A stretch of DNA of 38,964 bases from Clostridia bacterium (lineage in GTDB: Bacteria; Bacillota; Clostridia; Oscillospirales; UBA644). The stretch lies in assembly GCA_017623895.1 (NCBI GenBank), contig JAGAOB010000067.1, positions 1 to 38,964 on the forward strand, written 5' to 3'. The first letter of the stretch is position 1. Each line of letters opens with the position of its first letter. The notes below the pieces were generated by a model. That model did no database searches, was not told where the DNA came from, and saw only the letters and a list, made by a program, of their open reading frames with translations. The position numbers and the translations under genes are program-made. Of the stretch, positions 1 through 38,964 are shown piece by piece.

Positions 1-527
1 CCCACCACCCACGGGGAAAGGGCAAAAGCTTCCTCTGCCGCCTTTGCTGCGGCGTTGGTTTGAATCATACTCCCCATAACAAGGGAGGATCCGACTCCGA
101 ACAGAGCAAATACTCCGGCAAACAGCTTGCTTTCCGTGGCTTTTTTCAGGTACTCCATCGGAGCAAATCCGTAGTGGGTCTCGTCTTTGGGCTGATGCTT
201 CAGGGCAAGAAACACCTCAAAATATTTTACCGTCATACACAGAAATGCCGAGACCCACATCCAGAATACGGCGCCTGCACCACCCAGCGCAACGGCAAGG
301 GAGACCCCCGTCAGATTTCCCACACCAATAGTGCCCGCAAGGGAGGTGGCAAAGGCGCGGAAGGGGGAGACGGTGCGCCCCGTTCGTTGTGGGGCACGAA
401 TCTGTCTCATCATCGCGGGAAACGCCCGAATGGGCAGAAATCGAGCTTTGACGGTGGCGTAAAGTCCGTAGACGGTCAGCGCGCCCGCCGTTACCGTTCC
501 AAAGGCAGAGGCAAGATGTGTCAGCAT
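1..527 (-). CDS. AGCS-family sodium:alanine/glycine symporter, 3' part missing
   Basis: The minus strand is open from an ATG at 527 to the window edge (about 175 codons, no stop), so this is the N-terminal part of a longer gene. The translation starts MLTHLASAFGTVTAG. It contains the AGCS (alanine or glycine:cation symporter) signature around residues 55-105: FRAFATSLAGTIGVGNLTGV, then LGGAGAVFWMWVSAF and MTVKYFEVFLA. Family members are about 450 residues long with 8-11 membrane helices and import small neutral amino acids with Na+. The end of the readable part (residues 120-175) matches the family's cytoplasmic loop plus next helix. The start is preceded by AGGGTG, which overlaps one arm of an inverted repeat (539-562). 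The plus-strand frame at 60-554 is only its shadow. The family assignment is firm; the exact substrate is not. Confidence 0.88.
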   Translation of the reverse strand, partial: MLTHLASAFGTVTAGALTVYGLYATVKARFLPIRAFPAMMRQIRAPQRTGRTVSPFRAFATSLAGTIGVGNLTGVSLAVALGGAGAVFWMWVSAFLCMTVKYFEVFLALKHQPKDETHYGFAPMEYLKKATESKLFAGVFALFGVGSSLVMGSMIQTNAAAKAAEEAFALSPWVV

Positions 528-538
528 TGTTATATCAC

Positions 539-562
539 CCTGTCCATTTTATGAGGGACAGG
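539..562 (-). promoter_or_regulatory. Inverted repeat over the ribosome site of the AGCS gene
   Basis: CCTGTCC and GGACAGG form a perfect 7-bp inverted repeat around a 10-nt AT-rich loop. On the minus strand the second arm runs directly into AGGGTG, the likely ribosome-binding site of the symporter gene, so a leader hairpin would hide part of it. It could instead be a protein operator between the divergent genes. Confidence 0.45.
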
Positions 563-575
563 AAAATTTTATGTG

Positions 576-605
576 TTGACTTTATCGGGACGGATGTGGT
601 ATGAT
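576..605 (+). promoter_or_regulatory. Sigma-A type promoter for the 628-876 gene
   Basis: TTGACT (576-581), an 18-bp spacer, and TATGAT (600-605). The predicted transcript start is near 612, just before the GAGGTGAG ribosome site. The in-frame ATG at 601 lies inside the -10 box and cannot be the start codon. Confidence 0.7.
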
Positions 606-627
606 AGATAGCGAGGTGAGAATTTTG

Positions 628-876
628 ATGAAACTTGTCGATAAAATTTTCGGATCCCCTTCCTATCTGCGGGAGCTCTTGTTTGTGGGAAAATACGTGA
701 CGCTGCTTTATTTGACCCTTTCGTTTTTTTTCCTCGGAATGGCCCGTTTCGGCGGCCCTCTCGGGAGCACGGAGTACGTTGGGACCTTTTTGGAATTGGC
801 CTTTATGACGGTGGGGATTACCCTGATAACGGAAGTCCTTGCCTTCGTGCTTCGTCGCAGGGAAAGCAATGATTAA
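628..876 (+). CDS. Small two-helix membrane protein of unknown function
   Basis: An 82-residue protein starting MKLVDKIFGSPSYLREL. Two hydrophobic stretches (about residues 15-37 and 50-73) suggest two membrane helices, and the C-terminus RRRESND is positively charged before the end, favouring a cytoplasmic tail. The ATG at 628 has GAGGTGAG seven bases upstream. The earlier in-frame ATG at 601 overlaps the promoter -10 box and is rejected. A bidirectional terminator follows at 985-1023. I do not recognise a family. The coding call rests on the good promoter, ribosome site and terminator. Confidence 0.65.
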   Translation: MKLVDKIFGSPSYLRELLFVGKYVTLLYLTLSFFFLGMARFGGPLGSTEYVGTFLELAFMTVGITLITEVLAFVLRRRESND

Positions 877-984
877 TGCAAATTTGCAAACCGATATGGT
901 ATATAGAAAAAATTTTGAATCTTATAAAAATTCGAAAAAACCGCAAAAAACAAACTTATTCAAGCCCAAAACGGTATAAAAATA

Positions 985-1023
985 TCCCGCAAAGCATTTC
1001 GCTGTGCGGGACTTCTTTTTTCC
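985..1023. terminator. Bidirectional terminator
   Basis: A hairpin from TCCCGC to GCGGGA (985-1011), with inner AGC/GCT pairs, is followed on the plus strand by ACTTCTTTTTT. On the minus strand the same stem is followed by TATTTTTATAC. It would end both the small plus-strand gene and the long pheS-proA operon. The 877-984 stretch before it is AT-rich and holds only a TGCAAATTTGCA palindrome. Confidence 0.75.
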
Positions 1024-1190
1024 GGTTGTCCGCTTCTTTTTCCGACGTAGTGCAAGCGGACGTTTTTATTTGGTCCGTCTGCTTTCTTTTGCGACGTTGT
1101 GCAATCGGACATTTCTTATCGGATCTGTCTGTTTTCTTTGCGACGTTGTGCAATCGGACATTTCTTATCGGATCTGTCCGCTTCCTTTGA
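993..1190. repeat. 49-bp tandem repeat overlapping the 3' end of proA
   Basis: Two near-identical 49-bp units start at 1091 and 1140 (GCGACGTTGTGCAATCGGAC...). A more diverged unit starts at 1042 with the same period, and a very degenerate one at about 993 merges with the terminator. The last unit contains the final codons and stop of proA (stop 1165-1167), so the array looks like duplication of the gene's 3' end and downstream region. There are no unique spacers, so it is not a CRISPR. Confidence 0.8.
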
Positions 1191-2421
1191 TGACGTATTT
1201 GTAGGCGGTCATCTCTTGCAGGCCCATCGGGCCGCGGGCGTGAAGCTTTTGGGTGGAGATTCCCATTTCGCATCCCAGCCCGAATTCTCCTCCGTCGGTG
1301 AATCGGGTGGAGGCGTTGACGTAGACGGCGGCGCTGTCCACCTCCCGCGTGAAGGCTTCGGCGTGCTCTGGCGTGCGGGTGAGAATCGCCTCGCTGTGTC
1401 CTGTGGAATGGGCGGAAATGTGGGCGATGGCGGCGTTGGTATCGTCCACGACGGCTACGGCTAAAATATAGTCGAGGAATTCCGTATCAAAGTCGTTTTC
1501 TTCCGCAGGCGTTCCCGAAACGATTTCGGCGGCCCTTTTACAAAGACGAAGCTCTACTGGCTGCTTTCCCTCTGTCGCGCGGGCGTCGGTCAGGCAAGTC
1601 TTGAGCTTGGGGAGAAATTCTTTTGCGATATTTTGATGTACCAAAAGGACTTCTTCCGCATTACAAACCGACGGACGGGAGGTCTTTGCGTTTTCGATGA
1701 TCTTCAGCGCTTCCTCTTGATCGGCGGATTCGTCCACGTAAATATGGCAAATGCCCGTGCCCGTCTGGATGCAGGGGACGGTGGCGTTTTCCACGCAGGC
1801 ACGGATCAACCCCGCACCTCCTCGAGGAATCAGCAGATCCACGTATCCCACAGCCTTCATCAGCTCGGTTGCGCTTTGACGGGTGGTGTCCTGAATCAAC
1901 TGCACCAGGTCGGGGCTTGCTCCTTCCCGCTTCAGTCCCTCCCGCAGAGCTTCTGTGACGGCGTTTGCGGAACGGAAGGCCTCTTTTCCTCCGCGCAGTA
2001 CGCAGGCGTTTCCCGATTTTAAGGTCAATGCCGCGGCGTCGGAGGTTACGTTGGGACGGCTTTCGTAGATAATGGCGACCACGCCCAAGGGAACGGCCAC
2101 CTTTTCAATGATCAGGCCGTTGGGACGTACCGTCTCGGTCAGAACCCGTCCCACGGGATCGGGAAGGGATGCGACCTGACGGATGCCCTCTGCCATAGCG
2201 GCGATGCGGTCCTTGGTCAGCTTAAGACGGTCGATCATCACGTCAGAAACGGTGCCGCGGGCGGCTTCCACGTCCAGATCGTTGGCGGCAAGAATGCGGC
2301 TTGTTTTTTCCGTAAGGCAATCTGCCATAGAAAAAAGATATCGGTTTTTTTGTGCCTCCGTTGCGGATCTCAGGGCGGGGGCGGCGGCTTTTGCCCGAAT
2401 CAGGATTTCTTGCGTGGTCAT
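1165..2421 (-). CDS. proA: Gamma-glutamyl phosphate reductase
   Basis: ProA (418 residues, normal length) reduces gamma-glutamyl phosphate with NADPH to glutamate semialdehyde, the second step of proline synthesis in the cytoplasm. It has the aldehyde dehydrogenase fold. Visible signatures are GVVAIIYESRPNVTSDAA (113-130), the catalytic cysteine C253 in SRPSVCNAEE, and the family C-terminus FTDGGEFGLGCEMGISTQK followed by YKYVIKGSGQIR. The ATG at 2421 overlaps the proB stop by four bases (ATGA), so the two are translationally coupled, as expected for enzymes that channel an unstable intermediate. The 3' end is part of the 49-bp tandem repeat. Confidence 0.97.
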   Translation of the reverse strand: MTTQEILIRAKAAAPALRSATEAQKNRYLFSMADCLTEKTSRILAANDLDVEAARGTVSDVMIDRLKLTKDRIAAMAEGIRQVASLPDPVGRVLTETVRPNGLIIEKVAVPLGVVAIIYESRPNVTSDAAALTLKSGNACVLRGGKEAFRSANAVTEALREGLKREGASPDLVQLIQDTTRQSATELMKAVGYVDLLIPRGGAGLIRACVENATVPCIQTGTGICHIYVDESADQEEALKIIENAKTSRPSVCNAEEVLLVHQNIAKEFLPKLKTCLTDARATEGKQPVELRLCKRAAEIVSGTPAEENDFDTEFLDYILAVAVVDDTNAAIAHISAHSTGHSEAILTRTPEHAEAFTREVDSAAVYVNASTRFTDGGEFGLGCEMGISTQKLHARGPMGLQEMTAYKYVIKGSGQIR

Positions 2422-3194
2422 ACTTTTTTCCCCTTTCCCAAGAAGCGCGTTCCGACGGATTTTCCTTCAAACAACGCGTAAAGAATTTTGGGATCGCTGC
2501 CATTGAGAATGACCGTATCGGTGCCCTGTTGAGTGGTGATTTGGGCGGCGTGCAGCTTGGTTGCCATTCCGCCCGTGCCCAGATCGGAGCCTTTCCCTCC
2601 TGCAAGTGCAATGATCTCGGGGGTGATTTCCTCCACCACGGAGATCAGCTTTGCGTGGGGATCCTTGTGGGGATCTGCGGTGCAAAGTCCGTCGATGTCC
2701 GAAAGGATGACCAGCACGTCAGCATTGCAGGAAACGGCGGCGATAGCCCCCAGGGTATCGTTATCTCCGATGACGATCTCCTGGGTTGCGATGGTGTCGT
2801 TTTCGTTGATGATGGGAATGACGCCCAATTCGAGGAGACGGGAAAGGGTATTTTCGAAATTCTTCCGACGGTCCTCGTGGTTCAAATCGTCCCCTGTCAA
2901 AAGGATTTGTGCTACGGTATGACGGTACTCGGAAAAGAGCTTATCGTACGTATACATCAATTCGCATTGTCCCACCGCGGCTGCGGCTTGTTTTGTGGGA
3001 ATATCCGTGGGACGAGCTTTGAGGGAAAGCTTTCCGACCCCCATACCGATGGCACCCGAGGAAACTAAAATGAGTTCGTTTCCCGCATTTTTCAGGTCGC
3101 TTATCACCTTGCACAGCGTTTCGATGCGGCGGATATTCAGATGTCCTCCCGCGTGGGCAAGGGTGGAGGTGCCGACCTTGATTACAATTCTCAT
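2418..3194 (-). CDS. proB: Glutamate 5-kinase, short form without PUA domain
   Basis: ProB phosphorylates the side chain of glutamate with ATP, the first committed and usually proline-inhibited step of proline synthesis. The amino-acid-kinase fold is clear: IVIKVGTSTLAH at the N-terminus, LVSSGAIGMG, QILLTGDDLNHEDRRKN, PIINENDTIA, IGDNDTLGAIAA and the ATP-site segment GTGGMATKLHAA. At 258 residues it has only the kinase domain and lacks the C-terminal PUA domain of the E. coli type. An in-frame TTG at 3206 has no properly spaced ribosome site, so the ATG at 3194 is preferred. It lies 16 bases after alr and overlaps proA. Confidence 0.95.
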   Translation of the reverse strand: MRIVIKVGTSTLAHAGGHLNIRRIETLCKVISDLKNAGNELILVSSGAIGMGVGKLSLKARPTDIPTKQAAAAVGQCELMYTYDKLFSEYRHTVAQILLTGDDLNHEDRRKNFENTLSRLLELGVIPIINENDTIATQEIVIGDNDTLGAIAAVSCNADVLVILSDIDGLCTADPHKDPHAKLISVVEEITPEIIALAGGKGSDLGTGGMATKLHAAQITTQQGTDTVILNGSDPKILYALFEGKSVGTRFLGKGKKV

Positions 3195-3210
3195 ATTCCG
3201 TTCCAACCTG

Positions 3211-4344
3211 TTATTTTTCGTTATAAATTCGGGGAATACGCTTCCCGATACTGCACAAAATTTCGTAATGAATGGTTTTTGCGTTCTTCGCCAGCTCCGC
3301 GGCAGAGATGAATTCGTCGCCGCTTTTCCCGATGAAGGTTACCGTATCGCCCGCCTTGACGGGGATGTCGGTTACGTCTACCACACATTGGTCCATACAG
3401 ATGCGACCCAAAATTTTCGTTCGTCTTCCGTTGACCAGGACGGGCGCTCCGTGGGAGAGCATCCGATGCAGACCGTCGCCGTATCCGATGCAGACCGTGG
3501 CAAGGTCCATAGGCTTCTCTGCACGGAAGGTGCGATTGTAGCTTATCGTGTCTCCCGGCTTGATGGAATGCACCTGTGCTACGTAGGCCTTCAGCTCCAA
3601 CGCGGGCTTCAATCCGAAATCTCCCGCGTCGGGATCGGGGGCGTAGCCGTAAAGGAGGATCCCGGGGCGAACCATATCCAGATGCATTTCGGGATAAAAC
3701 AGAGTCGCTCCGCTGTTGGCACAATGACGCAGAGGAAAGGTGATGCCCTGCGCCTCCAAGTGCTTCAAAACCTGCATAAAGCAGGAAAACTGCTCATCGG
3801 TGTGGGGGAGGTTCGGCTCATCCGAGGAGGAAAAGTGGGTAAAGATCCCCTCGTATTCCAAGGACGGCGTTTTGCTCATCACGTCGAAGATCTGCTTCGC
3901 CGTGGCAAGGGCGGACTCTGCGTCGTGGGCGTAAAAGCCCAAGCGGCTCATTCCCGTGTCGATCTTCAGATGAATTTTCAGCGTTTCTTCCCGATCCAGT
4001 TCGTTTTGAAGCTCGGTTAAGTATGCGGTGTCAAAAGCACATTGGGTCAGTCTCCAACGGGTCAGGAGGCGAGCCTCCTTGGGAGAGGTGTATCCTAAAA
4101 TCAAAATAGGGGCTTCGATCCCGTTTTCCCGAAGTTGGATTCCCTCGTCGATGCAGGCAACGCCGAAATAGTCGCTGTCCCGCAACGTGTTTGCTACTTC
4201 CACAGCACCGTGTCCGTATCCGTCCGCTTTTACCACAGACATCACCTTACACCCCTGCCGAAGCAGAGATTTTACGGTATCGAAATTGTGGCGGATGGCG
4301 GACAAATCCACGGAGGTATAGGTGCGGTATCGGGATTGCTCCAT
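3211..4344 (-). CDS. alr: Alanine racemase
   Basis: A PLP-dependent racemase that makes D-alanine for peptidoglycan. The 377-residue protein has the normal length. The PLP-binding lysine is K39 in VVKADGYGHGA, and the second catalytic base is Y269 in DTISYNRTF. KIDTGMSRLGF (127-137) and RPGILLYGY (226-234) are family landmarks. The N-terminal half is the alpha/beta barrel and the C-terminal half the beta domain (IGYGDGLHR, GRICMDQCVVDVT). It starts 12 bases after the NAD(P)HX repair gene, a pairing also common in other Bacillota. Confidence 0.97.
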   Translation of the reverse strand: MEQSRYRTYTSVDLSAIRHNFDTVKSLLRQGCKVMSVVKADGYGHGAVEVANTLRDSDYFGVACIDEGIQLRENGIEAPILILGYTSPKEARLLTRWRLTQCAFDTAYLTELQNELDREETLKIHLKIDTGMSRLGFYAHDAESALATAKQIFDVMSKTPSLEYEGIFTHFSSSDEPNLPHTDEQFSCFMQVLKHLEAQGITFPLRHCANSGATLFYPEMHLDMVRPGILLYGYAPDPDAGDFGLKPALELKAYVAQVHSIKPGDTISYNRTFRAEKPMDLATVCIGYGDGLHRMLSHGAPVLVNGRRTKILGRICMDQCVVDVTDIPVKAGDTVTFIGKSGDEFISAAELAKNAKTIHYEILCSIGKRIPRIYNEK

Positions 4345-4356
4345 AAAACGTACTCC

Positions 4357-5826
4357 TTATGCGATGGTTTCAAGCTCTTTCAAAAGACGGGCGGCGGCTT
4401 GGGGAAGCTCCGACGGAAGCATTCCGTGCTCCGAAAGATCCTTTTTCAGAAAATCGGCGGCGGCACCGTGAAGATAGACTCCGCAAACCGCGGCGTCCAG
4501 CGGCGCATATCCTTGGGCAAAAAAGGATGCGATCATTCCTGCCAGAACGTCTCCGCTTCCTCCCTTGGAAAGCCCCGAATTCCCGTTGAGATTGAGAAAC
4601 GTCTGTTTTCGGTCCGCAACCACGGTGTGATGCCCCTTCAGTACCACCGTCACGTCCCATCGGTCCAGACATTCTTTTACGGCGGCAAGACGGTCCTCTT
4701 CGATTTTTGCGGCAGAGGTTTGCAGCAATCGGGCAAGCTCCGCGGGGTGCGGGGTAAGAATGACCTGTGCCGCGGGGTGTTGCTGCAGAAAGGTATCCAG
4801 CAGGGTGGGATCTTCCGCAATCAGATTAATCGCGTCGGCGTCCAGCACCGTGGGGCGTGCCTGCTCCAGGGCAAAGCGCAGTGCTTTTTTATCCTTTCCC
4901 ATCCCGCAGCCTGCCAAGACGGCCGAGGCCTTTATCGTGCCTCTTCGTTCCGTGAATACGGGCTCGACGAGCTTTGATTGCAAAATAGGAATGATTCTTT
5001 TGGGTAACGCCATTTTTACCAATCCCACGCCGCAGCGCAGGGCTCCCGACGCCGAGAGGTAGGCAGCCCCCGTCATCGTCTTGGATCCGCAGACGGTCAA
5101 CAACGTCCCGAAGGTTCCCTTATGGGAATTTTCGGGTCGGGGACGGAGGATGCTTTTGACGTACTCGCCGTCGATCAGACCCACCCCTTGGTTTCGGCGT
5201 AGCACGTCTTCGGTGATTCCGATGTCTGCAAGGACGACCTTCCCGCAGAAATCCTTGGCGGGATACAAAAAGAAGCAGGGCTTGTAGGCGGCAAAGGTCA
5301 CCGTTATCTTGGCACAGAGGGCACCGTCGCTGACCTTCCCGTCGTCACAGCAGACGCCCGACGGAATATCGCAGGCAACGATGGGCTTGTGCTGTACCGC
5401 ATTGAAAATTTCTTTGATCTGTTTGGGCAGATCCCCCCGAAATCCCGTGCCGTAAACGCAGTCCACCACCAGATCCGCGGTGGTGGCGGCGATCAGAATT
5501 TCATCGGTATGCTCCTTAATTGCGGAGGGCGGGAGCGTGCGGAACATCACGGCGGCGTTGGGGGAAAGCTCCCTGCCGCACAAAAGGGCAACCGTAACCG
5601 AATACCCCATTTCTTTCAGAATGCGTGCCGCGGCAAACCCATCCCCTCCGTTGTTCCCCTTCCCGCAAAGGAATAAAACGCTGTCAGAGGGGGAGACGAG
5701 CTTGGCACATTCCTTTGCCAAGGAAAGGGCGGCCTTGCTCATCAGGGTAAGGGTTGGAATGTTTCGTTTTTGCTCGCAGTAATGATCTGCGCTTTGCATT
5801 TGTCGGGCGGTATAGACCGATCTCAT
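4357..5826 (-). CDS. nnr: Bifunctional NAD(P)H-hydrate epimerase / ADP-dependent dehydratase
   Basis: A fused repair enzyme (489 residues). The N-terminal YjeF_N domain (about 1-210) interconverts R- and S-NAD(P)HX, with the phosphate loop GKGNNGGDG at 55-63. The C-terminal ribokinase-like domain (about 225-489) dehydrates S-NAD(P)HX with ADP. Its landmarks are TPHPAELARLL near 358 and GSGDVLAG at 423-430, whose D426 is the expected catalytic aspartate. It returns damaged hydrated cofactor to use, a need linked to heavy NADH turnover. It sits 24 bases after the membrane protein gene and 12 before alr. Both domains look intact. Confidence 0.95.
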   Translation of the reverse strand: MRSVYTARQMQSADHYCEQKRNIPTLTLMSKAALSLAKECAKLVSPSDSVLFLCGKGNNGGDGFAAARILKEMGYSVTVALLCGRELSPNAAVMFRTLPPSAIKEHTDEILIAATTADLVVDCVYGTGFRGDLPKQIKEIFNAVQHKPIVACDIPSGVCCDDGKVSDGALCAKITVTFAAYKPCFFLYPAKDFCGKVVLADIGITEDVLRRNQGVGLIDGEYVKSILRPRPENSHKGTFGTLLTVCGSKTMTGAAYLSASGALRCGVGLVKMALPKRIIPILQSKLVEPVFTERRGTIKASAVLAGCGMGKDKKALRFALEQARPTVLDADAINLIAEDPTLLDTFLQQHPAAQVILTPHPAELARLLQTSAAKIEEDRLAAVKECLDRWDVTVVLKGHHTVVADRKQTFLNLNGNSGLSKGGSGDVLAGMIASFFAQGYAPLDAAVCGVYLHGAAADFLKKDLSEHGMLPSELPQAAARLLKELETIA

Positions 5827-5850
5827 CTTCGGTGCCGTCCTTTCGTAAAA

Positions 5851-6378
5851 TCAGGCTTCAAAGGGGACTTGAACCCGACGCTTCATATCGTTGAAAATTT
5901 CTTCCTTGGGTTCCCAGATTAAAAGAACGTTCCCCAGCTCCCGATGGCGAACGACGAGGAAGCAAAGGGGGTTCTCGGTTTCGTAGCCCGAGGTCACGTC
6001 AATGACTTTGTCAAAGGGAACGTTGGATTTGATTGATTCCCGATAGGCGCCGAAGCGGGTCACATCGGCGGCCTTGATGGAAAGGATTCGCTTGCGGCTG
6101 GATTTTGCAGTGACGCGGTCGAAGTCCACGTCTCCGTTGAAGTAAAGGTATTCGTACTCGCGGTCAAACTGCTGAAACCATTGGTACTTAAACGCAAAAT
6201 ACGCAATGATGATCACCACCAACGCCCCTCCCATCGTTCCGTATTCGGGGGAGAGGGCGGAGAAAAGCATCATAATCACAACGGATCCTCCCAGGCATCC
6301 GGCGAGGATCAGAATCTGAAGAAGCCACTCCAGAGGAGTTTTGCGCTTGCGGAACAGCTGTTCGGTATAAACGTCCAT
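5851..6378 (-). CDS. Two-helix membrane protein, possibly DUF6106-like
   Basis: A 175-residue protein starting MDVYTEQLFRKRKTPLEWLL. Two adjacent hydrophobic helices (about 18-42 and 48-65) with a short loop anchor an N-terminal hairpin. The remaining 110 residues are soluble and mixed alpha/beta, rich in aromatic and charged residues (EYEYLYFNGDVDFDRVTAKS), and likely face the cytoplasm. From memory it resembles the clostridial family DUF6106, but I cannot confirm that here. Its function is unknown. An AAGGAGAAG ribosome site precedes the ATG. It lies between ireB and the nnr gene in one operon. Confidence 0.75.
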   Translation of the reverse strand: MDVYTEQLFRKRKTPLEWLLQILILAGCLGGSVVIMMLFSALSPEYGTMGGALVVIIIAYFAFKYQWFQQFDREYEYLYFNGDVDFDRVTAKSSRKRILSIKAADVTRFGAYRESIKSNVPFDKVIDVTSGYETENPLCFLVVRHRELGNVLLIWEPKEEIFNDMKRRVQVPFEA

Positions 6379-6390
6379 CGTCTTCTCCTT

Positions 6391-6642
6391 TTAACGCAGA
6401 CCCAAATAGGCCTTGACCAGCTGATGGAGCATTTCGTCCCGATCGAATTTGCGGATCAGGGAGCGGGCACCGTTGTGGCTGGTGATGTAGGTGGGATCCT
6501 CGGAGAGAAGATATCCTACAATCTGATTCAAGGGATCGTATCCCTTTTCCACCAATGCGTCGTAGACCGCCGTAAGGGTCTTTTTCATTTCGTCGTCTTT
6601 TTGATTTTTCAGTGAGAACGTGATGGTATTGCGATCTGCCAT
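6391..6642 (-). CDS. ireB: IreB-family regulatory phosphoprotein (UPF0297)
   Basis: An 83-residue protein matching the UPF0297/IreB family: [20 protein letters not shown], then [22 protein letters not shown]. In Enterococcus faecalis IreB is a substrate of the PASTA Ser/Thr kinase IreK and affects cephalosporin resistance; phosphorylation is on N-terminal threonines. Here T6 and T8 in DRNTITFS occupy that region. The kinase gene is not in this window. In many Clostridia the family sits near alaS or ruvX; here it follows pheT by 40 bases. Confidence 0.93.
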
Positions 6643-6682
6643 AGTCGTTTCTCCTTTCGAAAGTAGAATGGAATGAAGTCGT

Positions 6683-9067
6683 TTACTGTCTCAACGTGAT
6701 TCCGTCGGCCTGCAGTGCCGCCAGAACATCCTGAACCACGGGATCGATATCCGCGTCGGTAAGGGTTTTTTGAGGATCCCGCAGGGTCAGAGAATAGGCG
6801 ATGCTCTTCTTGGATTCGCCCAAGGCCGCGCTTCGGTAAACGTCAAAGGCTTTGACGTCCTCCAAAATTGCTCCCGCAACGGTACGGATTTTTGCTTCGA
6901 TCTCTCCCGAAAGGACCGATTCGTCGCAGACCAGCGCCAAGTCGCGGGTGACGGCGGGGAATTTGGGAAGCGGCTTGTATTCCTTTTTGCTTTCGGCGCA
7001 GGCAAACAGGTCCTTCAGTGAAAGCTCTGCTCCGTAGATTTCCCCTGCAAGGTCAAAATTCTTGGCCGCGGTGGGGTGGATCTGACCGAATACGCCCAAA
7101 ACGGTATTTCCCGATTGGATCTGTGCCGTGCGCCCCGGATGATAGGACGGATTGGTTTTGCAGGGGACGTAAGAAATTGCTCCGATGCCCATAGCATCCA
7201 AAACCTCTGCGAGGCGTCCCTTCAAATCGTAAAAATCGATTCCGTCGCCGTAAGCACCCAAGGTCACGATCTTGGGTTCTTCGGGAAGTTTGCCTTCTTC
7301 GGCGTTTTTGCGATAAACCGTTGCTACCTCGTAAAGGTGGGCGGAGGGGATTCGGTTGTTGTAATTTCCCGCAAGGACCTCCAGCATCGAGGGGAGGGAG
7401 GTGGTACGCATCACGGAGGTGTCTTCCCCTAAGGGATTTTTGATTTTCAGATAATTGCGCTTTTCGTCGTCCTCTGCCAACAAAATCTTGTCTGCTCCCT
7501 TGGGAGAAACGAAGGAGTAGGTCTCGATTTCGCTGAATCCCACGGAGCGCAGGGCGATGCGCAGATTTTTCTCAAATTTCTGTTCTTCGGTCAATCCTCC
7601 CGATTTGATGTCTGCGGAGAAGGAGTAGGAGGGGATGTTGTCGTAACCGTAGAAGCGGGCAACCTCCTCGGAAATATCGTACTTGCTTTCTACGTCAGAT
7701 CGGAAGGAGGGGACGGTAACGGTGCCTGCGGAAAGATCCACGGAAAATCCGACCCGCTCCAGCATTTCCTTGATCATCTCGTCGGTGGCGGGAACGTTGA
7801 CGTAATTACGAATCCAATCGGCCTCCAGGGGGATGCAACGCAGAGTTTTGCTGCTGTAATCCTCATCGATCACGTCGGGAGAGACCTTGCCTGCTCCCAA
7901 TTCCTCTACCAGTTCGCAGGCGCGGTTCAGAGCCGCAACGGTCATTTGAGGATCGATATTTTTCTCAAAATGTGCCGAGGCCTCGGTACGCATTCCCAAT
8001 TTCTTTGCGGTGCGGCGCACGGAAGCTCCGAAAAAGTTTGCGGATTCAAAAACGACGGTGGTCGTGCTTTCGGTAATTTCGCTGTTCGCTCCTCCCATAA
8101 CTCCCGCAACGGCCACAGGCTTTCCGTCGTCGGCGATGACCAGCATATCGGAATCCAAGGCTCTGTCCTGCTCGTCGAGGGTTTTCATCACCTCTCCGTC
8201 CTTTGCTCTGCGGACGGTGATATGACCGCCGTCAAGACAAGCGTAGTCGAAGGCGTGCATCGGCTGTCCGTATTCCATCATCACGTAGTTCGTAATGTCC
8301 ACGATGTTGTTAATGGCTCGGATGCCGCAGGCACGAAGCCGTTCCACCATCCACATCGGAGAGGGGGCAATTTTTACGTCGGTGACGATGCGGGCAGAGT
8401 AGCGGGGGCACAGATCCTTGTCTTGAATGGTAACCTTCAGATACTCTGACGCCTTTTTTCCCTCGCCCTTGACTACGGGCTCTTTTACCGTCAGGGGAAG
8501 GCGGAAGGTCCCCGCCGCTTCCCGTGCTACTCCGATCATCGAAAGACAGTCGTGGCGGTTGGTCATAATGTCCGCTTCAAAGACCGTATCGTCCAATCCC
8601 AGCTGCTCCCGAATGTCCTTGCCCACGGTTCCTTCTTTCAGAATCAAAAGGCCGTCGGAAATGGCGTCGGGGTAATCGTTGACGGTAAGTCCCAATTCCT
8701 CTACGCCGCAGAACATTCCGTTGGAGACCACGCCGCGGAGTTTGCCCCGTTCGATCTTGGTCCCGTCAGGCAGGGTGGATTTATGCTTTGCCAAGGGGAC
8801 CAGATCCCCAACTTGCATATTTTTTGCGCCCGTAACGATCTGAAGGGGCTCTTCTTCCCCCGCGTCTACCATACAGACGACGAGCTTGTCTGCGTTGGGA
8901 TGCTGTTCGATGGAGAGGATCTTGCAGACCACGACGTTGGAGATCCCCTCGTCCAAGCGACGGAAGCCCTTGATCTCGGTTCCCGTCATATTCAATTCGT
9001 GGGCAACGGTCTTGTCCGCTGCGTCCACGGGCGTATATTCTTTCAGCCAGCGATAGGATACGTTCAT
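6683..9067 (-). CDS. pheT: Phenylalanyl-tRNA synthetase, beta subunit
   Basis: The 794-residue beta subunit of the alpha2-beta2 enzyme that charges tRNA-Phe, with normal bacterial length. In order: the N-terminal tRNA-binding OB domain (about 40-150, with [13 protein letters not shown] and QIVTGAKN), B3/B4 editing region (about 210-380, with [21 protein letters not shown]), B5 domain (about 405-475), the synthetase core, and the C-terminal anticodon-binding FDX-ACB domain (about 700-794, with [14 protein letters not shown]). It follows pheS by 24 bases. No truncation is seen. Confidence 0.98.
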
Positions 9068-9091
9068 ATCTTTTTCCCTTCTTTCGTCCGA

Positions 9092-10111
9092 TTAAAACAT
9101 ATTCAAGAAACGGACGTCGTTATCGTAAAACATCCGAATGTCGTCTACGCCGTAGCGACCCATAACCAAGCGCTCCAGCCCCATACCGAAGGCAAAGCCC
9201 GAATATACCTCGGGGTCGATGCCGCAATGAGCCAAGACCTTGGGATTGACCATTCCCGCACCGCCGATTTCGATCCAACCCTCGTTTTTGCAGAACTTAC
9301 ATCCCTCGCCTCCGCATTTGAAGCAGGAAATGGAGATTTCCGCAGAGGGCTCGGTGAAGGGGAAAAAGTCGGGGCGGATACGGGTCTTTGTTTCAGGCCC
9401 GAACAGCTTTTTGGAAATCAATTCCAAGGCTCCCTTCAGGTGAGCCATCGTGATGCCTTTATCTACAACAAGTCCCTCGATCTGATGGAAGATGGGGGAG
9501 TGGGTCGCGTCTACCTCGTCAATACGGAACACCCGTCCCGGAGAAATGACCCGAATGGGGGGTTGAGTCTGCTCCATAACGCGGACCTGAACCGAGGAGG
9601 TTTGCGTGCGAAGCAGCATTTCGGGGGAGAAATAGAAGGTGTCCTGAGTATCTCTTGCAGGGTGGTCTTGGGGAATATTCAAGGCTTCGAAATTGTAATA
9701 GTCATATTCCACCTCGGGTCCCGACGCAATGGAGAAGCCCATACTGATAAAGGCGTCCTTGATCTCGTCCAGAACCAGATTCAGAGGATGTTGTTTCCCC
9801 ATAGGGCGGTCTTTGCCCGGGAGGGTCACGTCCAGCGCCTCCTTTTCCAGACGGCGGTTCAATTCTGCCTGCTCAAGGATTGCCTTCTTTCCGCGGATGC
9901 CCGCATCAATGAATGTGCGCACTTCGTTTGCGATCTGTCCGATGATAGGACGTTCTTCGGGGGTCAATTTCCCCATTTGAGACAAAAGGGCGGTCAATTC
10001 TCCCTTTTTTCCTGCAAAGCGGACCCGAACTGCTTCTAATTCCTCGGAGGTGGTCGCCTGATCCAGCGCTTGTTGTGCCCGTTCTTTCACTGCGTAAAGT
10101 TGATCTTTCAT
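9092..10111 (-). CDS. pheS: Phenylalanyl-tRNA synthetase, alpha subunit
   Basis: The 339-residue catalytic alpha subunit (class II). The N-terminal 90 residues form the coiled-coil arm (KERAQQALDQATTSEELEAV). Motif 2 is FRIDEVDATHSPIFHQIEG and motif 3 is GFAFGMGLERLVMGRYGVDD near the C-terminus. GWIEIGGAGMVNP contributes to the phenylalanine pocket. AAGGTGAAGAA precedes the ATG. It is the first gene of an apparent eight-gene operon ending at proA, driven by the promoter at 10169-10197. The leader is only about 50 nt, too short for a T-box, but carries a GC-rich hairpin next to the ribosome site. Confidence 0.98.
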   Translation of the reverse strand: MKDQLYAVKERAQQALDQATTSEELEAVRVRFAGKKGELTALLSQMGKLTPEERPIIGQIANEVRTFIDAGIRGKKAILEQAELNRRLEKEALDVTLPGKDRPMGKQHPLNLVLDEIKDAFISMGFSIASGPEVEYDYYNFEALNIPQDHPARDTQDTFYFSPEMLLRTQTSSVQVRVMEQTQPPIRVISPGRVFRIDEVDATHSPIFHQIEGLVVDKGITMAHLKGALELISKKLFGPETKTRIRPDFFPFTEPSAEISISCFKCGGEGCKFCKNEGWIEIGGAGMVNPKVLAHCGIDPEVYSGFAFGMGLERLVMGRYGVDDIRMFYDNDVRFLNMF

Positions 10112-10128
10112 ATTTCTTCACCTTTTAT

Positions 10129-10147
10129 ACCCGCACGCGGGTGCGGT
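10129..10147 (-). promoter_or_regulatory. GC-rich leader hairpin just before pheS
   Basis: On the minus strand ACCGCAC and GTGCGGGT pair across a 4-nt loop, ending a few bases before the AAGGTGAAG ribosome site. There is no U-tract, so it is not a terminator. It may stabilise the message or tune initiation. Confidence 0.45.
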
Positions 10148-10168
10148 AATTCTTTTAATTTACTATAC

Positions 10169-10197
10169 ATTATAGCATACTTCACGGAAAAATGCAA
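10169..10197 (-). promoter_or_regulatory. Promoter of the pheS-proA operon
   Basis: On the minus strand: TTGCAT (10192-10197), a 17-bp spacer, and TATAAT (10169-10174) with a TG one base upstream (extended -10). It gives a leader of about 50 nt. No T-box, riboswitch or leader peptide was found. Confidence 0.8.
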
Positions 10198-10237
10198 GGT
10201 CAAAGCCGTACTTTTTTATGACAATTCGAGTTTTTTC

Positions 10238-11026
10238 TCACGTCAAGGCGGCACACATCGTCAAAAGGTCCCTCCAACGGGCGTAATGTTTTGGGGAGGT
10301 TTCGTTCAGACCGATCTCCAAAACCCTGACGCCTCGATCCGAGAGCCATTGAAACGCCGTGCCGTCGTTGTCGTCGGCAGGAGAGACGGGGAGGGCGGAG
10401 TACTGTCCCAAAAAGACGGCCTCCCGAACCTCTCTGGGCAGGGCTTGACGGGGGTAACGAAGTGCGGGATTTTGCCACCGCAGAATCACGGAAGCCCGAG
10501 GAAGATCCTTTCGCAAAAGGGCGGTGAGCGACGCGGTTTCCGCCTCACTCTCGGGGAAGGGCCCGATGTCCTTTTTTTCAGGATGCTCCATTCGCATTTT
10601 TAGCCAATTTGCATTGAAGTTTTGGTTTAGATTTACACCGCGATAATTTGTTTCAATAACAGAATCAATACTCGGATTTTTCGCTGTTTTTGAAGGAAAA
10701 ATCCCTTTTTCTTTTAAACCGTTTTGGTTTAATACGTATGCATCCGGATTCAACACGGGAATTATACGGATCCGACATTTGTTTTTAAGGGATTTCAGGT
10801 CGAAATCCCCGAAGGCTTCACCGTATTTTTCAGCTTGCTTCAGATGGTTTTTCCATTGGATCAGAAGCTGAGAAATCGGACGATCTGCACTTGTGAAGCC
10901 CGACAAAAACAGAATGGATTTTTCCTGATCACCCCACCGGTATTCTTCCAGATCGTTTCCCATTCTGCTCCGCCCGAATACCGTGGGCTTTTCATCGGGA
11001 AACGGGGTTTGAAGATCCCTTTGCAT
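10238..11026 (-). CDS. Degenerate M14 carboxypeptidase-like protein (probable pseudoenzyme)
   Basis: A 262-residue protein from the ATG at 11026, which has GGGAGGAA seven bases upstream; the open frame extends further but without a start signal. The order of motifs follows bacterial M14 gamma-D-glutamyl/zinc carboxypeptidases: a core strand RWGDQEKSILFLSGF, then RIRIIPVLNPDAYVLNQNG, NYRGVNLNQNFNANW (family form RGVDLNRNFP), PFPESEAETASL and the late VRVLEIGL strand. The zinc ligands appear to be missing: the family HxxE after the first strand is replaced by SGFTSADRP, and the later His strand reads SVILRWQNP. The glutamate of LEIG may match the catalytic Glu. There is no signal peptide. It may be a folded non-enzyme or a decaying gene. 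Confidence 0.72.
   Translation of the reverse strand: MQRDLQTPFPDEKPTVFGRSRMGNDLEEYRWGDQEKSILFLSGFTSADRPISQLLIQWKNHLKQAEKYGEAFGDFDLKSLKNKCRIRIIPVLNPDAYVLNQNGLKEKGIFPSKTAKNPSIDSVIETNYRGVNLNQNFNANWLKMRMEHPEKKDIGPFPESEAETASLTALLRKDLPRASVILRWQNPALRYPRQALPREVREAVFLGQYSALPVSPADDNDGTAFQWLSDRGVRVLEIGLNETSPKHYARWRDLLTMCAALT
10714..10732. repeat. 19-bp inverted repeat, copy inside the M14-like gene
   Basis: TTAAACCGTTTTGGTTTAA: AAACC and GGTTT arms around GTTTT. The same core occurs at 24842-24858 between divergent promoters. Here it lies inside a coding region. Confidence 0.5.
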
Positions 11027-11080
11027 AAGCGTTCCTCCCAACAACAAATGTGTTTTTAGAATAAATTTTCGAAAATTTTG

Positions 11081-11094
11081 CGAACACGTATTTA
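11081..11094 (+). promoter_or_regulatory. Candidate LexA operator upstream of NUDIX-lexA
   Basis: CGAACACGTATTTA fits 12 of 14 positions of the Bacillota SOS box CGAACRNRYGTTYC, with the second half-site weak. It overlaps the first four bases of the -35 box, where a repressor would block transcription. LexA autoregulation is common, which makes it plausible. Confidence 0.45.
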
Positions 11095-11119
11095 CAAACG
11101 GGGAAAACTGTGTTATAAT
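11091..11119 (+). promoter_or_regulatory. Promoter of the NUDIX-lexA operon
   Basis: TTTACA (11091-11096), a 17-bp spacer, and TATAAT (11114-11119). The spacer end and -10 region closely match those of the hydrogenase and trkA promoters. Confidence 0.8.
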
Positions 11120-11154
11120 AAGGTCGAAATCCAAAGTGAGGCGGTGTTCTTTTC

Positions 11155-11676
11155 TTGGCAAAGCGAAAGGTTTTTGATTCAGCCCGTAAATTCGACGGTG
11201 TCATTCTGTCGGTTCGGGTGGACCGTGTGGAATTGGAAAACGGAGTCGTCGCCTCTCGAGAAATCGTGGAGCACAAGCCTGCCGTCTGTATTCTGCCCGT
11301 GGATCGGGACGGGACCGTGTATCTGGTTCGTCAATACCGCCACGCCTTCGGGGAGTACGTGACCGAGGCTCCCGCGGGTCTGATTGAAGAAGGAGAGACT
11401 CCCGAGCAAGCGGCATTGCGGGAATTGCGGGAAGAAACGGGTGCCGTGGGGAGGCTGACTCCCTTGGGGGAGTTTTATCCCACCCCCGGATATTGCGAGG
11501 AATTGGTTTATCTGTTTCTTGCGGAGGTGGAATCCTTCGGGGAAACCGACCCGGACGAGGATGAATTTCTGTGCACGGTAAAAATGACCTTTGATGAATT
11601 TTATAAGCAAGCGCGGGACGGCAGCCTTCGGGACGGAAAAACCGTGGCGTTGGCGTTGCGCGCAGCAAAAGAATAG
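11155..11676 (+). CDS. NUDIX hydrolase, ADP-ribose pyrophosphatase type
   Basis: A 173-residue protein with a perfect Nudix box, GX5EX7REUXEEXGU, read here as [20 protein letters not shown] followed by TGA. The N-terminal strand region ([16 protein letters not shown]) and [21 protein letters not shown] are typical of ADP-ribose pyrophosphatases (NudF type), which split ADP-ribose to AMP and ribose 5-phosphate in the cytoplasm. The start is a TTG preceded by GTGAGGCGG at long spacing; no ATG is available at a sensible position. It is followed 12 bases later by lexA, so it may be co-expressed with the SOS regulator. Confidence 0.92.
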
Positions 11677-11688
11677 GAGAGAAAAGCG

Positions 11689-12294
11689 ATGTCGAAACGG
11701 GATGAAAAACGGGCTGAAATTCTGGAATTCGTCACGGCAAGAGTGACCGAAGACGGATACGTTCCCTCGGTTCGGGAAATTTGCAAGGCGGTGGGGCTGT
11801 CTTCTCCCGCTACGGTGCATTATCATCTGAACCAGCTCTGTGAAGAGGGCTTGATCTCCAAGGAGCCCAATAAAAAACGGGTGATCCGTCTGACCAATCA
11901 GCCGTCGAGCGGCGCTTATGTGAAAATTCCCGTGGTGGGTCGGGTCACCGCAGGTCAACCGATCCTTGCCCTGGAGGATATTGAGGATTATATTCAGGTC
12001 CCTGCCGACCGTATTCGGGATCGGGAGACCTTTGCCCTTACCGTGCGGGGAGACAGTATGATCAACGCAGGGATCCTCGACGGGGATATTATCATCGTAT
12101 TGCGTACTCCCGTGGCAGAGGACGGGCAGATCGTCGTCGCTCTTTTGGGTGACGAGGCCACGGTCAAGCGGTTTTATCGGGACGGGCGGAGGATTCGTCT
12201 TCAGCCCGAAAACGATGCGTACGCCCCCATCTACGCCGACGAGGTGCAGATTTTGGGAAGAGTGATCGCGCTTCACCGCTACGAGGTTCACTGA
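11689..12294 (+). CDS. lexA: LexA, SOS-response repressor
   Basis: A 201-residue repressor that cleaves itself when RecA filaments form on single-stranded DNA. The N-terminal winged helix (about 1-68) has the recognition segment SVREICKAVGLSSPATVHYHL. The C-terminal S24 peptidase domain has the A88-G89 cleavage bond in GRVTAGQP, catalytic S123 in RGDSMINAGI, and K160 in EATVKRFY. All required residues are present, so it should be functional. It is transcribed with the NUDIX gene from a promoter carrying a possible SOS box. Confidence 0.98.
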   Translation: MSKRDEKRAEILEFVTARVTEDGYVPSVREICKAVGLSSPATVHYHLNQLCEEGLISKEPNKKRVIRLTNQPSSGAYVKIPVVGRVTAGQPILALEDIEDYIQVPADRIRDRETFALTVRGDSMINAGILDGDIIIVLRTPVAEDGQIVVALLGDEATVKRFYRDGRRIRLQPENDAYAPIYADEVQILGRVIALHRYEVH

Positions 12295-12300
12295 ATGTAA

Positions 12301-12427
12301 TTCGGGGCATTGCACGCTTCGAGGCTTACGGAAAGTATAAAACGATCCTTCGGGGCAGCGTGCGTGCTGAGGTTCACGAAAAAAAATCAATCCTTCGGGG
12401 CAATGTATGTTTCGAAGGATTTTTTTA
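12301..12427 (+). repeat. Three degenerate TTCGGGGCA repeats ending in a terminator
   Basis: Units beginning TTCGGGGCA occur at 12301, 12349 and 12394 (spacing 48 and 45). Each is followed by a GC-moderate segment resembling the right arm of the terminator hairpin (CTTCGAGG, GCTGAGG, TTCGAAGG). Only the last still forms a strong hairpin with a T-tract. This looks like terminator duplication with decay of the upstream copies. Confidence 0.65.
12389..12427 (+). terminator. Terminator after lexA
   Basis: AATCCTTCG pairs with CGAAGGATT across a 15-nt loop, followed by TTTTTT. The 12428-12500 stretch after it holds GCGCGC and an AT-rich segment with no gene. Confidence 0.75.
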
Positions 12428-12501
12428 TGCAAAAAATGCCGCTCGCGCGCGTATATTATAATACATAGTACGAAATTCGCAATTATTTTACAAAATACCT
12501 C

Positions 12502-12530
12502 TTTACTTCCCGCGAAAACTATGTTATAAT
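12502..12530 (+). promoter_or_regulatory. Promoter of the hydrogenase operon
   Basis: TTTACT (12502-12507), a 17-bp spacer, and TATAAT (12525-12530). The leader is about 60 nt and carries a small CTGTCCGACAG hairpin. It appears to drive all ten genes from hydC to hydA, since no internal terminator or clear promoter was found. No Rex-type operator (TTGTTAA-N4-TTAACAA) was seen. Confidence 0.8.
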
Positions 12531-12598
12531 AAGATGCAATATACTGTCCGACAGAACAGTTACAATAGCAAAAACAAACCAAGAGAGGAAGTAACACT

Positions 12599-13096
12599 AT
12601 GGGTAACAAAATCTCGAAGGTCCCCTTCAAGGGAACGCCCGAACAGGAACGGGAGCTACGCGACGTCATCGCTTCTCTGAAAGATCAGCAAGGCGCTCTG
12701 ATGCCCGTTATGCAGAAGGCGCAGGATATTTACGGCTATCTTCCCATTGAAGTCCAGACCATCATTGCAGAGGGGCTGAATATCCCCGTTGAGGAAGTGT
12801 ACGGCGTTGCCACCTTCTACGCACAGTTTGCTCTGAATCCCAAGGGTAAGTACGTCATCGGCGTTTGCCTCGGTACTGCCTGCTACGTTAAGGATTCTCA
12901 GGCGATCTTCGACAAATGCTGCGAAGTTTTGAAGATCAAGGGCGGAGAAATTACCGACGACGGAAAGTTTTCTCTGGAAGCGACTCGCTGCATCGGATGC
13001 TGCGGACTTGCTCCCGTTATGACCGTCGGGGACGACGTTTACGGTAAAATTACCGCGGCAGACGTTCCCGGCATTCTGGAAAAATATATGAACTGA
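12599..13096 (+). CDS. hydC: NAD-linked [FeFe]-hydrogenase subunit HydC (NuoE-like)
   Basis: A 165-residue thioredoxin-fold subunit homologous to the 24-kDa (NuoE) subunit of Complex I. It carries a [2Fe-2S] cluster with ligands in CLGTAC (C-x4-C) and CIGCC (C-x3-C). The N-terminal helical part (MPVMQKAQDIYGYLPIEVQ, VEEVYGVATFYAQF) is diagnostic. In trimeric bifurcating hydrogenases HydC works with HydB and HydA to couple NADH and reduced ferredoxin oxidation to H2 formation, or the reverse. AGAGAGGAAG precedes the ATG. It is separated from hydB by a seven-gene insert, although NuoE and NuoF homologues are often adjacent. Confidence 0.95.
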   Translation: MGNKISKVPFKGTPEQERELRDVIASLKDQQGALMPVMQKAQDIYGYLPIEVQTIIAEGLNIPVEEVYGVATFYAQFALNPKGKYVIGVCLGTACYVKDSQAIFDKCCEVLKIKGGEITDDGKFSLEATRCIGCCGLAPVMTVGDDVYGKITAADVPGILEKYMN

Positions 13097-13142
13097 TTCT
13101 CCGTGTTCGGATTTGCCGAATTCGGTTTGGAGGAGTCATCGA

Positions 13143-13499
13143 ATGAAAATCAGCACCATCGCCGAGCTTCTTGAAGCAGAGGTGCTCTGCGGCGAAGAGC
13201 TTTTGGAAAACGAAGTCCATTCCGCTTGCGGTTCGGATATGATGAGTGACGTCCTTGCATTTGTCAAGGATCAAGCAGTCCTGCTTACGGGGCTGATCAA
13301 CCTTCAGGTCGTCCGTACCGCTGAAATAATGGATATGCGTTGCATCGTTTTCGTCCGCGGAAAAAATCCCCCCAAAGAAGTGATCGAGGCCGCCGAAGAG
13401 GCGGGGATCATCGTGCTTGCTACCACAGAGCGGATGTATCCCGCTTGCGGAAAGCTGTACGCGACCGGTCTTGTGGGTGGGAGCGTGTCAACGTTATGA
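13143..13499 (+). CDS. DRTGG-domain protein 1 of the hydrogenase cassette
   Basis: A 118-residue protein (MKISTIAELLEAEVLCGEE) consisting essentially of one DRTGG-type domain. Landmarks are ACGSDMMSDVLAFV, LLTGLINLQVVRTAEI, IVFVRGKNPPKEVIEAAEE and GIIVLATTERMYPACGKLY. DRTGG domains occur beside CBS domains and in BioD/phosphotransacetylase-like proteins and are thought to bind a ligand or mediate contacts; no enzyme activity is evident. The ATG at 13143 has TTGGAGGAG eight bases upstream, so the longer frame is rejected. Its stop overlaps the next start (ATGA), coupling it to the GHKL ATPase. Role inferred: sensor or adaptor of the cassette. Confidence 0.82.
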   Translation: MKISTIAELLEAEVLCGEELLENEVHSACGSDMMSDVLAFVKDQAVLLTGLINLQVVRTAEIMDMRCIVFVRGKNPPKEVIEAAEEAGIIVLATTERMYPACGKLYATGLVGGSVSTL

Positions 13500-13933
13500 G
13501 TGAGCCCGTAAGATTTCATTTTGACGTTGCGGGCGACAACTTTGCCTCTGCGGGAGAAGCTTCCGTAAAGGTGAAAAAGCTGCTTCGTCAGCTTTCTATG
13601 GATCCCGAAACCATCCGCCGTGTTTCCATCGCGATGTACGAGGGCGAGATCAATATGGTCATTCACGCCAACGGCGGCACCGCCGACGTGATCCTTTACC
13701 CCGACCGGATCCAGATCGTTCTTTCGGATACGGGACCGGGGATCAAGGATGTTTCTCTTGCGATGCAGGAGGGATACTCCACCGCAAAGGATAACGTTCG
13801 TTCTCTGGGCTTCGGCGCAGGAATGGGTTTGCCGAATATGAAGCGTTATACCGACCGTATGCAGATCGAGTCCGAGGTCGGGAAGGGTACCACCGTAACG
13901 ATGGAAGTCTTTCTTCCCGAGGCTGCTCGCTGA
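13496..13933 (+). CDS. RsbW/SpoIIAB-like GHKL ATPase
   Basis: A 145-residue stand-alone histidine-kinase-like ATPase domain. The N-box is in EGEINMVIHANGG, the G1 box is DTGPGI, and the G2 box is GFGAGMGLPNMKRY. There is no phospho-acceptor histidine domain or membrane segment, which fits the anti-sigma factor/serine kinase branch (RsbW, SpoIIAB) rather than a sensor histidine kinase. The start ATG overlaps the DRTGG stop by four bases. Its partner is unknown; the neighbouring DRTGG or hydrogenase-like protein is a natural candidate. The fold is firm, the function inferred. Confidence 0.88.
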   Translation: MSEPVRFHFDVAGDNFASAGEASVKVKKLLRQLSMDPETIRRVSIAMYEGEINMVIHANGGTADVILYPDRIQIVLSDTGPGIKDVSLAMQEGYSTAKDNVRSLGFGAGMGLPNMKRYTDRMQIESEVGKGTTVTMEVFLPEAAR

Positions 13934-13965
13934 CGGAAGATCCTTGTTGAAAGGAGGTTTTCCGT

Positions 13966-15273
13966 ATGTCGAATCTTCACTCCGTTTCCCTTCTTCGGGA
14001 ACGGTGTAAGGGTTGTACTGCCTGCTTGAAGCGTTGCCCCACCGAGGCAATTCGGATTCGGGACGGTCACGCCGTGATCCGATCCGAGCGATGCATCGAC
14101 TGCGGGGAATGTATTCGAGTCTGTCCTCATAAGGCGAAAAAGGCCACCTACGACGATTATTCCGTATTGGATCGCTTCCGCTGGAAGATTGCGCTTCCCG
14201 CTCCGGCCCTTTACGGACAGTTCGACAATTTGGAGGACGTGGATTTCGTCCTGACGGGGCTGTTGGGCTGTGGGTTTGACGACGTGTACGAGGTTGCGCG
14301 GGCTGCGGAATTGATTTCCGAATATACTCGTTGCTATCTTCGCCGTCCCGACATCAAAAAACCCGTGATCTCTTCCGCCTGTCCCGCCATCGTGCGGATG
14401 ATCTCGGCGCGGTTTCCCTCTCTGTGTGCAAACGTGCTGCCCCTGCTTCCCCCCGTGGAAATGGCAGCCCGTCTCGCAAAACAAGAGGCAAAGAAAAACC
14501 ACCCCGAGCTCAAGGATGAGGAGATCGGCGTGTTCTTCATTTCTCCCTGTCCCGCAAAGGTCAGCTATGTGAAGAACCCCATCGGCATCGAAAAAAGTGC
14601 CATTGACGGAACCCTGTCTATGAGTGACGTTTATTTCCGTCTCGTCCCCGTGATGAACAAGATCACCACCCCCATCTCCCTGTCCAAGACGGGATTGATC
14701 GGGATCAGCTGGGCAGGATCGGGGGGCGAAGCCTCTGCATTGTTTAACGACAAGTATCTTGCCGCCGACGGGATGGAAAACGTGATCAAGGTTTTGGACG
14801 AAATCGATAACGGAAACATTTCCGGGCTGGAATTCGTCGAGCTGAACGCCTGCAGCGGAGGCTGTGTGGGCGGCGCTCTTACCGTGGTAAATCCGTACAT
14901 TTCAAAGGCACGTCTGCAGTCCCTGCGTCGGTATCTGCCCGTGTCTCAAAATCGGGTCGGATCGGCACTCAAGGCCGATTCTGCCGAAATCCCCGAAGAG
15001 TATCTTTGGAACAATCCGTTAAAATACGCACCGATCTTGCAATTGGATGCAGATATCTCCGCCGCGATGCGGAAGATGTCCGAGATTCAGCGCCTGCGGG
15101 GGCAATTCCCCGATCTGGACTGCGGTGCCTGCGGCGCTCCCACCTGTCTTGCCCTTGCGGAAGACGTGGTGTGCGGTGATGCCAACGAGCACGATTGCAT
15201 TATGAAGTGGAAGGACGTTTTGAAGGGAAAATCTCCCAAGGACGTCCCCCCGAGAGGGGAGGAACCGAAATGA
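13966..15273 (+). CDS. Sensory-type [FeFe]-hydrogenase homologue (HydS-like)
   Basis: A 435-residue iron-sulfur protein. Residues 1-60 hold two [4Fe-4S] ferredoxin motifs (CKGCTACLKRCP and CIDCGECIRVCP). Residues about 75-360 are a hydrogenase H-cluster domain: L1 reads SSACPA (136-141), L2 ISPCPAK (192-198) and L3 ELNACSGGCVGG (C296, C300). The four cluster-ligand cysteines are kept, but the proton-relay Cys of TSCCP is Ala138, as in sensory HydS proteins. The C-terminus has another iron-sulfur motif (DCGACGAPTC, then C about 20 residues later). No PAS domain is present. It probably senses H2 or redox state rather than making H2. AAAGGAGG lies eight bases before the ATG. Confidence 0.88.
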   Translation: MSNLHSVSLLRERCKGCTACLKRCPTEAIRIRDGHAVIRSERCIDCGECIRVCPHKAKKATYDDYSVLDRFRWKIALPAPALYGQFDNLEDVDFVLTGLLGCGFDDVYEVARAAELISEYTRCYLRRPDIKKPVISSACPAIVRMISARFPSLCANVLPLLPPVEMAARLAKQEAKKNHPELKDEEIGVFFISPCPAKVSYVKNPIGIEKSAIDGTLSMSDVYFRLVPVMNKITTPISLSKTGLIGISWAGSGGEASALFNDKYLAADGMENVIKVLDEIDNGNISGLEFVELNACSGGCVGGALTVVNPYISKARLQSLRRYLPVSQNRVGSALKADSAEIPEEYLWNNPLKYAPILQLDADISAAMRKMSEIQRLRGQFPDLDCGACGAPTCLALAEDVVCGDANEHDCIMKWKDVLKGKSPKDVPPRGEEPK

Positions 15274-15602
15274 CCGCAAAGCAACTGAGGGAACGATTGG
15301 AGCTTCAGCTTCTTTCCGAGCCCGACCCCGACCGTGACGTCACGGGAGGCTATGCGGGGGATCTGTTGAGCTGGGTGATGGGTCGTGCACAAAGCGGCGA
15401 CGCTTGGGTGACGATTATGACCAACCGCAACATCGTGGCCGTGGCGGCGTTGGCGGATCCTGCCTGCGTTATCGTGGCAGAGGATTCCGTGGTGGAGCCC
15501 GACGTGATCGCGTTGGCTTGCGAGAAAGGAATCAACCTTTACCGCAGCTCCCGAACTTCCTTTGACCTGTGCTGCAGCATCGGTTCTCTTTTAGGCGTAT
15601 GA
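15270..15602 (+). CDS. DRTGG-domain protein 2 of the hydrogenase cassette
   Basis: A 110-residue protein (MTAKQLRERLELQLLSE) related in plan to the DRTGG protein at 13143-13499. Shared features are GGYAGDLLSWVMGRAQSGDA, VTIMTNRNIVAVAALAD and EPDVIALACEKGINLYRSS. It differs strongly in sequence, so this is an old duplication. The ATG at 15270 overlaps the HydS-like stop, and its own stop overlaps the PHP start, giving tight coupling on both sides. Inferred role: ligand-binding or adaptor subunit, perhaps a partner of one of the two ATPases. No catalytic residues are recognisable. Confidence 0.8.
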   Translation: MTAKQLRERLELQLLSEPDPDRDVTGGYAGDLLSWVMGRAQSGDAWVTIMTNRNIVAVAALADPACVIVAEDSVVEPDVIALACEKGINLYRSSRTSFDLCCSIGSLLGV

Positions 15603-16324
15603 GCCGTTATTATTACGATTTACACATTCACTCCTGCCTCTCTCCCTGCGGAGACGACGATATGACCCCTGCGAACATTGCGGGGATGGCTTCCCTTAAG
15701 GGGTTGACGCTCCTTGCCCTGACCGATCACAATTCCTGCCGCAATTGTCCCGCTTTTTTTGAAGCGTGCAACGCCTTTGGAATCGTGCCCGTGGCAGGAA
15801 TGGAGCTGACCACCGCGGAAGACATTCATCTTATCGTCCTGTTTCCCACGCTGGAGCAAGCGATGGCCTTTGATGCCGAGATTCATCCGCGGATCCTTCC
15901 GATTCGGAACCGTCCCGAAATTTTCGGGAACCAATGGATCGTGGACAGCGACGACAATCTTCTGGAAACGGAAGAAACGCTGCTGATCAACGCCACCGAT
16001 CTGGACATAGACGGCGCCATCGCATTAGTGGATCGGTACGGCGGCGTTTTATATCCCGCCCATATCGATCGCCCGTCCAACGGAATGATCGCCGTGTTAG
16101 GCTCCGTTCCCAAGGAATACGGTTTTTCCTGCGTGGAGTTCAACGATTTAGACCAAAGGGATGAGATTTTGGCGGAGCAGGGATTGGACTGTATCACCCT
16201 CTGCTCCTCCGACGCCCACGAATTGGGCAAGATCAACGAGGCAGAGCATTTTCTCGATCTGGAGGATGAACCCTATTCTTCCGCATTGGTCCGAACGCGG
16301 TTGATAGAGTTCCTGAAGCGATGA
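15599..16324 (+). CDS. PHP-domain metal-dependent phosphoesterase
   Basis: A 241-residue PHP protein, the fold of histidinol phosphatase and the nucleotide 3',5'-bisphosphate phosphatase TrpH. Metal ligands appear in order: DLHIHS (H9, H11), TDHN, GMELTT, PAHIDRPS and SSDAHELG. The length is near that of stand-alone PHP phosphatases. The ATG at 15599 overlaps the preceding stop, so the upstream in-frame codons are rejected. In this operon it could remove phosphate groups added by the GHKL ATPases or act on a small phosphorylated signal; that is inference. Its stop overlaps the next start. Confidence 0.88.
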   Translation: MSRYYYDLHIHSCLSPCGDDDMTPANIAGMASLKGLTLLALTDHNSCRNCPAFFEACNAFGIVPVAGMELTTAEDIHLIVLFPTLEQAMAFDAEIHPRILPIRNRPEIFGNQWIVDSDDNLLETEETLLINATDLDIDGAIALVDRYGGVLYPAHIDRPSNGMIAVLGSVPKEYGFSCVEFNDLDQRDEILAEQGLDCITLCSSDAHELGKINEAEHFLDLEDEPYSSALVRTRLIEFLKR

Positions 16325-16881
16325 AAGAACTTTCCTTAAATATCCTTGACATTGCCCAAAATTCGGTTTCGGCAGAGGCAAAAAACATTTCGATCCTTCT
16401 CGAAGAAACCGAGTCGGGACGTTTAACCCTAACCATCACCGATGACGGAAAAGGGATGTCTCCCGAAATGGTGCAATCCGTGACGGATCCCTTTTGTACC
16501 ACGCGCACCACGCGGCGCGTCGGAATGGGAATCCCCCTGCTGAAGCTTGCCAGCGAGCAGACGGGAGGATGTCTTTCCATCGTATCGGTTCCGAAAGAGA
16601 CCGACCCCATCGGTTGCGGAACGACCGTTCGCGCAACCTTTGATACCACGAGCATCGACTTTACTCCCTTGGGAGACGTGGTCGACACCCTTGTTGTTTT
16701 GATTCAGGGACACCCTGAAATCGATTATCTTTTCCTGCATTCTACTCCCGCGGGCACCGTAAAGCTCGATACCAAAGAGCTTCGCAGTATTCTGGGAGAG
16801 GAGATATCCCTCGGAGAGTTTGAGATCCTCGATTGGATCCGCGGCTCTCTGGAGGAACAGTACCAAGCGTTAAAAAAATGA
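16321..16881 (+). CDS. Stand-alone histidine-kinase-like ATPase
   Basis: A 186-residue protein whose first 110 residues are a GHKL ATPase domain: N-box LNILDIAQNSVSAEAKNI, G1 DDGKGM, and G2 RRVGMGIPLLKLASEQTGG. Residues 115-186 form an extra C-terminal region (DVVDTLVVLIQGHPEIDYLF, then LGEFEILDWIRGSLEEQ) I do not recognise. There is no dimerisation/phospho-acceptor domain. The DNILDIAQNS-like box is closer to sensor kinases than to RsbW, so this ATPase differs from the one at 13496-13933. It is the last member of the coupled cassette; the start overlaps the PHP stop. Confidence 0.88.
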   Translation: MKELSLNILDIAQNSVSAEAKNISILLEETESGRLTLTITDDGKGMSPEMVQSVTDPFCTTRTTRRVGMGIPLLKLASEQTGGCLSIVSVPKETDPIGCGTTVRATFDTTSIDFTPLGDVVDTLVVLIQGHPEIDYLFLHSTPAGTVKLDTKELRSILGEEISLGEFEILDWIRGSLEEQYQALKK

Positions 16882-16908
16882 ATCATATAAAATGGAGGCG
16901 TAAAATTC

Positions 16909-17289
16909 ATGAAAACTCTTGCAGAACTTGAAGCCATCAGAGAACGTATGAAGGGAAAGGTCGCCGTTCGTGAAGCGAACGACAACACCATCCGTATCGT
17001 TGTCGGTATGGCCACCTGCGGCATTGCTGCAGGCGCCCGTCCCGTCCTCAACGCAATCGCGGAAGAGGTTTCCAAGCAGGGACTGTCCGAAACCGTCACC
17101 GTCACTCAGACGGGGTGCATCGGCCTTTGCCAGTACGAGCCCATCGTTGAGGTGTATCAGCAGGGCAAGGAAAAGGTGACCTACGTTAAGATGGATTCCG
17201 AAAAGGCCAAAAAGGTTATCGAGGATCACATCAAGGGCGGTAAGGTCGTCAATGACTACACCATCGGCGCTTACAATCCCAATCTGTGA
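16909..17289 (+). CDS. Thioredoxin-like [2Fe-2S]-type protein of hydrogenase operon (HydD-like)
   Basis: A 126-residue small ferredoxin-like protein often found between the NuoE- and NuoF-like genes of NAD-linked hydrogenases. The thioredoxin-like fold is visible in IRIVVGMATCGIAAGARPVL and VTVTQTGCIGLCQYEPIVEV. Only three of the four usual cluster cysteines are present: C37, C70 and C74. The residue five after C37 is Gly, where HydB's matching domain has Cys (C9/C14/C46/C50). So either it binds a cluster with a substitute ligand or it is structural. ATGGAGGCG precedes the ATG, and hydB starts 19 bases downstream. Confidence 0.88.
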   Translation: MKTLAELEAIRERMKGKVAVREANDNTIRIVVGMATCGIAAGARPVLNAIAEEVSKQGLSETVTVTQTGCIGLCQYEPIVEVYQQGKEKVTYVKMDSEKAKKVIEDHIKGGKVVNDYTIGAYNPNL

Positions 17290-17308
17290 TTAAGGAGGAA
17301 GAAAATCA

Positions 17309-19132
17309 ATGATTCGTTCTCACGTTTTGATTTGCGGCGGTACCGGTTGTACATCCTCCGGCAGCGCAAAGCTGCACACCAGACTTGAAGAAGAAATCAA
17401 GGCAAAGGGACTGGAAAACGAAGTTAAGGTCGTTCAGACGGGCTGCTTCGGTCTCTGTGCTTTGGGTCCCATTATGATCGTATATCCCGACGGCACGTTC
17501 TACAGTATGGTTAAGGAAGAGGATCTTCCCGAAATCGTGGAAGAGCACCTTCTGAAGGGCCGTCCCGTGGAGCGTCTGGTCTATAAGGACAAGGCGGAAG
17601 GGGAAGAGGCTGCTGCCGAAGAGCATTATTCCCTGAACGATACTGCCTTTTACAAAAAGCAAATGCGCGTCGCACTGCGCAACTGCGGTGTGATCGACCC
17701 TGAAATCATCGACGAATACATCGCAATGGACGGGTACAAGGCTCTTGGAAAAGTCCTGACGGAAATGACTCCCGAGGACGTCATCCAAACGATGCTCGAT
17801 TCCGGACTCCGCGGACGCGGCGGCGCAGGCTTCCCCACGGGTATGAAGTGGAAATTTGCCCGTGCCTCCCAATCCGATAAAAAATACGTCTGCTGTAACG
17901 CCGACGAAGGGGACCCCGGTGCGTTTATGGACCGTTCCGTTTTGGAGGGGGACCCCCACGCCGTCATCGAGGCTATGGCGATTGCCGCTTACGCCATCGG
18001 TGCAGATCAGGGCTACGTTTACATCCGTGCCGAATATCCCATCGCCGTCAAGCGCTTGTCTATTGCCATTCAGCAGGCTCGGGAATACGGCTTGCTGGGT
18101 AAGGATATTTTCGGAACCGGCTTTAACTTTGATCTGGACATCCGTTTGGGCGCAGGCGCCTTCGTTTGCGGTGAAGAAACCGCTTTGATGACCTCCATCG
18201 AAGGAAAGCGCGGCGAGCCCAGACCCCGTCCTCCCTTCCCCGCAGTCAAGGGTTTGTTTGCACAACCCACCGTTCTGAACAACGTGGAAACCTACGCCAA
18301 CATTCCTCAGATCATTCTGAAGGGCGTGGATTGGTTCCGTTCCATCGGTACGGAAAAGAGCAAGGGTACCAAGGTCTTCGCTTTGGGTGGTAAGATCACC
18401 AACACCGGACTGGTTGAGGTTCCTATGGGAACTCCCCTGCGCACCATCATCGAGGAAATCGGTGGAGGAATCCCCAACGGCAAGAAGTTCAAGGCGGCGC
18501 AGACCGGCGGTCCCTCCGGCGGCTGTATCCCCGCAGAGCATCTGGACGTTCCCATCGATTACGATAACCTCATTGCCATCGGCTCTATGATGGGATCCGG
18601 CGGATTGATCGTTATGGACGAAGACAACTGTATGGTTGACATCGCCAAGTTCTTCCTGGAATTCACCGTGGACGAATCCTGCGGTAAGTGTACGCCCTGC
18701 CGTATCGGAACCCGCCGTCTTCTGGAAATGCTGACCAAGATCACCGACGGAAAAGCAACCCTGGAAGATCTGGACAAGATGGAAGAGTTGTGCTATTATA
18801 TTAAGGAAAACTCTCTCTGCGGTCTGGGACAAACTGCTCCCAACCCCGTGCTGTCTACCTTGAAGTTCTTCCGCGACGAATATGTTGCCCATATCGTGGA
18901 CAAAACCTGTCCCGCGGGCGTATGTAAGAACCTGCTGAAATACAGCGTCATCTCTGACAAGTGCTTCGGCTGTGGTATGTGTATGCGTGCCTGCCCCGCT
19001 TCTGCCATTTACGTTACCGATTACACCGCGCCCGGCAAGAAGAAGCCCGCCGTTGCCATCGATACCGACAAGTGCGTGAAGTGCGGTGCTTGTATTGGCA
19101 CCTGTAAGTTCAGCGCTATCACTAAGAAATAA
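17309..19132 (+). CDS. hydB: NAD-linked [FeFe]-hydrogenase subunit HydB (NuoF-like)
   Basis: A 607-residue flavin subunit. An N-terminal thioredoxin-like [2Fe-2S] domain (C9, C14, C46, C50) is followed by the NuoF core from about 110: RGRGGAGFPTGMKW and NADEGDPGAFMDR for NADH/FMN binding, then YIRAEYP and GAGAFVCGEETALMTSIEG. Next is a [4Fe-4S] site ESCGKCTPCRIGTRR with its fourth Cys in LCGLGQTAPNP. The C-terminus carries two ferredoxin clusters (CFGCGMCMRACP and CVKCGACIGTC). This layout matches HydB of bifurcating HydABC enzymes, where NADH meets FMN. AAGGAGGAAG precedes the ATG; hydA follows 14 bases later. Confidence 0.97.
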   Translation: MIRSHVLICGGTGCTSSGSAKLHTRLEEEIKAKGLENEVKVVQTGCFGLCALGPIMIVYPDGTFYSMVKEEDLPEIVEEHLLKGRPVERLVYKDKAEGEEAAAEEHYSLNDTAFYKKQMRVALRNCGVIDPEIIDEYIAMDGYKALGKVLTEMTPEDVIQTMLDSGLRGRGGAGFPTGMKWKFARASQSDKKYVCCNADEGDPGAFMDRSVLEGDPHAVIEAMAIAAYAIGADQGYVYIRAEYPIAVKRLSIAIQQAREYGLLGKDIFGTGFNFDLDIRLGAGAFVCGEETALMTSIEGKRGEPRPRPPFPAVKGLFAQPTVLNNVETYANIPQIILKGVDWFRSIGTEKSKGTKVFALGGKITNTGLVEVPMGTPLRTIIEEIGGGIPNGKKFKAAQTGGPSGGCIPAEHLDVPIDYDNLIAIGSMMGSGGLIVMDEDNCMVDIAKFFLEFTVDESCGKCTPCRIGTRRLLEMLTKITDGKATLEDLDKMEELCYYIKENSLCGLGQTAPNPVLSTLKFFRDEYVAHIVDKTCPAGVCKNLLKYSVISDKCFGCGMCMRACPASAIYVTDYTAPGKKKPAVAIDTDKCVKCGACIGTCKFSAITKK

Positions 19133-19146
19133 GGAGGTTTGTGGAA

Positions 19147-20886
19147 ATGGCTGACGTGAATTTGAAAATTAACGGCATCCCCGTAACCGTTCCTGCAGGA
19201 ACGACCATTCTCGAGGCTGCCAACCAAGCCGGTGTCCGTATTCCGACCCTGTGCTTTTTGAAAGATATTAATGCGATCGGCGCTTGCCGTATCTGCATCT
19301 GCGAAGTCAAGGGTGCTCGCGCTCTGGCTGCCGCCTGCGTTTATCCCGTTGCTGAGGGTATGGAAGTTCTTACCGACACGCCCAAGGTCATCGAATCTCG
19401 CAAAACGACGCTGGAGTTGATCCTCTCCAACCACGATATGAAGTGCCTCTCCTGCCCCCGCAGCCAAAACTGCGAGCTGCAGAAGCTGGCGTTGGAATAT
19501 GGGGTCGATTGCGATCGCTTCCAAGGTGCAAAAACTCCTTCGGAGGTGGAAAACACCAACCCCTATCTGATCCGTGACAACGGAAAGTGTATCCTCTGCC
19601 GCCGTTGCTCCGCTGTTTGCCGCCACAATCAGGGCGTAGGCGTTATCGGTGCAAACGAGCGCGGATTCAATACCCATATCGGCTGTGCCTTCGATCTGGA
19701 TCTGAAGGACGTGGCTTGTATCGGTTGTGGTCAGTGTACCGTCGTTTGCCCCACCGCCGCCCTCACCGAAAAGGATGATACCGCAGCGGTCTTCAAGGCA
19801 ATCGCCGATCCCACCAAGCACGTGGTGGTTGCTCCTGCTCCCTCCGTTCGCGTACAGATCGCCGAAGAGTTCGGTGCTCCCATCGGAACCAACGCCGAAG
19901 GAAAGCTGGTTGCATCTCTTCGCCGTCTCGGCTTTGACGCCGTGGTGGACGTGGACGTTGCTGCCGACGTTACCATCATTGAAGAAGGTACCGAGTTTAT
20001 GAACCGTCTCTCCAAGGGCGGAGCTCTGCCTCTGATCACCTCCTGCTCTCCCGGTTGGGTCAAGTACTGTGAACACTATTATCCTGAATTTATCCCCAAT
20101 CTCTCCTCCTGCAAATCTCCTCAGGGAATGTACGGCGCTTTGATGAAGTCCTACTACGCAGAGAAGATGGGATGGGATCCCAAGGACGTTTTCGTGGTCA
20201 GCATTATGCCCTGTACCGCCAAAAAGTTCGAACGGACTCGGGAAGGCTACAAGGTGGACGGTCTGAACGACATTGACGCCGCCCTCACTACCCGTGAGCT
20301 GGCGAAGATGATCCGCAAGGTCGGTCTGATTTGGGAAAAGCTTCCCGACGAAGAATTTGATCCCCTGTTCGGTATCGCTACGGGAGCGGGCCACATCTTC
20401 GGCGCTTCGGGCGGCGTTATGGAAGCTGCACTGCGCACCGTCGTTGAAAAGCTGGAGGGCAAGGAGCTTGCTTCCGTTGATTTCACCGACGTTCGCGGAA
20501 TGGAAGGCGTCAAGGAAGCCACCTACAACGTTGCGGGAACCGAAGTAAAAGTTGCCGTTGTCAGCGGAACTGCGAACGCAGGCAGACTCCTTGACAAGAT
20601 CAAGGCAGGCGAGGCAAATTATCACTTCATCGAGGTTATGGCTTGCCCCGGCGGATGCGTTAACGGCGGCGGTCAGCCCATCCACGACGCGTATACCCGT
20701 GCCAACGTGGATATCCGCGGTCTGCGGGCTGCAGGTCTGTACAATCAGGATGCCGCTTGCACCCTGCGTAAGTCTCACGAGTCCCCCATCGTGAAGGAGA
20801 TTTACGAGAACTATCTGGGCGAAGCCGGCGGACATAAGGCACATCACCTGCTTCACACCACCTACGAAACTCGTAAGAAGTATTGA
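19147..20886 (+). CDS. hydA: [FeFe]-hydrogenase catalytic subunit HydA
   Basis: A 579-residue catalytic subunit (group A3 trimeric type). N-terminal [2Fe-2S] domain (C36, C47, C50, C64), then a His-ligated [4Fe-4S] site HDMKCLSCPRSQNC, two [4Fe-4S] ferredoxin clusters (CILCRRCSAVC, CIGCGQCTVVCP), and the H-cluster domain. L1 is TSCSPGW (298-304), L2 MPCTAKKFE (C356), L3 EVMACPGGCVNGG (C500, C504). The L1 second Cys of the usual TSCCPxW is Ser301. The ATG at 19147 is chosen because AAGGAGG (19131-19137) is too close to the GTG at 19141. A strong terminator follows. Confidence 0.97.
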   Translation: MADVNLKINGIPVTVPAGTTILEAANQAGVRIPTLCFLKDINAIGACRICICEVKGARALAAACVYPVAEGMEVLTDTPKVIESRKTTLELILSNHDMKCLSCPRSQNCELQKLALEYGVDCDRFQGAKTPSEVENTNPYLIRDNGKCILCRRCSAVCRHNQGVGVIGANERGFNTHIGCAFDLDLKDVACIGCGQCTVVCPTAALTEKDDTAAVFKAIADPTKHVVVAPAPSVRVQIAEEFGAPIGTNAEGKLVASLRRLGFDAVVDVDVAADVTIIEEGTEFMNRLSKGGALPLITSCSPGWVKYCEHYYPEFIPNLSSCKSPQGMYGALMKSYYAEKMGWDPKDVFVVSIMPCTAKKFERTREGYKVDGLNDIDAALTTRELAKMIRKVGLIWEKLPDEEFDPLFGIATGAGHIFGASGGVMEAALRTVVEKLEGKELASVDFTDVRGMEGVKEATYNVAGTEVKVAVVSGTANAGRLLDKIKAGEANYHFIEVMACPGGCVNGGGQPIHDAYTRANVDIRGLRAAGLYNQDAACTLRKSHESPIVKEIYENYLGEAGGHKAHHLLHTTYETRKKY

Positions 20887-20906
20887 TTTTCTTTGAAATC
20901 ATAAGA

Positions 20907-20936
20907 ATTCCCCCGCCTTTATGCGGGGGGATTTTT
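20907..20936 (+). terminator. Terminator of the hydrogenase operon
   Basis: CCCCCGC and GCGGGGG pair around CTTTAT, extended by AT pairs, and ATTTTT follows. It lies 20 bases after the hydA stop. Confidence 0.88.
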
Positions 20937-20976
20937 GTGCCCTTTTTCGGGAAAGGGGAGGTTTGCTTCGGGGGAC

Positions 20977-21004
20977 TTGATTTTTTTTTATTTTGTGTTA
21001 TAAT
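20977..21004 (+). promoter_or_regulatory. Promoter of the DtxR-family regulator
   Basis: TTGATT (20977-20982), a 16-bp T-rich spacer, and TATAAT (20999-21004). The TGTG before the -10 resembles the hydrogenase operon promoter. Confidence 0.7.
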
Positions 21005-21039
21005 AGTAGGTAAGAGATAGAATTTTTTGAGGTGTAGTT

Positions 21040-21429
21040 ATGCGACTTCTGGAATCGGGCGAAATGTATCTGGAAACGATTTTGCAGCTTTCCCGAAAGC
21101 AAAGTCGGGTCCGTTCCATCGACGTGGTGGAATCGATGGGCTTCAGCAAGCCCAGTGTCAGCCGCGGCGTAGGACTTCTGAAACAGGGGGGATATTTGAA
21201 CGTCTTGGAGGACGGCTCTTTGATTCTGACCGATGTGGGACGTGAGATCGCGGAAAGAACCTTTGAACGCCATAAGGTTCTGACCTCCTTTTTCCTTGCA
21301 CTTGGTGTGAACGAGGAAACGGCGGCCTGCGACGCCTGCAAGATCGAGCACGACGTCAGCGATGAAACCTTTGAAGCAATCAAGCGCCACGTGGAAACCT
21401 TGGATGAAAAACTCAATAAAAAAGCATAA
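21040..21429 (+). CDS. DtxR/IdeR-family metal-dependent repressor
   Basis: A 129-residue regulator. Residues 1-70 form a winged helix (EMYLETILQLSRKQSRVRSIDVVESM, then SKPSVSRGVGLLKQGGYLNV), and 71-129 the dimerisation/metal domain. Ligand positions fit the iron-type DtxR/IdeR primary site: Met9 in GEMYLE and C100-x2-E103-H104 in ACKIEHD. MntR has Asp and Glu in place of the Met and Cys. H78 matches one ancillary-site ligand, but the expected following Glu is Thr/Ser, so that site may be lost. It lacks the C-terminal SH3-like domain. GAGGTG precedes the ATG. Likely an Fe(II)-responsive repressor; its targets are not visible. Confidence 0.9.
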   Translation: MRLLESGEMYLETILQLSRKQSRVRSIDVVESMGFSKPSVSRGVGLLKQGGYLNVLEDGSLILTDVGREIAERTFERHKVLTSFFLALGVNEETAACDACKIEHDVSDETFEAIKRHVETLDEKLNKKA

Positions 21430-21445
21430 AAATTCCGTGGTTCTC

Positions 21446-21474
21446 TTGCATTTTGCGGAATAATATGATATAAT
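21446..21474 (+). promoter_or_regulatory. Promoter of the SPFH gene
   Basis: TTGCAT (21446-21451), a 17-bp spacer, and TATAAT (21469-21474). Confidence 0.75.
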
Positions 21475-21475
21475 A

Positions 21476-21516
21476 AAACGGAAGCGGGAACAGCGCTTGT
21501 CGTCTTGCTTCCGTTT
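21476..21516 (+). promoter_or_regulatory. Leader hairpin of the SPFH gene
   Basis: AAACGGAAGC and GCTTCCGTTT form a perfect 10-bp stem with a 21-nt loop. An alternative, mutually exclusive pairing exists inside it (AAGCG with CGCTT). It ends 13 bases before AAGGAGG. No U-tract follows, so it is not a standard terminator. Confidence 0.55.
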
Positions 21517-21542
21517 CAAAAGAAATAAGGAGGATATCCGAT

Positions 21543-22496
21543 ATGGAAGAATTTGTTATCATTTTAATCGTTGCCGCAGTCGCTGTGATCTTGTTCAGTT
21601 GTCTGCGCATCGTTCCTCAGGCCCACGAATTCGTGATTGAATTTTTGGGAAAATACCGCACCACGTGGTCTGCGGGCTTGCATTTGAAGATACCATTCTT
21701 GGAGAAAATTTCCAAAAAGGTAACGCTGAAGGAGCAGGTTCTGGATTCTCCGCCCCAGCCCGTTATCACCAAGGATAACGTCACGATGCAAATTGATACG
21801 GTGGTCTTTTATCGTATTTTTGATGCCAAAATGTATACTTACGGCGTGGTCAATCCCGTCAATGCTCTTTCCAATCTGACGGCGACGACCCTGCGCAACA
21901 TCATCGGGGAAATGGATCTGGACAGCACCCTGACCTCTCGGGATACGATCAACGGAAAACTGACGGGGATTTTGGACGAAGCCACCGATCAATGGGGAAT
22001 CAAGATCACCCGCGTGGAATTGAAGAATATTATTCCCCCTGCCGCCATTCAGGCTGCGATGGAAAAGCAGATGAAGGCGGAGCGGGATCGTCGGGAAACC
22101 CTGCTTCAGGCGGAAGGTCATAAAGAGGCCTCCATCACCCGTGCCGAGGGTGATAAGCGCGCGATGGTTCTTGCCGCAGAAGGGGAGAGAGACGCTCGCA
22201 TTGCTCGTGCCGAAGGGGAAGCCCAAGCCATTTATCTTGCGAAAAAGGCGGAAGCAGACGGTCTTCGCGCTTTGATGGAGGCGGGAATCGACGCCACGGT
22301 TCTGGAGTTAAAAAAATACGAAGCGTTGACGAACGTTGCCAACGGACGCGCTGCAAAATTGATCATTCCTTCCGACGTGGTGGATACCGTGAAGAAGAAT
22401 GTCATTTTCAGCGAAACCTCGGGCCTCGGCGATCAAACGGTTGCGGCTTGCGACCCTGCTCCCGAAGCAAAGCCCGACCCCTGCTGTGACAAATAA
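21543..22496 (+). CDS. SPFH/band-7 (stomatin-like) membrane protein
   Basis: A 317-residue protein with one N-terminal membrane helix (about 3-22) followed by the SPFH domain (about 25-180). Landmarks are IVPQAHEFVIEFLGKYRTTWSAGLHLK-type N-terminal sequence, VTMQIDTVVFYRIFDAKM and WGIKITRVELKNIIPP. A long charged coiled coil (about 185-260: MKAERDRRETLLQAEG, KKAEADGLRALMEAG) drives oligomerisation. The C-terminus is Asp/Pro/Cys-rich. It is the QmcA/YbbK type, scaffold proteins of membrane microdomains often linked to proteases. The NfeD partner common in Bacillota is not nearby. Confidence 0.93.
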   Translation: MEEFVIILIVAAVAVILFSCLRIVPQAHEFVIEFLGKYRTTWSAGLHLKIPFLEKISKKVTLKEQVLDSPPQPVITKDNVTMQIDTVVFYRIFDAKMYTYGVVNPVNALSNLTATTLRNIIGEMDLDSTLTSRDTINGKLTGILDEATDQWGIKITRVELKNIIPPAAIQAAMEKQMKAERDRRETLLQAEGHKEASITRAEGDKRAMVLAAEGERDARIARAEGEAQAIYLAKKAEADGLRALMEAGIDATVLELKKYEALTNVANGRAAKLIIPSDVVDTVKKNVIFSETSGLGDQTVAACDPAPEAKPDPCCDK

Positions 22497-22509
22497 TTTC
22501 AGAAAGTAA

Positions 22510-22551
22510 GGACCTGCAAACGCCGAGTTTTGCAGGTCCGCTCTTATTTTT
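22510..22551 (+). terminator. Terminator after the SPFH gene
   Basis: GGACCTGCAAA pairs with TTTGCAGGTCC around a short loop; CTCTTATTTTT follows. Confidence 0.85.
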
Positions 22552-22581
22552 GACAAAAATCGTACTTTTGACAAAATAATA

Positions 22582-22610
22582 TTGACATTAAAATCTTTTT
22601 ATGGTAGAGT
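22582..22610 (+). promoter_or_regulatory. Promoter of the metallophosphoesterase gene
   Basis: TTGACA (22582-22587), a 17-bp spacer, and TAGAGT (22605-22610). Two further TTGACA hexamers lie at 22550 and 22568. The leader has a small hairpin (TGTAG/CTACA, 22626-22640) touching the GGGAGGT ribosome site. Confidence 0.7.
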
Positions 22611-22655
22611 ACAGGTATAAAAAATTGTAGTTTCTCTACAGGGAGGTAAGTTGTT

Positions 22656-24442
22656 GTGAAAAAAATGCTTCAGCGGATCAGCCTCTGTCTTGTGCTGGTC
22701 TTATGTCTTTCCGTTTGCTCTGTTTTAGTGACGGCGGCGGCTGAGACGCCTCAGATTACCTACGAATTTTCCACCGACGTTCCGGGACGTGCAGACGGGA
22801 CGATTTCGGTGACGAATCTGGGGAGTATCGGGAAAAACTTTTCTTTGGGCTGGGGAACGTCTAAAAAACTCCTTTCCAAGTATTCTTCCAGTAACCTGGT
22901 AACAGGCGCGGAAATGAAGGGGTCTGACACCTTGAAATTTACCTTAGAGCCCTTTACGTGTATTCCTTCCGGTGCGACGCACCTATGGCTTTCCTCCGGG
23001 GGAAAATTGATTGTTTCTTATGAAATTCCCCAAGAACGGCGGTTGGCCAAGGAGGAACCCTTGTATCGCTTTGGCGTGGTTTCGGATATCCATATCGGGA
23101 CCGGTGCTTCCGTTCCGAACTTTGAATCGGCGATGCAGATTTTCAAGATGAACAAAGCCTCTTTTGTAATCTCTGCAGGGGATAATACGGAAAACGGAAA
23201 AGAGAATCTTTGGCAATCTCTTTCGGAAATGGCGAATAAATATAACACGATTCCGTTTTGGTTCGTTTTTGGAAATCACGATGCTCTTGCTTGGAATCTA
23301 CAGGTAACCCCCGAGGAGTCGATGTCCTATTGCAAGAAATTTTTCCCCAATTATGCAAATGAAAATCATTCCTACGGAGAGGCCTTTGACGTTTCCGTTT
23401 CCGATGCGAATCCCAATTACGACTACTTGTTTACATATCAAGGGGATCTGTACGTCTTTATGGGAATCGGTGCCGCGTCGAACAGTAGCGAGGATAAGAA
23501 TATCGATCAGCGATTGAGTCAGTCCCAGATCGATTGGTTGGATAAAACGCTGTCCGAATATTATAAAAGCCGACCCACGGACGGGTTTTCTTTACCTGCC
23601 ATTACGCTACGAATGAATCCGGGCAGGCCGATGCCGGAATTGATGAGAATTCTTCTAAAAAGCTTCACGAGGTTTTGAACCGTTATCCCGGAGTGATTTG
23701 TCTTACGGGACATTCCCACGGAGGATTTACCGGCCGTAACAATATCTACGTGGCGGATTATGCCTCTTTTCACGTTCCTTGCTTAAGAAGTGATAATCAA
23801 GGGTATTTAGTTGAGGTTTATAAGGATTATACGGTCTTTAAGGGGATGGATCTTTGGTTGGGCGACCAACTTGATTGCGGTACGTTCATCCTTCCGAATA
23901 ATTTCACCGATCGAATTTCTGCTTACGGGATTACTTTGCGCGTGACCGATGGGGGAATCGTTTATTGGAAAGCGAACGGCGGAGATTCTTCTTGGAAGAA
24001 GTTGACGTCCCTTTCCGAGTTGAAGACCGACGGAACGGTGCAGTCCCTCCGCTATTATGAGGAAGACACCGTAGACTTCCGTACGAACGAGACCCACCTG
24101 CAATGGAAGCTTTCCATCGAGGACGATTCTGCGTGGAAAGACTTGATTTCCTTGGAGGAAATGCCGAAATCCCCCGATGGTTCGTCTGATTCGGGGAATT
24201 CCTCGTCCTCCAATTCAGATGTCACGTCTGATTCGGGATCCGCTTCGACCTCTACCGACGTCGGCAGTGGAAATGTAACGGAGAATTCCGATACGAATGC
24301 CGGAAACGGCAGCTCGAATGACGGGAACAACGACACCTCCAATCAGGGAATTTGGATTTGGTTCGTGATCGGTGCCTGTGCCGTGGTTCTGTGCGGCGGC
24401 GGGATTGCCGTGGCTTTGATCCTTTTGAAAAAGAAAAAATAA
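22656..24442 (+). pseudogene. Secreted membrane-anchored metallophosphoesterase, frameshifted
   Basis: Two adjacent frames make one calcineurin-like phosphoesterase split by a frameshift near 23586-23597. The GTG at 22656 (GGGAGGT eight bases upstream) starts a signal peptide (KKMLQRISLCLVLVLCL...VTAAAE). Motifs before the break: VVSDIHIG, SAGDNTEN and FGNHD. In the second frame: FFTCHYAT, then LTGHSHGG. The total of 1787 nt is one short of a multiple of three (596 codons), consistent with one lost base, probably a T in GGGTTTTC. After the enzyme domain come two WxL-type repeats (VYWKANGGDSSWKKLTSLSEL; LQWKLSIEDDSAWKDLISLEE), a Ser/Asn-rich linker, a membrane helix and KKKK. No LPXTG. It may be a real mutation or a sequencing error. 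Confidence 0.85.
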
Positions 24443-24454
24443 AAGAGAATAAAT

Positions 24455-24497
24455 AAAGCCTGCAGGGAAGATTTCTTCTTTGCAGGCCTTTTTTTTA
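24455..24497. terminator. Bidirectional terminator between convergent genes
   Basis: AAAGCCTGCA pairs with TGCAGGCCTTT around an inner GAAGA/TTCTTC stem, with T-tracts on both sides. It serves the phosphoesterase gene (plus) and the DUF1294 gene (minus), whose stop lies within it. Confidence 0.85.
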
Positions 24498-24764
24498 CGT
24501 TTGATAGAAAAGCAAAAGGAGAACGGTGATTCCATTGAGCAAGATGCAAAAAGGGATCCCCCATCGGAATTTGAGATGCTTCGTCTTGTGGCGAAAAACC
24601 TGCATCCCCCAAAAAGCTCCCAATCCTCCCCCCAATGCTGCGATTCCGAGAAGGACGCTCTCCGAGATCCTGCGTGCCCCCTTCTTTGCCTTACGCTTAT
24701 CGAGTCCGTACAGAAAAAACGCAACGCCGTTGGTGACAAGCATCCATAAAATAATCGACTCCAT
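24495..24764 (-). CDS. DUF1294-family membrane protein
   Basis: An 89-residue protein with membrane helices at about 3-20, 37-56 and 67-86. It has the DUF1294 signature: NGVAFFLYGLDKRKAKKGARRI, then ALGGGLGAFWGMQVFRHKTKH and FRWGIPFC. The function of the family is unknown; in other bacteria it occurs alone or fused to a cold-shock domain, which is absent here. AAGGAGG precedes the ATG. Its promoter (24787-24815) diverges from that of the SH3-C39 gene. Confidence 0.9.
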   Translation of the reverse strand: MESIILWMLVTNGVAFFLYGLDKRKAKKGARRISESVLLGIAALGGGLGAFWGMQVFRHKTKHLKFRWGIPFCILLNGITVLLLLFYQT

Positions 24765-24786
24765 CAGGGTAATCCTCCTTCATTCA

Positions 24787-24815
24787 AGCATACCACGCTT
24801 TTTTCTTCCTGTCAA
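24787..24815 (-). promoter_or_regulatory. Promoter of the DUF1294 gene
   Basis: On the minus strand: TTGACA (24810-24815), a 17-bp spacer, and TATGCT (24787-24792). Confidence 0.7.
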
Positions 24816-24841
24816 GGGGGTTTTTGGAAAAAGTTCCAATA

Positions 24842-24858
24842 TAAACCGTTTTGGTTTA
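24842..24858. repeat. Inverted repeat between divergent promoters, candidate operator
   Basis: TAAACCGTTTTGGTTTA: perfect 6-bp arms with a GTTTT centre. It lies between the -35 boxes of the DUF1294 and SH3-C39 promoters. A copy extended by one base pair occurs at 10714-10732. Confidence 0.55.
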
Positions 24859-24890
24859 CAAAAGGTTCACGGATTGGAAATATTTTTCCC

Positions 24891-24919
24891 TTGCAGGGGG
24901 AGGGATTCTATGGTAAAAT
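24891..24919 (+). promoter_or_regulatory. Promoter of the SH3-C39 gene
   Basis: TTGCAG (24891-24896), a 17-bp spacer, and TAAAAT (24914-24919). It shows that the open frame beginning at 24891 cannot mark the real start; the ATG at 24942 does. Confidence 0.7.
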
Positions 24920-24941
24920 GTTTGAGAAAGGAGAGACCAAT

Positions 24942-25910
24942 ATGAGAAAGTTATTGATTTCTTGTCTGTTTGCTCTCGCCGTGGTCTTTATTTCTCCCCA
25001 CTTGATTGCTCGGGCGCAGGCATCGGAAGCCGCAAGGGCGGGGACGGTGACTACTGCCCAAACCCGTCTGAACGTCCGTTCTTCCCCCTCCACGTCGGGG
25101 ACGATTTTGACAGGCTTAAGCAAAGGAACAACCGTTGCTCTCGTTTCCAACTCGGGAGGATGGTGGAGAGTAGAGTACGCCGCAGGGCGGTACGGCTACT
25201 GCAGTGACGATTACATCACTACGCTGTCCACGCAATCCGCAACGGTATCCGCCGACGGGTATCGCCTGAACATCCGTACGGGCCCCTCCACTGCCTATTC
25301 CGTGACATCTCAATTTGCCGACCGAACCTCCGTTACCGTTCTGTCGTCCTCGGGAGGCTGGGCGCGGGTTCTGTATGCAGGAACGAAGATCGGCTACGTA
25401 TCGGAGGAATTTTTGCGGTATTCTACTGCCTCCTCGGAATATACTTCCGTAAAGCTTTCGGTTCCGCGGTATGCTCAAGGCGATTCCCGTTGGGCGAGCA
25501 TACGCTTGGGGAACAGCCGTTATACCATCGGCTCGGCAGGCTGTACCACTACCGCGATGGCGATGGTGGAATCGGCCGTCCGCGGATACACCGTGACCCC
25601 CGCAATGCTGGTAAAGGAATTGAGCTATTCCTCCTCGGGAAATCTGTATTGGCCGTCGAATTATTCTGCGTACACGGGAAGAGACTATCTTTCCGTCGTG
25701 TATCGGGAATTGAAGGCGGGCAGACCCGTTATGATCGGTGGATTTACCCCCGGCGGCGCCCAGCACTGGGCGGTTATTACGGGATTTCAGGGTGGGTCGC
25801 TGACCGCGGAAAACTTTACGATTCACGACCCCGGTACCTCTTCCCGAACGACCCTGAAGGACTTCCAGGCAAAATACAGTGTATTTTATAAAATTATGAT
25901 TCGAGGTTAA
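24942..25910 (+). CDS. Secreted SH3-domain protein with C39-like peptidase
   Basis: A 322-residue exported protein. A signal peptide (MRKLLISCLFALAVVFISPH...ARAQA) is followed by two bacterial SH3 domains (about 35-90, RLNVRSSPSTSGTILTGL; about 100-160, RLNIRTGPSTAYSVTSQF) and a C39-type papain-like domain (about 175-322). The catalytic Cys is in GSAGCTTTAMAM, the His in AQHWAVITGF and the Asp in IHDPGT. SH3 domains usually bind peptidoglycan, so it probably acts at the cell wall. AAAGGAGAG precedes the ATG. There is no bacteriocin exporter nearby, which argues against a leader-peptide processing role. Confidence 0.92.
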   Translation: MRKLLISCLFALAVVFISPHLIARAQASEAARAGTVTTAQTRLNVRSSPSTSGTILTGLSKGTTVALVSNSGGWWRVEYAAGRYGYCSDDYITTLSTQSATVSADGYRLNIRTGPSTAYSVTSQFADRTSVTVLSSSGGWARVLYAGTKIGYVSEEFLRYSTASSEYTSVKLSVPRYAQGDSRWASIRLGNSRYTIGSAGCTTTAMAMVESAVRGYTVTPAMLVKELSYSSSGNLYWPSNYSAYTGRDYLSVVYRELKAGRPVMIGGFTPGGAQHWAVITGFQGGSLTAENFTIHDPGTSSRTTLKDFQAKYSVFYKIMIRG

Positions 25911-25936
25911 AGACCCAAGAAAAAAAGAGCAAACAG

Positions 25937-25977
25937 AAAGCTTCGAGACCCGCTGTTGACAGCGGGTCTCGAGCTTT
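25937..25977. terminator. Long bidirectional terminator
   Basis: CGAGACCCGCTG and CAGCGGGTCTCG pair around TTGA, with outer AAAGCT/AGCTTT pairs. It separates the convergent SH3-C39 and trkH genes. On the minus strand a T-rich segment (CTCTTTTTTT) follows about 15 bases later. Confidence 0.85.
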
Positions 25978-25983
25978 ATCATC

Positions 25984-27423
25984 TTATTTTCTCCACGACG
26001 AGGGGGAGAAGAAAATGATCAAGGGGAAAATTTCCAATCTACCCAACAGCATTGCCGCGGAAAGAACGATTTTTGAAAGATCGGAATATCCCGCAAAGCT
26101 TGCGGTAGGCCCTACGGCACCAAAGCCGGGACCGATATTGTTGAAGCACGCGGCTACCGCGGAGAAGTTGCTTTCCAACCCAAAGGGCTCCAGGGAGATG
26201 ATCAAAAAGATCGCAACGAAGCAGATCAGATAGATTCCCAAATAGGAACTGACCCCCGTAAGGGTCTGTTCTTCCACCGAACGCCCTTCAAATCGTAATG
26301 TCTTGATCGAGCGGGGGTGGAGCATTTTTTGAATTTCCCGACGGATCTGCTTTGCCGTCAACACCAATCGGGAGACCTTAATTCCGCCGCCCGTGGATCC
26401 CGCGCAGGCACCGATAAACATCAGAATTAGGAGTATTGCTTTTGAAAATGCGGGCCAAAGGTCAAAATCCGCCGTAGAGAACCCCGTGGTGGTGATAATG
26501 GAGGAGACCTGAAATGCGGAATGGCGCACCGTTTCCGAAAGGCTTTGATATTGCGGGAAAATATTGCACGCGATCAAGCCGGTTGCCAGGGCGACGATGC
26601 CGAGATAGACCCAGAGCTCCGTGCTTTTCAGCGCTGATTTGAAGCGGCGGATCAAAAGCAGATAATACACGTTAAAGTTGATCCCGAACAGAAGCATAAA
26701 AACGGTGATGACCCACTGCAGATAGGGGGAATAGCTTGCAAGACTGTCGGCTCGGACACCGAAGCCCCCCGTTCCTGCGGTGCCGAAGGCGTGGAGGATG
26801 CTGTCGTACGCAGGCATTCCGCCGCAGAGAAGCAGGATGATCTGAACCACGGTCATCGCCACGTAGATCAGATACAGAATTTTTGCCGTATCCTTGATGC
26901 GGGGAACCAATTTGCCTACGGTAGGCCCCGGAACCTCTGCCCGCAGGATATGAATGGATCGCTCCGAAACGTTGGGCAATACCGCCATAACGAAGACCAA
27001 AATTCCCATTCCGCCGATCCAATGGGTGAAGCTTCTCCAGAATAACAGCCCGCGGCTCATCGCTTCTACGTCGGTGAGAATGGACGCCCCCGTGGTGGTA
27101 AATCCGCTGACCGTTTCAAAAACCGCGTCAACGTAAGAGGGAATTTCTCCGCTGAGAACGAACGGGATCGCCCCGACCAGGGAGAGCAGGATCCAGGAAG
27201 CGGAGACGATGAAAAAGCCTTCCTTTGCGTAGATGATGGGGGATCTGGGCTTGGAAATCCAAATCATCAATGCGCCTGAGCCCAAGGCCACCGCCACGGT
27301 GATAAGAAAGGCAAAAATGCAGGATTCTCGGTAAATCAGCGAGACAGCCGTGGGCAGGAGCAGGAACAGTCCCTCCGCAAAAACCATCTTCCCCACGGTG
27401 TTCAGTATCATTCTTCGGTTCAT
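25984..27423 (-). CDS. trkH: Potassium uptake channel subunit TrkH/KtrB
   Basis: A 479-residue integral membrane protein forming the K+ (or Na+/K+) path. The four pore-loop filter segments are visible: VSGFTTTGAS, GTAGTGGFGV, IITTTGFSTAD and NNIGPGFGAVG. ACAGSTGGGIKVSR precedes the intramembrane loop region. The length is between KtrB and TrkH. The start ATG overlaps the trkA stop (ATGA), so subunits are made together. TrkA binds nucleotide and gates the channel from the cytoplasm. Confidence 0.96.
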   Translation of the reverse strand: MNRRMILNTVGKMVFAEGLFLLLPTAVSLIYRESCIFAFLITVAVALGSGALMIWISKPRSPIIYAKEGFFIVSASWILLSLVGAIPFVLSGEIPSYVDAVFETVSGFTTTGASILTDVEAMSRGLLFWRSFTHWIGGMGILVFVMAVLPNVSERSIHILRAEVPGPTVGKLVPRIKDTAKILYLIYVAMTVVQIILLLCGGMPAYDSILHAFGTAGTGGFGVRADSLASYSPYLQWVITVFMLLFGINFNVYYLLLIRRFKSALKSTELWVYLGIVALATGLIACNIFPQYQSLSETVRHSAFQVSSIITTTGFSTADFDLWPAFSKAILLILMFIGACAGSTGGGIKVSRLVLTAKQIRREIQKMLHPRSIKTLRFEGRSVEEQTLTGVSSYLGIYLICFVAIFLIISLEPFGLESNFSAVAACFNNIGPGFGAVGPTASFAGYSDLSKIVLSAAMLLGRLEIFPLIIFFSPSSWRK

Positions 27424-28787
27424 TGCTTATTCCCCAAAATATCCGAAAGATTTCTGACGCGGGATCCCGACGTCAGGATCAGGACCTTGTCTCCCGCGCG
27501 GATGGCGTCGTTGCCCGAGGGGAGAAGATTCTCGTGTCCGCGGGTGATTCCCGCAATCAGCGTGTTGGGCTTGAGCTGCAGATCCTTTAAGGGAATGTTG
27601 CAAAGGGGGGCATCGGCGTGTACGGTAAATTCCAGGGCCTCCGCGCTTCCGCCCGCCAATTTGTAGAGGGTTTCCACGCTGCTGTCCAAGGAATTTTCCA
27701 AGGCACGGGCGTAACGGACGATGACGTTTGCCACCGTTTGTCGGGGCGAGACGATGGAATCCAATCCCAGCTGCTCCGCCAAGACGGAAAATTCACCGCG
27801 GTTTACCTTGGTAATGACCTTGGGAACGGTTCGGGATTGGGCGAAATAGGAGATCAGAATGTTTTGCTCATCCATCCCTGTCAGGGAAACGAAGGCATCT
27901 ACGTCGGAGATCCCCTCCTCCAGCAGCAGCTCCTGTTGGGCGCCGTCGCCGTGGATGATCACCGCTTCGGGCAATCCTTCGGAAAAAGCGCGGCATCGGG
28001 CTTCGTTTTTATCCACGATCTTGACCGAGTTGCCGCCCGAAAGGAGCATTTTGGACAGATAATAGGCCGTGTTACTTGCTCCCAGAATCATCACGTTGCG
28101 GGCTTGCTTGTGCAGGATCCCCAGATCCTTGAGTAATTTCAGAATTTCCGAGGGCGTGGCGATGATGCCGATTTTATCTCCGCTTTTCAGCTCAAAGGCT
28201 CCGTCGGGGATAAATACGGAATCTTCTCGCTGCACCATACAGATCAAAAATTCACGAGAGTATTTTTTGCGCAGATCCATCAGCTTCATTCCGTCCAGAG
28301 GAGAGTCGGTTTTCAGCTTCAGCTCCACCATTTCCAGCCCGCGCCCCGAAAAGGTTTCTACGCGGACGGCGGAGGGGAGCTTGAGCATATTGTATAATTC
28401 CTGCGCGACCAAACGCTCGGGATTGACGACCAGAGACAACTCCAGCTCTTGCCGTAAAAAATCCAGACTTCCGTCATTATGCTCCGGGTTGCGGATGCGG
28501 GCAACGGTGTGCTTTGCCCCCATACGCTTGGCGATAAAGCAGCTGAGCATATTCAACTCATCCGACCCCGTTACGGCAATGAAAAGATCGGTGCTTTTTA
28601 CGTCTGCCTCCATCAGCAGATCCCCATCGGTTCCGTTTCCGCAGGCGCTGATCACGTCGTAGACGTTTGTGACCTCTGCCAAAACCGTGGGCTCGTTGTC
28701 AATGGCGACCACGTCGTGTCCCTCTGATACGAGATTCTCGATGAGGGTCATTCCAATCTTTCCGCATCCCACCACGATGATTTTCAT
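27420..28787 (-). CDS. trkA: Trk potassium uptake regulator TrkA (two RCK domains)
   Basis: A 455-residue cytoplasmic regulator with two tandem RCK units. The first has the Rossmann motif IIVVGCGKIGMTLIENL with acidic VAIDNEP (NAD binding). The second, from about 228, has NVMILGASNTAYYLSKML and VKIVDKNEARC. Each is followed by an RCK_C domain (about 135-215 and 370-450). The ATG at 28787 has GGGGGA seven bases upstream. The in-frame GTG at 28814 lies upstream of the predicted transcript start and is rejected. Forms one operon with trkH. Confidence 0.96.
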   Translation of the reverse strand: MKIIVVGCGKIGMTLIENLVSEGHDVVAIDNEPTVLAEVTNVYDVISACGNGTDGDLLMEADVKSTDLFIAVTGSDELNMLSCFIAKRMGAKHTVARIRNPEHNDGSLDFLRQELELSLVVNPERLVAQELYNMLKLPSAVRVETFSGRGLEMVELKLKTDSPLDGMKLMDLRKKYSREFLICMVQREDSVFIPDGAFELKSGDKIGIIATPSEILKLLKDLGILHKQARNVMILGASNTAYYLSKMLLSGGNSVKIVDKNEARCRAFSEGLPEAVIIHGDGAQQELLLEEGISDVDAFVSLTGMDEQNILISYFAQSRTVPKVITKVNRGEFSVLAEQLGLDSIVSPRQTVANVIVRYARALENSLDSSVETLYKLAGGSAEALEFTVHADAPLCNIPLKDLQLKPNTLIAGITRGHENLLPSGNDAIRAGDKVLILTSGSRVRNLSDILGNKQ

Positions 28788-28816
28788 AAAAAATCCCCCT
28801 GTTTCATACTGCACTC

Positions 28817-28845
28817 ATTATAGCACAGTTTTCTGTTTTTTTCAA
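28817..28845 (-). promoter_or_regulatory. Promoter of trkA-trkH
   Basis: On the minus strand: TTGAAA (28840-28845), a 17-bp spacer ending AGAAAACTGTGC, and TATAAT (28817-28822). The spacer end matches those of the NUDIX-lexA and hydrogenase promoters. Confidence 0.78.
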
Positions 28846-28927
28846 CCTTCGTAACAAAAAAGACCATATTCCCGAGGAAGATTCCCCTTTGGTTTTCGGC
28901 TTTTTTCCGACTTTTGTGTGGGAGATA

Positions 28928-28956
28928 TTGACGGAGAGGCGCTTTCGTGCTATAAT
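28928..28956 (+). promoter_or_regulatory. Promoter of the methyltransferase-ecf-truA run
   Basis: TTGACG (28928-28933), a 17-bp spacer, and TATAAT (28951-28956). No further strong promoter was found until 37681. Confidence 0.8.
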
Positions 28957-28998
28957 AAATGATGATTTATCTAAAATATAAAGACGGAGCATTGTATT

Positions 28999-29853
28999 AT
29001 GTGGATTGCGGACGGCTGGAAGGATTTTCAGGTTCTGGATGCCTCACGGGGCGAAAAATTGGAGCGATGGGGAAATTATACCTTCGTGCGCCCCGACCCG
29101 CAGGTGATCTGGAATACGCCCCGCCGCCATCCCGCGTGGGATCGTCCCAGCGCAAGCTATTCCCGTTCTTCTTCGGGAGGCGGACATTGGAACGGAGCGG
29201 AGATTCCTATGTTTCAGATCGGGTACCGCGATCTGACCTTCCAAATCAAGCCCACGTCCTTTAAGCATACGGGATTGTTTCCCGAACAGGCGGTAAACTG
29301 GGATTGGGCAAGGGAACGGATCCGTGAAAGCGGACGGGCCCAGCCGAAGGTGTTAAACCTGTTCGCCTATACGGGCGGTGCTTCCGTTGCCTGCGCAAAG
29401 GAAGGCGCAAGGGTCTGTCACGTGGATGCCTCCAAGGGAATCGTCGCGTGGGCAAAGGAAAACGCGCAGGCCTGCGGCTTGGACAACATCCGCTATATCG
29501 TGGACGACTGTGTCAAATTCGTACAGCGGGAGATCCGACGGGGCAATCGCTACGACGGATTGATTCTGGATCCGCCCTCCTACGGCAGAGGCCCCGACGG
29601 TGAGGTCTGGAAGCTGGAAAGCGAGCTGTACGGTCTTTTAGATCTGTGCGTTCAGGTCTTGAACGACGATCCGATGTTTTTGATCTTGAATTCCTACACC
29701 ACGGGCCTGTCCGCGGGATGTATGGAATATATGTTGGGGTGCACCGTTGCCCGTCGGTTCGGCGGAACGGTGACCGCGTCTGAAATCGGACTTCCCGTAG
29801 GGGATACGGGCTACTGCCTGCCCTGCGGAGCTACCGCCCGTTGGACGAAATAA
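28999..29853 (+). CDS. RlmI/RlmK-like SAM-dependent methyltransferase
   Basis: A 284-residue class I methyltransferase. An N-terminal strand-rich part (about 1-85) is followed by the Rossmann domain: motif I VLNLFAYTGGASVACAKEG, VCHVDASKGIVAWAKENA, and motif IV LILDPPSYGRGPDGEVW. The family (COG1092) includes the 23S rRNA cytosine methyltransferases RlmI and RlmK. The PUA domain of RlmI is missing, so the substrate is uncertain; rRNA is likely. GGAG lies about ten bases before the ATG. It leads the run into the ECF genes. Confidence 0.88.
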   Translation: MWIADGWKDFQVLDASRGEKLERWGNYTFVRPDPQVIWNTPRRHPAWDRPSASYSRSSSGGGHWNGAEIPMFQIGYRDLTFQIKPTSFKHTGLFPEQAVNWDWARERIRESGRAQPKVLNLFAYTGGASVACAKEGARVCHVDASKGIVAWAKENAQACGLDNIRYIVDDCVKFVQREIRRGNRYDGLILDPPSYGRGPDGEVWKLESELYGLLDLCVQVLNDDPMFLILNSYTTGLSAGCMEYMLGCTVARRFGGTVTASEIGLPVGDTGYCLPCGATARWTK

Positions 29854-29891
29854 CACGGATTTGATTTTTCCCGAAAGGAGGGGGAATTTCT

Positions 29892-30743
29892 ATGGCAGTC
29901 ATTGAAGCAAAAAATTTGGTTTTTCGCTATTCCGCCGATGCACAGCCCGTGCTGAAGGATGTTTCCCTGACGGTGGAAAAGGGAGAATTTGTTGCGATTT
30001 TAGGTCACAACGGAAGTGGAAAATCCACCTTTGCCAAGCACCTGAACGGAATCTGCATCCCCGACGAGGGGAGTCTTACTGTTTGCGGATTGGACGTGAG
30101 AAACGAAGGGAATCTGACCTCCGTACGCCGCAAGGTGGGGATGGTGTTTCAGAATCCTGACAATCAAATTATTGCCTCCGTGGTGGAGGAGGACGTTGCA
30201 TTTGCCTTGGAAAATCTTGGGGTAGAGCACGGGGAGATGCAAAAACGGGTCAAAGAAGCCCTGGCTGCTGTGGATATGGCGCACTATGCCACCCACGCCA
30301 CCTATAAGCTTTCGGGAGGACAAAAGCAACGGGTCGCCATCGCCGGAATCCTTGCGATGCGTCCCGATATTTTGGTTTTGGACGAACCCACCGCGATGCT
30401 CGATCCCAAGGGCCGGGCTGAGGTGATGGAGGTATTGCATAAATTCCACCAAGAAGGAATGACCGTGGTTCTGATCACCCACTTTATGGACGAGGCCGCC
30501 CAGGCGGACCGTGTTGTGGTGATGAACGAGGGGGAGATCCTTTTGGACGGAACGCCCCATTACGTTTTTCAGAATGCAGGGCTTTTGTGGAGCGTTGGGC
30601 TGAACGTCCCCCAAAGCACCGAGCTGATGTTTTTGCTCCGCAAGGAGGGATATAAGGTCCCCTTAGCGGTTTTGACCGAGGAAGAATGTATCGCCGTGTT
30701 GGACGATCTTCTTGCGGGTCGTATCGGAAGGGAGGGCGTATGA
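29892..30743 (+). CDS. ecfA1: ECF transporter ATPase EcfA1
   Basis: A 283-residue ATP-binding subunit of the energy-coupling factor module. Walker A GHNGSGKST (38-46), Q-loop FQNPDNQ (86-92), signature LSGGQKQ (140-146), Walker B ILVLDEPT (160-167). The FQNPDNQ form is typical of EcfA1. With EcfA2 and EcfT it powers vitamin or metal uptake by exchangeable substrate-binding S components. No S component is encoded in the window, indicating a shared (group II) module. AAAGGAGGGGG precedes the ATG; the stop overlaps ecfA2. Confidence 0.97.
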   Translation: MAVIEAKNLVFRYSADAQPVLKDVSLTVEKGEFVAILGHNGSGKSTFAKHLNGICIPDEGSLTVCGLDVRNEGNLTSVRRKVGMVFQNPDNQIIASVVEEDVAFALENLGVEHGEMQKRVKEALAAVDMAHYATHATYKLSGGQKQRVAIAGILAMRPDILVLDEPTAMLDPKGRAEVMEVLHKFHQEGMTVVLITHFMDEAAQADRVVVMNEGEILLDGTPHYVFQNAGLLWSVGLNVPQSTELMFLLRKEGYKVPLAVLTEEECIAVLDDLLAGRIGREGV

Positions 30744-31600
30744 GCGACGTAATTTTGCAGGCACAGGGCCTTACGCAGATCTACGGGGCAGGCACTCCCT
30801 TTGAAAAAACCGCCGTTAACAACGTGTCCTTTGAATTGTATGAAAATGAATTTATCGGCGTTATCGGGCATACGGGGTCGGGGAAATCTACGCTGATCCA
30901 GATGCTCAACGGTTTGATGAAGCCCACGTCGGGTACCGTACTGTTTCGGGGAAAGGACGTATGGGAAAAAAAGTTCGACCGCCGTTCCCTGCGGGCAAAC
31001 GTGGGGTTGGTGTTTCAATACCCCGAATATCAGCTGTTTGAAGAAACGGTGGAAAAGGATATCGCGTTCGGTCCCCGCAATATGGGATTGAGCGAGGATC
31101 AGATCTCCGCTCGGGTACAGGAAGGAATGTATTTTACAGGACTTTCCGAGCAGTTGCGGGACAAATCACCCTTTGAGCTGTCGGGCGGACAGAAGTGTCG
31201 GGTCGCTATTGCAGGAATTTTGGCGATGCGCCCGCAGGTTCTGATCCTCGACGAGCCCACCGCAGGATTGGATCCCAAGGGATGTAATGAAATTTTAAGT
31301 AATATCCGAACCTATCAGAAGGAAGAAAACGCCACGGTCATTCTCGTTTCCCACAGTATGGAGGATATTGCCGCCTACGCGGGACGGGTAATGGTTCTGG
31401 AGCAGGGAAGTCTTAAAATGTTCGGCGATACCCCCTCGGTTTATGCACGGGGGGAGGAGCTTTTAGCGATGGGATTGAACGTACCTCAGATCACTCGCGT
31501 TTTTCTGTCTCTCAGCAAGAGATACGAATCCCTGCCCTCGGTGTTGTCTCCCGAGCAGGCCGTTCGCTGCCTCGATGAGATCACGGGAGGTGCGAAATGA
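30740..31600 (+). CDS. ecfA2: ECF transporter ATPase EcfA2
   Basis: A 286-residue second ATPase of the module. Walker A GHTGSGKST (43-51), Q-loop FQYPEYQLFEETV (92-104, the EcfA2-specific form), signature LSGGQK (147-152), Walker B VLILDEPT. The ATG at 30740 overlaps the ecfA1 stop (ATGA); the upstream in-frame codons lie inside ecfA1 and are rejected. The EcfA1/EcfA2 pair forms the heterodimeric motor. Its stop overlaps ecfT. Confidence 0.97.
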   Translation: MSDVILQAQGLTQIYGAGTPFEKTAVNNVSFELYENEFIGVIGHTGSGKSTLIQMLNGLMKPTSGTVLFRGKDVWEKKFDRRSLRANVGLVFQYPEYQLFEETVEKDIAFGPRNMGLSEDQISARVQEGMYFTGLSEQLRDKSPFELSGGQKCRVAIAGILAMRPQVLILDEPTAGLDPKGCNEILSNIRTYQKEENATVILVSHSMEDIAAYAGRVMVLEQGSLKMFGDTPSVYARGEELLAMGLNVPQITRVFLSLSKRYESLPSVLSPEQAVRCLDEITGGAK

Positions 31601-32421
31601 TCCGCGATATTACGTTGGGGCAATATTTCCCCGGATCCTCCTTTTTGCATAAGATGGATCCCCGTGCCAAGCTCCTTTTGATCATCTTCTACGTGGTTAC
31701 CCTCTTTCTTGCCAAAACCTTGGCCGCATACGCGTTTTTGTTTGTGGCTACGGCAGGCGTGATTGCCGCTACCCGTATTTCCCCGAAATTCTACCTTCGG
31801 GGATTAAAGCCGTTGCTGTTTATTATGGGCTTTACGGCGGTACTGAATATGCTTTATTCCGACGGCGAGCCCCTGTTTTCATTTTGGATCTTTTCCGTTT
31901 CCTGGGAAGGGATTTTCAGCGCCCTTTTTATGGTGATTCGTATTGTGATGATGGTGCTTGCAATGTCGGTTCTGACCTATACCACCTCCCCGCTTCTCTT
32001 GACGGGAGGTCTGGAACGGCTGATGCTCCCGTTGTCGTATTTGAAGGTCCCCGTTCACGATTTTGCGATGATGATGACCATCGCCCTGAGGTTTATCCCC
32101 ACCTTGCTGGAGGAGACCGAAAAAATTATGAACGCCCAAAAGGCTCGGGGGGCGGATTTTGAAAGCGGAAGCCTGATTCGTCGGGCAAAAGCGATGATCC
32201 CCATTTTGATCCCCTTGTTCGTCTCTGCCTTCCGCCGTGCCGAGGAGCTGGCGGTTGCAATGGAATGTCGTTGTTACGACGGTGATTTTTCGGGACGGAC
32301 CCGATTCGTGGAATATCGCTTTTCCTGGCGGGATCTGATCGGTCTGATCTTCTGCGTTTCCGTGATTTCAATCACCTTGATCCTGAACGGTGTAACGCTG
32401 TTAGGAGGAATCGGGCTATGA
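31597..32421 (+). CDS. ecfT: ECF transporter transmembrane subunit EcfT
   Basis: A 274-residue membrane subunit that links ATPases to S components. The N-terminal GQYFPGSSFLHKMDPRAKLL is typical. Hydrophobic helices follow at about 25-55, 65-85, 100-125 and the C-terminus (about 245-270). Two cytoplasmic coupling helices carry the ATPase-contacting motifs: AQKARGADF (intact Ala-Arg-Gly) and AMECRCYDG (a variant of the usual A-R-G/C form). It overlaps ecfA2 and truA by four bases each. Confidence 0.96.
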   Translation: MIRDITLGQYFPGSSFLHKMDPRAKLLLIIFYVVTLFLAKTLAAYAFLFVATAGVIAATRISPKFYLRGLKPLLFIMGFTAVLNMLYSDGEPLFSFWIFSVSWEGIFSALFMVIRIVMMVLAMSVLTYTTSPLLLTGGLERLMLPLSYLKVPVHDFAMMMTIALRFIPTLLEETEKIMNAQKARGADFESGSLIRRAKAMIPILIPLFVSAFRRAEELAVAMECRCYDGDFSGRTRFVEYRFSWRDLIGLIFCVSVISITLILNGVTLLGGIGL

Positions 32422-33278
32422 AATATTTGATTCGCCTTTCTTTTGTGGGAACCGCGTACTGTGGATGGCAGACCCAAAAAAACGGCCCCTCCGTGCAGTC
32501 CTGCGTGATGGAGGCGCTCCGTAAAATTTTCGGTTCGATTTCGGAGTTTTCGGGGTGCAGCCGCACCGATTCGGGAGTGCACGCATTGGATTTTTGCGCT
32601 TCCTTTTCCGTTTCATCTCGGAAACCCGATGCTCCGATTTCGGCACAGTCTTCTTGCGATGTTCCGATTTCGGCACAAGCGCCTTATGATGCGCCGCCTT
32701 GTGATGCGCCGATTTCAACATCCGCGCCCCGCAACAAGGAGACTTCAATTCCGTTGCCCTGCGATAAACTGATTTCGGCGTTGAACGCCAATCTTCCTAA
32801 GGATATTTCCGTTCACTCCGCTCAGGTCGTCCCCGATGACTTTCACGCCCGCTACAGCGTAAAGCGAAAGGAATATCTGTATCGCATCCGAACCTCCGAC
32901 GTTCGTTCTCCTTTTTGGGAGGAACGGGCGTGGCATCGCAGGGGAGACTACGATATCACACTTTTGAATCAGGCCGCGGCCGAGTTTCGGGGAACGCACG
33001 ATTTCCGTTCTTTTATGGCGGCGGGAAGCAAAATTGACGATTGCACCCGTACCGTTTTTGACGCGCGCTTTGAGCAGAACGGTGAGAATCTTGATTTTTA
33101 CGTATCCGCCGACGGATTTTTGTACAATATGGTTCGCATTATGGTGGGAACGCTGTTGGACGTTCCGCGCCGTTTTTCTCCCCAAGACGTGGTAGAGATT
33201 TTGGAGGCAAAGGACCGTTCCCGTGCTGGAATGACGGCCCCTGCCCACGGTCTGTATCTGAATCGGGTGGAGTATTAA
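32418..33278 (+). CDS. truA: tRNA pseudouridine(38-40) synthase TruA with a repeat insertion
   Basis: A 286-residue enzyme that makes pseudouridine in the anticodon arm of tRNAs. The catalytic D51 is in GCSRTDSGVHA, and the family segments ALNANLPKDI, FHARYSVKRKEYLYRI, GTHDFRSFMAAG and DGFLYNMVRIMVGTLLDV are intact. Between residues about 68 and 110 it has an insertion of roughly 40 residues made of ten-residue repeats (DAPISAQSSC, DVPISAQAPY and a partial third/fourth). Normal TruA is about 245-260 residues. The ecfA1-A2-T-truA order is the classic Bacillota arrangement. Starts with an ATGA overlap of ecfT. Confidence 0.96.
   Translation: MKYLIRLSFVGTAYCGWQTQKNGPSVQSCVMEALRKIFGSISEFSGCSRTDSGVHALDFCASFSVSSRKPDAPISAQSSCDVPISAQAPYDAPPCDAPISTSAPRNKETSIPLPCDKLISALNANLPKDISVHSAQVVPDDFHARYSVKRKEYLYRIRTSDVRSPFWEERAWHRRGDYDITLLNQAAAEFRGTHDFRSFMAAGSKIDDCTRTVFDARFEQNGENLDFYVSADGFLYNMVRIMVGTLLDVPRRFSPQDVVEILEAKDRSRAGMTAPAHGLYLNRVEY
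32628..32732 (+). repeat. 30-bp in-frame repeats inside truA
   Basis: Units start with GATGYTCCGATTTCGGCACA-like sequence at 32628 and 32658, a 15-bp partial at 32688, and a fourth at 32703. They keep frame, and encode the TruA insertion. Confidence 0.8.
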
Positions 33279-33299
33279 TCTGTGAAAGGAGTGACGATT

Positions 33300-34430
33300 G
33301 TGAATTCCGAAACCAAAAAAACCGTTCGCCGTTTGGATCTGATTCGGGGAGCGTTGGTACTGACTTTGATCTTATACATTGCCGTCGCTCTGGTCATCAA
33401 CTCCTCTTATCTGACCGTGGACCGTCTTATGCGGCTTCGCTCCAACGTGATCTACGCCTTGGGCGGGTCGGACGAAACCCTTCGTTACGATGAAGAGGAT
33501 ACCGTGGATTTTCAACTGTTTCAGGACGGATACGCAGTGCTTACCCGCAACGGAATCACCGTGTGCGGCGCGGATGGGAACGTATATTCTTCCCACGTGC
33601 TGCAATACCGCAATCCCGTGATGAAGGTCTGCGGAAAATATATTCTCTGCTTTGACCGCGGCGGCACGGGATGGAGTCTGATGAACAGCTTCCGACTCCT
33701 TTGCTCGGGCACGGAGAGTGCCGATATCATTAACGGTTCCGTTTGCGACGACGGCTATTTTGCGATTGCCGCCGAGCGTACTGAATACAAAGGGTGCGTT
33801 ACCGTATATAATACCGATGGAACCGACCTTTCCCGTTGGAATTCGGACAGCTATTTGATCGACTCCTTCTTTACGGCAAAAAACCGCCTGACCATCGTTT
33901 CGGTGGCATCGGAGCGGGAAAAAACTCATACGGTGTTCACGGTGTTTAATTACAAAAAGCCTGCCGCGGAAAACGTTGCCACCGTTTCCGACACCTTCCC
34001 CTTGGCCCTTGCCTCCAAGGACAACGGAAGTGTGGAAATGCTTACTGCTACGGGAGGCGTCGTGTTTGACGGGACGTCGGCCTCCGCCACCCTCACCTAT
34101 CCCGAGCCTACGCCGTGGCTTTATTGTCAGTCCGACGGCGGGACTCTGATCTCCTATCGGACGATGACGGGTACGGTTCTCGTGCAAGGACTTTCGGAAC
34201 GGGGAGACGTGTCGTTTACTAAGGAATATTCCACCCTTTTGTCACTGGGCTGCACGAAAGATTATTTCTTTATTCTAACCGAAACCAACCTGTTTGTGCT
34301 GGATGGGGGAGGGACGGTGGTCTTGGAGCAGCCCAACGCAGGATATTCCAAAATTCTCGTATCGCCCGAGGTCTCGGTCCTTTTGCGTGCAGACGCGGTG
34401 ACGAGATTGGATTTGTCATCACTTCCCTGA
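33300..34430 (+). CDS. DUF5711-like membrane-anchored beta-propeller protein
   Basis: A 376-residue protein with one N-terminal membrane helix (about 14-36 of the chosen start) and a large extracellular part of repeating beta strands (QDGYAVLTRNGITVCGADGN, KYILCFDRGGTGWSL, DDGYFAIAAERTEYKGCVTV). This suggests a WD40/propeller fold as in the clostridial DUF5711 family; I name the family from memory. The start is the GTG at 33300 with AAAGGAG eight bases upstream; the GTG at 33282 lies before that site and is rejected. Function unknown. It is followed by the cvpA-like gene after 49 bases. Confidence 0.8.
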   Translation: MNSETKKTVRRLDLIRGALVLTLILYIAVALVINSSYLTVDRLMRLRSNVIYALGGSDETLRYDEEDTVDFQLFQDGYAVLTRNGITVCGADGNVYSSHVLQYRNPVMKVCGKYILCFDRGGTGWSLMNSFRLLCSGTESADIINGSVCDDGYFAIAAERTEYKGCVTVYNTDGTDLSRWNSDSYLIDSFFTAKNRLTIVSVASEREKTHTVFTVFNYKKPAAENVATVSDTFPLALASKDNGSVEMLTATGGVVFDGTSASATLTYPEPTPWLYCQSDGGTLISYRTMTGTVLVQGLSERGDVSFTKEYSTLLSLGCTKDYFFILTETNLFVLDGGGTVVLEQPNAGYSKILVSPEVSVLLRADAVTRLDLSSLP

Positions 34431-34479
34431 TGGGATCACATATGGACGTACTACATACCGTTTTCAGGAGGATTTTTTT

Positions 34480-35226
34480 ATGGATTTGGCAATCAGCACC
34501 ACTCTTGACCTTCTTCTGGTGGCAATTCTTGGCGTCAGCATTTTTCTTGGGGTTCGCCGCGGGCTGATCCGTTCGATCATCAGCTTGGTGGGAAGCATCG
34601 TTGCGTTGGTTTTGGCGTTAATCTTTTCGTCGGGATTGGGCGGATATATTGATGCAAACTATGTCAACGCTCCTATGCGGGCTTGGGTCATTGACCAGCT
34701 GTCCGCTTCGGCGCAAACCGTTTCTGCCACAGATCTGGATTTTGACGATCTGTTTGAAAATCAACCCGAATTTTTCACGGAAACCTGTGATTTCCTCGGC
34801 GTTGAAATCAACGAAATGAAGGATTCCTATCAATCCTTGAAGACCGAGGGCGTGGAGCACGCAAAGAGTGCCATCGTTACCGAAATGGTAGATCCTCTTT
34901 CCGCGCTGATCAGCCGTGTGATCGCCTTTGCGGTTATTTTCTTGGCGGCAATGATCCTGATCGTTGTCATCTCGATGTTTTCCAAGTTCCTCAACAATCT
35001 TCCTATCGTTCGCAAGATGGATAAGCTGGGCGGCGGAATCTTGGGGGTCGTAACTGGAATCCTGATCAGCTTTATCGTGGTTGCTATCATTTCCACGGGA
35101 TCCAAATACGTTCTTCGGGACCGCAGCCCTGCGGAGCTGGAGAGCATCAAGGATAAGACCGTGGTTTATAAGGTCTTCCACGATCTGGATCCTTTGACGC
35201 GGATTTTTGAAACCACAACGGACTAA
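34480..35226 (+). CDS. CvpA-family membrane protein
   Basis: A 248-residue protein with N-terminal hydrophobic helices (about 5-25 and 30-50, with VAILGVSIFLGVRRGLIRSIISL) and two more near 145-170 and 185-210 (MDKLGGGILGVVTGILISF). This fits the CvpA family, named for colicin V production and later linked to envelope homeostasis. The 95 residues between helices 2 and 3 are acidic and probably outside the membrane. CAGGAGG precedes the ATG. A GACGTTTAGTCC-like hairpin overlaps the stop. Confidence 0.9.
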   Translation: MDLAISTTLDLLLVAILGVSIFLGVRRGLIRSIISLVGSIVALVLALIFSSGLGGYIDANYVNAPMRAWVIDQLSASAQTVSATDLDFDDLFENQPEFFTETCDFLGVEINEMKDSYQSLKTEGVEHAKSAIVTEMVDPLSALISRVIAFAVIFLAAMILIVVISMFSKFLNNLPIVRKMDKLGGGILGVVTGILISFIVVAIISTGSKYVLRDRSPAELESIKDKTVVYKVFHDLDPLTRIFETTTD

Positions 35227-35266
35227 ACGTCCGTCGATACGCTTTCTTCAAATTGAGAAGAAGCGT
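35218..35266 (+). terminator. Two hairpins between cvpA and clpE; weak terminator or leader
   Basis: ACGGAC/GTCCGT (35218-35234) spans the cvpA stop, and ACGCTTTCTTC/GAAGAAGCGT (35239-35266) has a single bulged T. No clear T-tract follows. They may be a processing or partial termination site or part of the clpE leader. No convincing clpE promoter was found. Confidence 0.4.
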
Positions 35267-35316
35267 TGCAATATCAAGGAAAAACTCATACCCAAAACCA
35301 AGAAAGGTCGTACCCT

Positions 35317-37641
35317 ATGCTTTGCAGCAGATGTAAGAAGCGTCCCGCCGTCATTTTTGTGACGAAAATTGAAAATAACGAGACCGTCAACGAGGGCTTG
35401 TGCATAAAGTGTGCCAAGGAGTTGGGCATCAAGCCCATTAGTCAGATGATCGACCAAATGGGGATCACCGACGAAGAATTGGACGATATGTGCGAACAGA
35501 TGAGCGGGATGATGGGGGAAGGCGACGGCTTGTCCTCCCCGTCCTTTGACGGATTTGAAGAGGGCGGTGCCCAATCGATGAATCTGTTCCAAAAGCTTAT
35601 GAGCAGTCTTACGGGGGGAATGCAGCCCCCTGCCTCTGACGGGGCTTCCAAGTCGGACCCCAAAAAGGATGAGGAAAAAAAGAAGGATAAAAAGAATAAA
35701 AAGCAGGCGGAAGGTCCCCAGCACAAGTACCTCGATGCGTTCTGTCAAAATCTGACCGAAAAGGCGCGCAACGGCGCTACCGATCCCGTGATCGGACGGG
35801 AGAGCGAAATTCTTCGGGTGCTGCAGATCCTCAACCGTCGCACCAAAAACAATCCCTGCCTCATCGGAGAGCCCGGGGTAGGGAAGACGGCGATTGCCGA
35901 GGGAATCGCGCAAAGGATCGTTACGGGAAATGCTCCCGCAAAGATCGCCCGTAAGGAGGTATGGCTTCTCGATCTGACGGCACTCATTGCGGGGACGCAA
36001 TTCCGAGGCCAATTCGAGAGCCGCATTAAGGGATTGATCGAAGAGGTCCGTCGTCTTGGAAATATTATTTTGGTCATTGACGAGGTCCACAATTTGGTGG
36101 GAGCGGGAGATTCCGAGGGTTCGATGAACGCCGCCAATATGCTCAAGCCCGCCCTTTCCCGCGGAGAAATTCAGGTCATCGGCGCTACCACTCTTACCGA
36201 ATACCGCAAGCACATTGAAAAGGATGCGGCCCTGGAACGCCGTTTTCAGCCCGTGGTAGTCAACGAGCCTTCCATCGAGGATTCGGTGAAAATGCTGCAG
36301 GGCATCAAAAACCGCTATGAAACTTTCCATCATATTAAGGTCCCCCAATACGTTTTGGTCAAGGCAGTGGAGCTCTCGGAGCGGTACGTGACCGATCGTT
36401 ATCTTCCCGATAAGGCCATCGACCTGTTGGATGAGGCCTGCTCCAATGCCACGCTGAAGCACCCCATCTACGAAAAGGCGTTTCTCGCCGAGCAAAAGCT
36501 GGCAGAATTGAAGGAAAAGGTCAAACAGCTGGAGGGAAAGGAAGAGCCCGAGCAGGAGGATTTCGCTGCCATTGCTACGGCAAAATCCGATTTGATGCGT
36601 GCGGAGGCGGAGTACGACGCCTTGATTTCCGAACGTGATGAGGTGACGGTTTCCCTCGACGATCTTGCCCTGATCATTGAGCTGTGGACGGGAATCCCGT
36701 CGTCCAAGATTCGGGAACGGGAGCAGAACCGCCTTTCCCGCTTTGAAGACGTTCTGCGGGAACGCATCAAGGGACAGGATCAGGCCGTGGTCAAGGTCTC
36801 CGATGCCGTCCGTCGATCTCGCGTGGCGTTGGTCCCCCGAAAACGCCCCGTTTCGTTTATTTTTACGGGCCCCACGGGGGTGGGAAAGACCGAGCTTGTT
36901 AAGGTTCTTGCCAAGGAGCTGTTCCATTCTCCCGAAACGTTGATTCGCTTGGATATGTCCGAATTTATGGAGAAGCACTCCGTCTCCCGTATTATCGGAG
37001 CTCCTCCGGGATACGTGGGGTATGACGATGCGGGTCAGCTGACCGAAAAGGTCCGCCGCAAGCCCTATTCCGTCATCTTGTTCGATGAGATCGAAAAGGC
37101 GCACCCCGACGTCTTGAACGTTCTTTTGCAGATCCTTGACGACGGCCGTATCACCGATGCTCACGGAAAAACAGTTTCCTTTGAGCATTGCATCATCGTG
37201 ATGACCTCCAATGCGGGATCTCATTCCAAGGCAACCGCCGCAGGATTCAATCGCACCTCCGATGAGCTGTCTGCGGAACGGACCAAAAAAGCCTTGTCGG
37301 AGTTTTTGCGTCCGGAATTCTTGAATCGGGTGGACGAAATCATCACCTTCCGATCCCTGCCTATGGAGGTATTCCCCGATATCGTTCGTCTTGCCCTTGA
37401 CGAGCTTGCCGCGGGTCTGCGGGAGCGGGAAATCGGCTTTGAATGTACCGAGCAGGCCGTTCAGCTTCTGGCGGAAAAATCCTACAGTGCCGAATACGGT
37501 GCCCGCAACGTCCGCCGCGTTGTGCAGACGGAGATTGAGGATCGTGCGGTGCGGATCCTTTGTGAAACCTTTGAGATTCCGAAATCGGTTTGCGTATCGG
37601 TGTCCGAGGGGGGAATTCACGTTTCGTTGGAGTCGCAATAA
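35317..37641 (+). CDS. clpE: ClpE-type ATP-dependent protease ATPase subunit
   Basis: A 774-residue Hsp100 unfoldase. The N-terminus has a zinc finger (C3, C6, C29, C32) as in ClpE and McsA, instead of the double Clp_N domain of ClpC; a flexible acidic/Lys-rich linker (about 60-145) follows. AAA1: Walker A GEPGVGKT (184-191) and Walker B VIDEVHNL. A short coiled-coil middle domain (about 385-435). AAA2: GPTGVGKT (518-525), LFDEIEKAH, and GF in AAGFNRTSDE at the ClpP-contact position. It would feed unfolded proteins to ClpP. The ATG at 35317 is used; the upstream TTG lies in a hairpin. No CtsR operator was seen. Confidence 0.92.
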   Translation: MLCSRCKKRPAVIFVTKIENNETVNEGLCIKCAKELGIKPISQMIDQMGITDEELDDMCEQMSGMMGEGDGLSSPSFDGFEEGGAQSMNLFQKLMSSLTGGMQPPASDGASKSDPKKDEEKKKDKKNKKQAEGPQHKYLDAFCQNLTEKARNGATDPVIGRESEILRVLQILNRRTKNNPCLIGEPGVGKTAIAEGIAQRIVTGNAPAKIARKEVWLLDLTALIAGTQFRGQFESRIKGLIEEVRRLGNIILVIDEVHNLVGAGDSEGSMNAANMLKPALSRGEIQVIGATTLTEYRKHIEKDAALERRFQPVVVNEPSIEDSVKMLQGIKNRYETFHHIKVPQYVLVKAVELSERYVTDRYLPDKAIDLLDEACSNATLKHPIYEKAFLAEQKLAELKEKVKQLEGKEEPEQEDFAAIATAKSDLMRAEAEYDALISERDEVTVSLDDLALIIELWTGIPSSKIREREQNRLSRFEDVLRERIKGQDQAVVKVSDAVRRSRVALVPRKRPVSFIFTGPTGVGKTELVKVLAKELFHSPETLIRLDMSEFMEKHSVSRIIGAPPGYVGYDDAGQLTEKVRRKPYSVILFDEIEKAHPDVLNVLLQILDDGRITDAHGKTVSFEHCIIVMTSNAGSHSKATAAGFNRTSDELSAERTKKALSEFLRPEFLNRVDEIITFRSLPMEVFPDIVRLALDELAAGLREREIGFECTEQAVQLLAEKSYSAEYGARNVRRVVQTEIEDRAVRILCETFEIPKSVCVSVSEGGIHVSLESQ

Positions 37642-37680
37642 ACCGTTCGTGGCAAAACTGCAAAAAAATGCTAAACCCTA

Positions 37681-37709
37681 TTGACAAGTAAAACAAAATT
37701 CGCTATAAT
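37681..37709 (+). promoter_or_regulatory. Promoter of the surface-protein gene
   Basis: TTGACA (37681-37686), a 17-bp spacer, and TATAAT (37704-37709): a full consensus, so a strong promoter. AAGGAGAG lies before the ATG at 37750. Confidence 0.88.
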
Positions 37710-37749
37710 ATTGGCATAAAGCACTTTATTAATAAGGAGAGTATAAGTT

Positions 37750-38634
37750 ATGAAAAAATTTCTCACCCTTTTTCTGACGCTTTGCTTGCTTGCATCCTTT
37801 GCAACGTTCTTTGCTTTCTCCGCAATGGCAGAAGAGGAGCTTGACGTTACCGTTGGCTTTACATCGGAATGGAACGATCAGTCCGGTGACAGCGCGAAGC
37901 AATTGGCTTGGATCCGCAGCAACGCTACCAGCCCCGACGGTCTGTGGAAATATCAGTTCTACACCATCGGCAACGGTCAGTATTTCGATCTGAAGGTCTG
38001 CGGAAACACCTTTGCGTGGGACGCCAATGCGGGAAGTGACGATCGCGGCTTCGGAAATGCTCGTGTCAGAGAAAACGGAAAATCCTTTACCCCCGGCTAT
38101 GCAGCTGACGTGGTAAAGATGTTCCAGTGCCCTTCCGGCGGTACCATTGAAATTCAATTTACCGTTACCCGCCGCTACGATGAAACCCAAGGAAACGGTA
38201 CTTCCTTTGCTATTTATGTCGAGGATCGTTTGGTCTATCCCGAAGAAGGACAGGGCGATTACGTAACGCTTACCACCCAGGATCCTCTCACGGGGTCGAT
38301 CCGCGTTGACGTTGCACAGAATGAACGCGTCCGCTTCCACGTCGGAGCCATCGGCGATGCTTCCGGAGACCTTGTTGAAATGTCGAACGTGATCACTTAT
38401 AAGGATGTTAACGACGAATCTACGGACGTTACCACCGATACCATCGAAATCTCGGGAATTACCAACACCTTCTCCGGCTTTGGCAATAACAATAATAATA
38501 ACAATAACAACAGCAACAGCAATACTAACAACGGCGGAAGCTCTGCCGGTGCGATCGTTGCAATCTCCCTTTGTGTCGTTGCTGTAATCGGCTTGGCCGC
38601 CGTCGTAGTCGTCTTCTTGAAGAGGAAGAAATAA
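37750..38634 (+). CDS. Secreted, membrane-anchored surface protein of unknown function
   Basis: A 294-residue protein: signal peptide (MKKFLTLFLTLCLLASFATF...AMAEE), a beta-rich domain (about 30-220, e.g. GGTIEIQFTVTRRYDETQG and SIRVDVAQNERVRFHVGAI), an Asn-rich linker with nine Asn in a row (246-254), one membrane helix (about 265-290) and a KRKK end. No LPXTG sortase site. The helix-plus-basic-tail design matches the phosphoesterase at 22656-24442. The beta domain could bind sugar or protein, but I do not recognise a family. It has a consensus promoter and its own terminator, so it is probably well expressed. Confidence 0.88.
   Translation: MKKFLTLFLTLCLLASFATFFAFSAMAEEELDVTVGFTSEWNDQSGDSAKQLAWIRSNATSPDGLWKYQFYTIGNGQYFDLKVCGNTFAWDANAGSDDRGFGNARVRENGKSFTPGYAADVVKMFQCPSGGTIEIQFTVTRRYDETQGNGTSFAIYVEDRLVYPEEGQGDYVTLTTQDPLTGSIRVDVAQNERVRFHVGAIGDASGDLVEMSNVITYKDVNDESTDVTTDTIEISGITNTFSGFGNNNNNNNNNSNSNTNNGGSSAGAIVAISLCVVAVIGLAAVVVVFLKRKK
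38485..38532 (+). repeat. AAT/AAC microsatellite encoding the Asn-rich linker
   Basis: AAT and AAC codons alternate for nine triplets, followed by AGC/AAC/AAT/ACT triplets. Triplet changes keep the frame, so linker length could vary between strains. Confidence 0.8.
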
Positions 38635-38650
38635 ACCGAAAAATCAAATA

Positions 38651-38680
38651 AAAAAGGAGCATCGTGAGATGCTCCTTTTT
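38651..38680 (+). terminator. Terminator after the surface-protein gene
   Basis: GGAGCATC and GATGCTCC pair around GTGA, flanked by AAAAA and TTTTT, so it works in both directions. Confidence 0.88.
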
Positions 38681-38686
38681 CATTAA

Positions 38687-38717
38687 AAGAAGCATCTGCA
38701 ATATGCAGATGCTTCTT
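38687..38717 (-). terminator. Terminator of the tRNA cluster
   Basis: A perfect 14-bp stem (AAGAAGCATCTGCA with its complement) and a 3-nt loop starts one base position after the CCA end of tRNA-His on the minus strand and is followed by TTAATG. Together with 38651-38680 it ends the tRNA transcript. Confidence 0.8.
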
Positions 38718-38795
<78 letters not shown>

Positions 38796-38819
38796 ATATA
38801 TAAAACTGAAAAAACCGGA

Positions 38820-38896
38820 TGGCGCATCCGGAGGGACTCGAACCCCCGACCTATTGCTTAGAAGGCAATTGCTCTATCCAGTTGAGCTACGGATGC
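38820..38896 (-). tRNA. tRNA-Arg (TCT)
   Basis: Minus strand: acceptor GCATCCG/CGGATGC, D-arm AGCTCAACTGGATAGAGC, anticodon stem ATTGC/GCAAT with loop CTTCTAA (anticodon TCT), T-arm CGGGGGTTCGAGTCCCTCC, discriminator G73 and encoded CCA (38820-38822). It reads AGA/AGG codons. Confidence 0.95.
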
Positions 38897-38901
38897 GTGT
38901 A

Positions 38902-38964
38902 TGGAGCGGATGACGAGAATCGAACTCGCACGACCAGCTTGGGAAGCTGGGGTTCTACCACTAA
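38902..38964 (-). tRNA. tRNA-Gly (CCC), 5' end beyond the window
   Basis: Minus strand from the window edge: part of the D-arm (TTAGTGGTAGAAC), anticodon stem CCAGC/GCTGG with loop TTCCCAA (anticodon CCC), T-arm TGCGAGTTCGATTCTCGT, acceptor 3' half and encoded CCA (38902-38904). About 11-12 bases of the 5' end are missing. Confidence 0.93.

Follow-up and report, generated by a model that had tools for sequence, protein, structure and literature searches.

A group D [FeFe]-hydrogenase with a putative H2-sensing role in a conserved gene block of Bacillota

We analysed a 38,964-nucleotide stretch of a Clostridia bacterium contig (the window) and found within its hydrogenase gene cluster a protein, HydS-D, that tree and residues place almost certainly among the canonical group D (M2e) [FeFe]-hydrogenases, the family of TamHydS. 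HydS-D is best explained as sensing H2 slowly and with high affinity, a role to which we give a probability of roughly 0.65; a readout of its state by the neighbouring ATPase is part of this picture but less probable. Earlier publications already describe the family together with the active-site changes and the C-terminal cluster, and HydS-D is an ordinary member of it. New here is the observation that a block of DRTGG, ATPase, HydS, DRTGG-like and PHP genes is nearly universal in the group D loci examined, and the locus thereby offers a concrete, testable candidate for the missing group D signalling partner, the SpoIIAB/RsbW-like ATPase encoded upstream.

Assignment of HydS-D to group D

The reading frame at 13966-15273 (+) opens with ATG and encodes 435 aa, as originally described. 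It is not a chance ORF, since homologues with 44-92% identity are widespread in Bacillota and its dN/dS of 0.04-0.10 against four congeners indicates that the gene is maintained by strong purifying selection. Pfam places the H-domain (PF02906, 2.8e-27) and finds no PAS domain, and an AlphaFold2 model built from 32 sequences (mean pLDDT 90.5) has [FeFe]-hydrogenases as its best structural matches, with Z up to 35. Searches against NCBIfam gave only matches below cut-off (FeFe_hydrog_B1, 121 of 450 bits), naming no family for HydS-D, so the family assignment is based on the tree and on individual residues.

We placed HydS-D among 66 H-domains by maximum likelihood, using a quick method with SH-aLRT support and without bootstrap. 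It fell outside catalytic group A and inside a group D clade with SH-aLRT 100; the original prediction had named placement inside group A as a refutation, and the tree does not refute it. Groups D, A, B and C each occupied one side of a branch, with labels assigned from domains and motifs and no named TamHydS reference among the 66 sequences. Homologues came from whole-genome searches, in which some hydrogenase group was matched in 51/59 near relatives and 129/199 phylum genomes, from a scan of named genome contigs, and from fetched regions. The named-genome matches were mostly gut Clostridia bins, plus a small number that carry the labels Coriobacteriales, Atopobiaceae or actinobacterium; Thermoanaerobacter and named TamHydS or TmHydS sequences did not appear in that one scan.

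Group D was characterised by Land et al. in 2020 through a missing relay Cys, replacement of Met353 by Ser/Thr, a C-terminal Cx2Cx4Cx16C motif and the lack of PAS (PMC8163306). HydS-D shows these and the other published group D marks, with Ala138 at the relay position, the hydroxyl residue Ser193 at CpI M353, an alternative proton path, two N-terminal [4Fe-4S] motifs, the C-terminal motif and no PAS domain. Group A enzymes carry an L1 of the form TSC[CS]PxW with the relay Cys and Met at 353 and 497; HydS-D has SSACPA, S193 and N294 at these places. Across 121 group D sequences, position 138 (CpI C299) is Ala in 108, Ser in 10, Thr in 2, His in 1 and Cys in none, and position 193 is Ser in 96 and Thr in 25. 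The four H-cluster Cys (C139, C195, C296 and C300 in HydS-D) are invariant in this set and all eight N-terminal [4Fe-4S] Cys are present in 121/121, while the proton-path sites are likewise stable (Glu at E255 in 117/121, E292 in 121/121, Asp at D268 in 116/121). Groups A, B and C deviate from group D at most of the active-site positions compared.

These data bear on the original prediction, which had described a HydS-like protein that lost its proton-relay cysteine, lacked PAS and carried an extra iron-sulfur motif. Its letters were right: SSACPA lies at exactly 136-141 with Ala138 and Cys139, the ligands C195, C296 and C300 are present, PAS is missing, and a C-terminal motif exists (CGACGAPTC-x16-C; C386, C389, C394, C411), matched by PF04060 'FeS' at 5e-10. 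A hydrogenase homologue with the HydS pattern was likewise recovered, although 'sensory' as a function of group D is a proposal of the literature. The relay Cys was not locally lost, since Ala is the clade-wide state and the alternative relay Glu (E255 here) is in place. Nor is the C-terminal cluster unusual or a departure from classic HydS, being carried by all 17 group-C-type relatives examined. HydS-D is no odd HydS that shed its PAS domain and gained a cluster but a plain group D protein, defined by exactly those features.

The absence of the relay Cys and of both group A Met residues could also be read as a sign that this hydrogenase copy is decaying or no longer functional. Selection and conservation refute this reading, which we consider negligibly probable: dN/dS is 0.04-0.10, the same residues recur in the 121 homologues, and the H-domain is modelled with confidence.

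The closest described protein is TamHydS of Thermoanaerobacter mathranii, also of group D, which we compared through residue numbers given in the papers, at steady offsets. On this mapping the two share domain order and the C-terminal Cx2Cx4Cx16C motif, with A137/A138 at the relay site and S191/S193 at the M353 site. The replacement proton path of TamHydS, E252-E289-S249-D265, published in 2023 (PMC10407848), is intact in HydS-D as E255, E292, S252 and D268. A 2025 study of TamHydS showed that introducing the relay Cys by itself (A137C) lowers catalytic currents (PMC11803613). A 2026 study of TamHydS drew attention to the C-terminal cluster and to conserved R30, R32, E392 and D393 (PMC13104023); R30/R32/R42 and E392/D393 have equivalents in HydS-D, and the alignment places R30, R32, E399 and D400 at such conserved sites. 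HydS-D differs in having Asn294 for Leu291, a variable site that is Asn in 76/121 group D sequences. TmHydS of Thermotoga maritima (group C, M2f) resembles HydS-D in its two N-terminal clusters, missing relay Cys and C-terminal four-Cys cluster. In contrast to HydS-D, however, group C proteins end in a PAS or another output domain and have Gly instead of Ser at M353, and group-C-type relatives form a clade separate from group D; the HydS-D chain stops 24 residues past C411 and has no such domain.

Table 1. Features of HydS-D and of its gene cluster, by position in the window
Feature	Positions	Strand	Evidence
HydC/NuoE-like [2Fe-2S] thioredoxin-fold subunit	12599..13096	+	PF01257 4.8e-51
DRTGG-domain protein	13143..13499	+	PF07085 5.7e-8
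SpoIIAB/RsbW-like HATPase, candidate partner, N-box/G1/G2 intact	13496..13933	+	Pfam; TIGR01925 1.1e-17, below cut-off
HydS-D, group D (M2e) putative sensory [FeFe]-hydrogenase, 435 aa	13966..15273	+	Pfam, tree, residues, AlphaFold2 model
Two N-terminal [4Fe-4S] motifs (C14-C24, C43-C53) of HydS-D	14005..14124	+	Pfam, alignment
L1 motif SSACPA, residues 136-141; Ala138 at group A proton-relay Cys site, Cys139 cluster ligand	14371..14388	+	alignment
L2 motif ISPCPAK (192-198): Ser193 at group A Met353 site, Cys195 ligand, Lys198	14539..14559	+	alignment
Proton-path residues Ser252, Glu255, Asp268 (TamHydS S249, E252, D265)	14719..14769	+	alignment; mapping via PMC10407848
Glu292 (TamHydS E289) and L3 motif NACSGGC with Cys296, Cys300	14839..14865	+	alignment
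C-terminal [4Fe-4S] motif Cx2Cx4Cx16C: C386, C389, C394, C411	15121..15198	+	Pfam, alignment; described for M2e/M2f in PMC8163306
Small DRTGG-like protein	15270..15602	+	no Pfam match; profile homology to first DRTGG gene
PHP-family phosphoesterase, metal-ligand motifs conserved	15599..16324	+	Pfam, alignment
Second HATPase-domain protein	16321..16881	+	Pfam
[2Fe-2S] thioredoxin-like ferredoxin	16909..17289	+	domain profiles
HydB, NuoF-like subunit	17309..19132	+	domain profiles
HydA, NADH-dependent group A [FeFe]-hydrogenase catalytic subunit, L1 TSCSPGW	19141..20886	+	NF040763 858.8 bits, over cut-off

A gene block shared by group D loci

The cluster runs along the + strand in the order HydC, DRTGG, ATPase, HydS-D, DRTGG-like, PHP, second HATPase, [2Fe-2S] ferredoxin, HydB and HydA (Table 1). 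Overlaps of 4 nt between stop and start codons at 13496-13499, 15270-15273, 15599-15602 and 16321-16324 suggest that the genes are carried on a single transcript.

We compared 121 group D loci, a mixed sample in which 80 are the closest matches of one scan and gut relatives are overweighted. Among those with enough flank, an ATPase gene of the SpoIIAB/RsbW-like type lies directly upstream of HydS-D in 114/115 and a DRTGG gene upstream in 109/115; downstream, a DRTGG-type gene occurs in 102/107 and a PHP gene in 101/107. HydA was found in 52/64 loci having at least 7.5 kb on both sides. The N-box, G1 and G2 motifs of the ATPase and the metal-ligand motifs of the PHP protein are conserved, and the loci drawn from the wider phylum have the same block with a few exceptions (L151, L152, L160, L161). 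It is intact where HydABC is divergent (L126, L138, L141, L169, L171) and where HydABC is not adjacent (L128, L144, L165, L168, L170, L172). In three loci of one family (L151, L152, L161), the ATPase-HydS pair adjoins two-component, CheW or MCP-hydrogenase genes.

TamHydS likewise has an ATPase gene alongside and group A HydABC nearby, and its histidine-kinase-like ATPase neighbour was already noted by Land et al. (PMC8163306). The breadth of this linkage and the rest of the block did not appear in the openly accessible papers searched, and a search for DRTGG together with hydrogenase returned one unrelated paper.

The ATPase encoded next to HydS-D shares with the SpoIIAB/RsbW anti-sigma ATPases a HATPase fold, the N-box and the D.GPGI and GFGAGMGLPN motifs, but its score does not reach the cut-off of the SpoIIAB equivalog model, and the hydrogenase gene cluster showed neither a sigma factor nor a STAS partner. 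Gene order makes the ATPase a candidate direct partner of HydS-D, with a chance that we put slightly under even, since neighbouring genes need not encode proteins that bind each other; identifying the interaction partner of TamHydS was called critical in 2026 (PMC13104023).

In the HydA of the cluster (19141-20886), Ser occupies the site of the cluster ligand C300 of CpI. We rejected this as an oddity, since the L1 Ser is common to 71/77 cluster-linked HydA and also occurs in the solved HydA1 of Acetobacterium woodii.

Proposed sensing of H2 by HydS-D

TamHydS combines low H2 turnover with raised H2 affinity, CO tolerance and a secondary structure altered under H2 (PMC8163306, PMC13104023). 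Together with gene order, analogy with these properties makes it fairly likely that HydS-D senses H2. H2 would bind an H-cluster held by C139, C195, C296 and C300, and, judging by the published TamHydS mutants, protons would exit through E255-E292-S252-D268 rather than through the group A cysteine. By the same analogy, HydS-D would turn H2 over weakly and change structure in response to it, a change that the neighbouring ATPase may read. The C-terminal cluster of TamHydS is not reduced by H2 (PMC13104023), and signalling is therefore more likely to be conformational. Within the gene cluster, HydS-D may report on the output of the bifurcating HydABC, and the ATPase, DRTGG and PHP proteins would in turn set hydrogenase expression or activity.

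TamHydS is nevertheless capable of H2 turnover (PMC8163306, PMC10407848), its kind of N-terminal clusters would provide an electron path, and the hydS-D gene shares a cluster with HydC, HydB and HydA, all of which would equally suit a slow catalytic hydrogenase acting in metabolism, for instance as an accessory to HydABC, with no sensory role. We regard such a metabolic role as unlikely, since the activity of TamHydS is low and the group A proton path is missing, since the ATPase/DRTGG/PHP block is kept without adjacent HydABC, and since the published view of group D is sensory.

Maturases and other H-domain proteins

Profile searches for the maturases, judged at family cut-offs, gave no HydG (TIGR03955) or HydF (TIGR03918) over cut-off in five genomes of the source genus (G000-G004, 71-96% complete) and no HydE in any of the five, so HydS-D need not carry a complete H-cluster in its host. 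HydG and HydF were also absent over cut-off in several other near relatives with group D (G022, G033, G037, G057; 98-99% complete). In a phylum draw, 23/65 Bacillota genomes with a group D gene lacked HydG at the family cut-off; HydF was missing from 19/19 HydG-negative group D genomes tested and present in 5/5 HydG-positive controls. The HydG/HydF-negative genomes with group D also include G110, G230 and G086, HydE was missing as well in those searched for it, and many of these genomes encode HydABC too. Lineage loss, another maturation route, and assembly or binning loss are all possible explanations. Entamoeba-type eukaryotes and Rhodospirillum rubrum have been described as having lost maturases (PMC4967309). 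Should closed genomes bear it out, the repeated absence of HydG and HydF alongside group D would be of consequence.

This pattern raises the alternative that HydS-D is a [4Fe-4S] redox sensor without the [2Fe] subsite in hosts lacking HydE/F/G. Besides the maturases missing from the five congeneric assemblies and the 19 HydG-negative genomes, the diiron contacts are altered in three genomes negative for HydG and HydF, with the K198/E255 equivalents changed to Q/Q in L170 (G230), Q/Q in L172 (G086) and R/D in L177 (G110). All three retain the four [4Fe-4S] Cys, as if the cubane alone had been kept.

However, most HydG-negative genomes are multi-contig assemblies, and all eight genomes that consist of one contig and carry an unbroken group D gene have HydG; in a further single-contig genome, where HydG is not over cut-off (G148), the sole group D gene is broken by stops. 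Within the source genus, purifying selection has preserved K198, E255 and the motifs of HydA, which is 94-96% identical there at dN/dS of about 0.04-0.05. The source genome also encodes a group B-type [FeFe]-hydrogenase (L002:859-2340 (+), G000:C54) with L1 SSCCPAF, L2 and L3 intact. This integrity suggests that the H-cluster is made in the source genus, and we consider a diiron-free HydS-D improbable. Its broadest form, in which a large share of Bacillota, the source genus among them, has given up HydE/F/G and kept group D HydS as a diiron-free [4Fe-4S] redox sensor signalling to the SpoIIAB-like ATPase through the DRTGG/PHP module, seems to us somewhat less probable still; if true, a hydrogenase would have become a signalling protein that no longer acts as a hydrogenase.

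Several other H-domain proteins were encountered in these loci. One, encoded close to HydA in a genome where group D occurs too (L167:2771-4993 (-)), joins an H-domain of group C type to a sigma-54 activator (AAA+) and a Fis-type HTH and is possibly a one-protein H2-responsive enhancer-binding regulator. Two further H-domain proteins adjoin group D HydS and its ATPase (L151:6537-8450 (-) and L161:5937-7877 (-)); the first carries an MCP signalling domain and the second locus has a CheW gene (L161:9852-10310 (-)), arrangements in which a link to H2 taxis is possible. At L063:1-2610 (-), an H-domain is fused to PAS and HisKA, as in a sensor histidine kinase.
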